From contig NZ_WKJP01000001.1 in the NCBI RefSeq assembly GCF_009674585.1, positions 62,001 through 126,000 of the forward strand: DNA of 64,000 bases, read 5' to 3'. The notes beneath the pieces were generated by a model. That model had not been told where the DNA came from and did not search any database. It saw only the letters and a list, made by a program, of their open reading frames with translations. The stretch comes from Haloferax marinisediminis. Lineage in GTDB: Archaea; Halobacteriota; Halobacteria; Halobacteriales; Haloferacaceae. The position numbers and the translations under genes are program-made. How positions within the stretch are numbered: the first letter of the stretch is position 1; the number at the start of each line of letters is the position of its first letter. Positions 1 through 64,000 of this stretch are shown one piece after another.

Positions 1-22
1 GAACGGTCGGCAAACACGTCGT

Positions 23-1327
23 ATGCGAAACCGAACGTACACGGCCGACGCCGAACCCGGCGACACGGTCACCGTCGCCGGCTGGGTTCACGAGATTCGT
101 GACCTCGGCGGTATCGCGTTCCTGATTCTCCGCGATACGACGGGCAAGATTCAGGTCAAATTCGAGAAAGACGAGATGGACGACGAACTCGTCGAGACGG
201 GTCTGGGCGTCCACCGCGAGAGCGTCATCACCGTCACCGGTGAGGTCGCAGAAGAACCACGCGCACCCACGGGCGTCGAAGTCACGCCCGAGAGCCTCGA
301 AGTCATCGCGGAAGCCGAAGCGCAACTCCCACTCGACCCGTCGGGTAAGGTCGACGCCGAGCTTTCGACGCGCCTCGACAACCGCACGCTCGACCTCCGC
401 AAGGACGAAGTGAAGGCGATCTTCGAGATTCGCGCAGAAGTCCAGCGCGCCGTCCGCGACAAGTTCCGTGACCTCCGCGCTACCGAGATCAACACGCCGA
501 AAATCGTCGCCACGGGGACCGAGGGCGGCACCGAGCTGTTCCCCATCACGTACTTCGGCAAAGAGGCGTTCATGAACCAGTCGCCGCAGCTGTTCAAGCA
601 GCTGATGGTTGGCTCCGGTCTCGAACGCGTCTTCGAAGTCGGCCCAATCTTCCGTGCAGAAGAGCACAACACGCCGCGCCACCTGAACGAGGCGACCTCC
701 ATCGACTTCGAGTCGTCCTTCATCGACCACACCGAAGCGATGGACGTCTGTGAGGCCGTCGTCAAGGCCGCCTACGAGGCAGTCGAAGAGAACTGCCAGG
801 ACGAACTCGAAGCACTCGGCCTCGCCGAGGAGTTCGAAGCGCCGTCCGGCGAGTTCCCACGTCTCACCTACGAGGAAGCCATCCAGCGCATCAACGCGAC
901 GGGCGCACTCGACGAACAGCTCGTCTGGGGCGACGACCTGCCCACGGAAGGCGAGAAGGCACTCGGCGAGGACGTCGGCGAGCACTACTTCATCACCGAC
1001 TGGCCGAGCGAAATCAAGCCGTTCTACATCAAGGACCACGACGACGACGAGACGCTCTCGACGGGCTTCGACATGATGCACCCGAACATGGAGCTCGTCT
1101 CCGGTGGCCAGCGTGAACACCGCTACGACCAGCTCGTCGCTGGCTTCGAACAGCAGGGCCTCGACCCCGACGCGTTCGAATACTACACGAAGATGTTCAA
1201 GTACGGTATGCCCCCGCACGCAGGCTTCGGCCTCGGCGGCGAGCGTCTCATCATGACGATGCTCGGACTGGGGAACATCCGCGAGGCAGTTCTGTTCCCA
1301 CGCGACCGGCAGCGTCTGAGTCCTTAG
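23..1327 (+). CDS. aspS: Aspartyl-tRNA synthetase, archaeal type (probably non-discriminating)
   Basis: Class II aminoacyl-tRNA synthetase of 434 aa, which charges tRNA-Asp with aspartate in the cytosol. An N-terminal OB-fold anticodon-binding domain (about residues 1-105, with [11 protein letters not shown]) precedes the catalytic core. Motif 2 is visible as [14 protein letters not shown] and motif 3 as GFGLGGERL near the C terminus. The length is normal for the archaeal/eukaryotic type. His23 (in GWVH) and Pro82 (in RAPTG) occupy the positions where, as recalled from published mutagenesis of archaeal AspRS, H and P mark non-discriminating enzymes that also make Asp-tRNA-Asn. If so, the cell needs a GatCAB amidotransferase. 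The ATG at 23 gives the usual N terminus. The promoter lies outside or at the window edge. Confidence 0.97.
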
Positions 1328-1418
1328 ACGAAGACCTGACGGACCAACGAGAGGAGCGTCAGCGACTCTCGTCAGGCCGGCAGCGTCTGTCGCCATAGGC
1401 GACGGAATTCAGACTCGA

Positions 1419-1943
1419 CTATTCTTTCGAAGCCTCGTCGATGAGCCGATAGGCTGTCTCTCGAAGTTCGCCAGTCATGTGCAGTCCGTGTGAGTCGATT
1501 CGTCGAATGAGGTCTTTGGCTTCGTCTGGGTCCAGTCCTTCGTGGACGGCGCGGACGACGACTCCGACAGTTCCGGTGACGGTCGCACCAAGTCCTTCAG
1601 CGACGGTTCGGACACGCCGGTCGTCGGAGACGATGGCAATCTCTGTATCGATATCACGCTTCCACAGTACCGTCTCGATGAGCACAACGTCGCCACTTGG
1701 CGATTCTTCACCCAGTATCTGCTGCGCCTTTTGCCGATACTTCGGAATCCGGTCACGAACACCAGAGAGGCGAGCATCCTCAGGTTCCAACAGCGAATCG
1801 ACGTTCGCCCGTGCTGGCTCCGTAGTTACCTCTTCGCGCACCGCTGTTGGAACGACGACATTACCGTCGAAATTCAACAACAACTCCAACTCCCCAACCG
1901 TCCCCAACGCTATCAGCGTCGAAGCGCCGACGTAGATATCCAT
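1419..1943 (-). CDS. PIN-domain protein (probable VapC-like toxin)
   Basis: A 174-aa PIN-fold protein. The N terminus MDIYVGASTLIALG resembles the first strand of PIN nucleases, although the usual first Asp appears as D2 or is replaced. Further acidic residues follow in TAVREEV, in SPSGDVVLIE and in AIVSDDRRVR, which matches the spread-out metal-binding acids of the family. PIN proteins of toxin-antitoxin pairs cleave RNA. The start codon lies directly after the stop codon of the upstream UPF0175 gene, so the two are cotranscribed as a two-gene operon. Toxin activity is inferred from family and pairing. It could instead be a domesticated PIN protein. Confidence 0.75.
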   Translation of the reverse strand: MDIYVGASTLIALGTVGELELLLNFDGNVVVPTAVREEVTTEPARANVDSLLEPEDARLSGVRDRIPKYRQKAQQILGEESPSGDVVLIETVLWKRDIDTEIAIVSDDRRVRTVAEGLGATVTGTVGVVVRAVHEGLDPDEAKDLIRRIDSHGLHMTGELRETAYRLIDEASKE

Positions 1944-2246
1944 CTACAAATCGAGCGCCGCGTCTGCTTCGCGTTCTACTTCCTCGGGCGACAACTGCGA
2001 GGTGAGGTTTCTATCTCGTGCAATTTCGAACCACTCTCCCAAACTCACGCCAGCCAGTCGTGCCGCTTGGTTGAGTGAAACGTCGCCAGATTGGTATCGC
2101 TCGATCGCGACACGAATCCGCAGTTCTCGAAGTCCCTCTCCGAGCGCTTTCCGAATCACCGTACTCCGGTCTTCGCCTAGCAGTTCCGCAACGTCCTCCA
2201 GTTCATCTCGTTCGTCGTCGGGGATGCGGGCACTGATAGACGGCAT
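1944..2246 (-). CDS. UPF0175 family protein (probable antitoxin)
   Basis: A 100-aa UPF0175 protein. It begins MPSISARIPDDERDELE, followed by a ribbon-helix-helix-like segment (DRSTVIRKALGEGLRELR) and a second helix-turn-helix-like part (SLNQAARLAGVSLGEWFEIA). Archaeal UPF0175 proteins commonly sit next to PIN toxins and are thought to be the DNA-binding antitoxins. The ATG at 2246 was chosen over an upstream in-frame start at 2291 because homologues begin at this MPSISAR-type N terminus. An 11-bp palindrome lies five bases upstream of the start. The PIN gene follows with no gap. Confidence 0.8.
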   Translation of the reverse strand: MPSISARIPDDERDELEDVAELLGEDRSTVIRKALGEGLRELRIRVAIERYQSGDVSLNQAARLAGVSLGEWFEIARDRNLTSQLSPEEVEREADAALDL

Positions 2247-2250
2247 TTGT

Positions 2251-2261
2251 ATACATTGTAT
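2251..2261. promoter_or_regulatory. Palindromic operator candidate of the PIN/UPF0175 pair
   Basis: ATACATTGTAT is a perfect 5-bp inverted repeat around one central base. It ends five bases upstream of the antitoxin start codon and would overlap the transcription start. Ribbon-helix-helix antitoxins typically repress their own promoter at such palindromes. The role is inferred from position. Confidence 0.45.
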
Positions 2262-2366
2262 TACTGCGTATTCGTATTTGAACATACGCACTGTCAGCGA
2301 AACAGTCGTTATCTCTCCGACGAGTTACAGTAGCATGCACGAGAGTGGTCGCCGAAGGAGGCCAGC

Positions 2367-2792
2367 GTGAGCGACACGAAGCGAATCGTCGACGACGTGG
2401 TAGACGACGACGATACCCCCCTCGAACAGATAGTCGCTGGTGCGGTCATGGCCCTCACCTTCCTCGTTGGATTCGGCCTGCTCGCACTCGGATACTGGTG
2501 GTTCTGGATTGTGTTCCCCATCGGATTCGCGGGCGTCCTTCCAGCCGCTATCGGTCTCGTGAAGCTCTACGAGTCACGCCGTCGCGAAGACGAATCGGAG
2601 TCGCACTCAGAAACCGAAGAGGCACTGGCGACGCTTCGCCGACGCTACGCGAACGGCGAACTCACAGAAGCGGAGTTCGAGGAGAAAGTCGAGCGACTGC
2701 TGGAGACCGAGACAGTCGCCGACGCCCGCACCACCGTTGCCGCGCGTCGTCAGCGAGAGACCGAGACTGACGTCGAGTTCGAGGACCGCTGA
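2367..2792 (+). CDS. SHOCT-domain membrane protein
   Basis: A 141-aa protein with an acidic N terminus, two hydrophobic segments (about residues 22-42 and 45-65) and a C-terminal SHOCT motif (LATLRRRYANGELTEAEFEE, about 88-108). SHOCT is a short domain of unknown function often found at the end of small haloarchaeal membrane proteins. The GTG start at 2367 is preceded by GGAGG at 2355-2359, a good Shine-Dalgarno site. It is divergent from the PIN/UPF0175 pair. The function is unknown. Confidence 0.8.
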   Translation: MSDTKRIVDDVVDDDDTPLEQIVAGAVMALTFLVGFGLLALGYWWFWIVFPIGFAGVLPAAIGLVKLYESRRREDESESHSETEEALATLRRRYANGELTEAEFEEKVERLLETETVADARTTVAARRQRETETDVEFEDR

Positions 2793-2882
2793 AGCAGAGT
2801 GCGTGAGTGGGTAGCGTACACTCGGGTCGCACAGAGAGACGAAACGCAACACCGTTAACCGACCCCCATCGTAGAAAGACCG

Positions 2883-3716
2883 ATGAGCGACGACGCGACG
2901 GCATTCGTCCCCGGTCACATTACGGGCTTTTTCAGCGCCCATCCCGACGACGACCCGGCAATCGCTGGGTCGCGCGGCGCAGGCGTGACGCTCTCACACG
3001 GTGTCACCGTGACTGTCGAACCGGCGGCCGAGACCGTCGTCACCCTCGATGGAGAAACAATCACGATAGACCCCGTCTCGGGCGTCCTCCAGAAACTTGG
3101 CGTGACAGCGTCGGTCGACGCAGAAAGTGAGTTGCCGCTCGGGTCGGGCTTTGGTGTCTCCGGTGCGGTGGCGCTCGGAACGGCGCTCGCGGCCAACTCG
3201 GCCTTCTCCTGTGGCCACTCCGAGAACGAACTCGTCACGATGGCCCACGAGGCAGAAGTCACAGCAGGGACTGGGCTGGGCGACGTCGTGGCACAGGCCC
3301 GTGGTGGGATGCCCATCCGCGTCGAACCCGGCGGACCGGACCACGGGCGAATGGACGGCATCCCGGCGCGTCCACACATCGAGTACGTCACCTTCGGTGG
3401 CCTCTCGACGGCCGACATCCTCGGCGGCGATACGACCACGCTCACCGCCGCCGGCGAAACCGCACTCGACGCACTCGTTGAGCGACCGACGGTCGACCGA
3501 TTCCTCAGTGAATCCCGACGATTCGCACGCGACGCCAACCTGCTCACCGACCGCGTCGAAACGGCAATCGAAGACGTACGAGACGCCGGCGGCAACGCGG
3601 CGATGGCGATGCTCGGTGAGACGGTGTTCGCCGTCGGAACCGGGCTTTCGGACGCTGGCTACGACCCCGAACGGTGCCGTGTTCACCCTGCTGGGGCGAC
3701 ACTGCAGAGCGACTGA
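2883..3716 (+). CDS. Pantoate kinase (PoK)
   Basis: GHMP-superfamily kinase of 277 aa that phosphorylates pantoate to 4-phosphopantoate, the first step of the archaeal branch of CoA biosynthesis. The N terminus (FVPGHITGFF) and the glycine-rich ATP loop LPLGSGFGVSGA (about residues 82-93) fit archaeal pantoate kinase. Archaea use this enzyme and phosphopantothenate synthetase in place of bacterial PanC and PanK. The phosphopantothenate synthetase gene follows 67 bp downstream on the same strand, which supports the assignment strongly. The ATG at 2883 gives the expected N terminus. Confidence 0.93.
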   Translation: MSDDATAFVPGHITGFFSAHPDDDPAIAGSRGAGVTLSHGVTVTVEPAAETVVTLDGETITIDPVSGVLQKLGVTASVDAESELPLGSGFGVSGAVALGTALAANSAFSCGHSENELVTMAHEAEVTAGTGLGDVVAQARGGMPIRVEPGGPDHGRMDGIPARPHIEYVTFGGLSTADILGGDTTTLTAAGETALDALVERPTVDRFLSESRRFARDANLLTDRVETAIEDVRDAGGNAAMAMLGETVFAVGTGLSDAGYDPERCRVHPAGATLQSD

Positions 3717-3783
3717 TTGTCGGTGCGAGTTCCGCGGCGGCGATGAGAAAACGTGTTACTCCCGGAGTGTCGACGCTGTTGCA

Positions 3784-4533
3784 ATGAGCGACATCGAGAT
3801 TCCCGAGAGCCACCCACGATATCAGTCGCTTCTCACCCGCCATCGAATCGAAGCAGGCGTCGAGAAGGGCATCACGAGTCAGCAAGGTCTCATCGCGCAG
3901 GGTCGCGGCGAGGCGTTCGACTACCTCCTCGGCGAGGAGACGATTCCCAGTGCTGACGACGCCGCGCGTGTCGCCGCGGCGCACCTGCTTCTCGCCGACC
4001 ATCCCGTCATCTCCGTCAACGGGAACGTCGCCGCGCTCTGCCCCGAGGAAATCGTCGAACTCGCCGACGCAGTCGACGCAGACATCGAGGTGAACCTGTT
4101 CAACCGAACCGAAGCGCGAATGCAAGCCATCGTAGACCACCTCCGCGAACACGGCGCCGACGAGGTGAAAGGACTCACCGCAGATGGCCGGATTCCGAAT
4201 ATCGACCACAAACGCGCCAAAATCGACGCCGACGGTATCGGCAGTGCCGACGTGGTCGTCGTCCCACTCGAAGATGGTGACCGCGCGGAGGCTCTTGGTG
4301 CGATGGGGAAGACCGAAATCGTCGTCGACCTCAACCCGATGTCGCGGTCTGCACGGGCAGCCACGGTTCCCATCGTCGACAACATCATGCGCGCCGTCCC
4401 GAACATCACTGCGCACGCCAACGCCCTGAAGGACGCCTCACGCGAGGAACTCGAAGCCATCGTCGCCGAATTCGACGCCGAAGACGCACTCGAGGCGGCT
4501 GAGCGTGCGATTCGGTCGAGCGACGACACCTAA
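3784..4533 (+). CDS. 4-phosphopantoate--beta-alanine ligase (phosphopantothenate synthetase)
   Basis: A 249-aa enzyme that joins 4-phosphopantoate to beta-alanine with ATP to give 4'-phosphopantothenate in archaeal CoA synthesis. Family features are visible: HPRYQSLLTRHRIEAGVEKG near the start, HPVISVNGNVAALCPEEIVE in the middle, and NIMRAVPNITAHANALKD near the end. The length is typical of the family. It lies just downstream of pantoate kinase and is probably in the same operon. Its stop codon overlaps by four bases the stop end of the convergent molybdopterin oxidoreductase gene. The ATG at 3784 was chosen by homology to MSDIEIPESHPRY-type N termini. Confidence 0.93.
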   Translation: MSDIEIPESHPRYQSLLTRHRIEAGVEKGITSQQGLIAQGRGEAFDYLLGEETIPSADDAARVAAAHLLLADHPVISVNGNVAALCPEEIVELADAVDADIEVNLFNRTEARMQAIVDHLREHGADEVKGLTADGRIPNIDHKRAKIDADGIGSADVVVVPLEDGDRAEALGAMGKTEIVVDLNPMSRSARAATVPIVDNIMRAVPNITAHANALKDASREELEAIVAEFDAEDALEAAERAIRSSDDT

Positions 4534-5603
4534 CTGAACCCACTGACGAGAACGGCGAGCCACTGCGCCGAGTCGCGGTGTCGCCGCAGTTCCACCGTGT
4601 CTATCCACTTGACCCACTGGAACCCGCGTCGGTTCGGCGCGACGAGACGGAGCGGTGCCCCGTGGCCGTGCGAGAGTGGTTCGCCACCGACGTGGGTTGC
4701 AAGGAGCATCTCTCGGGCTTCTTCGATGGGGAACGACCACCGAAAGCCCGTCACCGACCGGACGGTGACCCACCGTGCTGACGAGTGAACGCCGGCGCTC
4801 GTGAGGATGTCACCGAGTCTGATACCGGTCCACGCTTGTTCTGTGTACCACCCGCTCGTACAGTCGAGGAGAACCGACTGCGTCTCGTCGGGGTCAAGGT
4901 CCGAGACACCGAGCGTGATGGGTCGCTCGACCAAGCCATCTATCGAGAGTCGCCACGTCTCGGTTTCGATTGGGTTGGGGTCGTCGGCGACCCAACTGGT
5001 GACCGGGAACGCCGCGTTTCCCTCACCCGGAGGGAGCGGCCGAGAGCCAGTAAACCGCCGTTTCACACCCTGGAACGAGCCGGCTGCCTCTGTCGCGCGG
5101 TACGCGGCCGCACCGAAGACGAGAAGTGCGCCGTACTGAAGCGCTCGGCGGCGACCCTCGAAGTCGGCCCGGCGAGGCATGTGGAACCGAGACCGAAGGT
5201 GGACGAGGAGTATCGGAACCACGAGGAGGCCGAATCCGATGTGGACGTTGAGGAGCGTCCAGAAGCCGACCCTGACGGTGACGCCGCTGACCCACGCGAT
5301 GCCGGTTCCCAACGCTGCGAGTGCGACGAGAGCGAGGAGTATCGAAGTCGCCGTGTGCCGGTCGTAGAGACGCGAGTCGAGCACGCGGTAGCGGACTCGG
5401 TAGAGTTTGAACCCGACGAGTGCCACGAGCGTGAGTCCAGCGACACCGTGGAGGAGAAACAGCACCCCGTTCGCCGGGTGGCCAGCGCCGAGGCTCAACA
5501 CACCCGACAGTGCCTCGAACATCACGAGGACGAGAATCGACCAGTCGACCGCTCGGGGCGGCGGTTCGACTCGTCTGAGTGCGCGGACGAACCGACTCTC
5601 CAT
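4530..5603 (-). CDS. Membrane molybdopterin-dependent oxidoreductase (sulfite-oxidase fold with b-type membrane domain)
   Basis: A 357-aa protein. The N-terminal half (about residues 10-165) has four or so hydrophobic helices with histidines (LFLLHGVAGL, LLNVHIGFGL, ILLVHLRSRFH) like a cytochrome b561-type domain. The C-terminal half is a sulfite-oxidase/MsrP-like molybdopterin domain with the likely Mo-ligand Cys in LLDCTSGWYTEQAWTG and a substrate/cofactor arginine-rich part near GAPLRLVAPNRRG. The arrangement suggests a membrane-bound reductase or oxidase with its catalytic side exposed. The substrate is unknown. The ATG at 5603 was preferred. An open frame continues upstream to 5903, but that part is basic and low in haloarchaeal character and overlaps the divergent LLM gene. 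Confidence 0.8.
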   Translation of the reverse strand: MESRFVRALRRVEPPPRAVDWSILVLVMFEALSGVLSLGAGHPANGVLFLLHGVAGLTLVALVGFKLYRVRYRVLDSRLYDRHTATSILLALVALAALGTGIAWVSGVTVRVGFWTLLNVHIGFGLLVVPILLVHLRSRFHMPRRADFEGRRRALQYGALLVFGAAAYRATEAAGSFQGVKRRFTGSRPLPPGEGNAAFPVTSWVADDPNPIETETWRLSIDGLVERPITLGVSDLDPDETQSVLLDCTSGWYTEQAWTGIRLGDILTSAGVHSSARWVTVRSVTGFRWSFPIEEAREMLLATHVGGEPLSHGHGAPLRLVAPNRRGFQWVKWIDTVELRRHRDSAQWLAVLVSGFS

Positions 5604-5747
5604 GCGAGTAGATACCAACCCGACGAGGAAGTATCCGTCGCGGGGTCGAAACCCACGAGAAGCGTCGTCGGAATCGCGGTTTTGAGCGGGGTCGCGTGTC
5701 TGAGACGCCCGATGTGTTCGACAGTCGTCCCCCGATGGGCGGAGATG

Positions 5748-5753
5748 TTTTAT
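5748..5753 (+). promoter_or_regulatory. TATA-like box of the LLM oxidoreductase gene
   Basis: TTTTAT is centred about 27 nt upstream of the ATG at 5777, the spacing expected for a leaderless haloarchaeal transcript. This supports the 5777 start. Confidence 0.5.
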
Positions 5754-5776
5754 GTCCCTGTTCAGACAGTGGGAGT

Positions 5777-6751
5777 ATGCCGACCGGTCTTCTCGTTCCG
5801 GGGGATTACGACGATATCGCAGGGTTCGCAGAACGCGCAGAATCACTCGGATACGATTCGCTCTGGACGCCCGAACTGTGGGGCCGAGACGCGTTTGTCG
5901 CACTCACGGTCGCCGCACAACGGACGGAGACTATCGACCTTGGAACCGCCATCGTCAACGTCTACGGTCGCTCTCCTGCGACCCTTGCACAGGCAGCAGC
6001 GACACTCGCAGACGCCGCAGACGGACGCGTTCGGCTTGGGGTGGGGACGAGTACCGCCAAAGTTGTCGAAGACCTCCACGGCATGGCCTTCGACAATCCG
6101 CCACGACGACTCCACGAAACCATCGAACTCACGAAGTCGTTCCTCCAGGGCGACGGTCGAGTGAACTACGAGGGACGACTGTTTTCCGTCGCCGACTTTC
6201 CAGGACTCGACTGCGATATTCCGGTGTACGCTGCAGCACTCGGTGCTGCGAACCGACGTGCGACTGGACGAGTCGCCGACGGCTGGTTACCCCACAACAT
6301 CCCCTTCGACCGACTCGCAGCGGCGTACGAGACCATCGTGGAAACCGCCCGAGCGGCAGGCCGTGAACCGAACGACATCACGGTGTCACCGTACGTGCCA
6401 TGCGCGGTGAGCGACGATGCTGACGAGGCGTACGCGGCGATTCGGAACCACCTCGCGTACTATCTGGGAAGCAGTGACGGATACAAAAATGCGGCCGCGC
6501 TGGCGTTTCCGGAGCAGGCGGCCCAAGTCGCCGATGCGTGGCGCGACGGTGACCGTGACGCGGCCCGTGAAGCCGTCACCGACGAGATGATGACACAGTT
6601 GGCAATCGTCGGCCCGCCAGAGAAGGCCCGCACACAGTTCGAAGAACTGGCCGCTCGTGACGTCGTCGACGAGATAATCGTCTCGATTCCACTCGGTGCG
6701 AGCGACAGCCTTCGCGAGCAGACGATTGCCGAATTAGCACCTCACGAGTAG
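5777..6751 (+). CDS. LLM-class F420-dependent oxidoreductase
   Basis: A 324-aa luciferase-like TIM-barrel oxidoreductase. Such archaeal enzymes usually use coenzyme F420 as hydride carrier. Family features include the AERAESLGYDSLWTPEL segment (residues about 19-35), the RVRLGVGTSTA turn at about 85-95 and GPPEKARTQFEELAARDVVD near the C terminus. It resembles Mer-type methylene-tetrahydromethanopterin reductase-like proteins, but the substrate cannot be told. The start at 5777 is supported by a well-placed TATA box. An in-frame start 27 codons upstream is unlikely. Confidence 0.88.
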   Translation: MPTGLLVPGDYDDIAGFAERAESLGYDSLWTPELWGRDAFVALTVAAQRTETIDLGTAIVNVYGRSPATLAQAAATLADAADGRVRLGVGTSTAKVVEDLHGMAFDNPPRRLHETIELTKSFLQGDGRVNYEGRLFSVADFPGLDCDIPVYAAALGAANRRATGRVADGWLPHNIPFDRLAAAYETIVETARAAGREPNDITVSPYVPCAVSDDADEAYAAIRNHLAYYLGSSDGYKNAAALAFPEQAAQVADAWRDGDRDAAREAVTDEMMTQLAIVGPPEKARTQFEELAARDVVDEIIVSIPLGASDSLREQTIAELAPHE

Positions 6752-6847
6752 CGACTCTCGGTGATGAAGAAACGCAGTCATCTCGGGGAGAAAGGGGACG
6801 CGGTCACCTCCGATGGAAAGGTGACGCAATCACCCGGTTGGTGAGCC

Positions 6848-7825
6848 TCAGTCGTCGGCGAGGACTGGCGGAAGGTCCGCATCGAACCGATTTCGGTCGT
6901 GCGGTTCGGTGAAGTCGAGGTCGGGGCCGACTCCGTAGATACGCTTCGGGTTGATGTCGCCGTGACTGACGAAGTAGTGCCGGATGATGTGGTCCATGTT
7001 GACCGTCTCGGCGATGCCCGACAGTTGGTAGATGTCCTTCGTGTAGTTCCAGAGGTTGTCGTACTCGTGGATTCCCTTCTTGTTACACTTGAAGTGCGTG
7101 TGGTAGACGTGGTCGAACCGAATCAGCGTCACAAACATCGCGATGTCCGCCTCGGTGAGCACGTCGCCGGCGAGGAAGCGCTGGTCGTCGAGGACCGAGT
7201 CCCAGTGGTCGAGCGCGTCGAACAGTTCCTCGACGGCGTTCTCGTAGGCCTCCTGCGTCGTCGCGAATCCAGCGCGGTAGACGCCGTTGTTGACGGGTTC
7301 GTAAATCTCGTCGATGAGACGGTCGACGTCGTCTTCGTATCCCTCGGGGTTCAGGTCGACGTCGTTCTCGGCGAGGGGGTCGAACGCCTCGTTCAGCATC
7401 CGCATTATCTCTCGCGATTCGTTGTTCACGATGGTCTCACGTTCTGTGTCCCACAGGACAGGAACGGTGACGCGCCCGGTGAACTCGTCGTCGGCACGGA
7501 GGTAGACGTCGCGGAGGAACTCCTCACCGTAGAGCGGGTCTGGGTACTCTTCCGAGAACTCCCACCCGTCGTCGATACGGACCGGTTCGACGAGCGAGAG
7601 TGAGATGACGTCTTCGAGTCCTTTCAGTGCGCGCGTCATCGCGGTTCGGTGTGCCCACGGGCACGCACGGCAGATGTACAGGTGGTACCGTCCTGCTTCG
7701 ACGGGGAACCGGTCGTCTTCGCCGACCCAGTTACGGAACGTCGTCGTCTGTCGTTCGAACTCTCCGTCTTCGTTGTTGGCGACGAACTTCTCTGTCGTCC
7801 ACTCGCCCTCGTAGAGCATATTCAT
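6848..7825 (-). CDS. Glutathione S-transferase family protein, Xi class (glutathionyl-hydroquinone reductase-like)
   Basis: A 325-aa protein of the ECM4/YqjG type. The N-terminal thioredoxin-fold domain carries the catalytic motif YICRACPWAHRTAM (Cys at about 59, with CPWA typical of Xi-class enzymes), followed by PVLWDTERETIVNNES. The all-helical C-terminal domain contains FVTLIRFDHVYHTHFKCNKK, also typical. These enzymes reduce glutathionyl-hydroquinones. Haloarchaea make gamma-glutamylcysteine rather than glutathione, so the thiol partner here is probably different. The start MNMLYEGEW at 7825 matches the family N terminus. The open frame continues to 7963 without family sequence. Confidence 0.9.
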   Translation of the reverse strand: MNMLYEGEWTTEKFVANNEDGEFERQTTTFRNWVGEDDRFPVEAGRYHLYICRACPWAHRTAMTRALKGLEDVISLSLVEPVRIDDGWEFSEEYPDPLYGEEFLRDVYLRADDEFTGRVTVPVLWDTERETIVNNESREIMRMLNEAFDPLAENDVDLNPEGYEDDVDRLIDEIYEPVNNGVYRAGFATTQEAYENAVEELFDALDHWDSVLDDQRFLAGDVLTEADIAMFVTLIRFDHVYHTHFKCNKKGIHEYDNLWNYTKDIYQLSGIAETVNMDHIIRHYFVSHGDINPKRIYGVGPDLDFTEPHDRNRFDADLPPVLADD

Positions 7826-7971
7826 GCTACCACGACCTGGGTTGTTCGCATCACCGGCCGTAGGGGACTCACGAACAAAAGTAGACAGGCGACACGAGTG
7901 TAACCGGGTGACGACGGACACTGACGAGCGTGCTGACACTGAGCGTGAACGCCATAATGTCATCTAAATAC

Positions 7972-7980
7972 TATTTATAT
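7972..7980 (+). promoter_or_regulatory. TATA-like box of the dehydrogenase operon
   Basis: TATTTATAT lies in an AT-rich stretch between the GST gene and E1 alpha. Transcription would begin near 8003-8007, leaving a short leader before the ATG at 8035. Confidence 0.5.
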
Positions 7981-8034
7981 TCTGTTACTTGGAGAAAGCA
8001 TCATTAACGATGGTGCAAAATGTTGGTACACCAC

Positions 8035-9090
8035 ATGGTGGTAATTGACATAGAGACGGAAGATGGACAGCGTGAGGCCCTTCGTCGGATGCAGACTATT
8101 CGGTCATTTGACTCGAAGGCAGGCGACCTGTTTGCGGACGGTGAGCTTCCAGGATTCGTTCACCTCTACGTTGGTGAGGAGGCGGTCGGAGTCGGTGCGT
8201 GTTCGGCTCTCGAAGAGAACGACTATATTACCAGTACGCACCGAGGCCACGGCCACTGTATCGCGAAGGGACTCGACCCGAAGCAGATGATGTCCGAGCT
8301 CTACGGAAAATCCGGAGGCTACTGTAACGGCAAAGGTGGCTCGATGCACATCGCGGACGTCGACGCTGGGATGCTCGGTGCGAACGGCATCGTTGGGGCC
8401 GGCCCGCCGCTGGCGACAGGTGCTGCACTTACCGCACAGCTCAAAGGAGAAGACAAAGTCGCACTCGCATTCTTCGGTGACGGTGCAGTCGCACAGGGTC
8501 AGGTCCACGAGGCAATCAACATCGCAGCGACGTGGAACCTTCCGGCTATTTTCGTCGTCGAGAACAACCAGTACGGCGAGGCGACGCCGGTCGAAAAACA
8601 ACACAACGTCCAGAACCTCAGTGAGACTGCAGAGGCGTACAATATCCCCGGTTTCACCGTCGACGGGATGGACATCACTGCGGTCTACGAGGCAGTCAAA
8701 GAAGCCCGCAAGCGCGCCGCAGACGGCCAGGGTCCGACGTTCATCGAAGCAGAGACGTACCGGTACCACGGCCACTTCGAAGGTGACCAGCAGGTGTACC
8801 GGACCCAAGAGGACGTCGATATCTGGAAGGACCGCGACGCAATTGAGACGTTCAAGACCCGACTCATCGACGCAGGTGTCATCACCGAAGATGAGTACGA
8901 CGAGATGAAAGCCGAAATCGACGAGGAAATCGAGGATGCGGTAGCCGAGGCGAAAGAGGCACCGTACCCAGACCCGAGTGAGGCCTACGAAGACATGTTC
9001 AGTGCGACAGTGCCAGAGATTAGTCAGTTCTCGAGTCAGATGCGAGCAGATGGTGGACGTGGGCGGACTGATGGAGGTGAGGACCAATGA
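8035..9090 (+). CDS. Thiamine-pyrophosphate-dependent dehydrogenase E1 alpha (acetoin dehydrogenase type)
   Basis: Alpha subunit (351 aa) of a 2-oxoacid/acetoin dehydrogenase E1, which binds thiamine pyrophosphate and decarboxylates or cleaves the substrate. The TPP motif runs from GDGAVAQGQ to VVENNQYGEA (about residues 145-180). The GFVHLYVGEEAVGVG and YITSTHRGHGHCIAKG stretches match acetoin-dehydrogenase alpha subunits especially well. E1 beta follows with a 4-nt overlap, then AcoX. Haloferax is known to have several such operons, one implicated in isoleucine degradation, so the true substrate is not settled. The ATG at 8035 was chosen. Another in-frame ATG lies at 8020. Confidence 0.88.
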   Translation: MVVIDIETEDGQREALRRMQTIRSFDSKAGDLFADGELPGFVHLYVGEEAVGVGACSALEENDYITSTHRGHGHCIAKGLDPKQMMSELYGKSGGYCNGKGGSMHIADVDAGMLGANGIVGAGPPLATGAALTAQLKGEDKVALAFFGDGAVAQGQVHEAINIAATWNLPAIFVVENNQYGEATPVEKQHNVQNLSETAEAYNIPGFTVDGMDITAVYEAVKEARKRAADGQGPTFIEAETYRYHGHFEGDQQVYRTQEDVDIWKDRDAIETFKTRLIDAGVITEDEYDEMKAEIDEEIEDAVAEAKEAPYPDPSEAYEDMFSATVPEISQFSSQMRADGGRGRTDGGEDQ

Positions 9091-10097
9091 GTACCGACAC
9101 CGCCTCCGGAACCGGTCCAGCAGACACCAAAGAGATGACCTTCCGGGAAGCGATTCGACTCGCCCTCCGTGAGGAACTCGAACGTGACGAGAACGTCTTC
9201 GTCATGGGCGAAGACGTCGGAAAGTTCGGCGGCGTCTACGAAGTTACCGGTGACCTCGTCGAGCAGTTCGGTGAGGAACGCCTCCGGGACACACCCATCA
9301 GCGAGGCCGGATTCATGGGTGCTGGCGTCGGTGCGGCGGCGACCGGAACACGGCCAGTCGTCGAAATCATGTTCTCGGACTTCATCGGCGTCTGCTCCGA
9401 GCAAATTATCAACCAGATGGCCAAGAACCGGTACATGTTCGGTGGGAAGACGGAGATGCCCATCACCGTCCGAACGACCGAAGGCGGCGGCAGTGGTGCC
9501 GCCAGCCAACACTCCGGGACGCTGCACACCTGGTTCGCCCACTTCCCCGGCGTTATGGCCGTCGCACCCGGCACGCCTGCGGCAGCCAAAGGCCTGTTGA
9601 AGTCGGCTATTCGGTCGAACGACCCGGTCATCTTCTTCGAGAACAAGGAGATATACGGCCAGACCGGCGAGGTCCCGCTCGACGAGGACTTCACCCTCCC
9701 AATCGGGGAGGCGAGTGTCGAACGCGAAGGCGAGGACGTGACCGTCGTCGCGACCCAGCGCATGGTCGGTGAATCGCTCGAACTCGCGGAAGAACTTGAG
9801 GGACAGGTCAGCGTCGAAGTCATCGACCCACGGTCGTTGTACCCACTCGACACGGACACGCTCGTCGAGAGCGTAAAGAAGACCGGCCGGCTCGTCATCG
9901 CTGATGAGAGCCCGCTGTCGTACGGGACGCACGCTGAGATCGGCATGCGCGTCATGGAGAACGCGTTCTTCAGCCTCGACGCACCCATCCAGCGTGTTGG
10001 TGTCGCCGACGTGCACATCCCCTTCAGCCCCGTGCTCGAAGATGAGGTCCTCCCGCACGCCTCGGACGTGGAAGCCGCAATCAACCGCATCGTATAA
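9087..10097 (+). CDS. Thiamine-pyrophosphate-dependent dehydrogenase E1 beta
   Basis: Beta subunit (336 aa) of the same E1. It has the TPP-pyrimidine domain (NVFVMGEDVGKFGGVYEVT, conserved Glu; about residues 37-55) and the C-terminal transketolase domain (VEVIDPRSLYPLD, then GRLVIADES). E1 alpha and beta together form the heterotetramer that passes an acyl group to the lipoyl E2. Its ATG overlaps the E1 alpha stop (ATGA), which indicates translational coupling. AcoX begins immediately after its stop codon. Confidence 0.93.
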   Translation: MSTDTASGTGPADTKEMTFREAIRLALREELERDENVFVMGEDVGKFGGVYEVTGDLVEQFGEERLRDTPISEAGFMGAGVGAAATGTRPVVEIMFSDFIGVCSEQIINQMAKNRYMFGGKTEMPITVRTTEGGGSGAASQHSGTLHTWFAHFPGVMAVAPGTPAAAKGLLKSAIRSNDPVIFFENKEIYGQTGEVPLDEDFTLPIGEASVEREGEDVTVVATQRMVGESLELAEELEGQVSVEVIDPRSLYPLDTDTLVESVKKTGRLVIADESPLSYGTHAEIGMRVMENAFFSLDAPIQRVGVADVHIPFSPVLEDEVLPHASDVEAAINRIV

Positions 10098-11093
10098 GTG
10101 GCGTCAACAGTCGGTCTCGTCGTCAACCCAGCCGCCGGACGCGACATCCGGCGGCTCACCGGCGGCGCCAGCGTCAGTAACAACTACGCGAAACGGCGCA
10201 CAGCAGGGTGTGTACTCGCTGGGCTGACACTGGTCGACGACGTCGACGTGCTCGTGATGCCGGATAGCTCCGGCCTCGCGGACCGAATCGTCGACGACGC
10301 ACCGTCAGAACTCGACGTTAGCTTCGTCGACATGCCGGTGACTGCATCCGGCCAAGATAGTCGCACTGCGGCCGCACACTTCGAAGAACACGCGGACGCC
10401 GTGGTCGTTCTCGGCGGTGACGGGACGACCCGAGACGTTGCCCACAACATCGGCGACGTCCCAGTCGTGAGTATCTCCACGGGGACGAACAACGTCGTCC
10501 CCACGCCAATCGATGGAACCGTCGCGGGTGAAGCCGCGGGCCTCGTCGCAACGGGACTCGTACCCGCAGACGAAGCGACGATTCGTCACGGAACTATCGA
10601 AGTCGACGTGGAGAGAGACACGGGAACGAGTAAGATTCGCGGCCTCGCAACGGTCGGCGTACTCGACCGTGCGTTCATCGGAACGAGGGCTATCCTCGAA
10701 CCCGACGACATCATCGGCGGTGTCGTCTCGCGTGCGTCACCGGCAGAAATCGGTATCTCCGGTATCGCAGGCGGTCTCGTCACACATCGTCCAGACGAAC
10801 CCGGTGGCGTCGGCTTCCGACTGGCCCATGATGGCTCGTCCGGAACACACGTCCGTGGGATTACCGTCCCCGGGACGCTCTCGGACGTTCAGGTCGCGGA
10901 CTATCGGGTTCTCGACGACCGCGAGGCGTACACCTTCGAGGTCCCTCGCGGCGTCGTCAGCGTCGACGGCGAACGCGAGCACGAAGTGAAAGACGGCGTC
11001 GTCAACCTTCGACCGGTTTCGGATGGGCCGCGGCTCGTCCAGATAGAATCGGTCGTCGAACGAGCAGCCCACGAGGGCTACTTCCGCGCGTAA
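10098..11093 (+). CDS. AcoX-like ATP-NAD kinase family protein
   Basis: A 331-aa protein of the NAD-kinase-like superfamily. It has the N-terminal GLVVNPAAGRDIRRLTG and the glycine-rich nucleotide site VVVLGGDGTTRDVAHN (about residues 99-114), followed by VVSISTGTNNVVP. Such genes (AcoX) are embedded in acetoin dehydrogenase operons of bacteria. Their reaction is still unclear and they are not required for E1-E2-E3 catalysis in vitro. The GTG start directly follows the E1 beta TAA stop with no gap. The position supports membership of the dehydrogenase operon. Confidence 0.85.
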   Translation: MASTVGLVVNPAAGRDIRRLTGGASVSNNYAKRRTAGCVLAGLTLVDDVDVLVMPDSSGLADRIVDDAPSELDVSFVDMPVTASGQDSRTAAAHFEEHADAVVVLGGDGTTRDVAHNIGDVPVVSISTGTNNVVPTPIDGTVAGEAAGLVATGLVPADEATIRHGTIEVDVERDTGTSKIRGLATVGVLDRAFIGTRAILEPDDIIGGVVSRASPAEIGISGIAGGLVTHRPDEPGGVGFRLAHDGSSGTHVRGITVPGTLSDVQVADYRVLDDREAYTFEVPRGVVSVDGEREHEVKDGVVNLRPVSDGPRLVQIESVVERAAHEGYFRA

Positions 11094-11111
11094 AAATTTT
11101 ACTTCTTTTTT
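11092..11111. terminator. Terminator between convergent AcoX and E2 genes
   Basis: The stretch starts in the AcoX stop codon. It contains AAAAATTTT and then T6 (11106-11111), so it offers a T-run on each strand between the two convergent genes. Archaeal transcription ends at T-runs. Confidence 0.5.
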
Positions 11112-11126
11112 AGCGATTCGACCGTC

Positions 11127-12710
11127 CTACTGCCCACCTGCCGCGATGACGAGTGGCCACGGGTTCTCGACGTGTCCGACGAGACTCCCGAGGTAGCGTG
11201 CCGCGTCGGCACCGTCGACGATACGGTGGTCGAACGACAGTGAGAACGAGATGCGTCGGCGAACGGCCACGTCTCCGTCGTCGGTCGGAACGACCTCCTT
11301 GCGAATCGTGTTGACGCCGAGGATGGCGACCTGTGGCGGGTTGATGATCGGGTCGAACGACTCCACTCCCAAGACGCCGAGGTTGGAGATGGTGAACGTC
11401 CCACCGGTCAGGTCGTCCATCGTGTAGTCACCCGAGAGTGCCCGTTGGGTGGTCTCTTTGCGCGTCTCGGCGAGTTCGGCAAGCGAGAGCGAGTCGACGT
11501 CGCGGACAACTGGGGCGATGAGTCCCTCCTCGATGTCGACCGCCATACAGATGTTGTGCGACTCGTGGAGTTTGTGGACCTCGTCTTCGAACGTCGCGTT
11601 GAACGCGGGGTACTCGTCCAGTGCCGCTGAGACCGCGAGAATGAGAACGTCGGAAATCGACACGTCGACGCCGAGCGCATCGTCCGCCGCGTCTGCGGCC
11701 GCGAGGAGTTCTTCCGCATCGGCGCTCCGGTTGACCGTCACGTGGACGGACTCACGGTAGCTCTGTCCCAATCGGTCGGCGATAGTTCGGCGCATGCCGG
11801 AGAGTGGGCGCTCCATCTCGACAGGCTCAGACGTGGCGGCTTCCGCTGCACCACCTTCTTCGGCTGCTGCGCGCACGTCAGACTCCGTGATGCGGCCGTT
11901 CTTCCCCGACCCGGAGACCTGCGAGATGTCCACACCAAGTTCGCGGGCTAACCGGCGAGCGCTTGGCGGGGCGAACACGCGCGTGTCCGATGCACCCTCT
12001 TCACTGGTCGCTGCTTCTGCAGACGATTCGCTCGATGCCGACTCTGCTGCGGCCTCGACGTCAGATTCGGTAATCGAGCCCTGGAAGCCAGTCCCTTCGA
12101 CGGTCGAGAGGTCGACACCGAGGTTCTCTGCGAGTTGTTTCGCTCGCGGCGACGCCTGCACGTCAGCAGCTGCCGACTCGGCCGACTCGGCCGCTTCCTC
12201 GACGTCGGATTCGGTAATCGAGCCCTGGAAGCCAGTCCCCTCGACTGTCGAGAGGTCGACACCGAGGTCGTCCGCGAGTTGTTTCGCTCGCGGCGACGCC
12301 TGCACGTCGCTCGATGCCGACGCGGACGACTTCTGCGTGCCTGCGGACTGGGCTGAACTAGACGCTTCGGCAGTCGACGACTCGCTCTCTTCTGCCTCCG
12401 CTTCAGCGCCTCCACCTGCATCTGCTTCAGCGGCCCCACCAGCCTCTGCTTCGAGCGAAGAGATGTCCGCGTCCGCCTCAGCGACGATCGCAAGCGATCC
12501 ACCAGGTTCCACCGAGTCACCTTCGGCGAGAATAACCCGGCGGAGAACACCGTCTTCTTTCGCTGTAATCTCCGCAGTCGTCTTCTCTGACTCGATTTCA
12601 GCGATTGGCTCACCTTCGGTGACGTCATCACCTTCTGAAACCAACCACACAGAGAGCTCCCCCGACTTCATTTCCAGCCCAAGCTTGGGCATTTTGACAA
12701 CATATGCCAT
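11127..12710 (-). CDS. Dihydrolipoamide acyltransferase E2 with three subunit-binding domains
   Basis: E2 of the dehydrogenase complex (527 aa). The N-terminal lipoyl domain (residues 1-80) has the lipoylated lysine K43 in EIESEKTTAEI. An Ala/Glu/Ser-rich linker leads to three peripheral-subunit-binding domains: two nearly identical ones (each with ASPRAKQLA ... STVEGTGFQGSITESDV) and a third, divergent one (PPSARRLARELGVDISQ). The C-terminal acyltransferase domain ends with the catalytic DHRIVDG motif. Most E2s have a single binding domain. The gene is convergent with the E1-AcoX operon and has its own promoter. No E3 gene is visible nearby. The ATG at 12710 gives the canonical MAYVVKMPKLG start. 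Confidence 0.92.
   Translation of the reverse strand: MAYVVKMPKLGLEMKSGELSVWLVSEGDDVTEGEPIAEIESEKTTAEITAKEDGVLRRVILAEGDSVEPGGSLAIVAEADADISSLEAEAGGAAEADAGGGAEAEAEESESSTAEASSSAQSAGTQKSSASASSDVQASPRAKQLADDLGVDLSTVEGTGFQGSITESDVEEAAESAESAAADVQASPRAKQLAENLGVDLSTVEGTGFQGSITESDVEAAAESASSESSAEAATSEEGASDTRVFAPPSARRLARELGVDISQVSGSGKNGRITESDVRAAAEEGGAAEAATSEPVEMERPLSGMRRTIADRLGQSYRESVHVTVNRSADAEELLAAADAADDALGVDVSISDVLILAVSAALDEYPAFNATFEDEVHKLHESHNICMAVDIEEGLIAPVVRDVDSLSLAELAETRKETTQRALSGDYTMDDLTGGTFTISNLGVLGVESFDPIINPPQVAILGVNTIRKEVVPTDDGDVAVRRRISFSLSFDHRIVDGADAARYLGSLVGHVENPWPLVIAAGGQ
12057..12309. repeat. Tandem duplication inside the E2 gene
   Basis: Two copies of about 109 nt (12057-12165 and 12201-12309) are offset by 144 nt, exactly 48 codons. 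By eye they differ at about six positions. They encode the first two subunit-binding domains of E2. The high nucleotide identity suggests a recent duplication or ongoing gene conversion. Confidence 0.9.
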
Positions 12711-12736
12711 GTTACAACCATACACAATTGACCATG

Positions 12737-12747
12737 ATATACTTTAA
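12737..12747 (-). promoter_or_regulatory. TATA-like box of the E2 gene
   Basis: On the minus strand this reads TTAAAGTATAT, about 27-37 nt upstream of the E2 start at 12710. It supports a leaderless or nearly leaderless E2 transcript separate from the E1 operon. Confidence 0.5.
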
Positions 12748-12788
12748 CCGGATGGCGAATATTCTGCGAGGTAGCTAATTACTGTCTA

Positions 12789-13493
12789 TCATTCAACAAT
12801 ACCGGCTCGAACCCGTGCAAACCCAAACGCGTGGGTTGTCGCGTTAACGTCGTAGCACCGTGATTCGAGCGCTTGATGGGCCGCGACCAGTCGCTCGTCG
12901 AGCATCGCCGTCGGCGACCCGTGCATCGTTCGCGTCCCGGGTGGCGCAGTCACGCGGACGAGTGCTCGGAAGAGCGGGTTGAGCGCTCGCCACGTCGGGG
13001 CCGTCGTTCGTGCGAGGTCGACCAAGCAGAGTCTCCCGCCGGGGCCGACGAGGTCTGCCCACGACGAGACCACTGCGTCGGGGTCTGCGAACATCCCGGA
13101 GACGAACGTCGCGAGGACGGCATCGGCGTCGTCGACGGGCGGTTGAGTCGCGTCGGCGCGGACGAGGTGTACGTTTGGATAGTCGCGAACCCGTTCGCGG
13201 GCGACGTCGAGGACGCCCGGTGAGAAGTCGAGACCGACGACAGTCCCGTCGGGGCCAACGCGGTCTGCGAGGTAGGGGAGGTTCGCACCCGTTCCACACC
13301 CCATCTCGACGACGGTGTCTCCCGAGGAGAGTCCGAGGGCGTCCGCCGCTTCGGTTCGGACACTCCCGACACCGGGCGTGCGGCGAGCGATGGCGTCGTA
13401 GAGGGTCGCCCACCGCGTGTAGAACGACTGCGCAACTGTCGATGGCGACGGAGCGGACGCACCGTCCGTGGAGGGCAGTGGGTTGGGGGACAT
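12789..13493 (-). CDS. Class I SAM-dependent methyltransferase
   Basis: A 234-aa methyltransferase with a SAM-binding glycine motif VVEMGCGTGANLPYLA (about residues 61-76), an acidic motif II (VVGLDFSPG) and motif IV-like LATFVSGMF. It resembles UbiE/ubiquinone-type C-methyltransferases in general shape, but the substrate cannot be assigned. Its ATG overlaps the stop of the upstream thiR gene by one base (TGATG), so it is translated in the dcd-thiR-methyltransferase operon. Confidence 0.8.
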   Translation of the reverse strand: MSPNPLPSTDGASAPSPSTVAQSFYTRWATLYDAIARRTPGVGSVRTEAADALGLSSGDTVVEMGCGTGANLPYLADRVGPDGTVVGLDFSPGVLDVARERVRDYPNVHLVRADATQPPVDDADAVLATFVSGMFADPDAVVSSWADLVGPGGRLCLVDLARTTAPTWRALNPLFRALVRVTAPPGTRTMHGSPTAMLDERLVAAHQALESRCYDVNATTHAFGFARVRAGIVE

Positions 13494-14392
13494 CAGAGCA
13501 AGACGCGAATCACGTCGGCGACTGTGGGGGCGTCGGGGCCGAGGACGTACGTGATTGGTTCGATACCATACCCACCCGTCTGGTAGACGACGAACGTCTC
13601 GGGGAGGTCACGCCCTTCGAGTGTCGCACGAACCGGGTCGGTCGGCGCGTCGGGGTCGAACTCGATACACTCGTAGCCGGCCGCTTCGAGGTCGCCGACG
13701 AGCCCAGCATCGTAGACGAGGTTGAGCGCCGCGTTCACGTCGGCACCGGCAGACCGAGCAGACAACAGCACGCTGGCGACGTGTTCGCTGACGCCGAACT
13801 CTGGTTCGCCCGGAACCGTCGCTTGCCCTTTCACGTCGAAGATGCGGCCGGGAATCGCGGCCACGTCGTCGATGTTGTCGGCACCGGGAACCGCTTCGAC
13901 GAGGTTCGACCCCACGTTCGGGATGAGGCCTGCGAACCCGGACGTGTTGGTGAGTATTCGAAGTCCCCGTCGGACCGACGACCGAACCTGTTCGACCGTC
14001 CGGAGGTGTCCTTCAGGGTCGTGGATGCTGTGGAACCCGTCGTAGGAGGCGAGTTGCGGCATCTCCTCTTCGTGGAGGTCCGACAGGAGGTCGCCTTCTT
14101 CGAGTTGACGGATGAGAACCTCGGCCTCGACGAGTGCCTGGACGGGCGTCATGTCACCGGTAGAGAGGCCCTCACCGACCCGAGCGACGAGGTCGTGAAC
14201 GCGAGCATCGTCGGCGATACGGTCGTTCATCGTGACCTCGCCGTGGGCGTACTTCGAGACGGCACTCTGGCTAATGCCAAGCGCGTCGGCCACCTCAGCC
14301 TGCGTAAAGCCCCGATTGCGGAGGTCTTCGGCGAGCAGCGCTCGGAACGTGGGAAGAAACGCGTCGACGACGATTTCTTCGATGAACCTCAT
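13493..14392 (-). CDS. ThiR-like transcriptional regulator (HTH plus ThiN domain)
   Basis: A 299-aa protein with an N-terminal helix-turn-helix ([20 protein letters not shown], about residues 28-47) and a C-terminal ThiN-type domain. ThiN acts as thiamine-phosphate synthase in some archaeal enzymes. In HTH fusions it senses thiamine phosphate and represses thiamine genes (ThiR). The catalytic domain shows [17 protein letters not shown] and [17 protein letters not shown]. It starts with a 4-nt overlap of the dcd gene and its stop overlaps the methyltransferase start. Regulation of thiamine genes is inferred from the family; no thiamine gene is seen nearby. Confidence 0.8.
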
Positions 14393-14982
14393 GCGTCGTC
14401 GGAGGCGTTGAACTCGGGGTCAGACCCGATTCGCGAGGCTTGTGGGCCGCGCTGGCCCTGATACTTCGACCCGCGTTCTGCGCCGTAGGGGCGCTCTGCG
14501 GGCGACTTCATCTCCGTGAACACGAGTTGCGAGATGCGCATACCGGGCGTGAGTGCCACAGGTGCAGTACCGAGGTTCGAGAGTTCGAGCGTAATCTGGC
14601 CTTCGTACCCGGGGTCGACGATTCCGGCCGTGGCGTGGATGACGACGGCGAGTCGGCCGAGCGACGAGCGCCCTTCGACGGTTGCGAGGAGGTCCGCAGG
14701 AATCTCGACGCGCTCTTTGGTCGTCCCGAGGACGAAGTCACCGGGGTGGAGGATGAAGTCGTCGCCTTCCGGGACGTGCGTCTCGCGGACGTACTTGCTC
14801 ACTTCGTCTTCACGGGTGGGGTGGATGCAGGAGATGTTCGTGCGCTGGAACTCCAGAAAGTCCGTCCCGAGCCGGAGGTCCACGCTCGCAGGTTGGACCT
14901 GCATGTCGATGTCGTCGATTGGGTCGACGACGAGGTCACCTTTTTCGAGACGAGTGAGGATGTCTGTGTCCGAGAGTATCAT
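14389..14982 (-). CDS. dcd: dCTP deaminase
   Basis: A 197-aa trimeric dCTP deaminase that converts dCTP to dUTP for dTTP synthesis. Family motifs are visible: MILSDTDI at the start, [10 protein letters not shown] (about residues 31-40), the catalytic [12 protein letters not shown] (with Arg-Ser and the acid that activates water) and [18 protein letters not shown]. The ATG at 14982 is the canonical start. The open frame upstream to 15171 has no family similarity. It is the first gene of an operon with ThiR and the methyltransferase, with a 4-nt overlap. Confidence 0.95.
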
Positions 14983-15198
14983 TGTCGGAATGAGCGCGAG
15001 GAGGCAACGTAAATCCATCTTCTCGTCGGAGGACGTTCGAAGTCGACAGGTGGTTAGACGAGTTCGAAGAGGAGGCCGAGGAGGCTCAATCCAACCGTGA
15101 CGACCGCAGCATCGCGAAGGTCGAGGTTTCTTCTGGCTGCCGGCGTGTCGACGCCCGCGATGGGAGGACATTTACCGCGTCGGTGGGGAGAACACGCC

Positions 15199-15537
15199 AT
15201 GAAACAGGCCATCGTCGCCCGAGCGGACCTCGGTATGGGTCGAGGGAAACTCGCCGCGCAGGTCGCCCACGCCTCGCTGTCCGCGTACGAAGACACGGAC
15301 ACCCGGACACGGAAACGCTGGAAGGGTGGCGGACAAAAGAAGGTCGTCCTCAAGGTGAACGGTGAGTCGGCGCTGTTCCAACTCGCCGACAAAGCTGAGC
15401 GCGCAGGGCTCCCGACCGCCATCATCCGCGACGCAGGACACACCCAAGTCGACCCCGGAACGGTGACTGCACTCGCCATCGGCCCTGGTGACGACGACGA
15501 AATCGACCGCGTGACGGGCGACCTCTCGCTGTACTGA
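15199..15537 (+). CDS. pth2: Peptidyl-tRNA hydrolase, Pth2 type
   Basis: A 112-aa archaeal/eukaryotic peptidyl-tRNA hydrolase that releases peptides from prematurely dissociated peptidyl-tRNA. It begins [20 protein letters not shown] and contains the conserved [10 protein letters not shown] and the C-terminal [14 protein letters not shown]. The length matches the family. The ATG at 15199 is the family start. The frame upstream to 15097 is not similar. The stop codon overlaps the truD start by one base (TGATG), so the two genes are translationally coupled. Confidence 0.96.
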
Positions 15538-16883
15538 TGCGCGAAGCACACGCACTCGAACGCGCCGTCGGCATCGACTACTACGTGAGCGACGCAGACG
15601 GCATCGGTGGGACGCTCCGAGTCGCACCCGAAGACTTCCGCGTCCGCGAACTCGAACTCGACTCGCTCAACATCCGGCCACTGGATGCACACACCGGCGA
15701 CTTCCCCAACCTCGTTCTCCGCGTCACCCTCCGTGGGTGGGACACCAACGACTTCGCCGGACGCCTCTCGGACGAACTCGGTGTGAGCAGAGAACGCGTC
15801 TCCTGGGCCGGAACGAAGGACAAACACGCGGTGACGACACAGCTGTTCACCGTCCACGGAGGAGAAGCCGAGTCTGTGCCGGAGATTCCCAACGCCGACA
15901 TCGAACTCGTCGGCCGACTCGGCCGCACCCTCGACTTCGGTGACCTCGCTGGCAACGGGTTCCGAATCCGCGTCCGCGACCCCGACCACCCGGAGAACGC
16001 GGCGGCGATTACCGAGGCGCTCCGCGACTTCGGTGGCCGCGACGACATGGTCGGCGTCCCCAACTTCTTCGGTCACCAGCGTTTCGGGAGCATCCGACCG
16101 GTCACGCACAAAATCGGCTTGCACGTCGTCCGCGGTGAGTGGCGCGAGGCCGTCCTCGCGTACTGTGGGAGTCCAAGCGAAGACGAACCCGAAGAGACCC
16201 AGGAGGGCCGCGCCATCGTGGACGAAGAAGCAGCGTCTGCGGACCCGGACTGGCACCGTGCGCTCGACGCGATACCGGGCTACCTCGGGTACGAACGTGG
16301 GATGCTCCACCGCCTCGCCGAAGACGGCGCAGAGACCGACGACGACTGGCGCAACGCGCTCGAATCGGTCCCCTCGAACCTCCAGCGACTGTTCGTCAAC
16401 GCCGCCCAGTCGTACGTCTTCAACCGAATCCTGTCGGAGCGACTCGCCCGCGGCCTCCCATTCGACGAACCCGTCGAGGGCGACGTCGTCTGCTTCGCCG
16501 ACCGAGACGCTCCCGAGGGCCTCGAACTCCCCGACGTGAGTCGCCTCCAGTCGGCGACCGGCCGGCGTGTCGACGTGATGGGCCGCCACATCGAACGTGG
16601 TCGAGCCTTCATCACCGCACCACTCGTCGGAACAGAGACGGAACTCGCCGACGGAGAACAGGGAGAAATCGAACGAGAAGTCCTCGACGAGTTGAACCTC
16701 GAACCGAGCGACTTCGACCTCCCCGGAAACTTCCGCTCGACCGGGACGCGGCGAGCGATTCTCGTCCGAACCGACCTCACCATCGACGAAGACGAGTTCG
16801 CCGTCGATTTCGCACTGCCACACGGGTCGTACGCGACGGCCGTGATGCGCGAGTATCTGAAAGCCGGGCCGCTGGACCTCTAA
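15537..16883 (+). CDS. truD: tRNA pseudouridine synthase TruD
   Basis: A 448-aa TruD-family pseudouridine synthase, which in archaea modifies tRNA position 13 and often also 35. The catalytic aspartate is in [14 protein letters not shown] (about residues 84-97). The TruD-specific [13 protein letters not shown] (about 171-183) and the RNA-binding insertion follow. The C-terminal end has RAILVRTDL and [13 protein letters not shown], typical of the family. It is translationally coupled to pth2. Confidence 0.96.
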
Positions 16884-16922
16884 GAACCACAGCGGACGCG
16901 GTCAGTCGTCGGTTCTCGTTTC

Positions 16923-17705
16923 TTATTCTGCTGCGCCAGATGCCTCTGTCGCGCGCGTCGTCGCGTAGCCAATCGCGGCGAACGGAAGCGACAGCAGTGT
17001 CGCGACGAGCGCGAATCCGACGGCGAGCGCGACGGTCCAGAGTTGGAACCCGGAGGCTTCGGCCGCAGGCGGGAAGTAGAACCACACCGGAACTGCGAAG
17101 GCGAGCGCCGAGACGGCCGCACCGAGTTGGTGTTGGCCGCGCGCGCTCGCCACACCGAGTGCGTAGCCAACGGCGAGGGGGAGGGCGAGCGTGGACGTGC
17201 GGGCGACTGATGGACCGACGGCAGCGAAGGCGATACCCGCACCGAGTGCGATAGGGGCCATCGCGTACAACGACCCTGTGACGACACCTTCGGTGTTCGA
17301 ACGCCCGGCGAAGACCGCGCCCGCAGCAGCGAGGAAGACGACGCCCGTGCCGACGACGACCACGGGCCTGTCACGGGCGAAGACGGCGACGAGCGGAATC
17401 CCAGCGGAGGCGACCAACGCGAACACGAGTTCTGCCGTCGTGCGGGTGTCTGCGGGGTCTCGGTGCACGAAGAACGCACTGAACGTGCCGGCGGCAAGCC
17501 ACGCGAAGAATGCGAAGAGAACCGTCGAGATGGGTGCCGCCCGGCGAAGGTAGGATGCGATGGCGACGCCAGTCTCGATGGCTGACCGACCCAGTTGCGT
17601 GGCGAGTCGGACAGTCGTCTCCGGGTCGAGTGCGAGGGCGACCAACCCGACGAGACCGGCGAGAGCGAGTGGAGACAAAGACGCCAGAAGGGCACGACGA
17701 CGCAT
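16923..17705 (-). CDS. Conserved haloarchaeal membrane protein
   Basis: A 260-aa polytopic protein with about seven hydrophobic stretches (for example LALAGLVGLVALAL, STVLFAFFAWLAAGT, VVVVGTGVVFLAAAGAV) and few charged residues. I recognise no domain. It lies convergent to truD, 40 bp from its stop, and divergent from the DUF2103 gene. The function is unknown. Confidence 0.65.
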   Translation of the reverse strand: MRRRALLASLSPLALAGLVGLVALALDPETTVRLATQLGRSAIETGVAIASYLRRAAPISTVLFAFFAWLAAGTFSAFFVHRDPADTRTTAELVFALVASAGIPLVAVFARDRPVVVVGTGVVFLAAAGAVFAGRSNTEGVVTGSLYAMAPIALGAGIAFAAVGPSVARTSTLALPLAVGYALGVASARGQHQLGAAVSALAFAVPVWFYFPPAAEASGFQLWTVALAVGFALVATLLSLPFAAIGYATTRATEASGAAE

Positions 17706-17832
17706 ACCTCGGTGTCACGGACCCGGCACCAATAGTTTTCGCCACCGAGGCGGTGTCGCCCGAACAGAGCGCGGTCCGCTTCCAACTTTCGACATAAACG
17801 CCCTTTTGTACGCGCACGCCCGAACCGACAGT

Positions 17833-18558
17833 ATGCATTGCCGGCGGTGTGGAAATCCGTTAGACAAACCGGGAGACTACTGTCTGACCTGCAACACCGC
17901 CAACTGTGACGCCGTCGTCGCCGTCTTCGAATCCGACCGCGCGACGCTGACGTTCCTCGACGAAGACGAGGTCGTCGGCGAGACGGCTGTCACGACGATT
18001 CCCGAGACGGACGACGACACCAAAATCATCCAACTCCGGAACTTCGCAGGCCTCGTCGCCGACGAGATTCGGCGAAAGCGTCCGGAGACAGTGTACGCCG
18101 CTGGCGAACGCGACCCCTTGCGCGAGACGCGCGCGCAGCTTCATTACGAGTTCTACCGCGTCACCGACACGGACCCAGTAGAGTCAGTCATCGCCCGGCA
18201 CGGCGAACGGGCGCTCGAAGTCGTCGACATCCCACCAGCAGAGAAACTCGGTGGGAGTCACACGACGCTCATCGGCGGACGAAAGGGACGGCGAGCGATT
18301 GGCGTCGTCGCCGGGCACCCACACGTCAAGAAAGTCATTCCAGGACCCATCGACGCCAGCGGCACCGGGTCGCGGACGGGACTCCGGGCCAAGGTCACGC
18401 GCGCCGACAACAACGGGAACGTCAGACTCCTCTTACGCGACGGGTCGAGCGTCCAAGAGAACCGCATCGTCACGACGGCGATGAACTACGAGACGGGTGA
18501 GCGTGTGCGCGACGACCTCAACGAAGCACTCCGCGAAGAAGAGTTACAAGACGAGTGA
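17833..18558 (+). CDS. DUF2103-type metal-binding protein
   Basis: A 241-aa conserved archaeal protein. A zinc-ribbon-like N terminus (MHCRRCGNPLDKPGDYCLTC, two CxxC knuckles) is followed by a domain with GGSHTTLIGGRKGRRAIG and HPHVKKVIPGPID. These fit the DUF2103 family of predicted metal-binding proteins as I recall it. Some members occur near RNA-processing genes, but no function is established. The ATG at 17833 starts directly at the zinc ribbon. The upstream open frame back to 17560 overlaps the divergent gene and is rejected. Confidence 0.75.
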   Translation: MHCRRCGNPLDKPGDYCLTCNTANCDAVVAVFESDRATLTFLDEDEVVGETAVTTIPETDDDTKIIQLRNFAGLVADEIRRKRPETVYAAGERDPLRETRAQLHYEFYRVTDTDPVESVIARHGERALEVVDIPPAEKLGGSHTTLIGGRKGRRAIGVVAGHPHVKKVIPGPIDASGTGSRTGLRAKVTRADNNGNVRLLLRDGSSVQENRIVTTAMNYETGERVRDDLNEALREEELQDE

Positions 18559-18590
18559 GCCACCGACTGGTGGGTCGCTTCCGTTGACGC

Positions 18591-19595
18591 TTATTGATGG
18601 GTCGCTTCAGACGGTCGGTCTGTGTCTGTGGACAGGCGAATCGGTTGTGTCGCAATCGCTTCGTCGCGGTACCACGCGACAGTCTCTTCGATAGCCGTTT
18701 CGAGCGGTGTCGCCGTCACCGCGTCACCGAAGGTGTCTCTGAACTTCTTGTCGGAGACGACGTAGGGGGCTTCGAACGAGTGTCGCTGTTCGAGGAGCTC
18801 GCTGAGGGGCGAACTCACGTACCCACCGAGGGTGAGCGGCACACCGGACACGGCGAGGATGCGCGGGAATCCGGGGTCGATGCCGACGGCGTCGTAGACG
18901 AGATAGACGAACCGCCGCGTCGAGACGGTCTCTGGATTCGGAACGTGCCACGCCTCACCGAGTGCCTCGTCACGCTCGCCGAGGAGAACCAACGCCCGTG
19001 CGAAATCCGGGACGTAGGTGTACGTGTGGGGGAGCTTCGGATTTCCGAAGACTCTCGCTCGCTTCCCTTCGACGGCCTCGCCGAACACCTGCTCACCAAC
19101 GGCTGATTCTCGAACACGCGGGCCGAAGAAGTCGCTGGCGCGGCCAATCGTGGCCTCGATACGTCCCTCGTCGTGCGCATCGAGCACCATCCGGGCGCAT
19201 TTAGCGCGGGTTCGTCCCTTCGGTCCGGTCGCCGCGTACGGGAGGTCCTCGGTGATTCGGGCGTCGACGTCGCCGTACATGTACAGATTCTCGGCGACGA
19301 CCAGTCGCGCACCAGTGGCTTCGACACCCTCGACGATACCGCGCGTCAGGTCGGGGAAGAGTTCGGGCCACAGGTGGTACGGTGGTTGCGCGCAGTGGTA
19401 GACCACGTCGGCGTCTTCGAACGCCGCTTTTGCGAGGGCTGGGTCGGTCACGTCGATACGTCGATGCTCGGCCCCCTCGGGGAGTCTTCCAGAGAGATGT
19501 CGCGCCACCACCGCGACGTCGTCGCCGCGCTCTCGGAGGTGTTCTGTCACAGCCAATCCGACGGGACCCGCCCCGACCACGACGTGTTTTGTCAT
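18591..19595 (-). CDS. NAD-dependent epimerase/dehydratase family protein
   Basis: A 334-aa extended short-chain dehydrogenase. The Rossmann motif [16 protein letters not shown] (GxGxxG) is at the N terminus. [10 protein letters not shown] shows the Tyr region, but a canonical YxxxK catalytic pair is not clear. [19 protein letters not shown] near residue 210 is typical of nucleoside-sugar or isomerase-like members. The substrate is unknown. The ATG at 19595 is chosen because the glycine motif follows at once. It is divergent from the ribosomal operon, whose start lies 100 bp away. Confidence 0.8.
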
Positions 19596-19696
19596 ACCAC
19601 TCAGTACGCAAAGGAGCGAGAAAGCCGTGTCTAGGCCGGCACACTCCGGCACGACTCGTAGGGTTTATCCATACTGCTGAGGTAGTTGGCGGTACT

Positions 19697-19966
19697 ATGG
19701 CCGACAAGAAGGCACGATCCGTCGGAAGTGCCGGGCGCTTTGGGGCTCGGTACGGCCGCGTCGCCCGCCGCCGCGTCAAGGAAATCGAAGCAGAGATGCG
19801 AAGCGCAAAAGTCGACGGCGACGACGTCACCCGCGTCGGAACCGGCATCTGGAAGAACGAGAAGACTGGCGAGGTCTTCACTGGCGGTACCTACCGTCCC
19901 CAGACCCCGGCCGGCAAGCAGGTTCGACGCTCCATCCGCGCCGCACTGACTGGCGAGTCGGAATAA
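19697..19966 (+). CDS. rpl37ae: 50S ribosomal protein eL43 (L37Ae) lacking zinc-finger cysteines
   Basis: An 89-aa large-subunit ribosomal protein. The N terminus with [18 protein letters not shown] and the C-terminal [20 protein letters not shown] match archaeal L37Ae. In most archaeal and eukaryotic homologues, two CxxC knuckles form a zinc finger between these parts. Here that region reads [18 protein letters not shown] and the protein has no cysteine at all. The size and conserved ends indicate a working gene with a lost metal site. It heads a cluster with rpoP, pcc1, pfdB and a DUF3194 gene. The start at 19697 fits the family N terminus. Confidence 0.92.
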
Positions 19967-19999
19967 CACCGAGCTAGCCTCGATTCCTCACATCTCACA

Positions 20000-20134
20000 A
20001 TGAGCTACAAGTGTTCCCGGTGCAAGCGCGACGTCGAACTGGACGAGTTCGGTGGCGTTCGCTGCCCCTACTGTGGGCACCGCGTCCTGCTGAAGGAGCG
20101 GACCCCCAACGTGAAAGAAGTCAACGTCGAGTAA
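20000..20134 (+). CDS. rpoP: DNA-directed RNA polymerase subunit P (Rpo12)
   Basis: A 44-aa zinc-binding subunit of archaeal RNA polymerase. It reads [19 protein letters not shown] followed by [17 protein letters not shown]: two CxxC pairs form the zinc ribbon, and the basic tail is typical of Rpo12/RPB12. It follows eL43 by 33 bp, an arrangement conserved in archaea. The pcc1 start codon lies one base after its stop. Confidence 0.96.
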
Positions 20135-20135
20135 C

Positions 20136-20405
20136 GTGCGCTCAGCGCACAGCGCTTCTCTCGAGTTCGACTACCCCGACGAGCGGCGCGCCCGTATCGT
20201 CGAACAGAGCGTCGCGGTCGAAGTCGGCGAGATCGACGACGCCCGGTCGCGCGCCCGCGTCCACCGCGAGGGCCGAACTGTCGTCGTCACCGTCGACGCA
20301 GGAGACATCGTCGCGCTCCGCGCCGGCGTAAACACGTGGATTCGCCTCGTCGAGACCGCAGAAGCCGTCTCAGCCGGAAGCGAGAGCCGTTCACAATCTG
20401 CGTAG
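20136..20405 (+). CDS. pcc1: KEOPS complex subunit Pcc1
   Basis: An 89-aa small subunit of the KEOPS complex, which makes N6-threonylcarbamoyladenosine at tRNA position 37. Pcc1 dimerises and helps bind tRNA. The pattern HSASLEFDYPDERRARIVEQ and VVVTVDAGDIVALRAGVNTW matches the Pcc1/CTAG fold. The GTG start at 20136 lies just after the rpoP stop. It sits between rpoP and prefoldin beta, as in other haloarchaea. Confidence 0.9.
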   Translation: MRSAHSASLEFDYPDERRARIVEQSVAVEVGEIDDARSRARVHREGRTVVVTVDAGDIVALRAGVNTWIRLVETAEAVSAGSESRSQSA

Positions 20406-20448
20406 GAGACCGCGGGTGTTTTAGGGCCGGCGTCCCGTCCGTTCGGGT

Positions 20449-20823
20449 ATGCAGGGAAGTCTGCCGCCAGAAGCCCAAGAGAAGCTCGAAGAACTGCAGA
20501 ACCTTCAGGAGACCGCCCAGAACGTCTCCGAGCAGAAGCAGTCTTCCGAAACGGCGCTCAACGAAGCCCAGACGGCACTCGAAACGCTCGAGGACGTCGA
20601 CGCTGACTCGAAGATGTACCGCGAAGTCGGCGAACTCCTCATCGAGACCGACTACGAGACCGCTCAGGAAGACCTCGAAGAGAAGGTCGAGAGCCTCGAA
20701 GTCCGCGTCGAGCAGCTGACGAAGCAGGAGTCGCGCGTCCAAGAGAAGTTCGAGAGTCTGCAGGAAGAACTCCAGCAGATGCTGCAGGGCGGTGCCGGCC
20801 CGATGGGCCCCGGCGGCGCATAA
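20449..20823 (+). CDS. pfdB: Prefoldin beta subunit
   Basis: A 124-aa beta subunit of the prefoldin chaperone, which hands unfolded proteins to the thermosome. Long N- and C-terminal coiled coils (residues about 5-45 and 70-112, heptads of L/E/Q) flank the central beta-hairpin part with [14 protein letters not shown]. The end is Gly/Pro-rich ([11 protein letters not shown]). The DUF3194 gene begins immediately after its stop codon. Confidence 0.95.
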
Positions 20824-21078
20824 ATGCCAGAGCCAACGGACGAAGAAGTGGTCGAGACCGCCGCAGAGGCGGCCGAAGGCCTCATCTTCGCCCGGTTCAA
20901 GCAGTCGCGCGTCAAGGACTTTGACGTCACTGTGACGTTCGAAGACGGTGTGCTCGACGTCGACGTGTACATCAACGCACCCGACGACGCCGAGAACGCC
21001 GACGCAGTCGCCGACGAGGCGGCCCGAACGGCGCAGGAAGCCGTGGACGAACTGTTCGCGGCCGCTGACGAAGAGTAA
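20824..21078 (+). CDS. DUF3194 family protein
   Basis: An 84-aa acidic protein that starts directly after the prefoldin beta stop. DUF3194 genes sit downstream of pfdB in many archaea. The core FDVTVTFEDGVLDVDVYINA forms a likely beta-sheet, followed by an Ala/Glu-rich helix. The function is unknown; the position suggests a link with prefoldin or translation. Confidence 0.85.
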   Translation: MPEPTDEEVVETAAEAAEGLIFARFKQSRVKDFDVTVTFEDGVLDVDVYINAPDDAENADAVADEAARTAQEAVDELFAAADEE

Positions 21079-21168
21079 GGGTCATTTTCGCGGGAACCCC
21101 CCGCACACTTTCCACACCGCGAGCGACGCGTCTGTATCGTCCGATGGAGAGACGAGCGTGTTCGTCCG

Positions 21169-22029
21169 TCAGTTCGCCTGAATCGGTCGAATCGACCGAT
21201 AGAACGCCGTCGAGTACGTCGCGAAGAATGCGCCGAGGACGCTACTGACGACGACCAGGAGAACCACGAGTCCAACCGTCGCGCCGAGTCCGACCGATGG
21301 AAGACCGAACAGTTCTGGGGCCGTTACGGGAGCGGCACCGACGTCAGCGACTCCGGTCGACTGAGCCGGAAACACGGGACCAGTGAGCAGCGAGAACAAC
21401 GCGCCGAAGACACCGAGGACAGCACCACCGACAGTGACGACGACGGTGTACCCGAGTACAGACACGAGGTTGTGCCGGACACACCACACGCTCCGTTTGA
21501 TGGCGTCGATGGCTCCCAAATCGTCGATGACGATCGCGTGGCCGAAGAACTGTGAGACGAACAGGACGGCAAAGTAGACGAAGAAGATAGCCAGGCCAAT
21601 CACAGCGATGGTTGCCAAGAGGGCGAGGCCCGGTTGCGACCCGTTCGCCAACAGAATCACGCCGCCGAACCCGACCACAAAGACGCTCACGAACCCTAAC
21701 ACGAAGTACAAGACGAGGAGTCCGAAGTACACGGCCAGTATCGACACGTAGTGGGCTTTCCCCTCACTCATGAACGTCTCGACGGTCGTTCGGCCACTCG
21801 TCGCCTCGTTGGCCATGCCGATGACGCCGCCGATGAAGAACGGTATGACGAATAGCAGAACTCCGCTAAACACGAGCGAGATGAGACTCCCGAGGAGTGG
21901 ACTGATAGCCTGTGCGAGTAATCCGGGGAGTTGAAAGAGACTGATTGCTGCGGTCACCGCGAACAACACTGGGTTTCGCCGAAGCGACTCACCTGCTGTT
22001 CCGAGGGCTTGGAGGGCGGCCATAGTCAC
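21169..22029 (-). CDS. Haloarchaeal polytopic membrane protein (DUF4013/DUF7847-like)
   Basis: A 286-aa protein with about six hydrophobic helices, including LISLVFSGVLLFVIPFFIGG, HYVSILAVYFGLLVLYFVLG and TVGLVVLLVVVSSVLGAFFA. The pattern of a long hydrophobic protein with a conserved AIDAIKRSVWCVRHNLVSVLG segment before the last helices fits the haloarchaeal membrane-protein families with glycerophosphoryl-diester-like permease folds. No catalytic motif is seen. The function is unknown. It is convergent with the DUF3194 gene. Confidence 0.7.
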   Translation of the reverse strand: MTMAALQALGTAGESLRRNPVLFAVTAAISLFQLPGLLAQAISPLLGSLISLVFSGVLLFVIPFFIGGVIGMANEATSGRTTVETFMSEGKAHYVSILAVYFGLLVLYFVLGFVSVFVVGFGGVILLANGSQPGLALLATIAVIGLAIFFVYFAVLFVSQFFGHAIVIDDLGAIDAIKRSVWCVRHNLVSVLGYTVVVTVGGAVLGVFGALFSLLTGPVFPAQSTGVADVGAAPVTAPELFGLPSVGLGATVGLVVLLVVVSSVLGAFFATYSTAFYRSIRPIQAN

Positions 22030-22236
22030 GAGATAGTGACAATCAATAAAGAATTACTGGTTGACACGAAGTGCGTAATCGGTCGAGTACACACTTGACA
22101 TCCATAGCCAACACCGGGGTGGACCACGACGGAAAAGGTGTAATGGCGAGTTCAGTTTCTGATTCCGCAGAATAACGTGGTAGTAACTGTACAATCGCCC
22201 GGTACTATTATCAAGGAATGTGGTGTATGTTACCTC

Positions 22237-22443
22237 ATGTCAGTTAGACGTACCCCGAGAGGGACGACTGCGTTGGACCGACTCCGAGAACACTACACCG
22301 ACGTAGACCGGCTGTGTTCGAAGTGTGGACACGTGGATACAGAGGGTTCGTGGTCGGCGAAGACGACTGGTTCGACGGTCTTCTACAGACATATCTGTCC
22401 GAGTTGCGGTGCCATCGAGACGAGAACGCTCTCGTTGAAGTAG
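22237..22443 (+). CDS. Small zinc-finger protein (HVO_0649-like)
   Basis: A 68-aa protein with two zinc knuckles, CSKCG and CPSCG, about 28 residues apart. It starts MSVRRTPRGTTALDRLRE. It looks like the small haloarchaeal zinc-finger family named after Haloferax volcanii HVO_0649. Many such small proteins are expressed in Haloferax and affect stress or biofilm traits, but this one's role is unknown. The ATG at 22237 was chosen. The frame is open 20 codons further upstream without family sequence. Confidence 0.75.
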   Translation: MSVRRTPRGTTALDRLREHYTDVDRLCSKCGHVDTEGSWSAKTTGSTVFYRHICPSCGAIETRTLSLK

Positions 22444-22502
22444 TGCGACGAGGCCACTCCTCTCGTCGCGTGACGCTGTCCGGTGAGTGACGACGCCGCG
22501 AC

Positions 22503-22509
22503 GAAAAAT
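22503..22509 (-). terminator. T-run terminator of the DUF2070 gene
   Basis: On the minus strand this reads CATTTTT, about 12-18 nt downstream of the DUF2070 stop codon. A T-run in this place fits an archaeal terminator. Confidence 0.4.
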
Positions 22510-22520
22510 GTGAGGCCGAA

Positions 22521-24434
22521 TTAGGCCAAGAAGAACACGAGCAAACTGACGGCCATCGACGCGAGGATGACCGCGAGTGCCAACGCACCGCCCATCGAGA
22601 CGACTGCGTTCGCGTGGCTTGCGAGCGTCTCGGTCCGGTCGTTCCCGAAGATGGTCACCTCGGCGCGTTGGGTCGCCATCCCACCGGTGACGGGTTCGCG
22701 GTCCGAGCGCGCCTGTTCGACGAGGTCTTCGATAGTCGCGAGCAGTTCGTCGTGGTCGATCGCCGCACCGACCTGATTTTCGGCTTCGACGGTGTTGACG
22801 ATGTGCGTGTCCGTCGTCATCACCTCGGCGACGTCTGCCAGTGCATCAGGACCGGTCGTCAGCGTGTCCACGATGTGGTCGCGGAGACCGGGTTCCATGT
22901 TGTTGCCGTCGATGAGGACATATGCCGTCACCTGGTCGTTCACGTCCGTCACGGCGACGCGGATCCCGAGTGGACCGATTCCTTCGCGCGGTACCCAGTT
23001 GGTTTCGTCCCACGCGGTGCCGAGTGTGAGTGTGCCGCGAGACGTATCTGAGAGTTCATCGCCTGCGAGACCCGCCGCCGTTATCATGTCGAACGAGCGC
23101 TTGCTCCCGGGCGTGACGTGACCGAGGTCTGCGCCTTGCAGGCCGTTGTTACAGTTGTGGGCGTCCACCAAGAGGACGTTTTCCAGCCCCGTCGTTCGGG
23201 CCTCGGCGGCCGCCGAGAGGCCGACAGCGTACTCAACGTCGTCTGCGAACAGGGGTGCGTACGTCGAGACGAGGACGGCGTCGTCGCCGAATCCCTGTCC
23301 GAGCATCTTCGCATCGCCAGACTCGACGCGGACACTCTCCGTCGCCTCGTCGGTGTATTCGATTGTCTCGTAGGCGGCGTCGGCGGCGTCGAGGACCACG
23401 TCGACTTCGCGTTCGGTCACGAGGTTGAAGTCGTGGCCGGCAGTCGCGTGAGGCGGGAACGCGAGTCCTTCGGCACGGCGAGCGACTCGCTCGGGGAAGT
23501 TTCCGCCGCCGATTTCACCCATCGGACCGGGGTGAATCATCGGGAGGACGAAGCGGGCCTTCTCGGTTCCGTCGTTTCTCTGGAAGGAGAGGACGGTCAC
23601 GGGGACGATTGCCTCCTGACCGAGTTGCTCGAAGAAGTCTTCGAGTTCGCGCGTTCCCTCTGCGACGTGACCGATGAACCCTCGGATGAAGTCGAGAACG
23701 GACACGCCGAGACTCCGGCGCCACGGTCGGTCGACGACGCGGAGGAAGGTGTAGACACCCAGCGAGTAGATGACGCAGGTAATCGCGAGGAGTTGGAAGT
23801 GACTGAGCGCGATTGCCGAGAGTTCGGGTGGTGCCCGGTCGGGGCGGGCGAGATACGGCAACAGATACGCGTCGAGGATGGGGCCACCCACTTCGAAGAA
23901 CCGAAGCGTTCCGCTGTAGATGAACAGCAAGGCCGCGGACGTGAGCGTCTGGATGCTCGCCGGAACCGCTGCAATCGGAAGCGACGACCGGGACACAGCC
24001 ATGATGATGAGCAGACGGAACGCGAACACTGACGCGAGGGCGACGACGAGGGCGTCGAAGACGAATCGCTGGCCGAGTCCGGTGAACACCGAGATGATGG
24101 CCGCGATGGTGACGAAGGTCACGATGATGACTTCGCCCGCCAGTGCGAGGAGCGACGAGCGGTTGTGGGTCAGTTTTCCGCCGACGAATCGGTCGACGCC
24201 GGTGGTTCCGAACGCCGCGACGACAGTCGGAATGCCGATGAAGAAGATACCCTCCCAGGCGTCTCTGCCGAGGAAGAAGATGCCTCGCCACGAGCCTGCG
24301 AGGTCGCCGGAGTCGAACGCCGCGATACCGGCCATCGCGGCGACGAGCAAGGCGAACCCGAGACTCGTATACCAGTTGGGCGCGCGGAAGATGAACCGCG
24401 ACAACCCAGCGAGGTCGCTCTGCGTGGAGGTCAT
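22521..24434 (-). CDS. DUF2070 family membrane protein
   Basis: A 637-aa archaeal protein. The N-terminal third holds about seven transmembrane helices (for example FALLVAAMAGIAAF and VIIVTFVTIAAIISVFTG). A large soluble domain follows (residues about 270-600) with MIHPGPMGEIGGGNFPER, VLLVDAHNCNNG and NNMEPGLRDHIV. A last hydrophobic helix closes the protein. This layout and these motifs match DUF2070, conserved in archaea and without known function. The His/Asp/Asn-rich motifs suggest a metal-dependent active site, which is inference. Confidence 0.85.
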   Translation of the reverse strand: MTSTQSDLAGLSRFIFRAPNWYTSLGFALLVAAMAGIAAFDSGDLAGSWRGIFFLGRDAWEGIFFIGIPTVVAAFGTTGVDRFVGGKLTHNRSSLLALAGEVIIVTFVTIAAIISVFTGLGQRFVFDALVVALASVFAFRLLIIMAVSRSSLPIAAVPASIQTLTSAALLFIYSGTLRFFEVGGPILDAYLLPYLARPDRAPPELSAIALSHFQLLAITCVIYSLGVYTFLRVVDRPWRRSLGVSVLDFIRGFIGHVAEGTRELEDFFEQLGQEAIVPVTVLSFQRNDGTEKARFVLPMIHPGPMGEIGGGNFPERVARRAEGLAFPPHATAGHDFNLVTEREVDVVLDAADAAYETIEYTDEATESVRVESGDAKMLGQGFGDDAVLVSTYAPLFADDVEYAVGLSAAAEARTTGLENVLLVDAHNCNNGLQGADLGHVTPGSKRSFDMITAAGLAGDELSDTSRGTLTLGTAWDETNWVPREGIGPLGIRVAVTDVNDQVTAYVLIDGNNMEPGLRDHIVDTLTTGPDALADVAEVMTTDTHIVNTVEAENQVGAAIDHDELLATIEDLVEQARSDREPVTGGMATQRAEVTIFGNDRTETLASHANAVVSMGGALALAVILASMAVSLLVFFLA

Positions 24435-24551
24435 TTTCCGAACAGACTGATTCGAGTGGGGTAAATCCCTCGTATTATTCCGACCGGAAAAGGCTGAGAG
24501 ATAGATGAGGGTCGAGCAGGCCTGCGATTTGTCGGCCCGACGCGACCGAGT

Positions 24552-25103
24552 TTATTGTTCGCAGATGGCGATGAAGTTCTCGAAGACTTCCTCACCCTCG
24601 TCGGTGTGAGCCACTTCGGGGTGCCACTGGACGCCGTAGAGGTTTCGCTCGGTGTTGCTCATCGCTTCGATGGTACACACGTCGCTCGTGGCAGTGTGCG
24701 TGAACCCTTCGGGAACTTCCTTCACTTCGTCGGCGTGGCTTGCCCAGACGCGCGTCTCGGGGGCGAGCGAGCCGATGAGTGGGTCGTCTTCGTCGAGAAC
24801 GTCGACGTCGACGTCGGCGTAGCCACCGTAGTCGCCAGAGCCAACGCGGCCGCCGAGTTCTTCGGCCAGAATCTGCATGCCGAGACAGATGCCGAGAACC
24901 GGAACGTCGAGGTCGAGGTAGTCAGCACAGCGGCCGATGCGGTCCATGTCCGGGCCGCCGGAGAGGACGATGCCGTCTGCGTCGATGTCTGCAGGGTCCG
25001 TGTCGTTGTCGATGAGGTCGGTGTCGACGCCGAGGTCACGGAGTGCGCGCTGTTCGAGATGAGTGAACTGCCCGTGGTTGTCGATGACGACGATGCGGGT
25101 CAT
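24552..25103 (-). CDS. guaAA: GMP synthase, glutamine amidotransferase subunit
   Basis: A 183-aa class I glutamine amidotransferase that feeds ammonia to the separate ATP-pyrophosphatase subunit of archaeal GMP synthase. The nucleophile Cys is in VLGICLGMQ, and the His and Glu of the triad are in VQWHPEVAHTDEGE. The N terminus MTRIVVIDNHGQFTHLE is typical of the archaeal split enzyme. The ATG at 25103 was preferred over one three codons upstream. The synthetase subunit is not in the window. Confidence 0.95.
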   Translation of the reverse strand: MTRIVVIDNHGQFTHLEQRALRDLGVDTDLIDNDTDPADIDADGIVLSGGPDMDRIGRCADYLDLDVPVLGICLGMQILAEELGGRVGSGDYGGYADVDVDVLDEDDPLIGSLAPETRVWASHADEVKEVPEGFTHTATSDVCTIEAMSNTERNLYGVQWHPEVAHTDEGEEVFENFIAICEQ

Positions 25104-25193
25104 GTCCCGCATTGGACTAGCGTGCCTAAAAGTGGTTCGAAGGACGTCCGAGATGCGCGTATCCGTGCATCACATTGGCATATTTGTCGAGCA

Positions 25194-25718
25194 TCACTCG
25201 TCGGTGGCGCGTTCCCGTGCCGACTGAAATCCCATTTCTTCGAGCTCCTTCGTCCGTCGCGCTTCACGTGCAGCGATGGCCTCCGGGTCGGGAGCGGCGT
25301 CGTCGTCGATACGGGCGAACGACTTGTGGACTTTCGTGTGGCACCATCGACACAGTGCCACGGTTATCTCGTGTGATGGGTCCGGTCCGTCACGACTACC
25401 GTACGAGAGGTGGTGTTCTTCGAGGAGCGGACGGGCAGTCGAGTCGTGTGCCATACGGACCTCTTCGATGCCACAGCGGGTACACTCGCGGCCATTCGTC
25501 GTCGAGGCGTAGTGCGGACAGTCACGAAAGTCACAGTCTTCGGCGGCGGCGACACACTCGTAGTCGACGCGTGCACGCTCGCGGGCGAACGCCGGGTCGC
25601 GGTCGGCGTACTCGCGGGCGAGGCGGCACTTCCCGTCGCTGGTGAGGTGGTCGCACCGCCCAGCGTGGTCGTAGGGGTCGTCGACACCTACGGGCGTGCC
25701 TGTCGGCGTCTGCTCCAT
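25194..25718 (-). CDS. HNH-endonuclease-like zinc protein
   Basis: A 174-aa Cys/His-rich protein. The C-terminal half shows an HNH-like arrangement: ECTRCG, then LLEEHHLSYG (the double His of the active site), then VALCRWCHTKVH (second zinc knuckle and final His). The N-terminal part has further cysteines (GRCDHLTSDGKCRLA, CDFRDCPHY) that may bind another zinc. Such small HNH proteins are widespread in haloarchaea. Nuclease activity is possible but untested. It is a single gene, divergent from DUF192. Confidence 0.7.
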   Translation of the reverse strand: MEQTPTGTPVGVDDPYDHAGRCDHLTSDGKCRLAREYADRDPAFARERARVDYECVAAAEDCDFRDCPHYASTTNGRECTRCGIEEVRMAHDSTARPLLEEHHLSYGSRDGPDPSHEITVALCRWCHTKVHKSFARIDDDAAPDPEAIAAREARRTKELEEMGFQSARERATDE

Positions 25719-25814
25719 GCTGCGGGGTCAGGCCGGCGTGTGTGTAAACGTTGCTCTCGTGGAGACCGTCTTCTTGGCGGTGGATTCATCTTTCACTCTG
25801 TCGAATATACATCT

Positions 25815-26162
25815 GTGAGGCTCGTACACCGACAGAACGGCGACCAGACGACGCTCGCTTCGAACGTCGAAACCGCCGATTCGTTCCTCTCGAAGGCCCG
25901 CGGCCTAATGTTCCGTGGGTCGGTCCCCGACGACTATGCCCTCGTCTTCCGATTCGACGACGCCGACCACCACAGTCTCCACATGGTGTTCGTTCCGTTC
26001 GACATCGACGCACTGTGGCTCATCGGCGACGAAGTCAAACAGAAAAAGCGCCTGTCTGCGTGGACAGGTATCGGACTCGGGATGGCAGACACCATCATCG
26101 AACTCCCCGCAGGCGCCGCCGAGGACGTCAATCCAGGCGACCTCGTCCAACTATCCGAGTGA
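25815..26162 (+). CDS. DUF192 family protein
   Basis: A 115-aa protein with the DUF192 signature: ADSFLSKARGLMFRGSVPDDYALVF-type core split around RGLMFRG, then HSLHMVFVPFDIDALWL, and AGAAEDVNPGDLVQL at the end. DUF192 folds as a beta-barrel and its function is unknown; bacterial members are often exported, but no signal is present here. The GTG at 25815 is the likely start. Confidence 0.85.
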   Translation: MRLVHRQNGDQTTLASNVETADSFLSKARGLMFRGSVPDDYALVFRFDDADHHSLHMVFVPFDIDALWLIGDEVKQKKRLSAWTGIGLGMADTIIELPAGAAEDVNPGDLVQLSE

Positions 26163-26256
26163 GACGGGCGCGTCGGCAGCGTGAGACAGCCGTGTCGTCA
26201 CCGAGTGACGTAGCGTTAGCGCCAAGGAGACACCAATTTCTGTCAGAACCATCTCT

Positions 26257-26262
26257 TTTATA
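26257..26262 (+). promoter_or_regulatory. TATA-like box upstream of citramalate synthase
   Basis: TTTATA lies about 28-34 nt before the ATG of a short open frame at 26291 and about 90-130 nt before the likely synthase starts. It implies either a leader of roughly 65-110 nt or translation of the short frame. Confidence 0.45.
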
Positions 26263-26290
26263 CACTCTTCGACATATGTGTTCAATTACT

Positions 26291-26368
26291 ATGTCGGGAG
26301 ATACCACACCGACGGAGGATAGAGTAAGTCGTCGCGAGACGGCTGGCTGTGAAATTCAACGGTTCTAA
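26291..26368 (+). CDS. Possible 25-aa leader ORF before citramalate synthase
   Basis: A short frame reads MSGDTTPTEDRVSRRETAGC and five more residues to a TAA. Its ATG lies about 30 nt after a TATA box, nearly where transcription should start. The stop overlaps the upstream candidate start of the synthase (26349). It holds only one isoleucine and no leucine, so it is not a classical branched-chain attenuator peptide. It may be translated by chance. Listed because leaderless initiation favours it. Confidence 0.25.
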   Translation: MSGDTTPTEDRVSRRETAGCEIQRF

Positions 26369-26390
26369 CTTACAAGGACACGATTCTACC

Positions 26391-27929
26391 GTGAACGAAC
26401 GATTCGGGAAGACCCCCGAGCTACGCACTTCTGAGTCAGTACAGCTGTTAGACACGACACTTCGCGATGGCGAGCAAGCGCCCGGCGTCTCGTTGACGCC
26501 GGGCGAGAAAGCAGATATCGCACGCGCACTCGACCGCGCGCAGGTCGACTACATCGAAGCAGGAAGCGCCTGCACCGGTCCCGGCGAACGCGAGACCATC
26601 AAGCGCGTCACGTCGCTGGGTCTGGATGCGACGGTGACGAGCTTCGCTCGCGGCGTCCAGAGCGACATCGACCTCGCACTCGACTGTGACGTCGGCGGCA
26701 TCACACTCGTCGTCCCGGCGAGTGAACGCCACATCGAGTCGAAAGTCGGCACGACCCGCGAGGGTGTCGTCCAGACGACCAACGAACTCGTCGCGTACGC
26801 CAAAGACCACGGTCTGTGGGTCGAAGTCATCGGCGAAGACGGCTCTCGTGCCTCGCCGGAGTTCCTCGAAGAACTCGCGCAGACGTCTCACGACGCCGGC
26901 GCAGACCGGTTCTGTTTCGCCGACACGGTCGGCCACACCAGTCCCGAACACACGTACGAAGTCGTCTCACGACTCGCCGAGTACGGGCCGACGTCGACCC
27001 ACACGCACGACGATTTGGGGCTCGCGATGGCGAACGTTCACGCCAGTCTGGCCGCGGGTGCGGACCTCGTCCACACCACGGTCAACGGCATCGGCGAACG
27101 CGCCGGCAACGTCGCCCTCGAAGAGGTTGCAATCGCGCTGAAGCACTGCTACGGCGTCGAGACCGTCAAACTCGACGAACTCTACGGACTGGCCCAAAAA
27201 GTCGCCCACTCGACGGGCATCGACCTGCCGCCGAACAAGGCAGTCGTCGGCCAGAACGCGTTCACGCACGAGAGCGGCATCCACACCGACGGCACGCTCA
27301 AAGACGACGCGATGTACGAGCCGTACCCACCGGAGATGGTGGGGCGCGAACGACGCCTCGTCCTCGGAAAGCACGCCGGTCGTGCCGGCGTCAAGGCCGC
27401 ACTCGACGAACACAACGTCGATGCGACCGACGAGGAAGTCATGGCCGTCGTCAACCGGGTGAAGGAACTCGGCGACCGTGGAAAGCGCGTCACCGACGCC
27501 GACCTCCTCGCGTTCGCAGAAGACGTCCAGGGGCGCGAACGTGACAGACAGGTCGAACTGCTCGACCTCACGGCAGCGTCCGGCGGTGGAACACCGACTG
27601 CGAGCGTGCGACTCCGCGTCGACAACGAAGAGCGCGTCGCCTCCGGAACTGGTTCTGGTCCGGTCGACGCCGCGGTGAAAGCAGTCCGAAAAGCACTCGG
27701 CCCCGACGCAGACGCCCAACTCGACGAGTACCACGTCGACGCAATCACCGGCGGGACCGACGCCGTGGTGACCGTCGAAGTGACCATGTCGCTCGGTGAC
27801 CGGAGTGTCTCTGTCGCGGCATCGGACGCGGACATCACGCGGGCGAGTGTGCAGGCGATGGTCGATGCACTCGACCGTCTCCTCGAACCAAGCCACACAA
27901 AAGCAGAGCCTGCATCTGCTGACGACTAA
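26391..27929 (+). CDS. cimA: (R)-citramalate synthase / 2-isopropylmalate synthase family
   Basis: A 512-aa HMGL-like acyltransferase of the LeuA/CimA family, which condenses acetyl-CoA with pyruvate (citramalate) or 2-oxoisovalerate. VQLLDTTLRDGEQAPGVS is the N-terminal metal/substrate motif. THTHDDLGLAMANV and ATVNGIGERAGN-type NGIGERAGN carry the metal-binding His and glycine motif. The C-terminal third is the LeuA regulatory/dimerisation domain (GGTPTASVRLRV ... YHVDAITGGTDA). In haloarchaea this gene is usually annotated citramalate synthase for isoleucine formation. Specificity is not proven by sequence alone. GTG at 26391 was chosen, with GTG at 26349 as the alternative. Confidence 0.85.
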   Translation: MNERFGKTPELRTSESVQLLDTTLRDGEQAPGVSLTPGEKADIARALDRAQVDYIEAGSACTGPGERETIKRVTSLGLDATVTSFARGVQSDIDLALDCDVGGITLVVPASERHIESKVGTTREGVVQTTNELVAYAKDHGLWVEVIGEDGSRASPEFLEELAQTSHDAGADRFCFADTVGHTSPEHTYEVVSRLAEYGPTSTHTHDDLGLAMANVHASLAAGADLVHTTVNGIGERAGNVALEEVAIALKHCYGVETVKLDELYGLAQKVAHSTGIDLPPNKAVVGQNAFTHESGIHTDGTLKDDAMYEPYPPEMVGRERRLVLGKHAGRAGVKAALDEHNVDATDEEVMAVVNRVKELGDRGKRVTDADLLAFAEDVQGRERDRQVELLDLTAASGGGTPTASVRLRVDNEERVASGTGSGPVDAAVKAVRKALGPDADAQLDEYHVDAITGGTDAVVTVEVTMSLGDRSVSVAASDADITRASVQAMVDALDRLLEPSHTKAEPASADD

Positions 27930-27971
27930 TTCGTCGTCCCGCTGTTCGCGATCGTCCTCGCTGTGTCGCGG

Positions 27972-28151
27972 TCAGCGCGTTTCTTTTGCGACGAGGTAGG
28001 TCCATCCACCTCGGCGCTCGAACCCGATGGCGTCCTCGCCGAGGGTCGACTCTGCGTAGTCGGCAACCCGTCCGGTTCGGACCGTCGTGACGTCTATTCG
28101 GCGCGTCCCGCCGTCTTCGCTCGTGTTCGTGTTCGCCGCATTCGCACTCAT
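27972..28151 (-). CDS. Small haloarchaeal hypothetical protein
   Basis: A 59-aa protein beginning MSANAANTNTSEDGGTRRID and ending with GFERRGGWTYLVAKETR. The composition is acidic-to-neutral and haloarchaeal. It lies 80 bp downstream of the RibD-like gene on the same strand and converges on the citramalate synthase. No domain is recognised. The ATG at 28151 is preferred over the upstream frame to 28235. Confidence 0.55.
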   Translation of the reverse strand: MSANAANTNTSEDGGTRRIDVTTVRTGRVADYAESTLGEDAIGFERRGGWTYLVAKETR

Positions 28152-28231
28152 ACAACGGCAAATGTCCGGAGAGGATATGTATCGAATCCTAGTAGAGTGA
28201 AAGTGAAATCGGCAGACAACAACGAGTCGTG

Positions 28232-28897
28232 TCAAACAGTGTCGTATCGAAGCCAGACGAGGCCATCGTCGAGTAGCTCGACTGCTCGCCGGCGGAGTTC
28301 GATACCCTCATCGGCCATGGTTGGGCCAGGGTCAGGGCCACGACAGAACGTCCGAGCAGACTCGCCACCGACGAGTCGCGGGTGGGCGAGAACGCTCACC
28401 TCGTCGACGAGTCCGGCACGGAGGAGGACACCCGAGAGGGTTCCGCCGCTATCGACGAGTACAGTCTGTGCGTCGTACGCTGATTCGAGTGTCGCGAGCG
28501 CGGCCGCGAGGTCGACTCGGTCGTCACCCGCTTCGATGGTCTCGACGCCGACCTGTTCGAGGTACACGCGGTACTCGTCGGGCGTGGAGTGGGAGACGAG
28601 TGCGACGCCGCGACTCCAGAAGGGAGTTTCGAGGAGGCCACGCCAGTTTCGAATCCGCCCGCGACTGTCGGGGACGACGAGCAGTGGACACGAGTCGTCT
28701 CGACGCTCGAACGGGCTGAGTTCGTCGGGGTCGTCTGCCGGTGGGTTTGCCTCGTCCGCGAGGAGCGTCTCACTCCCGACGAGGTGGACATCGGCGTTCC
28801 ACGTGGCCGCGAGTTCGTAGAATGTGCCAACGTCTGCGGGGAACCCTTCGATACGGCCGTCGAGGCTGACGGCGTTGTGTACGACGACGTGAACCAT
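28232..28897 (-). CDS. RibD C-terminal domain protein (diaminopyrimidine phosphate reductase-like)
   Basis: A 221-aa protein with the dihydrofolate-reductase/RibD_C fold. The start MVHVVVHNAVSLDGRIEGF has the usual SLDG substrate motif, HLVGSETLLAD is the NADPH-side motif, and TVLVDSGGTLSGVLLRAGLV is the C-terminal glycine motif. Archaeal proteins of this kind reduce 2,5-diamino-6-ribosylamino-pyrimidinone phosphate in riboflavin and F420 synthesis. Paralogues exist, so the pathway role is probable rather than certain. Confidence 0.8.
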   Translation of the reverse strand: MVHVVVHNAVSLDGRIEGFPADVGTFYELAATWNADVHLVGSETLLADEANPPADDPDELSPFERRDDSCPLLVVPDSRGRIRNWRGLLETPFWSRGVALVSHSTPDEYRVYLEQVGVETIEAGDDRVDLAAALATLESAYDAQTVLVDSGGTLSGVLLRAGLVDEVSVLAHPRLVGGESARTFCRGPDPGPTMADEGIELRRRAVELLDDGLVWLRYDTV

Positions 28898-28953
28898 ACG
28901 AGACGTAGGTCACACACGGGCAAATCGACACCGCGCCGTACAAGGCCCCGGAG

Positions 28954-29298
28954 ATGCGATATCCGAACGTGACAGACGCCACGTTCGTCGTCGACATCAA
29001 GCCCTCGGCCCGCCGAACCAACGGCGCAGTCGGAACGCTCGTCAACCGGCGAGGACGGCGTCACGTGTTCAGTTCGCGCGACGACGCCGAGATGTGGGCG
29101 AGTGGACTGTCGAGTCGTGGTGGAGTGTCTGTGTGGATTCGCCGCGCCGACCCGCGAGACGAAAGCGACGTGGATGCGTATCTGGTCGGCAGGCGTGGGC
29201 GAGAGCCAGTGCTGGCCGGTGCGTACGACAAGCGACGGCGCCGGTTGCGTGGCGGTGAGGATGGCGAGCAGAAGGCGTTCGAGTCGTTTACCGATTGA
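28954..29298 (+). CDS. Haloarchaeal hypothetical protein
   Basis: A 114-aa basic/acidic protein starting MRYPNVTDATFVVDIKPSAR, with VGTLVNRRGRRHVFSSRDDA and a highly basic stretch (DKRRRRLRGG) near the C terminus. It is divergent from the RibD-like gene. No domain is recognised. The strong coding pattern and lack of overlap support it. Confidence 0.55.
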   Translation: MRYPNVTDATFVVDIKPSARRTNGAVGTLVNRRGRRHVFSSRDDAEMWASGLSSRGGVSVWIRRADPRDESDVDAYLVGRRGREPVLAGAYDKRRRRLRGGEDGEQKAFESFTD

Positions 29299-29351
29299 GT
29301 AGTGCTGGGTGACTGACGCTCCGCGTCACCGACTGGTTCTTGAGAGAATGT

Positions 29352-29375
29352 AGCGCCGAGGGTGAGAGTTGAACT
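29352..29375 (-). repeat. Duplicate of the tRNA-Ser 3' end (att-like scar)
   Basis: These 24 nt match the 3' end (T-arm and acceptor strand) of the tRNA-Ser gene at 29497-29520 with one mismatch. The copy lies 145 bp beyond the tRNA's 3' end on the same strand. No further tRNA homology follows, so it is a fragment and not a second tRNA. Integrated elements create such duplicates, so the short interval may be the scar of a lost element. Confidence 0.7.
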
Positions 29376-29454
29376 ACGTCCAGACGTGCTCGCTTCGCTG
29401 CGCGCGACTGGCCTCGTTAAAATCTCAGGTCGTCGAACATCCTCGTCACGCGGG

Positions 29455-29478
29455 GCGAGAGACACGGAAGTCTCTCGC
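29455..29478. terminator. Hairpin downstream of tRNA-Ser
   Basis: GCGAGAGAC and GTCTCTCGC form a perfect 9-bp stem with a 6-nt loop. It starts about 20 nt after the 3' end of the tRNA on the minus strand and has no long T-run. It may protect or end the tRNA transcript. It could also be a relic of the element once integrated here. Confidence 0.4.
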
Positions 29479-29498
29479 GGGGTGACGTTCGGAAGAAG

Positions 29499-29583
29499 CG
29501 CCGAGGGTGAGATTTGAACTCACGTGTCCGAATGGACAGTAGATTTCGAATCTACCGCCTTGGCCGGGCTAGGCTACCTCGGC
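29499..29583 (-). tRNA. tRNA-Ser (anticodon CGA)
   Basis: On the minus strand the acceptor stem GCCGAGG pairs with CCTCGGC, followed by discriminator G, as expected for serine. The anticodon stem GTAGA/TCTAC encloses the loop TTCGAAA, anticodon CGA (reads UCG). The long variable arm TGTCC-ATTC-GGACA is typical of class II tRNAs (Ser/Leu). The T-arm GTGAG-TTCAAAT-CTCAC is intact. CCA is not encoded and no intron is present. Confidence 0.97.
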
Positions 29584-29729
29584 TTCCATCAGTTCATCTC
29601 TCGCGGATAGTTTAATCCGTTTCGATTTCGAGAAGCTTCGGGTGGCGTGACCACGTGACGAAACGGCGACGACTAACGGACCAGTACGACGACCAACGGG
29701 ACTAAGTTTCACGCAGACGCGGGCGTAGC

Positions 29730-30680
29730 ATGGACATCGACCAGGCGAGCGAGACGTGTTCACGGGTTCTGGACACCATCTCGGGCGCCGTCATCGCCGA
29801 GCGGTCGTTCCTCGAAACCGTTCTCACGGGCGTCCTCGCCCGTGGTCACGTCCTCCTCGAAGACGTCCCCGGTACAGGGAAGACCCTCACCGCCCGCAGT
29901 GTTGCGACTGCACTCGGCCTCTCGTTTTCGCGCATCCAGTTCACTCCCGACCTCCTGCCCGCCGACGTGACCGGGACGAACATCTACGACGAACGCGACC
30001 GGTCGTTCGAGTTCTCACCCGGCCCCGTCTTCGCCAACGTCGTCCTCGCCGACGAGATCAATCGTGCGCCGCCGAAGACGCAGGCCGCGCTCCTCGAAGC
30101 GATGGAAGAAGGACAGGTGACCGTCGACGGCGAGACGCACCAACTCCCGAAGCCGTTCTTCGTCATCGCCACGCAGAACCCCGTCGAACAGGAGGGGACA
30201 TTCACGTTGCCGGAAGCACAGGTCGACCGATTCGTCGTGAAGTCGGCGATTGGCTACCCAGACCTCGACGGCGAAGTCGAACTGCTCCGCCGACGCGCCG
30301 GTCGTGAAGAACAGAGCCCGAGCATCGAACGCGTTCTCGACCGCGAGTCTGTCGTCGCCATCCGGCGCGCACCAGAACAGGTCCGCGTCGACGACGACCT
30401 GTTGCGCTACATGGCCGAACTCACCCGTGAGACTCGAACCGACCGACGCGTCCGTGTCGGCGTCTCACCACGCGGAACCCAACGACTGTTCGAAGCGACA
30501 CGCGCCCGCGCCGTCATCGAGGGCCGGACGTTCGTCACACCCGACGACGTCAAGCGCGTCGCGCAGTCCGTCCTCGCTCATCGACTCGTTCTCACCCCGG
30601 ACGCCCGCGTCGAAGACGTGCAGAAGGCAGACGTGATTGCCGAGGTTCTCGACCGGGTGTCTGTGCCGACGGTAGACTGA
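29730..30680 (+). CDS. MoxR-family AAA ATPase
   Basis: A 316-aa MoxR AAA+ ATPase, a chaperone-like protein that remodels partner proteins, often together with DUF58/von Willebrand-type proteins. Walker A is EDVPGTGKT (about residues 44-52), Walker B is VVLADEINRAPP, and sensor 1 is VIATQNPVEQEGT. The C-terminal lid has VGVSPRGTQRLFEATRA. Its usual DUF58 and membrane partners lie next to it but on the opposite strand, convergent, rather than in one operon. Confidence 0.92.
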   Translation: MDIDQASETCSRVLDTISGAVIAERSFLETVLTGVLARGHVLLEDVPGTGKTLTARSVATALGLSFSRIQFTPDLLPADVTGTNIYDERDRSFEFSPGPVFANVVLADEINRAPPKTQAALLEAMEEGQVTVDGETHQLPKPFFVIATQNPVEQEGTFTLPEAQVDRFVVKSAIGYPDLDGEVELLRRRAGREEQSPSIERVLDRESVVAIRRAPEQVRVDDDLLRYMAELTRETRTDRRVRVGVSPRGTQRLFEATRARAVIEGRTFVTPDDVKRVAQSVLAHRLVLTPDARVEDVQKADVIAEVLDRVSVPTVD

Positions 30681-30713
30681 GCCCACGTACTCCTCCATCG
30701 TCCGCGAACGACG

Positions 30714-31211
30714 TCACCTCCTGACCCACGCGACGAGCGCGATGACGCCAACGAGGAGTAACACGACGGCCGCGATGGGTTGCCCGCCAGACGCGACAAC
30801 CCAGAGTGCGTAGACGACGCCAACCCCGACAGTGAGGACGAGGAGCGTCGTCGCCGCGTGGACGACTTCGAGACGGGTCGTGTCCGTCTCTCTGCCGAGG
30901 TGGTCGCCGACAGAGAGCGCATTTTCACCGACGTCCCACGCGAGAATCGACGCGACGGCCCCGAGGAGGAGTGCTTCGACGCCGACACCGCCAACACCGC
31001 CGAAGATGAGTGCGAGGAAGAACACGCCACCAGCCACGTCGAGGATGCGGCGAGACCCACGGGCCAGTCCTGCGGCGAGGACGACGGTTCCGACGAGGCC
31101 ACCGAAGCCTGCAGTCGTCGTCGAAAAGGCGAGTGCAAGGGTGGCGAGGCCCCCTGCAGAGAGCGCCATCGCCGTTCCAGTCCGCGTTGGCCGTCGGGTG
31201 ATTTCACTCAT
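30714..31211 (-). CDS. DUF7519-like small membrane protein
   Basis: A 165-aa protein with about five hydrophobic helices, such as LVGTVVLAAGLA, GGVFFLALIFGGVGGVGVEA and IAAVVLLLVGVIALVAWV. It is the last gene of a minus-strand operon with DUF58, DUF7269-like and DUF4129 genes. The ATG at 31211 is preceded by GGAGGTGA about 6 nt upstream, which supports it over the GTG at 31220. Family name by position and shape; the function is unknown. Confidence 0.65.
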   Translation of the reverse strand: MSEITRRPTRTGTAMALSAGGLATLALAFSTTTAGFGGLVGTVVLAAGLARGSRRILDVAGGVFFLALIFGGVGGVGVEALLLGAVASILAWDVGENALSVGDHLGRETDTTRLEVVHAATTLLVLTVGVGVVYALWVVASGGQPIAAVVLLLVGVIALVAWVRR

Positions 31212-31226
31212 TTCGTTCACCTCCGC

Positions 31227-32495
31227 TCACTGCGACCACCCCAACTCCGCTCTGGCGAGCGCGACTGCGAGTGGTTCGTCTCCCCAATCGACGACGCGAA
31301 TCCCGGCGCGCCGCAGGTCGCGGAGACGCAAGTCACGTTCGAGGCGGGCGAGGCGGGCACCGACGGTTCGTGTGGTAGTCGGGTCCGGTGAGACCACCGT
31401 GACTGCGTGGCCGTACGCCTCCAGTCGTCGGGCGACGGAGACAGCGTAATCGTCGGTGAGTGGCGAACAGAAGATGACCTGTGCGTCACTGGAGAGGCGT
31501 CGTCGCAGGCGGCGAATGGCGACAGAGGGGAAGAATGCCTCAGTCGGCGGTGTCGGTGCGAACGCGGGATGCGTCGCGAAGACTCGTCGAGCCCGAGCGC
31601 GGTGGTCGGTCCCTGCCGACGGTGCGACCCAGCACTCGTTCGGCCCGAACGCGGCGATGCCGACGCTATCGCCGCTGTCGAGGAGCGCCGAGAACGCGAT
31701 ACTCGCCGCATCGACGCTCCGCTCGACGGCCGTCTCGGCGTCGGCGTTGGGGGCGACGTGTGCCTCTGCCCGTGTGTCGATGACGAGGACGACAGCAGCA
31801 GCGCGTTCTTCGCGGAACTGCACCGTCGCGAGTTCACCTGTTCGAGCGCGACGATTCCAGTCGATACGCCGAATCGGGTCGCCGTGGCGGTACTCTCTGA
31901 TGGAGGCGAACTCCAGTCCCGACCCGGGAACGTCTGTTTCGACGCGACCGGCGTACTTCGAGGTGAGGCCACGAAGTGGGAGGTCTGCCGTCGCCGCGAG
32001 TTCGGGTTCACATCGCATCGTGGTCTCGGTACGCATCGTCTCACGGCGCTCGACGGTTCCACTCGGGTCGCGGGCGATGACGACAGTGTCGTCCCACGTG
32101 TGTTCGCCGCGAATCGCCGAGACGGTGTACGTCGTCGTCGCGGTTGCACCGGGGCGAAGCGCCGTTCCGAGCCGGGCGGGGCCGTCAGAGACTGCCAGTG
32201 CCGGCGGGACACCGTCGACGATTCGGAGGTCGAAGAGCGTTCGCGACCCCTCGTTGGTGACGCTAAGCGTGACTTCAACGTCTTCGTCCGGTGCAGGCGT
32301 CGAATCAGAGAGTTCGCGCTCGATGTGGAGTTCGACCTCCGGAACTGCAGCGATGCGGACGTATCCGAGGAAGACGACGCCGAGTCCAGCGAGTAAGAGT
32401 GGTGCTGGTTCACGGGTCAACACGCCCGCCGCCGCGGCGATGAGGACCAACCCTTCGAGGCCGCTCCAGCGTTCGGTATCGAATCCTCGGGTCAT
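31227..32495 (-). CDS. DUF58 domain protein
   Basis: A 422-aa protein with two N-terminal hydrophobic helices (GLEGLVLIAAAAGVLT, PLLLAGLGVVFLGYV), a beta-rich region (about residues 50-170) and a DUF58 domain. Its hallmark is GSGLEFASIREYRHGDPIRR-type EYRHGD followed by IDWNRRARTGELATVQF. A vWA-like part follows (AAVVLVIDTRAEAHVA). MoxR-DUF58 pairs are thought to act at the cell envelope. The ATG overlaps the upstream gene's stop by 4 nt. Confidence 0.85.
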   Translation of the reverse strand: MTRGFDTERWSGLEGLVLIAAAAGVLTREPAPLLLAGLGVVFLGYVRIAAVPEVELHIERELSDSTPAPDEDVEVTLSVTNEGSRTLFDLRIVDGVPPALAVSDGPARLGTALRPGATATTTYTVSAIRGEHTWDDTVVIARDPSGTVERRETMRTETTMRCEPELAATADLPLRGLTSKYAGRVETDVPGSGLEFASIREYRHGDPIRRIDWNRRARTGELATVQFREERAAAVVLVIDTRAEAHVAPNADAETAVERSVDAASIAFSALLDSGDSVGIAAFGPNECWVAPSAGTDHRARARRVFATHPAFAPTPPTEAFFPSVAIRRLRRRLSSDAQVIFCSPLTDDYAVSVARRLEAYGHAVTVVSPDPTTTRTVGARLARLERDLRLRDLRRAGIRVVDWGDEPLAVALARAELGWSQ

Positions 32496-33130
32496 TCGCG
32501 TTCTCCGTCGGTCGGCGATGCACGCGCAGTTTCGTGTGGGTTGGCGTGTTCCGTGCCTGTCGAACCGGACTTGGCGTCCGTCGAGTCGCGTCCAACACGC
32601 TCTATCGCCGCGACTGTCCGCTCGACGCGAGCGACCAACACAGACTGTCCAGACAGGAGGAGTCGAAGTCGATACCCGAGTGGAACCGACACGTCCGCAC
32701 CGAGGAATCGGGCCGCGACGACGTCGTCTGTCCAGCCGCCGGTGTCAACGAGCGTTGCTGCAGCCTCCGGGGTTCGACCGTCACGAAGGACGAGCGCACG
32801 CACTGCACGCTGTTCGAGTCGGTCGGTGAGTCGCTCGCGAGCGCCCCACGTTCCCCGGCGCGTCATGGCCGACACGAGTTCGGTGTCGAAGTCAGCACCG
32901 GGGGCGGGAACTTCGACGCGAACCTCCGGGTCGCTGGTCGTGGTGGTTCGTGTGGTCGTCGCGCGGCGGCGTTGCACGTATCTGAGGCCCTGAAGCGTAG
33001 CGAGAGCCGCGACCAACCCGAGGAAGACGTCGGTAAGTTGGAGGCCGAGCGAGACACCCGCGACGACGGCGAATCCAGCACCTGTCGCGGCGACACCGAC
33101 GAGAAGCGCGAGCGACCGTCTCCTCGTCAT
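32492..33130 (-). CDS. DUF7269-like membrane-anchored protein
   Basis: A 212-aa protein with two N-terminal hydrophobic helices (LALLVGVAATGAGFAVVAGV and LTDVFLGLVAALATLQGL) and a mainly helical soluble part with RGTWGARERLTDRLEQRAVR. It overlaps both neighbours by 4 nt (ATGA), so it is firmly in the DUF58/DUF4129 operon. The function is unknown. Confidence 0.65.
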   Translation of the reverse strand: MTRRRSLALLVGVAATGAGFAVVAGVSLGLQLTDVFLGLVAALATLQGLRYVQRRRATTTRTTTTSDPEVRVEVPAPGADFDTELVSAMTRRGTWGARERLTDRLEQRAVRALVLRDGRTPEAAATLVDTGGWTDDVVAARFLGADVSVPLGYRLRLLLSGQSVLVARVERTVAAIERVGRDSTDAKSGSTGTEHANPHETARASPTDGERE

Positions 33131-34113
33131 CGTCGTTCCCCTGGTCCGCGGTCAGTTGCCGCCTGCCCATCGGCCGCGTAGTTCGACTCGATGTTGCGGA
33201 GGGCGTCGACCGCACGCTGTTCGCGGTCTGTCGTCGCTTCGGCCCCACCGTATCGGACCTCCTCGAACAGCGTCGTCAGTTGCGTCACGTCTTCTCGCGC
33301 CATGCCTGCTTCGACGGCAACGGCGGCGAACTCTGCGGGAGTGGCGGACTGTCGGTTGGGCACAGAGAGGAGGGACGTCATCTCTGCCCACGCGCGGAAC
33401 ACCTCGTTTTCGACACCCCCTGTCCCGGACTCGATTCGTTCGGCAGCGTCGCCAGCGGCCCGGCCGACGGCAGCGACGTCCGGTCCATCTTCGGGAACTG
33501 TCGCTTCGGTACCGTCGTCACCGTCAGGTGAGTCACCGGTGCCGGTGACGAGCATGACGAGGGCCGCCACGAGTGCGACCACGAGCAAGAGACTGAACAG
33601 TGCCGTCGGGGGTGAAACACTCTGGACTCCGCCAGCACCCTCTCCGAGGCTTCCACCACCACCGGGGGCGAACACCGAGATGTTTCCCACGGCGGCAGCG
33701 GCCTGTGTCGAAAGCGAGAACTCTCGGCGACACGCGGTCAGGAACCCGAACAGAAGGACGACCGGGGGACCAAGTGCCAAGACGACGGCGACCGGCGGGA
33801 GGAGTGACCGCGTCTCCCAGTAGGCGTATCCACCGAGGAGCAGGAACCCAGCGAGGACGAGGCCGACGACTTCGGGAGAGAGAAGCCACGGGAGACACGG
33901 CGTCGGAATGCTGATTCCTTCGGTATCGCCCGAGAGTGGCTGAAATCCAGTGTCCTGTGTCTCGCCAGCGCCACTGCCTCCAGCGTTACCAGCACCGAAT
34001 CCAGAGGGACCGCCGTCTGTCACGACGGTCGAGTCGATCGTAGCCGCCGCGACGGCGAGCGCGACGACCGCGAGGAGGGCTAGTGCGAGCGCACCGTACG
34101 CAGAGCGGTCCAC
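33127..34113 (-). CDS. DUF4129 domain membrane protein
   Basis: A protein of about 328 aa with an N-terminal helix (YGALALALLAVVALAVAAAT), a Gly/Ser/Thr-rich exposed part, three more helices (LSPEVVGLVLAGFLLLGGYA, PVAVVLALGPPVVLLFG, ALFSLLLVVALVAALVML) and a cytoplasmic DUF4129 domain with VFRAWAEMTSLL and TPAEFAAVAVEAGM. It heads the DUF58 operon and faces the origin. The GTG at 34113 has a TATA-like box about 27 nt upstream. An ATG at 34146 would add 11 residues. Confidence 0.75.
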   Translation of the reverse strand: MDRSAYGALALALLAVVALAVAAATIDSTVVTDGGPSGFGAGNAGGSGAGETQDTGFQPLSGDTEGISIPTPCLPWLLSPEVVGLVLAGFLLLGGYAYWETRSLLPPVAVVLALGPPVVLLFGFLTACRREFSLSTQAAAAVGNISVFAPGGGGSLGEGAGGVQSVSPPTALFSLLLVVALVAALVMLVTGTGDSPDGDDGTEATVPEDGPDVAAVGRAAGDAAERIESGTGGVENEVFRAWAEMTSLLSVPNRQSATPAEFAAVAVEAGMAREDVTQLTTLFEEVRYGGAEATTDREQRAVDALRNIESNYAADGQAATDRGPGERR

Positions 34114-34689
34114 GACACAAAGTAACAGTATCCGAGGTAAAGACATTTCGAGGACGACACCACGCTGGCACGGAAATTGCACCACGAGAGGCCCCACAGC
34201 GACTTACAGCGACTCACAACGACCCACACCGAAGCGGTGATAACTCGTAGCGAACTCAGCGTGATGGCCGATGGGACAGACCACCGATGCACGTGAATGT
34301 GCACGCACAAAGTTCACTCAGAGACCGGCAGCTCAGCCCTCACACACCACGTTTACAAGTGAATGGCGGGGGCTGACCGAAGGTAAAACCGACCCACAGA
34401 CACCACCGTTTCATGTGAAGCGCTGCGAACATGCGAGGGGCCCGAGTTCGGAGAGACCACGATTACAAGTGAATTGGTTCGAGTGACCGTTGTCGGTTAC
34501 CCACCACCACTGCAGGTGAATCACGGGGCATAACGCCTCTTCTCGTCGAATTACCGCGTCGAGAATCACGTGCGGCTGTGGTTCCGACCACCCCTTCATG
34601 TCAGCGCTTTAGTTGAAGAGACGCACTGTTGTTCTTCTAGAGACTCTCGTCTCTCACTATTCACTTGTAACAGTGGTGTGTGTCTGTTC

Positions 34690-34718
34690 AGTAGTAGTCA
34701 GTCAGAGTAGTAGTCAGT
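34690..34718. repeat. Short tandem repeat in the origin
   Basis: AGTAGTAGTCAGT occurs twice, at 34690-34702 and 34706-34718, with a 16-bp period. It lies between the inverted ORB-like copy and the orc promoter. Confidence 0.8.
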
Positions 34719-34817
34719 ACCAAGATAGACCGGTCGTCCAACCAACGCCCAACCCGTACCCCACCGTCCACAGACGAACACCGCGAACGAATTCACATGA
34801 ATCAGATGAAATCGGGG

Positions 34818-34826
34818 TTTTAAATA
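34818..34826 (+). promoter_or_regulatory. TATA-like box of orc1/cdc6
   Basis: TTTTAAATA-type sequence is centred about 26 nt upstream of the ATG at 34848, as expected for a leaderless transcript. It sits at the edge of the repeat region, so Orc binding could autoregulate the gene. Confidence 0.6.
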
Positions 34827-34847
34827 GGGGGACGGCACAACGACCCG

Positions 34848-36080
34848 ATGTTAATGCGCCGGTTCGAGCGAAAACAGAACGTCTTCGTCAACAAGGACGC
34901 CCTCGGAGAGTCCTACAAACCCGAGCGCATCGAAGAGCGCGACGACGAAATCTCGGAGTATATGGACGCCCTCCAACCCGTCGTCGACGGGTGGGAACCG
35001 AACAACGTCTTCCTGTACGGAAACACCGGCGTCGGAAAGACGGCGGTGACGGAGTTCCTCCTCGAGATGCTCCTCGAAGACGTCTCCCAGTACGACGACG
35101 TCGACCTGAGCGTCATCTCGATCAACTGCAAGACGCTCAACTCGTCGTATCAGGTCGCGGTCGAGCTCGTCAACGAACTCCGGCCGGCCGGCGCGGAGAT
35201 TAGTTCGACTGGCTACCCCCAACAGACCGTCTTCAAGAAGTTGTTTCAGGAGTTAGACGACGTCGGTGGGACGATTCTCATCGTCCTCGACGAAGTGGAC
35301 TCCATCGGCGAACGCGACGAACTCCTCTACGAACTTCCTCGCGCACGCTCGAACGGCAAACTCGAAGATGCGAAGGTCGGCCTCATCGGCATCTCGAACG
35401 ACTTCAAGTTCCACGACCAACTCGACCCACGCGTTCAGGACACGCTGTGTGAGCGCGAACTTCACTTCCCGCCGTATCAGGCCCCGGAACTCCAGAACAT
35501 CCTCGAATCGCGTGCAGAAGTCGCCATCGCCGCCGACTCCTGCGAAGAAGGTGTCCTCAACCTGTGTGCCGCGCTCGCTGCCCGCGACAGTGGAAGCGCA
35601 CGACAAGCCCTCGACTTGCTCAGGTTAGCGGGCGAACACGCCGAGAACAAAGACGACGAGCGAATCACGCTCGACCACGTCGACATCGCACGACAGAAAC
35701 TCGAACAAGAGCGCGTCGTCGAAGGGATGCGAGAACTCACCGAGAACGGCCACTTCGCACTCCTCGCAGTGGTCTCGAAGGCGGCCCACGACGAGACACC
35801 CTGCCGCATGCGAGACCTCTACCAGGAGTACCTCCGTCTGTGCAACTCCGCCGGTATCGACCCACTCGCACAACGGTCGGTTCACAACCACCTCTCGGAC
35901 CTCCGGATGCTCGGCATCCTCTCGGCCGAAGAGAACCGCACTGGGTCGCGTGGGAACTACTACAGTTACGCGCTCGACGTTCCCTTCTCCAGCGCGATGG
36001 AGGCGCTTTCGGACGTGCTGTCGCTCGACTCCGTCCTCGGCGAGATTCGAACGAAAGCCCACAAGACCGAAGCAGTCTGA
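34848..36080 (+). CDS. orc: Orc1/Cdc6 replication initiator
   Basis: A 410-aa AAA+ origin-recognition protein that binds ORB repeats and helps load MCM helicase. Walker A is YGNTGVGKTAV (about residues 60-70), Walker B is LIVLDEVDSIGERD, sensor 1 is LIGISNDFKF, and the sensor 2 helix has DSGSARQALDLLRLAGE. The C-terminal winged helix (about 320-400) contains DPLAQRSVHNHLSDLRMLGI. It lies directly beside the repeat-rich intergenic region, the usual origin layout. The ATG at 34848 fits the TATA spacing; another ATG lies two codons downstream. Confidence 0.95.
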   Translation: MLMRRFERKQNVFVNKDALGESYKPERIEERDDEISEYMDALQPVVDGWEPNNVFLYGNTGVGKTAVTEFLLEMLLEDVSQYDDVDLSVISINCKTLNSSYQVAVELVNELRPAGAEISSTGYPQQTVFKKLFQELDDVGGTILIVLDEVDSIGERDELLYELPRARSNGKLEDAKVGLIGISNDFKFHDQLDPRVQDTLCERELHFPPYQAPELQNILESRAEVAIAADSCEEGVLNLCAALAARDSGSARQALDLLRLAGEHAENKDDERITLDHVDIARQKLEQERVVEGMRELTENGHFALLAVVSKAAHDETPCRMRDLYQEYLRLCNSAGIDPLAQRSVHNHLSDLRMLGILSAEENRTGSRGNYYSYALDVPFSSAMEALSDVLSLDSVLGEIRTKAHKTEAV

Positions 36081-36096
36081 TCGGGAATCCGACATC

Positions 36097-36130
36097 GTCT
36101 GAACAGGCACGTCAACGTAGTCTGAACAGG
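36097..36130. repeat. Direct repeat after orc
   Basis: GTCTGAACAGG occurs at 36097-36107 and 36120-36130 in the gap between orc and the convergent transporter gene. The meaning is unknown. Confidence 0.6.
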
Positions 36131-36170
36131 AAGCAAACGTCGTCTGTTTTCCCCGAGACCAACACGCACT

Positions 36171-36176
36171 AAAAAA
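36171..36176 (-). terminator. T-run terminator of the transporter operon
   Basis: A6 on the plus strand is T6 on the minus strand, 28 nt downstream of the transporter stop codon, a typical archaeal terminator position. Confidence 0.45.
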
Positions 36177-36203
36177 GAGCGTCGCGGCCGTTCAGGCCAC
36201 TGG

Positions 36204-38447
36204 TCAGCCGAACAATCTCTCCCGAACGGACCGCTTCCGGGGGCGTTCGGCCAGCAACACTGTCGTGTCGAGGTCGTCGAGCACGGACAGGTTCAGCGAC
36301 CCACCGACGATTCGAGACAGGAGCCCTCGCTCCGTCGCCCCGACGATGACGAGCGACTTCTCTGCCGCTGCGTTTCCGATGGCTGTTTGGACGTCGCCCG
36401 TCTCGACCAGCAGTTCCACGTCTTCCAGTTCGTGGTCCGCGACCCACTGCTCCAGGAACTCCTGACCAGTCGCGAGGTCGTCGGCGACGTGCAGCACCGA
36501 GACGTGCGCGCCAGTCGTCTCCTGCAACGCCCGCGCAACCGCTGCAGACAGGTCAGATGAGTGGCCACCCGCCGTCGGCAAGAGTATCTCACTCGGGTCG
36601 AATCCTCGTTCGTCGAGGACGAGCACGTCACACGGGAGTTCGTGGGTCAGTTCGTCGAGCGCGCCCTCGGCTCGCCCGCCGGCGAGTTTCGTTCCGCTGT
36701 GGCCCATGACCAGCCTGTCTACCTCGTGTTCGCGTGCCACGTGGAACACCTCAGCGAGCCCCTCGTGAGAGAGAATCGTCCGAGTTTGGACTGGAACACC
36801 CAACTGCTCGGCGTCGCGTTGTGCATCGGCCATGAGTCCCCGCGACGTCTTCGAGAGACGGTCACGTTGCTCGGCCGCGGCTTCCAGCGACGTCTGGTCT
36901 GGCACCTGTATGACGTGCGTCGCGAGAACATCGCCGCCGTCGTGTTTCGCGAGTGCGGCCCCGAGCGTCACGAGTGCTCGCTCAGTTTTGGGGTTCGAGA
37001 GTGCGACCATCGTCGTAGTGGTGGTCTCGGAAAGGCCCGAACCGTCCGGTGCGACAGTTGCCGCCGCACCGACCACGGACGGTGGCAGGTCGTCGCGTCT
37101 GTCGAGGATGTAGCGGCCAAGGAGCCCTTGTCTCGTCGTCTGCCGGCGTGCGTACAAGGCGTACCAGACGACTGCACCGACGACGAACAGCGCAGACAGG
37201 ATGAGTTCCTGTCCACCGACGAACGCGAGGAGCCCCAGCGACAGGACGATGCCGGCGAGTGGCGTGAACGGGTACAGCGGTACCTTGAACGCCGGGTCGT
37301 ACTCTGGGTCGGTCTCCCGAAACACGATGAGTGCGGCGTTCATCAGCGCGTAGACGACGAGGTGGAGCACGCTCGCGGCCTTCGCAAGTACCTCGATATC
37401 CCGGCCCAGTGCGGCGATGAAGACGATAATCACGGCACCAGTGATGATGATAGACCGGTAGGGCGTCGCGAACTTCGGGTGAATCTCGTTGAGCCAGTTG
37501 GTGACGATTCGGTCGCGGCCCATCGCGAAGTTGATTCGGGCAGACGCCAGAATCGATGCGTTCGCGCTCGAGGCCGTCGCCAGCAACGCGCCCAACGTCA
37601 CGATCGTGACTGCGACGCCTGCGAGACCACCGGGGAACGCGACTTGCGTCGCCTGCGTGAGCGGTGCGCTCTGGCTGAGTTCCGGCCACGGAACCACGCC
37701 CAGCATGATGCTCACGAGAATCGCGTAGAGAACGGTCACGATGGCGACGCTCCCGATAATCGCCAGCGGGAGGTTTCGCCCGGGGTTCTTCAGTTCCTCG
37801 GCGACGGTCGCAATCTTCGCGTAGCCGAGGAAGGAGACGAACACCAGTGCCGTCCCCGGGAGGATTGCACCGTATCCGAACGGTGCGACCCCACCGTCAC
37901 CGAGGAACGTCGCAAGGTCGAACGACAGCCATCCCTGTACTGCGAACAGGGCGAGGATTGCCAACAAGATGGTGACGATAACCGTCTGCACGCTGCCAGT
38001 CTCCTTCGCGCCGATGTAGTTGACGCCGACGAAGATTGCGCCAGCGATGAGCGCGCCGACCTGCACCTCAGTGAGGAAGAGGATTTCCGGCATCGAGACG
38101 AGCGTGGCGAGGTACTGCCCGAAGCCGATACTGTAGAACGCGGAAGCGAACGCTAACCCCACCCAGTCGCCGAGGCCCGCGATCGAACCGAACAGCGGAC
38201 CGAGGGCACGGTTGACGTAGTAGTACCCACCGCCTGCTTTCGGCATCGCAGTTCCAAGTTCGGACACGGACACTGCGTTCACCAGTGCGATGAGCCCACC
38301 AACGACGAACGATGCGATGACGATGGGTCCGGCGGTACTGGCAGCAACCCCCGGTAAGACGAAGATGCCCGCACCGACCATCGTTCCGATGCCGATAGTC
38401 AGTGCCGACAACAGTCCGAGGTCTTTCGCGAGTTCCTCGTCGCTCAT
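36204..38447 (-). CDS. APC-family transporter with C-terminal UspA domains
   Basis: A 747-aa fusion. Residues 1 to about 430 form an amino acid-polyamine-organocation permease with about 12 helices. It starts with GLLSALTIGIGTMVGAGIFV, whose GAGIFV substrate loop is characteristic. The soluble part holds two universal-stress-protein modules (about 460-600 and 605-735), with ATP-loop-like glycines in VMGHSGTKLAGGRAEGAL and VGATERGLLSRIVGGSLN. Usp domains probably bind ATP/AMP and regulate transport. It overlaps by 4 nt the upstream UspA gene and is divergent from an Lrp/TrkA-C regulator. The substrate is unknown. Confidence 0.9.
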   Translation of the reverse strand: MSDEELAKDLGLLSALTIGIGTMVGAGIFVLPGVAASTAGPIVIASFVVGGLIALVNAVSVSELGTAMPKAGGGYYYVNRALGPLFGSIAGLGDWVGLAFASAFYSIGFGQYLATLVSMPEILFLTEVQVGALIAGAIFVGVNYIGAKETGSVQTVIVTILLAILALFAVQGWLSFDLATFLGDGGVAPFGYGAILPGTALVFVSFLGYAKIATVAEELKNPGRNLPLAIIGSVAIVTVLYAILVSIMLGVVPWPELSQSAPLTQATQVAFPGGLAGVAVTIVTLGALLATASSANASILASARINFAMGRDRIVTNWLNEIHPKFATPYRSIIITGAVIIVFIAALGRDIEVLAKAASVLHLVVYALMNAALIVFRETDPEYDPAFKVPLYPFTPLAGIVLSLGLLAFVGGQELILSALFVVGAVVWYALYARRQTTRQGLLGRYILDRRDDLPPSVVGAAATVAPDGSGLSETTTTTMVALSNPKTERALVTLGAALAKHDGGDVLATHVIQVPDQTSLEAAAEQRDRLSKTSRGLMADAQRDAEQLGVPVQTRTILSHEGLAEVFHVAREHEVDRLVMGHSGTKLAGGRAEGALDELTHELPCDVLVLDERGFDPSEILLPTAGGHSSDLSAAVARALQETTGAHVSVLHVADDLATGQEFLEQWVADHELEDVELLVETGDVQTAIGNAAAEKSLVIVGATERGLLSRIVGGSLNLSVLDDLDTTVLLAERPRKRSVRERLFG

Positions 38448-38920
38448 CCGCTGACCTCCGAATCGTTCGTTCCCGAACCCACTCTTCGTGACGAGCGGGC
38501 CTCGTCAACCGCGTGGAGCGACACGACTGGCACCTCAGAGTTGGCGACCAGTCGGTCTGCGGTGTCGCCCGAGAGTAACCGGACGAAACGGTTGCCTCCA
38601 CGGGGGAGGAAGGCGATAGCTGTGGCGTTGGCGTCGAGTGCCGTCTCGACAATCGTCTCTGCAGGGTTCGTTCCAAACTCGACGCGTGTCTCGATGGGAA
38701 CGTCGTCGTCGAGTCGTGATTCGAGGGCCGAGAGAATTCTCGTCGCATCGGAGAGTCGCTTCTCCATGGGTGCTTTATCCACCACTCCACCGCCTTTTTC
38801 GATGACGTGAACGGCGGTGATGCGCTGGAGAGTGTCGAGATGCGGGGACAGCGCTGTCGCGGTTGCGATCGCGTCGTCCTCGTTTGCGATGGGGACGACG
38901 ATGTGGTCGAACAGGGACAT
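38444..38920 (-). CDS. Universal stress protein UspA family
   Basis: A 158-aa UspA protein starting MSLFDHIVVPIANEDDAIAT, with TAVHVIEKGGG and the nucleotide-loop region AIAFLPRGGNRFVRLLSGDT. The end SEVPVVSLHA is the last strand of the fold. Its stop overlaps the transporter start, so it is the partner Usp of the APC-Usp fusion. GGAGGTG lies about 9 nt upstream of the ATG at 38920 and supports that start over GTG at 38932. Confidence 0.88.
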   Translation of the reverse strand: MSLFDHIVVPIANEDDAIATATALSPHLDTLQRITAVHVIEKGGGVVDKAPMEKRLSDATRILSALESRLDDDVPIETRVEFGTNPAETIVETALDANATAIAFLPRGGNRFVRLLSGDTADRLVANSEVPVVSLHAVDEARSSRRVGSGTNDSEVSG

Positions 38921-38924
38921 CCTG

Positions 38925-39086
38925 TCAGCCACCTCCGCCGACCGTCGACGAGAACCAGCGTTGACTCGCCTGGGTATCTGTCGTTTTCGGCCACGATGGG
39001 ACTCTCGATGCCTGAGTGGGCAGACGAGACGTGGTTCTCACTGGAGTTTCGTTCCGGGAGTTGCTGTCGATTGGCTCACTATCCAT
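38925..39086 (-). CDS. Candidate 53-aa leaderless protein upstream of uspA
   Basis: The frame begins MDSEPIDSNSRNETPVRTTS and ends with a short Gly run before TGA at 38925. Its ATG lies 23-30 nt from a clear TATA box, so the transcript would start at or next to this codon. Its stop is 4 nt before the uspA ATG, whose Shine-Dalgarno site lies within this frame. Together this suggests a leader gene translationally coupled to uspA. I see no recognised domain. It may be only a leader. Confidence 0.4.
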   Translation of the reverse strand: MDSEPIDSNSRNETPVRTTSRLPTQASRVPSWPKTTDTQASQRWFSSTVGGGG

Positions 39087-39108
39087 GCCCGCACCTAGTT
39101 CCGATACA

Positions 39109-39116
39109 ATATAAAT
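39109..39116 (-). promoter_or_regulatory. TATA-like box of the uspA-transporter operon
   Basis: On the minus strand this reads ATTTATAT, 23-30 nt upstream of the ATG at 39086. It is about 190 nt before the uspA ATG, so either a long leader or the small frame is transcribed first. Confidence 0.6.
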
Positions 39117-39134
39117 TTGCCCAATATATTTTCT

Positions 39135-39174
39135 ATACCGAAAATTCACGCACCATAATTTTTCAATACCGAAA
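39135..39174. promoter_or_regulatory. Two ATACCGAAA half sites upstream of the transporter promoter
   Basis: ATACCGAAA occurs at 39135-39143 and 39166-39174, 31 bp apart, about three helical turns. They lie just upstream of the minus-strand TATA box. The same CCGAAA core forms the palindrome at the regulator's own promoter, so both are likely sites for the Lrp-type regulator. Confidence 0.5.
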
Positions 39175-39425
39175 TGGAGGCGGGTGGCCGGAAACTTCGG
39201 TACACGTCAGTTCGCCACACTCCCCGAATCTGACCCACGACCGAGTCGACAGCGCCTGTGAGCGCTCTCGCGCCACGCCTCGGTCTGGCGTCGTGACTCC
39301 TCGAATCGCGCTCCAGTCGTGGTTTGTCGGCCGACAGCGTGAGTGTGGGCAGCCTCACGCGGGGTGGTTTCAGCGTGAAAAAGAGCTGTTTGAACCAATC
39401 GTTATATGAGTCTGGTGTGTACCGG

Positions 39426-39442
39426 ATTTCGGAAACCGAAAT
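39426..39442. promoter_or_regulatory. Palindromic operator of the Lrp/TrkA-C regulator
   Basis: ATTTCGG-AAA-CCGAAAT is a perfect 7-bp inverted repeat ending 15 nt before the ATG at 39458. A TATA-like TTATAT lies at about 39412-39417, so the palindrome covers the expected transcription start. Negative autoregulation is inferred. Confidence 0.6.
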
Positions 39443-39457
39443 TTCGCCCACCCGCAT

Positions 39458-40735
<1,278 letters not shown>

Positions 40736-40741
40736 CGCTAC

Positions 40742-40936
40742 TCAGGCCGGTCGGTCTTGTTGGAAGAGTCGCCAGAGCAGTATCACGCTCACGAGTGAGA
40801 AAGCCACGAACAGGACGAGTGACCCCGAGGCCGGTGCGTCGCTGAAGACACTCTCTGCTTGACTCACCGCACCGACCAGCGTAATCACGAAGAAGATGAC
40901 CAGGCCTCTCCGACTCGGACCGACCGGACTGTCCAT
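40742..40936 (-). CDS. Small two-helix membrane protein
   Basis: A 64-aa protein with two hydrophobic segments (GLVIFFVITLVGAV and SLVLFVAFSLVSVILLWRLF) and a short basic end. The ATG at 40936 is the only good start. The transposon remnant begins at its stop codon, so the insertion did not disrupt it. The function is unknown. Confidence 0.6.
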   Translation of the reverse strand: MDSPVGPSRRGLVIFFVITLVGAVSQAESVFSDAPASGSLVLFVAFSLVSVILLWRLFQQDRPA

Positions 40937-40983
40937 AGCTATTCATGTGCGCGAAGATACATGAACTTGCGGGAGGCTGTGAG

Positions 40984-41595
40984 TCAGGAAGAGAGGTTCG
41001 CCGCACGTCGCGCGAACACGAACTCACTCTTCGTTCCGAGGGGGTCGTCCGCGACGCGCGTCTCTAACTGGTCGAAGCCTGCATCTCGGAGGAACTGCAG
41101 TGTCTGTGACCGCCCAGGCGACGAGAAGAACATCTTCCCTCCCATCCACCCACGCCGGACGGTTTCGAACCGCCCACCCGGAAGCGTCATCAGGAGTGTT
41201 CCGCCGGGTTTCACCACGCGTGCGAACTCACGATAGACCGCCGGATGCGACTCACTCGGGACGTGAAACACCGCATGATACGCCGTGATGGCGTCGACTG
41301 AGTCGTCACGGAGCGGCACCGAGAGCATGTCGGCCAGCACCAACTGTGCGGCCGGAACCGTCGCCGTTGCCAGTTCGAGTCCGCGTCGAGAGAAGTCGAG
41401 ACCGATGCTCCCCGCTGGGAGGTTCGCGAGCGTCCGCGCACCGTCGCCACATCCGACGTCGAGGACGACTGGATTCTCTGGGAGGTCTCTGAGGAGGTTA
41501 GAGAGGAGAGCGGCATCAGACCCTGTCGGATCTCGGGTTCGGGCGTACGCCTCGGAGACGGCATCCCAGGCGTGACGAACCGCGTTTCGGTCCAT
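40984..41595 (-). CDS. Class I SAM-dependent methyltransferase
   Basis: A 203-aa methyltransferase with motif I VVLDVGCGDGARTLANL (about residues 43-59), motif II SIGLDFSRRG, motif IV ITAYHAVFHVPS and a post-motif VVKPGGTLLMTLPGG. The N terminus DRNAVRHAWDAVSEAYARTR resembles ubiquinone/tRNA-wybutosine-type small methyltransferases. The substrate is unknown. It stands alone. Confidence 0.8.
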   Translation of the reverse strand: MDRNAVRHAWDAVSEAYARTRDPTGSDAALLSNLLRDLPENPVVLDVGCGDGARTLANLPAGSIGLDFSRRGLELATATVPAAQLVLADMLSVPLRDDSVDAITAYHAVFHVPSESHPAVYREFARVVKPGGTLLMTLPGGRFETVRRGWMGGKMFFSSPGRSQTLQFLRDAGFDQLETRVADDPLGTKSEFVFARRAANLSS

Positions 41596-41636
41596 GTCAG
41601 TCGTAGGAAGCGGGACGAGATAACGGTCTGTCCGTA

Positions 41637-41642
41637 GAAAAA
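41637..41642 (-). terminator. T-run terminator
   Basis: A5 on the plus strand is T5 on the minus strand, about 28 nt downstream of the stop codon of the zinc-ribbon membrane gene. Confidence 0.35.
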
Positions 41643-41668
41643 GGTCTCAAGACGCCGTTAGAGTCGTC

Positions 41669-42277
41669 TCAGGTGGCAGTCTCGTCTTCCCTCTCGGAGG
41701 CTGCATCAGTCTCTTCGTCTTCCAATTCTGCATCCTCGTCCACCTCACCAGTTTCCTCCTCAGTCTCTGCTCCCGTTTCAGTGTCGCCTTCTGCGACGGC
41801 ACTCGATTCGGTCTCGATTAGCTCTGGACCATCGGTTTCTACCGCAGGTGCGACGGGCACTTCGTGCGCGTGTTCTTCGGCCCGAAGTGCTTCCGCCCGA
41901 AGTTCCGCCCTCGTGTACGCATCGTAGATCGAGAACAGCCAGACCGCGGGGAACAGGATGAACCCCACGAACAGGAGCGTCGATATCGCCGCGCCAATCG
42001 TCGCCACGATGAAGACGAGGCCGCGTTCGAGTTCGCGGTTGTATATCTGACCGAGTCCCGGAAACAGCGCCGAGAGCACGGCCGCGACGAAGGGGTTTCC
42101 ACCCTGGAGGATGTCGTCTACCGCCGAATCGACAGACGACTTCGGCGGCGCACGCTGGCGGACACCACACGAGGGGCAGATTTCGGCCTTCTCGTCGATG
42201 ATTTCCCCACAGTTGCGGCAGAACACCTCGTTCGGACCGCGCTCTCGACCGGGTGTGTTAGCAGAGGACGTAGACAT
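41669..42277 (-). CDS. Zinc-ribbon membrane protein with acidic tail
   Basis: A 202-aa protein. A zinc ribbon (FCRNCGEIIDEKAEICPSCG, about residues 19-38) is followed by two hydrophobic helices with the TM2-like pattern FPGLGQIYNRELERGLVF and LLFVGFILFPAVWLFSIYDA. The last 70 residues are almost all acidic or small. TM2-type proteins with zinc ribbons are common in haloarchaea. The role is unknown. Confidence 0.7.
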   Translation of the reverse strand: MSTSSANTPGRERGPNEVFCRNCGEIIDEKAEICPSCGVRQRAPPKSSVDSAVDDILQGGNPFVAAVLSALFPGLGQIYNRELERGLVFIVATIGAAISTLLFVGFILFPAVWLFSIYDAYTRAELRAEALRAEEHAHEVPVAPAVETDGPELIETESSAVAEGDTETGAETEEETGEVDEDAELEDEETDAASEREDETAT

Positions 42278-42372
42278 ACTACTGATAGTTCTCGAACACT
42301 CCTAAACTTACCCCGTATCGAGAGACGAGGAGACACGCAGCAGGTGTCGGTACAGAAAGAGACGAGAAGAGG

Positions 42373-42789
42373 TCACACACAGAACATAAACGGGTAGACG
42401 AGTGCCACCCGGTCACCGTCTTCGAGGTGCGTATCTAACCCGTTCAGATTCTCGTTGAACACGCCGTTTATCATTACTCGCGCGTACGCACGAGTCTGCT
42501 CGCCTTCCGGGTTCTTTCGCCACGTCCCGGGGAGGTGCTTGGCTTTGACCCAGCCGCGGGTCGTCGAATCCGACTCTCGCGTTGCCATCACCAACTCGCG
42601 AACGTCGTACTCGTCGAAGAACGCGTCGAGGAACTCTCGGAGCGTCTCGCCCTCGAAGCTGTACTCGAGTCGGTGAGTTCCAATCGCCGTTCGCACGTGA
42701 CCGGTGAATCGTGCTTCCACCGTCGTCTTGGATGAGGTCGCACTCGTGGTCGAGTCGTCCGTGGTCGACTTGCTGCCTATTGTTCTCAT
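42373..42789 (-). CDS. MoaD/ThiS-like beta-grasp protein without C-terminal diglycine
   Basis: A 138-aa protein. The C-terminal 100 residues have the ubiquitin-like pattern TVEARFTGHVRTAIGTHRLE, TLREFLDAFFDEYDVRELV and MINGVFNENLNGLDTHLEDG, ending DRVALVYPFMFCV. In MoaD, ThiS and SAMP proteins the chain ends in Gly-Gly, which forms the thiocarboxylate or conjugate. Here it ends in Phe-Cys-Val, so sulfur transfer by the usual route is unlikely. The N terminus is Ser/Thr-rich. The ATG at 42789 is chosen; longer frames to 42834 and 42897 exist. Confidence 0.7.
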   Translation of the reverse strand: MRTIGSKSTTDDSTTSATSSKTTVEARFTGHVRTAIGTHRLEYSFEGETLREFLDAFFDEYDVRELVMATRESDSTTRGWVKAKHLPGTWRKNPEGEQTRAYARVMINGVFNENLNGLDTHLEDGDRVALVYPFMFCV

Positions 42790-43073
42790 ACGGTCTAATA
42801 CGCGAGTCAGACAGATGAGTGTGGACCCGGACATGTTCAGATGCCACGGACAGGCCACCACTATGTAGACCGCAAGAAACCACCGTTGGAACCCCACCCC
42901 CGCGAATATTATCTACTTAGAAGTCGAATAGTCACCTCAGTGTCTATTTCATTTCGTTCTCACTCGCCGGGAGTTAGGATTGCAGACAGGCGGTCAGCTC
43001 CCTCGTCTGTGGGGTGCCGGGAATCAACAGTAGCGTGTCGAACAACCAGACCGTCACAGACAACTCACCTGTA

Positions 43074-44237
43074 ATGACGACAGTATTCGTGACAGACGGG
43101 CAACGACGCAGTGCACTTGCTGTCGTTCGTTCCCTTGGTCGCCACGGCGTGACGGTAGTCTGTGGCGAATCGACGAGAATTACCACCTCGTTTGCTTCGA
43201 AATACGTCGACAAACGAGTCGTCTACCCCGACCCGCAGACCCATCCCGAGGCGTTCGTCGACTTTCTCGACGAGTATCTCAGTACCCACGACGTCGACGT
43301 GTTACTCCCGGTCGAACACGCTTCGACGCGGTTGGTCAACAAACACAAAGACCGACTCTCGAAACACACACTCGTCCCAGTCGCCGGACACGAGGCGTTC
43401 GAGCGTCTCGTCCGAAAAGACCACGTGATGCAACAAGCCGAGCGGCTGGGCATACCGGCCCCACGAACGGTGTACCCGGATACTGCCGATGAGGCGTACG
43501 AACTGGCCAGAGAGCTCACGTTTCCAGTCGTCATCAAACTCCGCGATGCAGCAGGGTCGAAGGGGATTCAGTACGTCGACGACCTGGAGGCATTCCGAGA
43601 CGCGTATCGAACCGCGTGTCAGCTGGGCGACCGCCCACTCGTGCAAGAACGGATCCCACGAGAGGGACGCGGCGTGGGTGCTGGAATCCTCAGGTGGGAT
43701 GGAGAGATAAAAGCACGATTCGAGTATCAGCGCCTTCGTGAGTTCCCGCCGAGCGGTGGCCCCTCGACACTCCGTGAGAGTATCCACGACGACCGGTTGT
43801 TCGAGGCAGCGAAAACGCTCCTCGACGATGTCGACTGGCAGGGTGTGGCCATGGTCGAATTCAAACTCGACCCTCGGACGGACACCCCGATGCTGCTGGA
43901 GGTCAACCCTCGGTTCTGGGGGTCTCTCCACCTCCCGTACCGTGCCGGCGTCGAGTTTCCATGGCAGTTAGTGCAATGTGCACTGGGAAACGACCCAGAG
44001 CCGGTGACAGACTACCCCGAAGGGGTTCGATGCCGATTCTTGCTCCCTGGAGATATCTTGAATCTCGTCAGTCGACGCGACCGGGCCGCCCTCCGCGAGT
44101 TCTTCCCACTCGTCGAACCAGGCGTCTACTACGATATCCTCGACCGCACTGACCCACTGCCGACCGCAGCGAGATGTGTGGCGATGGCCCGGTACACGTT
44201 CGACCGAAACATGTGGAAACACGCGATACTTCGCTGA
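43074..44237 (+). CDS. ATP-grasp carboxylate-amine ligase family protein
   Basis: A 387-aa ATP-grasp enzyme. It starts MTTVFVTDGQRRSALAVVRS, a carbamoyl-phosphate/biotin-carboxylase-like preATP-grasp domain. ATP-grasp features include FPVVIKLRDAAGSKGIQYVD, PLVQERIPREGRGVGAGIL and VAMVEFKLD followed by MLLEVNPRFWGSL, where Glu and Asn bind magnesium. Such proteins make peptide-like bonds between an acid and an amine. Homologues near UbiA or sugar genes act in diverse pathways, so no substrate is given. The ATG at 43074 is preferred over GTG at 43014. Confidence 0.8.
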   Translation: MTTVFVTDGQRRSALAVVRSLGRHGVTVVCGESTRITTSFASKYVDKRVVYPDPQTHPEAFVDFLDEYLSTHDVDVLLPVEHASTRLVNKHKDRLSKHTLVPVAGHEAFERLVRKDHVMQQAERLGIPAPRTVYPDTADEAYELARELTFPVVIKLRDAAGSKGIQYVDDLEAFRDAYRTACQLGDRPLVQERIPREGRGVGAGILRWDGEIKARFEYQRLREFPPSGGPSTLRESIHDDRLFEAAKTLLDDVDWQGVAMVEFKLDPRTDTPMLLEVNPRFWGSLHLPYRAGVEFPWQLVQCALGNDPEPVTDYPEGVRCRFLLPGDILNLVSRRDRAALREFFPLVEPGVYYDILDRTDPLPTAARCVAMARYTFDRNMWKHAILR

Positions 44238-44368
44238 CTGAGAGCGAATACGGAGTGTCACGTCACAGTTCTGCAGTCGACAGCCGTAGACTGGGTAACA
44301 GTACGAATCCGATAAATTCTCATCGGCCGTGAGAACCATATCGTCTTTCGGTTCACATTGTAGACGCT

Positions 44369-45292
44369 ATGCAACCCACACCAGCACGGGCTCCCAGTGT
44401 AAACACTCTCCAAGGCTTCCCAACACAGGTGTACGCCGCTGTCGTTCACAGCTCGTTGTTCCTCGGCCTCGCAACGATTGGAGAGGTGTACGTCGCGTCG
44501 TCGCTCGCTGGAGTCGGGGCCAACACCGCCCTCGTCGTCGGACTCCTCGCGACCGTCGGGGTCTACAACCTCGACAAACTCGCAGACCTCGAAACCGACG
44601 CCGTGAACTACGCTGAGCGAACGGCGTTCGTTTCGGCGTACCCCCGCGTGTACGCCGCCCTCTCGATTATCGCCGTCGTGGGCGCGGTGGCACTCGCAAT
44701 CCAGTACGGTGGGCTCTACGGACTCGGGTTGACGCTGTTCCCCGGCGCAATCGCCGCAGTCTACAGTTTCCCCATCATTCCCAGCGAGTCTGTCAAACGC
44801 CTCAAAGACGTCTTCCTCGTCAACACAACTGTCGTCTCACTCGCGTGGGCAGTCCCAGTCGCGTTCGTCCCAGTCGCCGTCGCCGTAAATGGGTCCGGAC
44901 ACCTCCCTGGTGCGGCCGTCGCTGCACTCTGGTTCTTCTTTCGCTCTGCGGTCTCAGTCGAAGTTCACAACGTCCGTGACGTCACGGGAGACGCCGAAAA
45001 CGGGGTCGAGACGCTGCCGACGGCACTCGGTGTCCGGCGAACACAGTACGTGCTGTACACGATGGAGGTGCTTTCGCTGGTTCTCGTCGTCGCCGCTGCG
45101 ACGCTCGGGTACATCCCGTGGTGGGCACCCTCCGCACTCACGCCCGCCCTCGTCTACTCGACGTGGATTACGTACTCACTCACTGACACGAACTGGTCTG
45201 TCGAGCGCCTCTGCACGCTCCGAGATGGAGAGGGTGTCTTGATGACCGTCGGCGTCGCGGTCGTGGTGTTTGGGATGCCGTTCGTCGCCTAA
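44369..45292 (+). CDS. UbiA family prenyltransferase
   Basis: A 307-aa polytopic protein with about eight helices. The two Asp-rich Mg-diphosphate motifs are NLDKLADLETD (about residues 67-77) and NVRDVTGDAENG (about 201-212). UbiA enzymes transfer prenyl chains to aromatic or glycerol acceptors, for example in menaquinone or archaeal lipid synthesis. The second motif and length are normal. It is a single gene between the ATP-grasp gene and a histidine kinase; the acceptor is unknown. Confidence 0.82.
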   Translation: MQPTPARAPSVNTLQGFPTQVYAAVVHSSLFLGLATIGEVYVASSLAGVGANTALVVGLLATVGVYNLDKLADLETDAVNYAERTAFVSAYPRVYAALSIIAVVGAVALAIQYGGLYGLGLTLFPGAIAAVYSFPIIPSESVKRLKDVFLVNTTVVSLAWAVPVAFVPVAVAVNGSGHLPGAAVAALWFFFRSAVSVEVHNVRDVTGDAENGVETLPTALGVRRTQYVLYTMEVLSLVLVVAAATLGYIPWWAPSALTPALVYSTWITYSLTDTNWSVERLCTLRDGEGVLMTVGVAVVVFGMPFVA

Positions 45293-45306
45293 CCGACTGG
45301 ACGATT

Positions 45307-45335
45307 TGTACCGACACCGGGCAAATTCCGGTACA
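45307..45335. promoter_or_regulatory. Inverted repeat upstream of the histidine kinase
   Basis: TGTACCG and CGGTACA form a perfect 7-bp inverted repeat around 15 nt, 38 bp upstream of the kinase start. It may be an operator or just the end of the UbiA transcript. The role is inferred. Confidence 0.35.
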
Positions 45336-45372
45336 ACATAGTCTTTTGTCACTTGAATAGAAACACCCATTC

Positions 45373-47169
45373 GTGAACACGAACGAGTGGGCCACGACTG
45401 GGCAGGCGCCGGCGCTGGATATCGCGTCAGTCGCCGCTATCACGACCCACCCCATCTCGTTCCTCTCGCTCGCCCTCGCGTTGACGGCGATTGCCGGTGT
45501 GGTGAGTCTCGGTGTTGCGGTGTACGCGTGGCGACGCCGCTCGACACCCGGTGCAGTTGCGTTGGCCGTACTCTCGCTCGCCAGCGGGTGGTGGTCTCTC
45601 GGCTACCTCGTCGAACTCGTCGCCGAGGACCTCTCGACCAAACTCCTGGTAGCGAACCTCGAGTGGGCCGGCGTTCTCGTCGCACCCGTGGCGTGGTTTA
45701 TCTTCGCGTCCAACTACTCAGGTCGAGACCGGTACACGTCTATTCCGTCGATTATCGCCGCGTCACTCCTCCCGATGGTCGCGTTCGTCGCCGTGTGGAC
45801 CAACTCCGCACACCACCTCATGTGGTCTACTGTCACCATCGACCCCGCGAGTCGCGGGTACATTACGATTCTCCAGACCGAGTGGGGGCCGCTGTACTGG
45901 GTGATGCTCGGCTACGGTTACTTACTGTGGCTCGCTGGGTCGGCGATTCTCGTCCGGACGGCGTTCGACATGCCGACCATCTACCGATTACAAGCCGGGA
46001 CACTCGTCGTCGGCGCGCTGATGCCCGTCTTCGGAAACTTCGCGACGACACTCCTCGAACTCGAAGGGGCGTCGTTCGACATGACTCCTGCGTCGTTCAC
46101 GTTTGCGGGCCTCGCCTGTGCCGTCGCCCTCAGTCGGTACGACCTCCTCGAATCACGACCAGTCCCCCGGTGGATGGCCCGTGACCGCGTGGTCCAGACG
46201 ATGAACGACGCCATGCTGGTGACGGACACGAAGTGGCGTGTGACCGACCTGAACGAAGCGGCAGAGACCCTGTTCGACACGCCCGCCGCGGAACTCAAAG
46301 GGCAACGTGTTGGGTCGCTCGTGCCCGAGTTCTCTCCCTTTCAGGGAGACTGCAGTCCAGTCACGTTCTCACTCGACAGTACCCAGCGGTACTTCGAACT
46401 CCTGACCAACGAGTTCACCGACGCACAGGGCCGGACGATTGGCCACGCGGTCATCCTTCGGGACGTCACCGACAGGCGTCACAACCTCCAGCAACTCGAA
46501 GTGATGAACCGCGTTTTGCGGCACAATCTCCGGACCGAGGCGAACCTCTTGGAAGGCTATACAGACCTCGTCTTCGACGACCTCGAAGACGGAGATCTCG
46601 ACTCTGCACGCTCGCACGCCAACGTCGTCCGCACACACGCGACGTCGCTCGTCAACATCAGCGAGAAGGCTCGAAAACTGGGCGAACTCCGCGACTCCAA
46701 TAACGCGGGTGGCAGCATTCGAAGTACGCCCGTCACTGTCCAGATACGGAGTGCTGCCGACACCATCACAGCAGACTACCCCGCGGCGACCGTTCGGTTC
46801 GAGTCGCCGCCCAGCGGCGACGTCGTATGCTCGTCGACGCTCGAATTCGTCGTCACCGAACTCCTCGAAAACGCGGTCGAGCACACACTCTCGGACGAAC
46901 CAGTCGTCACCGTCTCAGCAACCGTCGAAGACGAAACGCTCGAACTGCACGTCGTCGACGACGGCCCCGGTATCGACCCGAGTGAACTCGCGGCGATCGA
47001 AGCCAACGAAGAGACCCCACTCCAACACGGGAGTGGCCTCGGTCTCTGGCTCGTCACGTGGGGTGCCGACCAACTCCACGGCGAGGTTTCCTTCGACCAG
47101 CGAGACGAAGGCGGAACCGACGCCGTGCTTCGAATTCCGATTCATCGACGACGGTTAGACGACAGGTAG
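45373..47169 (+). CDS. Sensor histidine kinase with 7TM input and PAS domain
   Basis: A 598-aa haloarchaeal sensor kinase. The N terminus (about residues 25-245) has seven hydrophobic helices of the histidine-kinase 7TM type. A PAS domain (about 275-375) follows. The dimerisation helix carries the phosphorylated His in MNRVLRHNLRTEANLLEGYT (His about 381). The ATPase domain shows the N box VTELLENAVEHT, the G1 box VVDDGPGID and the G2 box HGSGLGLWLVTWG. GTG at 45373 is the start. No response regulator is adjacent. The signal is unknown. Confidence 0.9.
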   Translation: MNTNEWATTGQAPALDIASVAAITTHPISFLSLALALTAIAGVVSLGVAVYAWRRRSTPGAVALAVLSLASGWWSLGYLVELVAEDLSTKLLVANLEWAGVLVAPVAWFIFASNYSGRDRYTSIPSIIAASLLPMVAFVAVWTNSAHHLMWSTVTIDPASRGYITILQTEWGPLYWVMLGYGYLLWLAGSAILVRTAFDMPTIYRLQAGTLVVGALMPVFGNFATTLLELEGASFDMTPASFTFAGLACAVALSRYDLLESRPVPRWMARDRVVQTMNDAMLVTDTKWRVTDLNEAAETLFDTPAAELKGQRVGSLVPEFSPFQGDCSPVTFSLDSTQRYFELLTNEFTDAQGRTIGHAVILRDVTDRRHNLQQLEVMNRVLRHNLRTEANLLEGYTDLVFDDLEDGDLDSARSHANVVRTHATSLVNISEKARKLGELRDSNNAGGSIRSTPVTVQIRSAADTITADYPAATVRFESPPSGDVVCSSTLEFVVTELLENAVEHTLSDEPVVTVSATVEDETLELHVVDDGPGIDPSELAAIEANEETPLQHGSGLGLWLVTWGADQLHGEVSFDQRDEGGTDAVLRIPIHRRRLDDR

Positions 47170-47237
47170 TCGCAGTGTCAGTCAGCGCTGGTTTCGTCAG
47201 AACGCCTTTTACCCCACCCACTGTGCGTACCTGTATC

Positions 47238-48125
47238 ATGACCATCGACGTGAGCAAACAGGTGTACGAATCGGAGGCGACAGGGTGGCAACGAGGACTC
47301 TACGACGACCTCAAGACCACGTTTCGGGCACCGGTCGTCAACTGGTTCTTCCGGGCGCTCATGGCGAACCAACCCGAGTTCCTCCGATACGCGTGGGGGC
47401 AACTCAAACCGGCGTTCGAGACGCGGTCGTTCGCCCGTTACGAGGTCGAATACCGTGACACGATTCTCGCTGTTCTCGAAGACGACCGAGCGCTCCCGCA
47501 CTACACTCCGAGTGCCGTCGGCATCTCGCCGGCAGAGTTCCGAGAAGTGCGCGGACAACTCGTCACGCTTGACACTGTCGTCCCCCGACTCGCGTTCGTC
47601 TTCGAGGTGCTCGACCGAGCACTCTCCGAAGACCCGGTCGGCGAGTCACCCGCCGAGGACTGGGAGGCGACCGCGCCATTCCCCGAGCTGAACCGCGAGA
47701 CCGGTCGGTCGGTCACCATGATTCCGTACGAGGACGTCCCCGACTCACTCGCAGCGACGGTGGGGTCCATTCAGGACGTCCACGGGTTCGACTCCGGACT
47801 CCCGACCATCTATCGGAGTCTCGCACAGTGGCCGTCACTCCTCGACACGATGTGGGCCGACCTCGAATCGGTCCTCGAATCGACGGCGTTCGAAGCGGCC
47901 TGTGTCGCCTCGTGGTCGAACGCCGCAGAACAGGTGTCGTCGCTCCCGTACACGCCGCGTCTCGCGCCGGACGACCTCCGCGACGTTGGGTTGGCAGACG
48001 ACGACATCTCGGCGCTGCAGGACCTCGCCGAGCAGTTCCGACACGGTCCTGTCGAGACGGTTCTCCCTGCGGTCACGCTCTACGCCGCCACGCTCGGGGC
48101 GACCGGGCCGCGACGACTTGGGTGA
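47238..48125 (+). CDS. DehI-like halocarboxylic acid dehydrogenase family protein
   Basis: A 295-aa protein starting MTIDVSKQVYESEATGWQRG. It resembles the DehI family (group I 2-haloacid dehalogenase fold) as annotated in many haloarchaea. FRAPVVNWFFRALMANQPEF and LRYAWGQLKPAFETRSF are helical segments, and the second half repeats this (VGSIQDVHGFDSGLPTIYRS, LAQWPSLLDTMWADLES), consistent with the pseudo-duplicated DehI fold. Dehalogenase activity is not proven and haloarchaeal members are numerous, so another role is likely. The ATG at 47238 is chosen. Confidence 0.75.
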   Translation: MTIDVSKQVYESEATGWQRGLYDDLKTTFRAPVVNWFFRALMANQPEFLRYAWGQLKPAFETRSFARYEVEYRDTILAVLEDDRALPHYTPSAVGISPAEFREVRGQLVTLDTVVPRLAFVFEVLDRALSEDPVGESPAEDWEATAPFPELNRETGRSVTMIPYEDVPDSLAATVGSIQDVHGFDSGLPTIYRSLAQWPSLLDTMWADLESVLESTAFEAACVASWSNAAEQVSSLPYTPRLAPDDLRDVGLADDDISALQDLAEQFRHGPVETVLPAVTLYAATLGATGPRRLG

Positions 48126-48218
48126 CACGAGCATCGGTGTGTGCTGAAACACCCAAACAGGAGCCACGGCTTATTTGACACATTTATTTAATATCTTACA
48201 CTGACTATCAGGTTTGTA

Positions 48219-49637
48219 ATGAATAGTCGAGCGGACACCACTGACGTCGCGTCCGAATCATCCCCAACAACGACGCGACGGCGACTACTCGCGGCCAGTG
48301 GTAGTCTCGGCGTCGCTGGGCTGAGTGGCTGCCTCGGGCGGGTCGCACGCGCGACGACCAACACCGGGGCGGCCCCAGCACTCTACTACACCGGCGATGC
48401 TTCCTCGGAAGACACAGTCACCGATGGTGATGGGACCGCTCGGGTCTACGGAGTTGGACACGCGGATATCCGCCACATTCCATCGACGGTCAGCGGTGGG
48501 TCTGGGCTTCTCTCTGCCGAAATCGAACTCGACGGGTGGGCCACGAGCACCTCCACGAAAGCACAGGACTACAACTCCTCTCGGTCGAACAAACCGAGGA
48601 CCAGACGAGGAGACGACGATTCCGACGACGATGGACTACCGGACGGTAAGGAGGAACTGTACGAGTATCTCGATGGAGAGCCGACTATCGGTGAGCGGTT
48701 CACCGTCTCTCTCCCCGACGCACGCCTCCCGGGCAATCGCGGTGCAGTCGCTGACGAACTCACACCACAGCGACTGTTGGATTACTTCACCGGCGAGCCA
48801 AACAGCGACCGATGTGCGGAGAACGCGAACAGTCGAGCACTTCTGGTTCACCGGGATATCGCGTGCCGTAATCTCCTCTCTGCGACGCTCGAAGAAGACA
48901 AATCGAAGACGCGAAAAGTCGCCGTGTTCACCACCTCCGGTGGGGTCGTCGTCACGGGCGCGACACCCGAAGCCAAGCAAGCTGAACGGATGGTACTCGT
49001 CTCGGAAGATGGGACCGCGAGCACACTCGAGACGCTCGATTCGTGGGGGGACGAACGTGTCACCGGTGCTGTTGGCGTGACGCCGACGCTCGTCTGCCCG
49101 ATGTCTGTGACGCCAGCGGACTGTCCGAGTCCGATGCCTGCGCTGTTCTACGTGCGGCGGATTCGCCACGACGACCAGTACCTCTACACCGGTGGCTGGG
49201 TGGTCGACGACGGCGCACTCTACGAAAACACGGCGACCCTGCTGGTCGGCGAAGCCCCCAACGAAGTCATCGGACTCACTCCGTCGGACATCGAGCGCAG
49301 TGCGACGGAACTCCGGTCGATTATCAGGAGAAGACGGCGAGGCAGGAGCGCCAAAGACGCGACTGTGCTGTTGAGTAGGTACGACGCAGAGGCAGACACT
49401 CTCCCAGATGGCGTACACTCTGTTTGCGGTACAGACGGTGGAGGCTACTGGAGAGTACAGTCCAAGGAAGCGCTTGCCAGCGGAACCGGCGACTGTGACG
49501 ACACCGACCCCAGCCCCACACCAACGAGTGTCGTGACGGCGCTGGATGCCCCGATACTCCATCTCGTCGAAACGAGTGAGCTCTCGAACGAGGTGAAGTT
49601 CAAAGCAGGAGCAGAGCTGTCGAAAGCGGTCAACTGA
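48219..49637 (+). CDS. Tat-exported lipoprotein, uncharacterised
   Basis: A 472-aa secreted protein. The N terminus carries a twin-arginine signal (TTRRRLLAASGSLGVAG) followed by the lipobox LSGC at about residue 38, typical of haloarchaeal Tat lipoproteins. A low-complexity acidic segment near residue 130 (DDDSDDDGLPDG, calcium-binding-like) is followed by a domain of unknown type with paired cysteines (SVTPADCPSPM, GVHSVCGTDG, SGTGDCDD). A T/A-rich TATA region (around 48183-48195) lies just upstream. The function is unknown. Confidence 0.75.
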   Translation: MNSRADTTDVASESSPTTTRRRLLAASGSLGVAGLSGCLGRVARATTNTGAAPALYYTGDASSEDTVTDGDGTARVYGVGHADIRHIPSTVSGGSGLLSAEIELDGWATSTSTKAQDYNSSRSNKPRTRRGDDDSDDDGLPDGKEELYEYLDGEPTIGERFTVSLPDARLPGNRGAVADELTPQRLLDYFTGEPNSDRCAENANSRALLVHRDIACRNLLSATLEEDKSKTRKVAVFTTSGGVVVTGATPEAKQAERMVLVSEDGTASTLETLDSWGDERVTGAVGVTPTLVCPMSVTPADCPSPMPALFYVRRIRHDDQYLYTGGWVVDDGALYENTATLLVGEAPNEVIGLTPSDIERSATELRSIIRRRRRGRSAKDATVLLSRYDAEADTLPDGVHSVCGTDGGGYWRVQSKEALASGTGDCDDTDPSPTPTSVVTALDAPILHLVETSELSNEVKFKAGAELSKAVN

Positions 49638-49650
49638 GCGTTGCACCGTG

Positions 49651-49656
49651 AAAAAA
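49651..49656 (-). terminator. T-run terminator of the VOC gene
   Basis: A6 on the plus strand is T6 on the minus strand, about 18 nt downstream of the VOC stop codon, between the convergent lipoprotein and VOC genes. Confidence 0.45.
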
Positions 49657-49673
49657 GGCGGGGTCGATATCTC

Positions 49674-50174
49674 TCAGGGATACTGTCTGTCAGGCTCAGG
49701 AATCGCTTCGAGGTTCGTCGCCGTCTCGAAGATGACACCGTTCATCTGGTCAGCCGTATCAAAGTACCAGTACGGAACCTCGTCGTAGACACCGCTCTGG
49801 AGGACGGGCATGCCGTTCTCCTCGAACGTCTCGACCACCGCTTCGGTGTCCTCGAACGCGAAGCACGCGACGTGGTGGAGGCCCTCGCCGTGTTTGTCCA
49901 GATGCTCGGTGTAGATGCTCTCTCCCTCCTGCGGTTCGATGAGTTCTATCATCGTGTCGCCCGCGTAGGTGAGCGCCAGCGTCATCGAATAGTCGTGTTC
50001 TTCTCCTTTGTAGGTCGTGTCGTGGAGCGTCGGTGAAGCGAACTCGTAGACGTCCCACGGGCCAAGTCCGAGGATAGCTCCAAAACGGTCCATCCCGTCT
50101 TCGATGTCTTCGACCACGAACGCTATCTGTGTAATCTCCGGAATCTCGATTCCGAGGTCAGGTACGTCGACCAT
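49674..50174 (-). CDS. VOC-superfamily (glyoxalase-like) protein
   Basis: A 166-aa protein with two betaalphabetabetabeta modules of the vicinal-oxygen-chelate fold. The first metal-site region is ITQIAFVVEDIEDGMDRFGA, the second is GLHHVACFAFEDTEAVVETF, and the metal-binding Glu is in MIELIEPQEGES and GVIFETATN. It resembles methylmalonyl-CoA epimerase and 4-hydroxyphenylpyruvate-dioxygenase-like members. Its substrate is unknown. The start MVDVPDLG at 50174 is chosen over 50207. Confidence 0.8.
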   Translation of the reverse strand: MVDVPDLGIEIPEITQIAFVVEDIEDGMDRFGAILGLGPWDVYEFASPTLHDTTYKGEEHDYSMTLALTYAGDTMIELIEPQEGESIYTEHLDKHGEGLHHVACFAFEDTEAVVETFEENGMPVLQSGVYDEVPYWYFDTADQMNGVIFETATNLEAIPEPDRQYP

Positions 50175-50357
50175 GAAGGGTAATCGTCCTCGACCACAAT
50201 ATATCAATTCTAAGACATTCTTGACAGTCAGGTATGACGACTCGTTGAACGAACGGGTGGGCGAGTGCCACCACGGGAAGTGCGGGTGATTCGTCTCCCA
50301 CGGACGAGGACCACCACGTCACTGTTCAGAGACGGAGCGCCGACGACGTCGTGTCTC

Positions 50358-51209
50358 TCACTCGTCCAGTGGCGCTCGAACCGTCAAGACAGGCACTGGT
50401 GACGTTCGGAAGAGTTTCTCTGCGACGTTACCGAGCAGATACCGGTCGATTCCTGTTCTCCCGTGGGTTCCGACGACGACGACGTCGACGTCGTGGTCGT
50501 CGATGAACGCGGTGATAGCTCGGTGAACCGAGGTCTCGGATTCGACAGTCCCCGTCACAGAGTCGACACCTGCATCGCGAGCGAGTTCGACCGCGTCGTG
50601 GACCACGTCGTGTGCGTTCGAATCGATGAGATTGATTTCGATATCCGCAGTGATGTCAGCGCCGAGCAAACTGGTGTCGACGACCGACAGCACGTGGAGG
50701 TCGGCGTCGTCGGTTCTCGCGAGGTCGACGCCTAGGATAAGCGCAGCATCCGCACACTCGCTCCCGTCTGTTGGAACGAGGACGGTTCGGTAGGGAGCAG
50801 CCAGTTCGTCGACGCTGTCCGGCCGAACCGTGAGCACGGGAACGTCCGAGAGGCGGAGAACACGGTCTGTCGTACTCCCGAGGAGCAACCGCCGGAGCCC
50901 TCGCCGGCCGTGCGTCGGCATGGCGATGAGGCCGATATCGTGTGTGGTAGCGTAGTCGAGAATTTCGAGGTACGGTTCGCCGTTGACGACTGCAGACACC
51001 GCGTCGACTCCCGCCTTGTCTGCGCGCTCTACCGCGTCTTCAAGGAGTTCGTCGACGTCGTTTGTTTTCGGACGACGGCGTGGCTCTTCGGGGGAGACGT
51101 GGACGATATGGAGGGTTGCGTCGTGTCTACTCGCCAGCTGACAGACGTGGTCGAACACGCGGTCTGCGCCGGCGCTCCAGTCCGTGGGAAACAGAATCGA
51201 CTGAATCAT
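50358..51209 (-). CDS. Tandem universal stress protein (two UspA domains)
   Basis: A 283-aa protein with two Usp domains. Each has the nucleotide-binding loop GxxGxxxxxxGS/N: MPTHGRRGLRRLLLGSTTD in the first (about residues 102-120) and VGTHGRTGIDRYLLGNVAEK in the second. Both start with the usual first strand (MIQSILFPTDWSAGAD, RTVLVPTDGSECAD). ATP binding is expected for such loops. The ATG at 51209 is the family start. It is the last clearly chromosomal gene before the conjugative region. Confidence 0.9.
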   Translation of the reverse strand: MIQSILFPTDWSAGADRVFDHVCQLASRHDATLHIVHVSPEEPRRRPKTNDVDELLEDAVERADKAGVDAVSAVVNGEPYLEILDYATTHDIGLIAMPTHGRRGLRRLLLGSTTDRVLRLSDVPVLTVRPDSVDELAAPYRTVLVPTDGSECADAALILGVDLARTDDADLHVLSVVDTSLLGADITADIEINLIDSNAHDVVHDAVELARDAGVDSVTGTVESETSVHRAITAFIDDHDVDVVVVGTHGRTGIDRYLLGNVAEKLFRTSPVPVLTVRAPLDE

Positions 51210-51236
51210 CGCTACGAATACGCGCCGAGATGACAA

Positions 51237-51607
51237 ATAGTCGCCTCGCGAGCTGTGCAGTCGGCCGCGACATTGGTGTCGGTGAAGCCGTCTTCGACTA
51301 CGAGTTAGTCGTCAGTGGGCACACCCCTCAGCAGTTGTCTGTACACTCTGCTGGTGGCCACCCAACTTTGTGAGTTTCAAGTTAGAGAATTTTATTCACT
51401 AATGCGATAAACCCCAGTGAAATCGCTAATGTGGGTGGTTTCACATACACACACATTATCTAAATTGATAATGCCTCGTTATGTTTATGTCTAGAAATAT
51501 GGTATGAAGCTCAGTGATTAGCTGGAGTAGTCTATCTGGCTGACACTGCCCTGGTGACTCGTTCACCACAATTGGGCGACTTGTCGTCCACTCACTACCC
51601 AACTTAC
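51237..51607. other. AT-rich intergenic boundary of the conjugative region
   Basis: About 370 bp with lower G/C than the surroundings. It contains a GTGAAA/TTTCAC inverted repeat (51417-51422 and 51439-51444) and repeated CTAATG words, but no gene, tRNA or clear attachment site. The promoter of the conjugative operon should lie here. An AT-rich stretch near 51478-51500 is a possible TATA region. Confidence 0.45.
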
Positions 51608-52048
51608 ATGACGCATACAAACTCTGCAGTCGTTGGAGGTACAGATCCATCTTCTGTCCCCACCACACCAGCAGCAACTCGCTCGATTACGCACCGAGTC
51701 GTCACGCACGGCTTCATCGGACTTGTCGTCCTCAGTTTCATCGCGGTTGAGCCCGCACTTGCCCAAGAGAGTATCGTCTGCGAAGCAGAGCGTCTTCCGA
51801 CGATGATTTCAGGCTTCTTTCAACTCACGACAGGGATTGGAATTGTCGGCTTAGTCGTCGTTTGGCAAGCGAATTCGCTTACAGAGATGTTTACACTGAG
51901 CCCAGACCAGCGAGAAAAGATCAAGCGACAAAAGCGAACCGCGCTTAAATCGACGCTGACGTTAGTTCTGCTTGGTCCGCTCTACACGGTTGCCGGCAGT
52001 ACAATGGGGCTTCCACTTGCCTCCTGTGTCGACCTCATTCCTGTGTGA
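51608..52048 (+). CDS. Two-helix membrane protein, VirB2-like pilin candidate
   Basis: A 146-aa protein. A Thr/Ser-rich N terminus precedes a hydrophobic stretch ending in a likely cleavage site (FIGLVVLSFIAVEPALAQES). Two more helices follow (GFFQLTTGIGIVGLVVVWQA and STLTLVLLGPLYTVAGSTMG) separated by a basic loop (SPDQREKIKRQKR). Signal plus two helices with a short positive loop is the shape of VirB2/TrbC pilins, but no sequence motif proves it. It is the first gene of the conjugation-like operon. An in-frame GTG at 51554 could add 18 residues. Confidence 0.55.
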   Translation: MTHTNSAVVGGTDPSSVPTTPAATRSITHRVVTHGFIGLVVLSFIAVEPALAQESIVCEAERLPTMISGFFQLTTGIGIVGLVVVWQANSLTEMFTLSPDQREKIKRQKRTALKSTLTLVLLGPLYTVAGSTMGLPLASCVDLIPV

Positions 52049-52057
52049 CCCGCGGGC

Positions 52058-53725
52058 GTGACTCGCCACACCAACTACGCTGTTGTATTGGTCACTGTAT
52101 TCTGGGCTGTCTGCGTGATGGCCGGGACAGTTGGAGCAACAGCGCCAGAGAATACGACCCCGACACCACCGCAATCGAACGCCACACTGTGGTCTGACGA
52201 TGCCGATTCGTGCATGAATACGACAGACTACATGGCCACATACGACGTCGACGCTGTGCCGTCGACTGTTGACCTGCTTTCGACCTGCACGGACGTCGTA
52301 TATGACAGTCCCCCCACAACTGGACAGGCAAACGCTCACCTCATCAGCGGCATCAAACCGGGTGACAAAACGACGTCCATCGCTCCGCACACGGCGACAG
52401 TGAACTCGAGCGGGCGACTTCGCGATGTTCATGCGTCGCTTGTTGCTGTCTCACCATCGACGCTCGTACATCAGACAGAATCGCGTACCGTTCGCTATGC
52501 CCGACCCAACGGGACGATATACGGGTTCGTCGACTACCGACTCGATACAAAAACCGTTGAGAAGGAGAACACGACCATTTCGTGGTCTGTTCTCTCTCAC
52601 GGAGTCGACGCTGTCGAACTCGTCACTGAGAACCGGACTCTCGGTTCGACGACTGGAACACAGACGCCACGATTCGAGTATCAGAATCTTGGTCTGGGTC
52701 GGACACAGGTTGTGTTGCACGCGACGGTAACTGCACAACTCAAGAAGACCGTCACTGTCGAGACGAACGAATCCACGGAAACGACGAGCGAAGTGATCTC
52801 AGAGCGGATTACAGTCAGCGAGTCGATTCCTGTCCACATCACAGAGCCGGCAGCGAGTGTGGATGTCGTTGCATATCCGGACGGTACAGACGAAGTCCTC
52901 CTTTCAACCCCTACTCCGTGGAGTCAATACACTGTTGAGGGGCACCCAGACCTCCAAGTCCAGAATGTCTGGGAGTTCTATACCGCTGGTGACCCAGCCT
53001 GGGAGACGCTCGTCTCTCGGACGTCGACAACGACCGACCGAGTCCACACTCGCCACCGACCGCTCGTTGTCCATGCCGTCCCAACGACTGGCCATCCACA
53101 GGTCGACGAACAGTGGGGTTCACTCTCGATTCAGGACGTTTCTGGACAGTGGGTTGACTCGGCCCCCACTGTCGATTCAAACGTCACTGTCTCTCCAACG
53201 GCGTATCAGCGACCAGTACGCCTTCGCCTCCGCCATCCGTCGACCTCGGCAGTTCGACTGACTGGTATCGTTTCTGGAGGGGAGACGACGATCAAACTCC
53301 CGCAAACTCCGCCCGTCGCACAGCAGCCTGCACTGTCGATTAGGGTTGTGTCGCAATCGACGACCGAGGCGACGTTGCGTGTCACGCTTCGTAACAACAT
53401 GACCGGGACACCGCTTGCTGTTGGGCCGACCACATCGAATCACAGTGCGGGCGTACTCACAGTGGGGGAGCAGCCTGTCGCCCTCAATTCATCCGGGAGT
53501 GCGACCGTTGTTGTGACGACCCCTGGCGTCTACACAGCTGTCTTCGAGCCAACACCGTGGGTGCCTGGTCAACAAGCGTACACATCAGCCGACGCAACGG
53601 TTGCATGGCACCCACTCATCTCGACACCTGGACTCACAGCAGTGGGGTGGGACATTTTCCAGCTTGCAATTCCGATCGGACTCGTCCTTTTTGCAGGGCG
53701 GCACCTCGGCGCATTCCTCTCATGA
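52058..53725 (+). CDS. Large exported surface protein of the conjugation cluster
   Basis: A 555-aa protein with an N-terminal signal (AVVLVTVFWAVCVMAGTVGA), a long Thr/Ser/Val-rich beta-type exoplasmic region with many Asn-X-Ser/Thr sequons (for example ENTTP, NSSG, ENTTI, NHSAG), and one C-terminal helix (IFQLAIPIGLVLFAGRH). It lies between the pilin-like and channel-like genes, so it may be a pilus or mating-surface component. No known domain is recognised. GTG at 52058 starts 10 nt after the previous stop. It overlaps the next small frame by 4 nt. Confidence 0.65.
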   Translation: MTRHTNYAVVLVTVFWAVCVMAGTVGATAPENTTPTPPQSNATLWSDDADSCMNTTDYMATYDVDAVPSTVDLLSTCTDVVYDSPPTTGQANAHLISGIKPGDKTTSIAPHTATVNSSGRLRDVHASLVAVSPSTLVHQTESRTVRYARPNGTIYGFVDYRLDTKTVEKENTTISWSVLSHGVDAVELVTENRTLGSTTGTQTPRFEYQNLGLGRTQVVLHATVTAQLKKTVTVETNESTETTSEVISERITVSESIPVHITEPAASVDVVAYPDGTDEVLLSTPTPWSQYTVEGHPDLQVQNVWEFYTAGDPAWETLVSRTSTTTDRVHTRHRPLVVHAVPTTGHPQVDEQWGSLSIQDVSGQWVDSAPTVDSNVTVSPTAYQRPVRLRLRHPSTSAVRLTGIVSGGETTIKLPQTPPVAQQPALSIRVVSQSTTEATLRVTLRNNMTGTPLAVGPTTSNHSAGVLTVGEQPVALNSSGSATVVVTTPGVYTAVFEPTPWVPGQQAYTSADATVAWHPLISTPGLTAVGWDIFQLAIPIGLVLFAGRHLGAFLS

Positions 53726-53847
53726 GTATGAACTTCAATCACAGACCACCAGATCCACAGTCGGCACGACTAACGCACAGCTTCAGACCTCGATGCGAGC
53801 CTCACCCCGCCAGACGAGTTGCAGGGTCTCGGAGGTACGATGGCTGA
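53722..53847 (+). CDS. Candidate 41-aa coupled ORF
   Basis: This frame starts with ATGA overlapping the surface-protein stop (MSMNFNHRPPDPQSARLTHS) and ends with a TGA overlapping the start of the VirB6-like gene. Overlaps at both ends suggest translational coupling and a real gene. The product is basic and without hydrophobic helix. It could instead be only a coupling frame that carries ribosomes to the next gene. No homologue is known to me. Confidence 0.4.
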   Translation: MSMNFNHRPPDPQSARLTHSFRPRCEPHPARRVAGSRRYDG

Positions 53848-54958
53848 ACTCTCACTTGCAGAGCTTGGGAGTGAATGGTTCAACGATATCCTTACTGCAG
53901 TCACCGGGTGGCTCCAACAGGGCATCGCTGAGGGGTACAACCAACTGACGCAAGCAGCATTCGGAACACCAACCCCTGAGACGGGAAGTGTCCTGGGTGT
54001 TGGGACCCCCGTCAACGAACCGTGGGTCTCACTTCACGACACACTCGTGGCAGGCGAAACCACATTCCTTGCACTGTTGATTCTGGTCATCGCTGTCCAA
54101 GCGCGGAATACCATCCGCGTGTTCAATATCGGAAATCCACTGACCGCACGAGCAACCTCACAATCTGCATGGATTGGCGGTGCATTCATCGTTCTGTGGT
54201 ACTGGATTGCAGCGGCCTCGCTCACCCTTGTTGATGGCCTCACCATTCTCCTATTGCCACCAGTCGAGAGCGTGGGAACACTTGTCGCTGATCTGCTCAT
54301 CGTGACGATTACAAACCCCATTCTTGCCTTTGGATTGGGTCTCGTCGGTGCAGTCGCCATGTGGGTCTTACAGGCGTTGTTCATTGTTCGTGACCTGCTT
54401 ATCTTCGGCTTCGTCTACGCCATGCCGTTTGGCCTCGCAATCGCGTATTCGAACATTCCCGTCGTCTCTCGCCTTGCAGCCTCGCTGTGTCGTCGCTTCA
54501 TCCCACTGCTCGTGTTTCCGCTTCCGGTTGCACTGCTGTTTGGGGCGTACGACCTCGTCCTCACATCCGCGCTCGACGTTGGGCTACTCCCTGTCTCTGC
54601 ATTTGCACGCTACCTCGTTGGAGTCTCGCTCCCTGTGATTTCGGTGTACGTCGTCTGGCGACTCTTCACCGATGTCGCACCGAAGACGACTCGTGTTGTC
54701 CGCCGGACCGCTGGCACCGCTGCAACCGTTGGAACGGTCGTCGGTGCCGGTGTCGTCGGTGGGCCAGCAAGCGCGACGACTGTCGCGAAGGTCGGTGCTC
54801 GTGCCGCAGCGATCCGCGGTGTCGAACACCGGATTGGAGATTCCAGTCAGGGCTCACCACAGTCCAGCACTCGCAATGATAACATCGCCTCCGATGCCCA
54901 CGGCCAACGCGGCATCCCCTCGTACCGCCGAACTGAGAACGATCCTGGATATTACTGA
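53840..54958 (+). CDS. VirB6/TrbL-like polytopic channel protein
   Basis: A 372-aa protein with about six to eight hydrophobic helices (for example TFLALLILVIAVQARN, IGGAFIVLWYWIAAASL, LLIFGFVYAMPFGLAI, LLVFPLPVALLFGAYDL) and a hydrophilic tail with basic residues (VVRRTAGTAATVG). VirB6/TrbL proteins form the inner-membrane channel of type IV secretion. The shape and position between a pilin-like gene and VirB4 support this, not a strict motif. GGAGG lies 5 nt before the ATG at 53840. The stop overlaps the next start (TGATG). Confidence 0.65.
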   Translation: MAELSLAELGSEWFNDILTAVTGWLQQGIAEGYNQLTQAAFGTPTPETGSVLGVGTPVNEPWVSLHDTLVAGETTFLALLILVIAVQARNTIRVFNIGNPLTARATSQSAWIGGAFIVLWYWIAAASLTLVDGLTILLLPPVESVGTLVADLLIVTITNPILAFGLGLVGAVAMWVLQALFIVRDLLIFGFVYAMPFGLAIAYSNIPVVSRLAASLCRRFIPLLVFPLPVALLFGAYDLVLTSALDVGLLPVSAFARYLVGVSLPVISVYVVWRLFTDVAPKTTRVVRRTAGTAATVGTVVGAGVVGGPASATTVAKVGARAAAIRGVEHRIGDSSQGSPQSSTRNDNIASDAHGQRGIPSYRRTENDPGYY

Positions 54959-56061
54959 TGTCAAACGATACACCTGCAGAACGACGACTCATGAAGACAC
55001 TCGGTGAAGAGGCTCGGATTCCCATCCTCAACATCGACGAAGGAGACCTGTACCCCATTATTGGCTTTCCAATCGCAGGGGTGTTCATTGCGGGATTGGT
55101 CGGCATCGACTCACTGTTGTGGCCACTCGGTCTCGGTGGGCTCGTCAGTGGCCTGTTGACCGTCTACGCAACGCCCTCACATCGAACGACGACTGAGTGG
55201 CTGTCCGACCTCAGTCGCCATTATTTCGCCCGGCCATCGACAACGAATGCATACTCTTCAGATGTGAGTGCCGCTGGGAACGATTCGGCGTCACATGTCG
55301 GCGACTACAGTCCGTTCACACCAGATGAACGAACGCAAGACCTCACCCACGTCGAACACGCGTGGCCCGGTGCGGGAGCGCTCGAACGCACTGATGGCAC
55401 GATGGTCGGCATGGTCGAGCTCATCCCGTCGAATATGGATTTTGCGATGTCGGGCGATTGGGCACAACGACAGGCCATTGCCGAAACGTTCGCGAATAAC
55501 GAACTTGACTTCCCACTCTCACTCCACGCGACGACGAAACCGTTCCCAGTCGACCGACTCGTCGAGCGTATCGATGAGCGACTCACTGACGAAGATGTCC
55601 AGCAAAACCCTGCGTTCGAGAGACTACTGGCTGAATATCGAGAGGCACGTCCGAAGGAGATGGCTGGAACCCAGGAGATTCGGTACTACCTCGGTGTCGA
55701 AGTCTCTCCGTTCGAAGTCTATCACGACTCTACCGACGAGCAGACGCCACTCGAACGACTGACGAAGATTCCATTCCTCGGCCTCGTTATCACACCGTTC
55801 GTCACGCGGCGTGAGCGACTTACCGAGGGTGAAGTTCGCGCTCGATTGTTCGATGCGGTCGAAGCGCGCTGTCGGACCCTCGAAACAGAGTTCATCGGAA
55901 AACAACATGGCTGGGCCGCTCGTCGGCTCCCAACGACTGAGCAGTTCCTGCTCTCGGTCGAATTCTGGAATGGCTCGGGCCACGAGTATGGGGCTCCAAA
56001 TGAGAGTGTTCGGTCAGGTCCAGTACTTCGACAGAGCACACGAGAGGAACGAGATGCATAA
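54958..56061 (+). CDS. PrgI-like / VirB4-N-like membrane protein
   Basis: A 367-aa protein with two hydrophobic helices near the N terminus (IIGFPIAGVFIAGLVGI and LWPLGLGGLVSGLLTVY, about residues 35-70), like PrgI/VirB3, then a long soluble part (MVGMVELIPSNMDFAMSG, DFPLSLHATTKPFPVDRLVE) similar in style to the N-terminal domain of VirB4. No Walker motif is present. Fusion or splitting of VirB3 and VirB4 is common in conjugation systems, and the ATPase gene follows with an 8-nt overlap. It probably docks the ATPase to the membrane. Confidence 0.6.
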   Translation: MSNDTPAERRLMKTLGEEARIPILNIDEGDLYPIIGFPIAGVFIAGLVGIDSLLWPLGLGGLVSGLLTVYATPSHRTTTEWLSDLSRHYFARPSTTNAYSSDVSAAGNDSASHVGDYSPFTPDERTQDLTHVEHAWPGAGALERTDGTMVGMVELIPSNMDFAMSGDWAQRQAIAETFANNELDFPLSLHATTKPFPVDRLVERIDERLTDEDVQQNPAFERLLAEYREARPKEMAGTQEIRYYLGVEVSPFEVYHDSTDEQTPLERLTKIPFLGLVITPFVTRRERLTEGEVRARLFDAVEARCRTLETEFIGKQHGWAARRLPTTEQFLLSVEFWNGSGHEYGAPNESVRSGPVLRQSTREERDA

Positions 56062-58102
56062 TCTCTCCGCGTTACAGGTGGGTGAAGGGTTCACGCCAGT
56101 GCCACTCACCGAGGTGGTGTTCGCGATTGCACTTGGGTTCCTCGCTGGTGTCATCGTTGTTAGTGTCTGGGCACGAAGAAGCAGCTCTCCCGAGTCATTC
56201 GACCCAACCGCAGTACTCGATCCATCCACGCTGGAAGCCGCATCCAACGAGATGTCCATCCTCGAAGCGGCCGACTCACTCCACGCTGATACTGTCGCAC
56301 CGGCCGCGATTGAGTGGGACACTCGCGCCGCTCGTGTTGGTGAGCAATGGACGACGACGCTCTACCTCGCGTCATATCCAGACTATCCCAAAGACGGCTA
56401 TCTGAACGAGCTGTTCAACCTCACCGATATCGAGTTCGACTGCACGATCCGACTTCATCCCAAGAACCAGACGCGTGCTCGTGATGAGCTCCAAACGCTC
56501 GCAGACAACTTGCAGGTTGATGCGAAGCTCGAGCAGACCGTTCGTGGGTCGTATCTCCAAACGCGCGCTGATGAAGCAACTGCGACGTACACTGCAGTCG
56601 AGGAAGGTCAGCATGTCTTCTCTCAAGCGATGTTTCTGACGGTTCGTGCGGAGACACGCGACGAGCTCCGTGAAGCTGTTCGAACGGTCAAACGACGACT
56701 CCGAGACCATCCTGCGAATCTCACACCGAAGACGGCAATTTGCGCGCAGGACCGCGGCCTCCAAGCAGCATCACCCCTCGGACCAAACCCGTTCGACGAG
56801 GACGTAGTTGCCCTCGGTGGCGCTGTGGGTGCATTGTTGGCGTCGCCACACAACCCAACGATTCTCGAACCAGATGGTGTTGAAGTCGGGATTCATCGAC
56901 ACAACGATAGCCCAGTGGTGGTCGACGCATTCGCTCGTGAGAACGGCTACGCGATGTTCACCGTCGGTGACCCTGGCTCTGGGAAGTCTTTCGGTGCGAA
57001 GCAGAACTTCATCCGATCGATTTCGAATTCGAACGACCGGATTGGGATCATTCTTGAACCACTCAATAACTGGACTGGCGTTGCCGAGGCACTCAACGGC
57101 CACCGGATTACTGTTGGTGGGAGTATGGGGCTGAACCCACTCGAAATCAAACCGATGCCAGCGCGCGTCCAACAGACACTCGGCGATGACGCGAGTCCGT
57201 TCAATGAGAAGATAGACAGCGTTCTGAGCTTCCTCACCAATTTCTTCTCACTTCGGGGAATCCACCTTGGCGACCGTCGAACCACACTCGAACTCGCGAT
57301 TAGCGAGGCCTATCGTCGGAACGGAATTACTGATGACATCGCCACCCACAGCAACGAGAGTCCGACGATGCGGGATGTCCTCGACGTACTGACTGCACTG
57401 TCTGAAACGCCTGAGGAATTCGTCGTCCGGACATCTGTCGAAACCGAGAAGCTCGAAGCCGATGCTGCCTGGCTCATCGACCAGCTTCGCCCCTTCGCTG
57501 AAGGAGGCCGATACGAGAATCTCGGTCGGCAGACCGACTTCGAGATCCGCGACGAGAACGTCATCTATCTCGACCTCGGCCAGCAGGAAGGAACCGTCGG
57601 TGGGAGTACGAGTCTGCTTATGCAGTTGCTCATCTCTGTTGTCTACGAACGAGCGAAAGAGACCGACAAAGAGGTTGTCTTCGTCATCGACGAGGCTCGC
57701 TACATCATGCAAGACACAGAGAGCCTGTCGTTCCTCGAGACGGTGTTCCGCCATCATCGGCATCACGACCTCTCGGTTCGACTCGTTACCCAGACCGTCG
57801 ACGAGTTCTTCCAGCACCCTGAATCAGAAGCGATTCTTGACCAGTGTGCTATCAAGCAGTTCCACCGTCTCGACGGCATGGACGAACAGTGGGCGAATGA
57901 GTTCGGACTGAACCACGCCCAGATGCGGTTCGTTCAAGATGCCGTTCCTGGGTCCGACCGACTCGGCTACTCACAGGCACTCGTCGGCCTCGATGGCGAC
58001 TGGCGCGGTATCGAAGTGCGAGCGATGCCGTACGAGAAGGAGGTCATCGACTTCGACCCGAGTGATAGCAATCGTACACAGAACTCACTCATGACTAACT
58101 GA
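56054..58102 (+). CDS. VirB4-family conjugation ATPase
   Basis: A 682-aa motor ATPase of the HerA/FtsK-like VirB4 group, which energises assembly of the type IV secretion channel. A membrane helix at about residues 15-37 (EVVFAIALGFLAGVIVVSVW) is followed by an N-terminal domain. Walker A is VGDPGSGKSFGAKQ (about 308-321) and Walker B is VVFVIDEARYIM. The arginine-finger region HHRHHDLSVRLVTQTVDEF is typical. The ATG at 56054 lies 8 nt inside the preceding gene. The open frame reaches 55811 but overlaps that gene. This is the anchor gene for calling a conjugative element. Confidence 0.88.
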   Translation: MHNLSALQVGEGFTPVPLTEVVFAIALGFLAGVIVVSVWARRSSSPESFDPTAVLDPSTLEAASNEMSILEAADSLHADTVAPAAIEWDTRAARVGEQWTTTLYLASYPDYPKDGYLNELFNLTDIEFDCTIRLHPKNQTRARDELQTLADNLQVDAKLEQTVRGSYLQTRADEATATYTAVEEGQHVFSQAMFLTVRAETRDELREAVRTVKRRLRDHPANLTPKTAICAQDRGLQAASPLGPNPFDEDVVALGGAVGALLASPHNPTILEPDGVEVGIHRHNDSPVVVDAFARENGYAMFTVGDPGSGKSFGAKQNFIRSISNSNDRIGIILEPLNNWTGVAEALNGHRITVGGSMGLNPLEIKPMPARVQQTLGDDASPFNEKIDSVLSFLTNFFSLRGIHLGDRRTTLELAISEAYRRNGITDDIATHSNESPTMRDVLDVLTALSETPEEFVVRTSVETEKLEADAAWLIDQLRPFAEGGRYENLGRQTDFEIRDENVIYLDLGQQEGTVGGSTSLLMQLLISVVYERAKETDKEVVFVIDEARYIMQDTESLSFLETVFRHHRHHDLSVRLVTQTVDEFFQHPESEAILDQCAIKQFHRLDGMDEQWANEFGLNHAQMRFVQDAVPGSDRLGYSQALVGLDGDWRGIEVRAMPYEKEVIDFDPSDSNRTQNSLMTN

Positions 58103-58141
58103 GCAAATAGAGGTAACTCCCTCGCAGTCTACTACTCAGAT

Positions 58142-59569
58142 ATGACTGCGTCTCTCCGGACGGTTGTTGTTGTCGTCCTCGTCCTTTTCGCGGGTTGTAC
58201 CGGTGGTGGGTCGCTCGATGTGGGCGAGTCACCTGGTCAACCAACGACTGCAACAGAGGCAACAGCAGCGCAGACCACGACTGCGGCCGCATCTCCTAAC
58301 GGAACGCTCGAGGTCCACTTCATTAACGTCGGGCAATCGGTCAGTACGCTCCTCGTCGCACCGAATGGTGAGACGATGCTCATCGACTCTGGTGATTTCC
58401 GTGACGATGGTGAGCACGTCCTCGCGTATCTCCAGGCCCACGATATCCAGCGGTTGGACTACTTGGTGACCTCGCACGCTGACGCAGACCACATCGGTGG
58501 AAACGCAGCCATCATCGAGTATTACGAGACACAGGCGAATGGTGTGGGTGCAATCTACGACCCCGGTATCGCATCCACCTCACAGACCTACGCTGCATAC
58601 CTCGATGCCGTCGAAGAACACGACGTCCCACTGTACCGAACACAAGCCGGTGACCAGATTTCGATGGGGCTGGTGACGGCAACAGTGCTGTCTCCGCCTG
58701 AAGGCTACCTTGCGAGTGAAGACAGAAACGAGAACAGCATTGTTCTGATGACGCAGTTCGGGTCGACACGGTTCTTATTCACAGGTGATGCCGAACACGA
58801 AGCTGAAGAGTACCTTATCGACACGTACGGTTCGAATCTGCAAGCGACGGTTTTGAAGACCGGCCACCACGGCTCGAAAGGGAGTACAAGCGAGGAGTTC
58901 CTTCAGGCTGTCCAGCCCAAGGTCGCGGTTGTTTCGAGCGACTACGACTCACAGTACGGCCACCCGAATGAGGAGACGCTCGAACGATTGGATGCACAGT
59001 CAATACCGACGTACTGGACCGCAACACACGGTACGATTGTCTTTGCGAGTAACGGCGATCAAGTGAGAATCAGCACGCAGCAAGCGGCACCGACGCGCCC
59101 AATAGAACTCCGTGACGGAACTGCAATTGAACCTGGGACGGAGCCTGACGTGACTGTTCGAACCGAAATCACGGCGGGTGGGAGTCTGACGACTCTCACG
59201 CCGGTTGCGACTGATGGTGGAACAGACACGACGGACGCTTCGCTTGCTGTTGTGGAAGTCCATGCAGATGCAGCTGGGTCCGATACTGAGAATCTGAACG
59301 ACGAGTACATTGTCTTCAAGAATACCGGAAGCGAATCACTCGACCTCTCGGGATGGACAATCTCCGATGCATCTGGTCGGACGTACACCGTCCCTGATGG
59401 CACGACACTGGCTGCGGGCGCAACCATCACACTTCACACCGGGTCTGGAGCCGACACGTCGACTGATCTCTACTGGGGCTCAGGTTCTGCTGTCTGGAAC
59501 AATGATGGCGATACTATCACCGTACTGAATAATACCGGTGCAACCGTACTTGAGGAGACGTACGCATGA
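58142..59569 (+). CDS. Lipoprotein metallo-beta-lactamase with C-terminal lamin-tail domain
   Basis: A 475-aa exported protein. The signal ends in the lipobox LFAGC, so it is probably anchored outside. Residues about 55-310 form a ComEC/Rec2-type metallo-beta-lactamase domain with the metal motif TSHADADHIGG, then TGDAEHEAE and KTGHHGSKGSTSEEF. Residues about 365-475 form a lamin-tail domain (EYIVFKNTGSESLDLSGWTI), often linked to extracellular nucleases. It lies 39 bp after virB4. It may cut DNA at the cell surface during transfer or uptake, which is inference. Confidence 0.85.
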   Translation: MTASLRTVVVVVLVLFAGCTGGGSLDVGESPGQPTTATEATAAQTTTAAASPNGTLEVHFINVGQSVSTLLVAPNGETMLIDSGDFRDDGEHVLAYLQAHDIQRLDYLVTSHADADHIGGNAAIIEYYETQANGVGAIYDPGIASTSQTYAAYLDAVEEHDVPLYRTQAGDQISMGLVTATVLSPPEGYLASEDRNENSIVLMTQFGSTRFLFTGDAEHEAEEYLIDTYGSNLQATVLKTGHHGSKGSTSEEFLQAVQPKVAVVSSDYDSQYGHPNEETLERLDAQSIPTYWTATHGTIVFASNGDQVRISTQQAAPTRPIELRDGTAIEPGTEPDVTVRTEITAGGSLTTLTPVATDGGTDTTDASLAVVEVHADAAGSDTENLNDEYIVFKNTGSESLDLSGWTISDASGRTYTVPDGTTLAAGATITLHTGSGADTSTDLYWGSGSAVWNNDGDTITVLNNTGATVLEETYA

Positions 59570-59850
59570 TTCCAGACGGGACCTACACCGCGACAGTCGA
59601 CCGCTTCGAAGACGACCTGGCAGTCTTACTCGTCGAAGAAGACGGCCGCGATATCGACCAGCTCGTTGTCGACCGCGACGACTTGCCGTGGCGTGCAAGA
59701 AAACAAAATTCAGTCCTCACAGTCACCGTCTCAGATGGGGAGTACAAGAACGGGACGTACAAGCCAGACGAGACAGAAGAACGAACCGAAGCCGCTCAGT
59801 CACGGTTTGACCGACTCTCGCGTCGGCCACCACAAGACGACGAGTCGTAA
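59566..59850 (+). CDS. DUF3006 family protein
   Basis: A 94-aa protein with the DUF3006 pattern MIPDGTYTATVDRFEDDLAV and LPWRARKQNSVLTVTVSDGE. DUF3006 proteins are small beta-barrels usually encoded next to ComEC-like metallo-beta-lactamase genes, as here with an ATGA overlap. The function is unknown; a partner role is likely. Confidence 0.82.
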   Translation: MIPDGTYTATVDRFEDDLAVLLVEEDGRDIDQLVVDRDDLPWRARKQNSVLTVTVSDGEYKNGTYKPDETEERTEAAQSRFDRLSRRPPQDDES

Positions 59851-59868
59851 TCTCGGCGCTGCCGTCAC

Positions 59869-60798
59869 TCACACCCGCTCAGTGAGTTCGTAATACCTCG
59901 CTCTGAGTGTTGGGACCGTTACGTCTGCCGTTGTCGCGAACTCCGCTTGGGTCTGCTTCCCGCCGTGTTGTTTTGTCGCGAGATACAGACAAGCCGCTGC
60001 CACACCCATGGGATTTCGTCCGTTCGTAATCCCATCGTCGTCAGCGAGTTCTGCGAGTTCGTACGCACGTGCTTGGATCGCAGATGAGACGCCGCAGTCC
60101 GATGCAAGCCGTGGAACGGCCGTCCGTGCAGTCACAATCTGTGCGTCGATTCCCAGTTCGCTGTTGAGGACACGATACCCCGTTCGAACCTGGATGACGG
60201 TGCACCGAGCGACGTTTGCAATTTCCGCTTGTCGGCGCGGGAGCCCACGCGCCCGGCACGTCGCATACAGACTTCCTGCAGCCATCATCTCGAGCGAACG
60301 TCCGCGAATGAGGTCCTGCTGTTGTGCCCGGCGGTACGTCTGACTCGCCTCTTCGACGACACTGTACGGGAGGTCGAGGGCACTTCCCATCCGTGCGATT
60401 TCTTGGAGGGCAGTCGCGAGGTTCCGCTCTGCTTTCGACCCAAACCGCGCACGGCGATGTTCACGGCGAAGTCGGTGAAGTTGTCGCTGCTTTTCTGACG
60501 ACACCCGCTGGCCGTTCGCATCACGATTGTAGCCGATTTCTGCAGAGACGCCGCGGTCGTGACGAGTGGGAGTGAGTCGGCCTCCAGTTCGTCGTGTTGG
60601 AACTGGGTCGTCATCGAACACGCGTGGGCCGTGGGTGTGGTCGATGTAGTAGTGGTCGACGATGAGCCCACAGGCTTCGCAACTGGTTTCGCCGCCGTCC
60701 GTTGCGAGCCTCCCGTCGCACTCCGGGCAGTCAGTGGCATCAATTGATTTCCCGCACGATTCGTCGAACGTTCGTTCGTAGATTTCTCTCAGTGACAT
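59869..60798 (-). CDS. tfb: Transcription initiation factor TFB carried by the mobile region
   Basis: A 309-aa TFB. The N-terminal zinc ribbon is CPECDGRLATDGGETSCEAC (about residues 24-44), followed by the B-reader/linker and two cyclin repeats (about 110-200 and 205-305). Repeat features include LGLPRRQAEIANVARCTVIQ-type helices (split by family numbering) and GRNPMGVAAACLYLATKQHG. Haloarchaea have several TFBs that pair with TBPs to steer promoters. One on an integrated element may direct the element's own genes. The ATG at 60798 was chosen over 60834. It shares a promoter module with two neighbouring genes. Confidence 0.9.
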   Translation of the reverse strand: MSLREIYERTFDESCGKSIDATDCPECDGRLATDGGETSCEACGLIVDHYYIDHTHGPRVFDDDPVPTRRTGGRLTPTRHDRGVSAEIGYNRDANGQRVSSEKQRQLHRLRREHRRARFGSKAERNLATALQEIARMGSALDLPYSVVEEASQTYRRAQQQDLIRGRSLEMMAAGSLYATCRARGLPRRQAEIANVARCTVIQVRTGYRVLNSELGIDAQIVTARTAVPRLASDCGVSSAIQARAYELAELADDDGITNGRNPMGVAAACLYLATKQHGGKQTQAEFATTADVTVPTLRARYYELTERV

Positions 60799-60824
60799 GC
60801 GTTCTGTGTGGCGCGCTACTGCAA

Positions 60825-60854
60825 CGCCCCGCACCCTTGTGGGGCGAACAAAAC
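60825..60854 (-). promoter_or_regulatory. Shared promoter module, copy A (tfb)
   Basis: On the plus strand CGCCCCGCACCCTTGTGGGGCG (60825-60846) forms an inverted repeat, with CGAACAAAAC next to it, a weak TATA on the minus strand. The module lies 27 nt upstream of the tfb start. It is copied upstream of the next two genes. Confidence 0.7.
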
Positions 60855-60882
60855 TGCGGTCGGCTGGTTGTCTGAAGGGTCG

Positions 60883-61116
60883 TTAGTTGTTGGTCGGCCT
60901 GCTCGCTATGCACACCGCGTCGAACGCATCCTTGGACGCGTGTTCCTGACGGCACTCCGTACACCGCCAGAATCGACGACGGTCATGGTCGAACGCTGCA
61001 AGGTCTGCGAGTGAGTCAGTAGTCGACGCTCGCCACTCGGTGACGACGACGAGTTCGTGACCCAGTTCAGTCCGCTCGACGATACTCCCGACCCGTTGGG
61101 TTGTGTCTGTACTCAT
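60883..61116 (-). CDS. Small CxxC protein, paralogue of the SWIM-protein N terminus
   Basis: A 77-aa protein. GHELVVVTEWRASTTD and RRRFWRCTECRQEHASKDAF with a later Cys match residues of the neighbouring 177-aa protein (GHDLVRITEW, RTRFWRCRKCGQERTKKSEF). It therefore seems to be a paralogue reduced to the N-terminal zinc-knuckle part. No known family is recognised. It sits between tfb and the SWIM gene on the same strand, each with its own copy of the promoter module. Confidence 0.65.
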   Translation of the reverse strand: MSTDTTQRVGSIVERTELGHELVVVTEWRASTTDSLADLAAFDHDRRRFWRCTECRQEHASKDAFDAVCIASRPTNN

Positions 61117-61137
61117 TCGGAATCAGCGAGGCACTGC

Positions 61138-61170
61138 CGCCCCGCACCCGTTCAGGGGGGCGATAAAATC
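61138..61170 (-). promoter_or_regulatory. Shared promoter module, copy B
   Basis: CGCCCCGCACCCGTTCAGGG with GGGCGATAAAATC forms the same inverted repeat (CGCCCC at 61138-61143, GGGGCG at 61157-61162) and a TATA-like GATTTTATC on the minus strand. It lies 22 nt upstream of the start at 61116. Confidence 0.75.
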
Positions 61171-61184
61171 TCTCGTGGGACACT

Positions 61185-61718
61185 CTATGACCGAATTCGG
61201 AGTCTCGTATCCCGATCGCACGTCGCAAATCGCCCATTCGGTTGAGGGAGGAGACGCGTCCGAATTTCGAAGATGACACGTCGAATGTGCTTGCACTCAA
61301 CACCACGTTTCCGATGGTCTGGACACGAACACGTGCCCGCATGGACGTCAACTTTGTACGTCTTCCCGCTTGACGAAGCAGCCCTGTAAACGGGGCCGAC
61401 ATCACCGAACCGAACGTCCATCTCTTCGGTGAGTGCTTTCCACGTCCGTGATTCGTCGATGGAGTAGCCGCCATCGCTCAATAGTGTCTGACCGTCGGTG
61501 ACCGGACACGATTCACGGAACTCTGATTTTTTGGTCCGCTCTTGGCCACACTTTCGGCACCGCCAGAATCGCGTACGGTAGCCATTGAGGTCAGAAAGTT
61601 CGATATCGTAGTCGGTCGGTTCGCTGCCTGGCACCCATTCAGTGATGCGGACAAGGTCGTGACCGGTGTTCAGGGCTATGGGTAACCGCTGTCGTTCGTC
61701 GTCGGTTGAGACAGTCAT
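61185..61718 (-). CDS. SWIM zinc-finger protein
   Basis: A 177-aa protein. The N-terminal half has a zinc knuckle (FWRCRKCGQERTKKSEFRES with a later Cys). The C-terminal half is a SWIM finger: YKVDVHAGTCSCPDHRKRGV then ECKHIRRV (CxC...CxH pattern). SWIM fingers bind DNA or proteins and occur in MULE transposases and Sws1-type recombination proteins. A single-domain SWIM protein on an element may regulate or assist transfer, which is inference. It shares its N-terminal part with the 77-aa neighbour. Confidence 0.75.
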   Translation of the reverse strand: MTVSTDDERQRLPIALNTGHDLVRITEWVPGSEPTDYDIELSDLNGYRTRFWRCRKCGQERTKKSEFRESCPVTDGQTLLSDGGYSIDESRTWKALTEEMDVRFGDVGPVYRAASSSGKTYKVDVHAGTCSCPDHRKRGVECKHIRRVIFEIRTRLLPQPNGRFATCDRDTRLRIRS

Positions 61719-61745
61719 AAGGTTCTTTCAGGGGGTCACTCGTGT

Positions 61746-61778
61746 GCGCCCCCGCACCCTTGTGGGGGTGATAAAATT
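61746..61778 (-). promoter_or_regulatory. Shared promoter module, copy C
   Basis: GCGCCCCCGCACCCTTGTGG with GGGTGATAAAATT carries the same GCCCC...GCACCCTTGTGGGG core and TATA-like TTTTATC on the minus strand. It lies 28 nt upstream of the start at 61718. The three modules differ mainly in a few hairpin bases. Confidence 0.75.
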
Positions 61779-61788
61779 GTCACCTCGT

Positions 61789-61859
61789 AGAAGAGCCACC
61801 TGAGCAACCTGTCCAGGTCGTCTCAGTAACACTTGACATCGAGAACCGGTAGCTCTTCT
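61789..61859. repeat. Inverted repeat AGAAGAGC/GCTCTTCT
   Basis: AGAAGAGC (61789-61796) and GCTCTTCT (61852-61859) are perfect inverted copies about 55 bp apart, between the SWIM gene and the divergent gene at 62029. The rest of the roughly 310-bp gap shows nothing else clear except promoter copy C. Confidence 0.45.
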
Positions 61860-62028
61860 GAGCAGATGTTACGACTGGTATCTCTGATTTCCGTCGACCC
61901 CCCGGCCATCCACTGATGCATCGCGAACAGCGTCTCGATTACCAGCAGATTCGTACTCAAACCGCAACGCACCAGCGCCTGATGCACGCATCAACTCGGC
62001 ACTCCCCTACACGACGCGCCTCCCACCG

Positions 62029-62955
62029 ATGGTCGCGTACGATCCTGAAGCACATGCGGTCGTGTGCGACGAGTGTTCGACGCGATATGACCCTGCGCTC
62101 CCAGGTATCCGAAATGCCATCGAGTGCTGTCACAGTCTCGATGCTGTCGACCGCGACGATATCCCAATCTCGTATCTCCCGCTCAAACTCTCGGCAGTCG
62201 AACGCGGGAGTAGTGCGTTCACCGACGCACAGCTCCGCTTCCTTCAAGCAGTCTACTCAGCACACCAGCGCCGGTTCGACCCCGAGTTCGAGTACGACCT
62301 CATGTACGACAGTATGGTTCGCCTCCAGGAGTACACGGGCGTTTCACCCAAGGAGGTTCGCGAGCTCATCGATGGCGAGTCGCTCGCCCTCGACTGTACG
62401 TACCCACACAAACTCTACACTGTGACGCCGAAGGGGCGCCGTGCGATTGCGGTCCGCCATCGCGAGGGAGTCGCCCATGGCCATGGCCGTGGTGATATGA
62501 GTGAGTCGAGTCTGCACGTCGTTATGGTGGAACTCGGTCGACGGTATCTCGAACAAGCGTTTGTTGAGAATGACGAGTCAACAGCCGTCGAGGCCGTCTC
62601 CTACTTCGAACCCGACGACTCCCGTTCGCGTCTCGATGCCGTCTGTCTAGACGAGAATGGAAACATCGTCGTCACGCTCGAAGCCGAGCGAGCGAATCAC
62701 GATATTCTGACGGGGGTGCCCGAAGACTACGATAAGATGGCTGCGTGCGACCCCGAAGCCGCTGTGTGGGTCGTCAAGAACCGGAGTGACGCACACGAAG
62801 TCCTTCGTGCATTGAACGAACCGAACGAAGGCCCGCCGCGCGTAGAGAAGACGTATAGTACGAACTCACCCCCATCGACGTTCCAGATTTCCCAGCCTGG
62901 GTTTACGGAGATGCACACGCTGCAGGAACTCAGGGATTCGACGCTAAGTGAGTGA
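62029..62955 (+). CDS. Element-associated protein with possible wHTH and nuclease-like C-terminal domain
   Basis: A 308-aa protein. N-terminal cysteines (VVCDECSTRYDPALPG) may bind zinc. The middle has a winged-helix-like stretch (SPKEVRELIDGESLALDCTY, KLYTVTPKGRRAIA). The C-terminal half contains HVVMVELGRRYLEQAF, then RLDAVCLDENGNIVVTLEAE, where D and ExE resemble a PD-(D/E)xK or replication-relaxation fold, but no firm Lys is identified. Such proteins recur in haloarchaeal mobile elements. Its role is unknown. It is divergent from the SWIM gene. Confidence 0.6.
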   Translation: MVAYDPEAHAVVCDECSTRYDPALPGIRNAIECCHSLDAVDRDDIPISYLPLKLSAVERGSSAFTDAQLRFLQAVYSAHQRRFDPEFEYDLMYDSMVRLQEYTGVSPKEVRELIDGESLALDCTYPHKLYTVTPKGRRAIAVRHREGVAHGHGRGDMSESSLHVVMVELGRRYLEQAFVENDESTAVEAVSYFEPDDSRSRLDAVCLDENGNIVVTLEAERANHDILTGVPEDYDKMAACDPEAAVWVVKNRSDAHEVLRALNEPNEGPPRVEKTYSTNSPPSTFQISQPGFTEMHTLQELRDSTLSE

Positions 62956-63000
62956 GCGAGACGAGTCCTGAAACCACGTGAGCGTGATTCACAGCACCCG

Positions 63001-64000
63001 TTAGGGAGTAATCACAAGTTTGCCGACGCTCTCGCGGTTCTGCATGGCAGCGAAGGCGTCACCAGTCTGCTCCAGTAGGTAGGTGTCGTCGATGATGGGC
63101 GTCAACGCCCCCTCGGCAACCAGTTCGACGAGCGTCTCGAGGTCCGTCTGCGTGCCCATCGTACTCCCGATGACTCGTTTGTGTCCGAGAAACAGGTCTG
63201 CGATGTCGATATCAGAGAACTGCCCGGCAGTACGGCCACAGACGACCATCCGCCCACCGCGTCGAAGGACGTCGAGTCCGAGTCCGGTGTACGCACCACC
63301 GAGGTGGTTCAACACTGCATCCGGGGTTCCGATGGCCTGGACTGACTCACGGAGGTCGTCCGGGTCCGTGCCCTGGATTGCGTGAGCAAGGCCGATGCCT
63401 TCCAGCTGGTCGAGTTTGTCGCGGGATGATGATGTCCCGATTGTTCGGGCACCGAATATGCTCGCGAGTTGGACGCCAGCGACACCCACGCCACCAGTTG
63501 CACCCGGAATGAATACGAGGTCGGTTGGCCCAACGCGAGCCCGGCGAAGCATCTGATACGCAGTCATGTACGCCGTCGGAAGTGCGGCAGCCTGTGTCAT
63601 CTCGACGCTATCAGGAAGGGTGACAAGACGGGCTGCCTCAACACAGGCAGCCTCTGCAAGGCCACCGTGATACAGTGAGTACGATTCACAAAGATTCTCG
63701 GGACCCTCGCGACAGAATCGACAGACTCCACAGGTCTCGTTCGGGCAGAGGACCACACGGTCGCCCGGGGTGACTGACGTGACGTCGTCACCGACCGCAC
63801 GGACCTCTCCAGCGAGGTCCAGCCCGCTCACGAACGGCAGGTTATCTGCGGTGACCATCGCAGAGTCACCCTCGAGAATCCACAGATCGTGCCGATTGAT
63901 CGAGGCCGCTTCGACATCGACAACCGCCTCGGTCGGTCCGGGTTCGGGGGTTGGTTGCTCGATAAGCGAGACTCCGTCAGGGCCGATGAGGTCGGTGAAG
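63001..64000 (-). CDS. Zinc-dependent alcohol dehydrogenase family protein (partial, N terminus cut)
   Basis: At least 333 aa of an MDR-family dehydrogenase or quinone oxidoreductase. The frame continues to the window edge (reading VEAASINRHDLWILEGD before the ATG at 63858), so the true start is outside. The structural zinc site is CGVCRFCREGPENLC, preceded by PGDRVVLCPNET. The Rossmann motif is GATGGVGVAGVQLA. The C-terminal end has LEQTGDAFAAMQNRESVGKL. The substrate is unknown. Its link to the conjugative region is unclear and it may be the first gene on the other side or cargo. Confidence 0.88.
   Translation of the reverse strand, partial: FTDLIGPDGVSLIEQPTPEPGPTEAVVDVEAASINRHDLWILEGDSAMVTADNLPFVSGLDLAGEVRAVGDDVTSVTPGDRVVLCPNETCGVCRFCREGPENLCESYSLYHGGLAEAACVEAARLVTLPDSVEMTQAAALPTAYMTAYQMLRRARVGPTDLVFIPGATGGVGVAGVQLASIFGARTIGTSSSRDKLDQLEGIGLAHAIQGTDPDDLRESVQAIGTPDAVLNHLGGAYTGLGLDVLRRGGRMVVCGRTAGQFSDIDIADLFLGHKRVIGSTMGTQTDLETLVELVAEGALTPIIDDTYLLEQTGDAFAAMQNRESVGKLVITP

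Follow-up and report, generated by a model that had tools for sequence, protein, structure and literature searches.

A conserved TATA-adjacent module precedes ArdC, TFB and zinc-protein genes on haloarchaeal mobile elements and may mark an establishment regulon

The window analysed here is a stretch of 64,000 nucleotides from Haloferax marinisediminis (contig NZ_WKJP01000001.1, positions 62,001 to 126,000 of the forward strand), and it contains an element that spans about 51.5 to 63.0 kb. Based on Pfam matches, the plus strand encodes a transfer-like block (51554-59850) with a 164-aa protein, a 555-aa protein, TrbL_3 (53819-54958), a 367-aa protein, a VirB4-like protein (55811-58102), an MBL-fold/LTD protein and DUF3006. 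This block is collinear across several Haloferax species. The MBL-fold protein, which has a lamin-tail domain (58142-59569), looks secreted; it is paired with DUF3006, and its place beside the TFB gene is conserved in Haloferax elements. After DUF3006 the genes for a TFB, a 77-aa protein and a SWIM-finger protein lie on the other strand, followed by a gene for a 308-aa protein.

The element-type TFB (59869-60798, minus strand; 309 aa, N-terminus MSLREIYERTFDE) contains two TFIIB repeats (PF00382, 130 bits) and a weak zinc ribbon that scores under the Pfam cut-off. The SWIM-finger protein (61185-61718, minus strand; 177 aa) has an N-terminal CxxC zinc-ribbon part and a SWIM match with an E value of 0.0043, below the Pfam cut-off. 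Its relatives share 64-81% identity within the genus and about 50-56% on plasmids, with CxC...CxH conserved. Its structure model is of low confidence (pLDDT 49), and a PDB sequence search returned no chain matching it. The 77-aa protein (60883-61116, minus strand) is a paralogue of the N-terminal part of the SWIM protein. A first-pass annotation had counted two zinc proteins here; both are of the CxxC type, but they are not independent genes.

Each of the three genes has its own copy of an upstream module, identified by reading the sequence and by pattern scans. Copy 1, the TFB promoter (60825-60853, minus strand), reads TTTTGTT-CGCCCC-ACAAGGGTGC-GGGGCG; the CGCCCC...GGGGCG part occupies 60825-60846, the TATA-like TTTTGTT 60847-60853, and the TFB ATG is at 60798. 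Copy 2, the promoter of the 77-aa gene (61138-61168, minus strand), reads TTTTAT-CGCCCCCCTGAACGGGTGCGGGGCG, with CGCCCC...GGGGCG at 61138-61162, TTTTAT at 61163-61168 and the ATG at 61116. Copy 3, the SWIM gene promoter (61747-61776, minus strand), reads TTTTATCA-CCCCCACAAGGGTGCGGGGG, with CCCCC...GGGGG at 61749-61768, TTTTAT at 61771-61776 and the ATG at 61718. The module-to-ATG distance is about 21-30 nt at all three genes. The shared module thus lies where the first-pass annotation had put it, with start distances that agree; the TATA-like TTTTATC that it described corresponds to TTTTAT in copies 2 and 3, but copy 1 has TTTTGTT instead. Since the 77-aa and SWIM proteins are paralogues, a single duplication may lie behind both of their promoters; that of the TFB is independent.

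The consensus, with up to 3 mismatches, matches the window four times against 0.57 expected (the fourth match has 3 mismatches). Across the 3.5-Mb genome, the strict core CCCC-N3-8-GGGTGCGGGG has three matches, all of them the window modules, and a reversed control pattern has one. No unrelated chromosomal gene of this genome was found with the module. The window scan found only the three minus-strand sites and no module before genes of the transfer-like block.

A probable deletion junction lies at 61778-61945, between the SWIM promoter and the 308-aa gene. Haloferax marinum has about 10.2 kb there (locus L095, 839-11072), including a module-fronted ArdC gene and a gene for a 983-aa protein. 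No ArdC-like match was found in the window. As the sequences read, the window element is most likely a deletion derivative of a larger module-bearing element, with three members kept; an insertion in H. marinum is a possible alternative.

The general form of the module is TTTTATnn-CCCC(C)-N2-5-GGGGTGCGGGG, about 35-45 bp long and overlapping the core promoter, with the ATG mostly 18-46 nt 3' of it. Among 245 distinct strict modules, the T-run is mostly 7-9 nt 5' of the C-run, the C-run is 4-6 nt, the spacer 2-5 nt and the G-run 3-5 nt, followed by TGC in 210 modules or TGA in 22 and a final G-run of 4-6 nt. The bases 5' of the T-run are rich in G. What stays constant is the directional GGGTGC/AGGGG; the C-to-G and TATA-to-motif spacings each vary by several bases. 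TGA, GAGA and GAA are recurrent loops. Arm flank positions 1 and 2 are complementary beyond shuffled sequences (7 of 2000 shuffles each, after collapsing). The G/C hairpin proposed in the first-pass annotation survives as a partial inverted repeat, but predicted single-stranded DNA folding clearly beats shuffles in one of five sequences only (z of -2.8; the other four range from -0.3 to -1.2). The archaeal TATA box lies about 25 nt from the transcription start, so the motif would fill the TATA-to-start interval, where RNA polymerase opens the DNA. This is the placement that the first-pass annotation had expected, and it appears suited to contact by a repressor or an initiation factor.

The module precedes a recurring set of genes. 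Clusters of the downstream proteins include ArdC-like proteins (86), a DUF6166 type (41), TFBs (30), DUF6610 (28), two kinds of SWIM proteins (13 and 12), a 126-aa family (9) and smaller groups; ArdC is over-represented in these counts by the deliberate collection of ArdC loci, a bias that homology-first tests avoid. In such tests, the module precedes all 30 genes whose products best match the N-terminus of the window TFB (TFBs of the REIY-FDE type), in 29 cases without a mismatch; none of 600 random windows gives a mismatch-free match. DUF6735 genes have it in 30 of 30 cases when the upstream sequences are read, with a TATA variant GTTGTT; a TTT filter alone misses this variant and counts just 3 of 30. 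DUF6610 genes have it in 28 of 30 with up to 2 mismatches allowed. No module was found in 30 TrbL upstream regions, a weak control as TrbL is probably operon-internal. Members of the 126-aa MATLQAATT family lie directly 5' of DUF6735, each gene with a separate module (loci L076, L078, L085, L088, L091, L093, L094, L104 and L106, the last of which reads mostly N). Modules also occur 82-108 nt 5' of genes that look like IS200/IS605-type TnpB, beyond the usual distance (L083 3672, L107 9277 and L099 9767).

ArdC is the best functional anchor in the set. In ArdC loci of named haloarchaea, 59 of 80 fit a relaxed pattern, and the rest are mostly visible variants (TGAGGGG; CGCC...GGCG arms). The module-fronted genes on related elements match ArdcN (PF08401, 24.2 bits against a cut-off of 22.6) and an IrrE-like M78 domain (25.1 bits against a cut-off of 22), and H230, E231 and H234 are invariant in the alignment. 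They thus combine ArdcN with a zincin HExxH, as expected of the ArdC antirestriction family. Across the same 80 loci (L116-L195), a 115-aa gene lies upstream in 53 and an 84-aa gene neighbours ArdC in 42; downstream are a SWIM protein of about 290 aa (37 loci), then orc1/cdc6 (42) and PolB (24).

Orientation is uniform. None of the 90 loci with at least two modules has them on mixed strands, a result independent of how loci were chosen. Within 100 kb on the same contig, DUF6735 and DUF6610 lie on the strand of the nearest TrbL in 59 of 61 cases; both exceptions are 50-73 kb away, on contigs with several module genes. DUF6735 shares the strand of the TFB in all 38 cases within 100 kb. Of 117 loci, 77 have SWIM-type ORFs on the same strand as the module and one has them on the other. 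The non-module neighbours of ArdC (orc1/cdc6, PolB and an HTH gene) mostly run in the opposite direction. The Haloferax-type element is an exception in that its modules point against the TrbL/VirB4 block, so coherence with the transfer strand is not universal.

Of 292 genomes from the class Halobacteria, 175 contain the strict pattern, with at most 19 copies per genome and a strong strand bias. Hand-summed table totals, which include overlapping matches, are 187 for the haloarchaeal genome set against 24 for the reversed pattern, and 45 against 12 for 242 other genomes of the phylum, where one genome contributes 8 of the 45. Archaea outside Halobacteria are near background. In 2.29 Mb of element loci there are 274 matches, against 3 in the reversed sequence; these loci were chosen for carrying the pattern or ArdC, so the number speaks to position and orientation and gives no unbiased density. 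An ORF starts 8-75 nt downstream of 252 of the 274. The module occurs nearly always on plasmids and integrated elements of salt-loving archaea. A few pattern matches in other genomes have no TATA context, for example Haloarcula CCCCATATCGGGTGCGGGG sites, and no TATA-plus-module match was found in the IMG/VR viral contigs scanned.

Several plasmids illustrate the arrangement. NZ_CP119795 is typed MPF_T yet 'non-mobilizable', has an annotated VirB4, and has modules at ArdC, DUF6166 and other genes, spread over about 30 kb and all on one strand. An unannotated TFB under a module was found there through the module, in an annotation gap (L197 42986-43904), and a frameshift interrupts it. A 51.7-kb plasmid, NZ_CP101165, has an ArdC gene with a variant module and no TFB match in its first 50 kb. 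Haloarcula marismortui pNG600 has modules 5' of 126-aa, DUF6735 and DUF6166 genes, with an annotated type IV transfer gene nearby, and Halobacterium salinarum pHS2 has a TFB with a perfect TGA-type module. Like the TrbL_3 and VirB4-like genes of the window, TrbL lies near module genes elsewhere. The transfer block of two plasmids (L196 29618-31097 and L198 26920-31503) is headed by genes with an exonuclease VII subunit annotation and by one for a 55-aa 'DNA-binding' protein, which has the same sequence on both. The 55-aa protein was considered as a regulator and set aside; its sequence looks like that of a histone-fold protein.

Among described systems, the closest are bacterial or belong to archaeal viruses. 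The CUP regulon of the IncN plasmids pKM101/R46, controlled by ArdK (Delver and Belogurov 1997, as summarised in PMC6289460 and PMC5371602), also has upstream promoter/operator copies before several leading-region operons in one orientation, with antirestriction genes included, and the same two summaries describe it as an aid to plasmid establishment in a new host. As summarised there, it has bacterial promoters and a known repressor, whereas the module has archaeal TATA promoters, an unrelated sequence and a TFB among its members. EGeRS1 and EGeRS2 of the pLS20 family resemble the module in that a conserved sequence 5' of ardC is repeated in front of other operons, which are variable and clustered, with the conjugation operon separate; EGeRS1 differs in its length of 400-600 bp and in a mechanism described there as unknown, and EGeRS2 in having a ribbon-helix-helix repressor (PMC8708921). 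In Sulfolobus viruses, a consensus early promoter with a conserved archaeal TATA-region sequence precedes many small anti-defence genes, a set that includes the proposed repressor Aca8; these differ in being viruses and in having another motif (PMC11065993). The intergenic repeats of halovirus HF2 are likewise repeated promoter sequences on a haloarchaeal mobile genome, but they are viral repeats of 58 and 29 bp (PMC8707807). The module elements have one repeated regulatory sequence per element, antirestriction genes (on related elements) and clustered single-orientation members, which supports a CUP/EGeRS-like mode of working, with class membership incomplete. In the open-access literature we found neither the motif described in an archaeal promoter nor an archaeal establishment regulon; most subscription papers lay outside this search.

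We suggest that the module probably serves as a conserved promoter-operator for an establishment regulon that is shared across haloarchaea and carried on plasmids and integrated transfer elements. Every member gene or small operon would have its own copy, consisting of a T-rich TATA box and then CCCC-N2-5-GGGGTGC/AGGGG with flanks that sometimes covary, and the members would include ArdC, the element-type TFB, the SWIM and CxxC zinc proteins, DUF6735, DUF6610 and DUF6166. We propose that expression is induced by entry and then shut off: on arrival of the element in a naive cell its module promoters may become active, and an element-encoded regulator, bound to the G/C-rich element, may shut them down afterwards. 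The result would be a brief burst of anti-defence and host-takeover proteins; for members other than the ArdC homologues, we infer the anti-defence role from this scheme. Two bacterial precedents are that ArdC of R388 is required in the recipient and not in the donor (PMC7213743), and that leading-region genes are early, anti-defence and encoded on the T-strand (PMC11541004). The missing ArdC in the window counts against the establishment reading. The TFB, SWIM and CxxC proteins are candidate cognate regulators. As a first guess, the regulator is an element-encoded repressor, possibly the SWIM or CxxC protein, with the TFB as the main alternative; we lean to a repressor because of the position of the motif and the bacterial and viral precedents. 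No evident universal repressor gene was found among the conserved ArdC neighbours, and the variable C-to-G spacing would not favour a rigid dimer operator.

The element TFB may instead be a true alternative initiation factor with its own promoter class (TATA plus downstream GGGTGCGGGG), which in a sigma-like manner activates itself and module genes across Halobacteria with no repressor. We consider this possible but unlikely. The TFB is the most constant regulatory member, given the 30 of 30 module-fronted relatives, and for 38 of 46 DUF6735 genes such a TFB lies no more than 100 kb away, on the same strand every time; the directional motif and the G-rich bases 5' of the T-run also fit. Module TFBs, including that of the window, form one group, separate from the six other TFBs encoded by the H. 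marinisediminis genome (100/100), in a tree with an outgroup of one genome's TFBs only, a grouping compatible with a repressor too. Against a dedicated factor stand the first 50 kb of NZ_CP101165, without a TFB match despite the variant-module ArdC, the frameshifted TFB of NZ_CP119795, and a TATA-to-motif spacing that varies by several nucleotides. First expression of the TFB on entry would also require another factor.

A far less probable reading is that the repeat, like Frpo, folds in incoming single-stranded DNA and allows transcription before second-strand synthesis. The uniform orientation, as in the T-strand-encoded leading regions of bacteria (PMC11541004), and the recurrent loops agree with it, but four of the five predicted folds are near the shuffled level and the TATA box lies outside the stem. 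Archaeal TBP binds duplex DNA, which also argues against it. Spread by copying, in which the motif would belong to a small repeat (MITE-like, or copied gene starts) and have no shared regulation, seems more doubtful still. The 77-aa gene, which duplicates part of the SWIM gene, agrees with it, but the TATA-CCCC-GGGTGCGGGG core is kept across families whose upstream, spacer and UTR sequences are different. The fixed ORF orientation, narrow ATG spacing and partly covarying flanks point to selection. The first-pass annotation had read the locus as a private three-gene circuit of this element that switches conjugation. The strict copies of the genome are indeed confined to the element, but the module, searched in other haloarchaeal genomes, precedes not only TFB and SWIM genes but also ArdC, DUF6735, DUF6610 and DUF6166 on plasmids and integrated elements. 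The window element also looks like the remnant of a larger module-bearing one. A private circuit is thus the least probable of these readings, and a main role in switching conjugation is disfavoured by the same gene set and, as a weak control, by the TrbL upstream regions.

If the module marks an establishment regulon, it gives a sequence handle for this regulon across haloarchaeal plasmids, and it could guide the prediction of anti-defence genes that are not yet characterised (DUF6735, DUF6610, DUF6166, SWIM and others), as promoters have been used in archaeal viruses. It also suggests a reason for the extra TFBs on haloarchaeal plasmids, a long-standing puzzle that is directly testable on the module-bearing replicons pNG600 and pHS2 of culturable species. 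Haloarcula-type genomes (loci L057, L058, L060, L063, L066 and L069) have many near-identical CCCCAGTCGGGTGCGGGGCGGTCCAGTGAGAG copies 5' of various ORFs, which perhaps form a separate sub-regulon.
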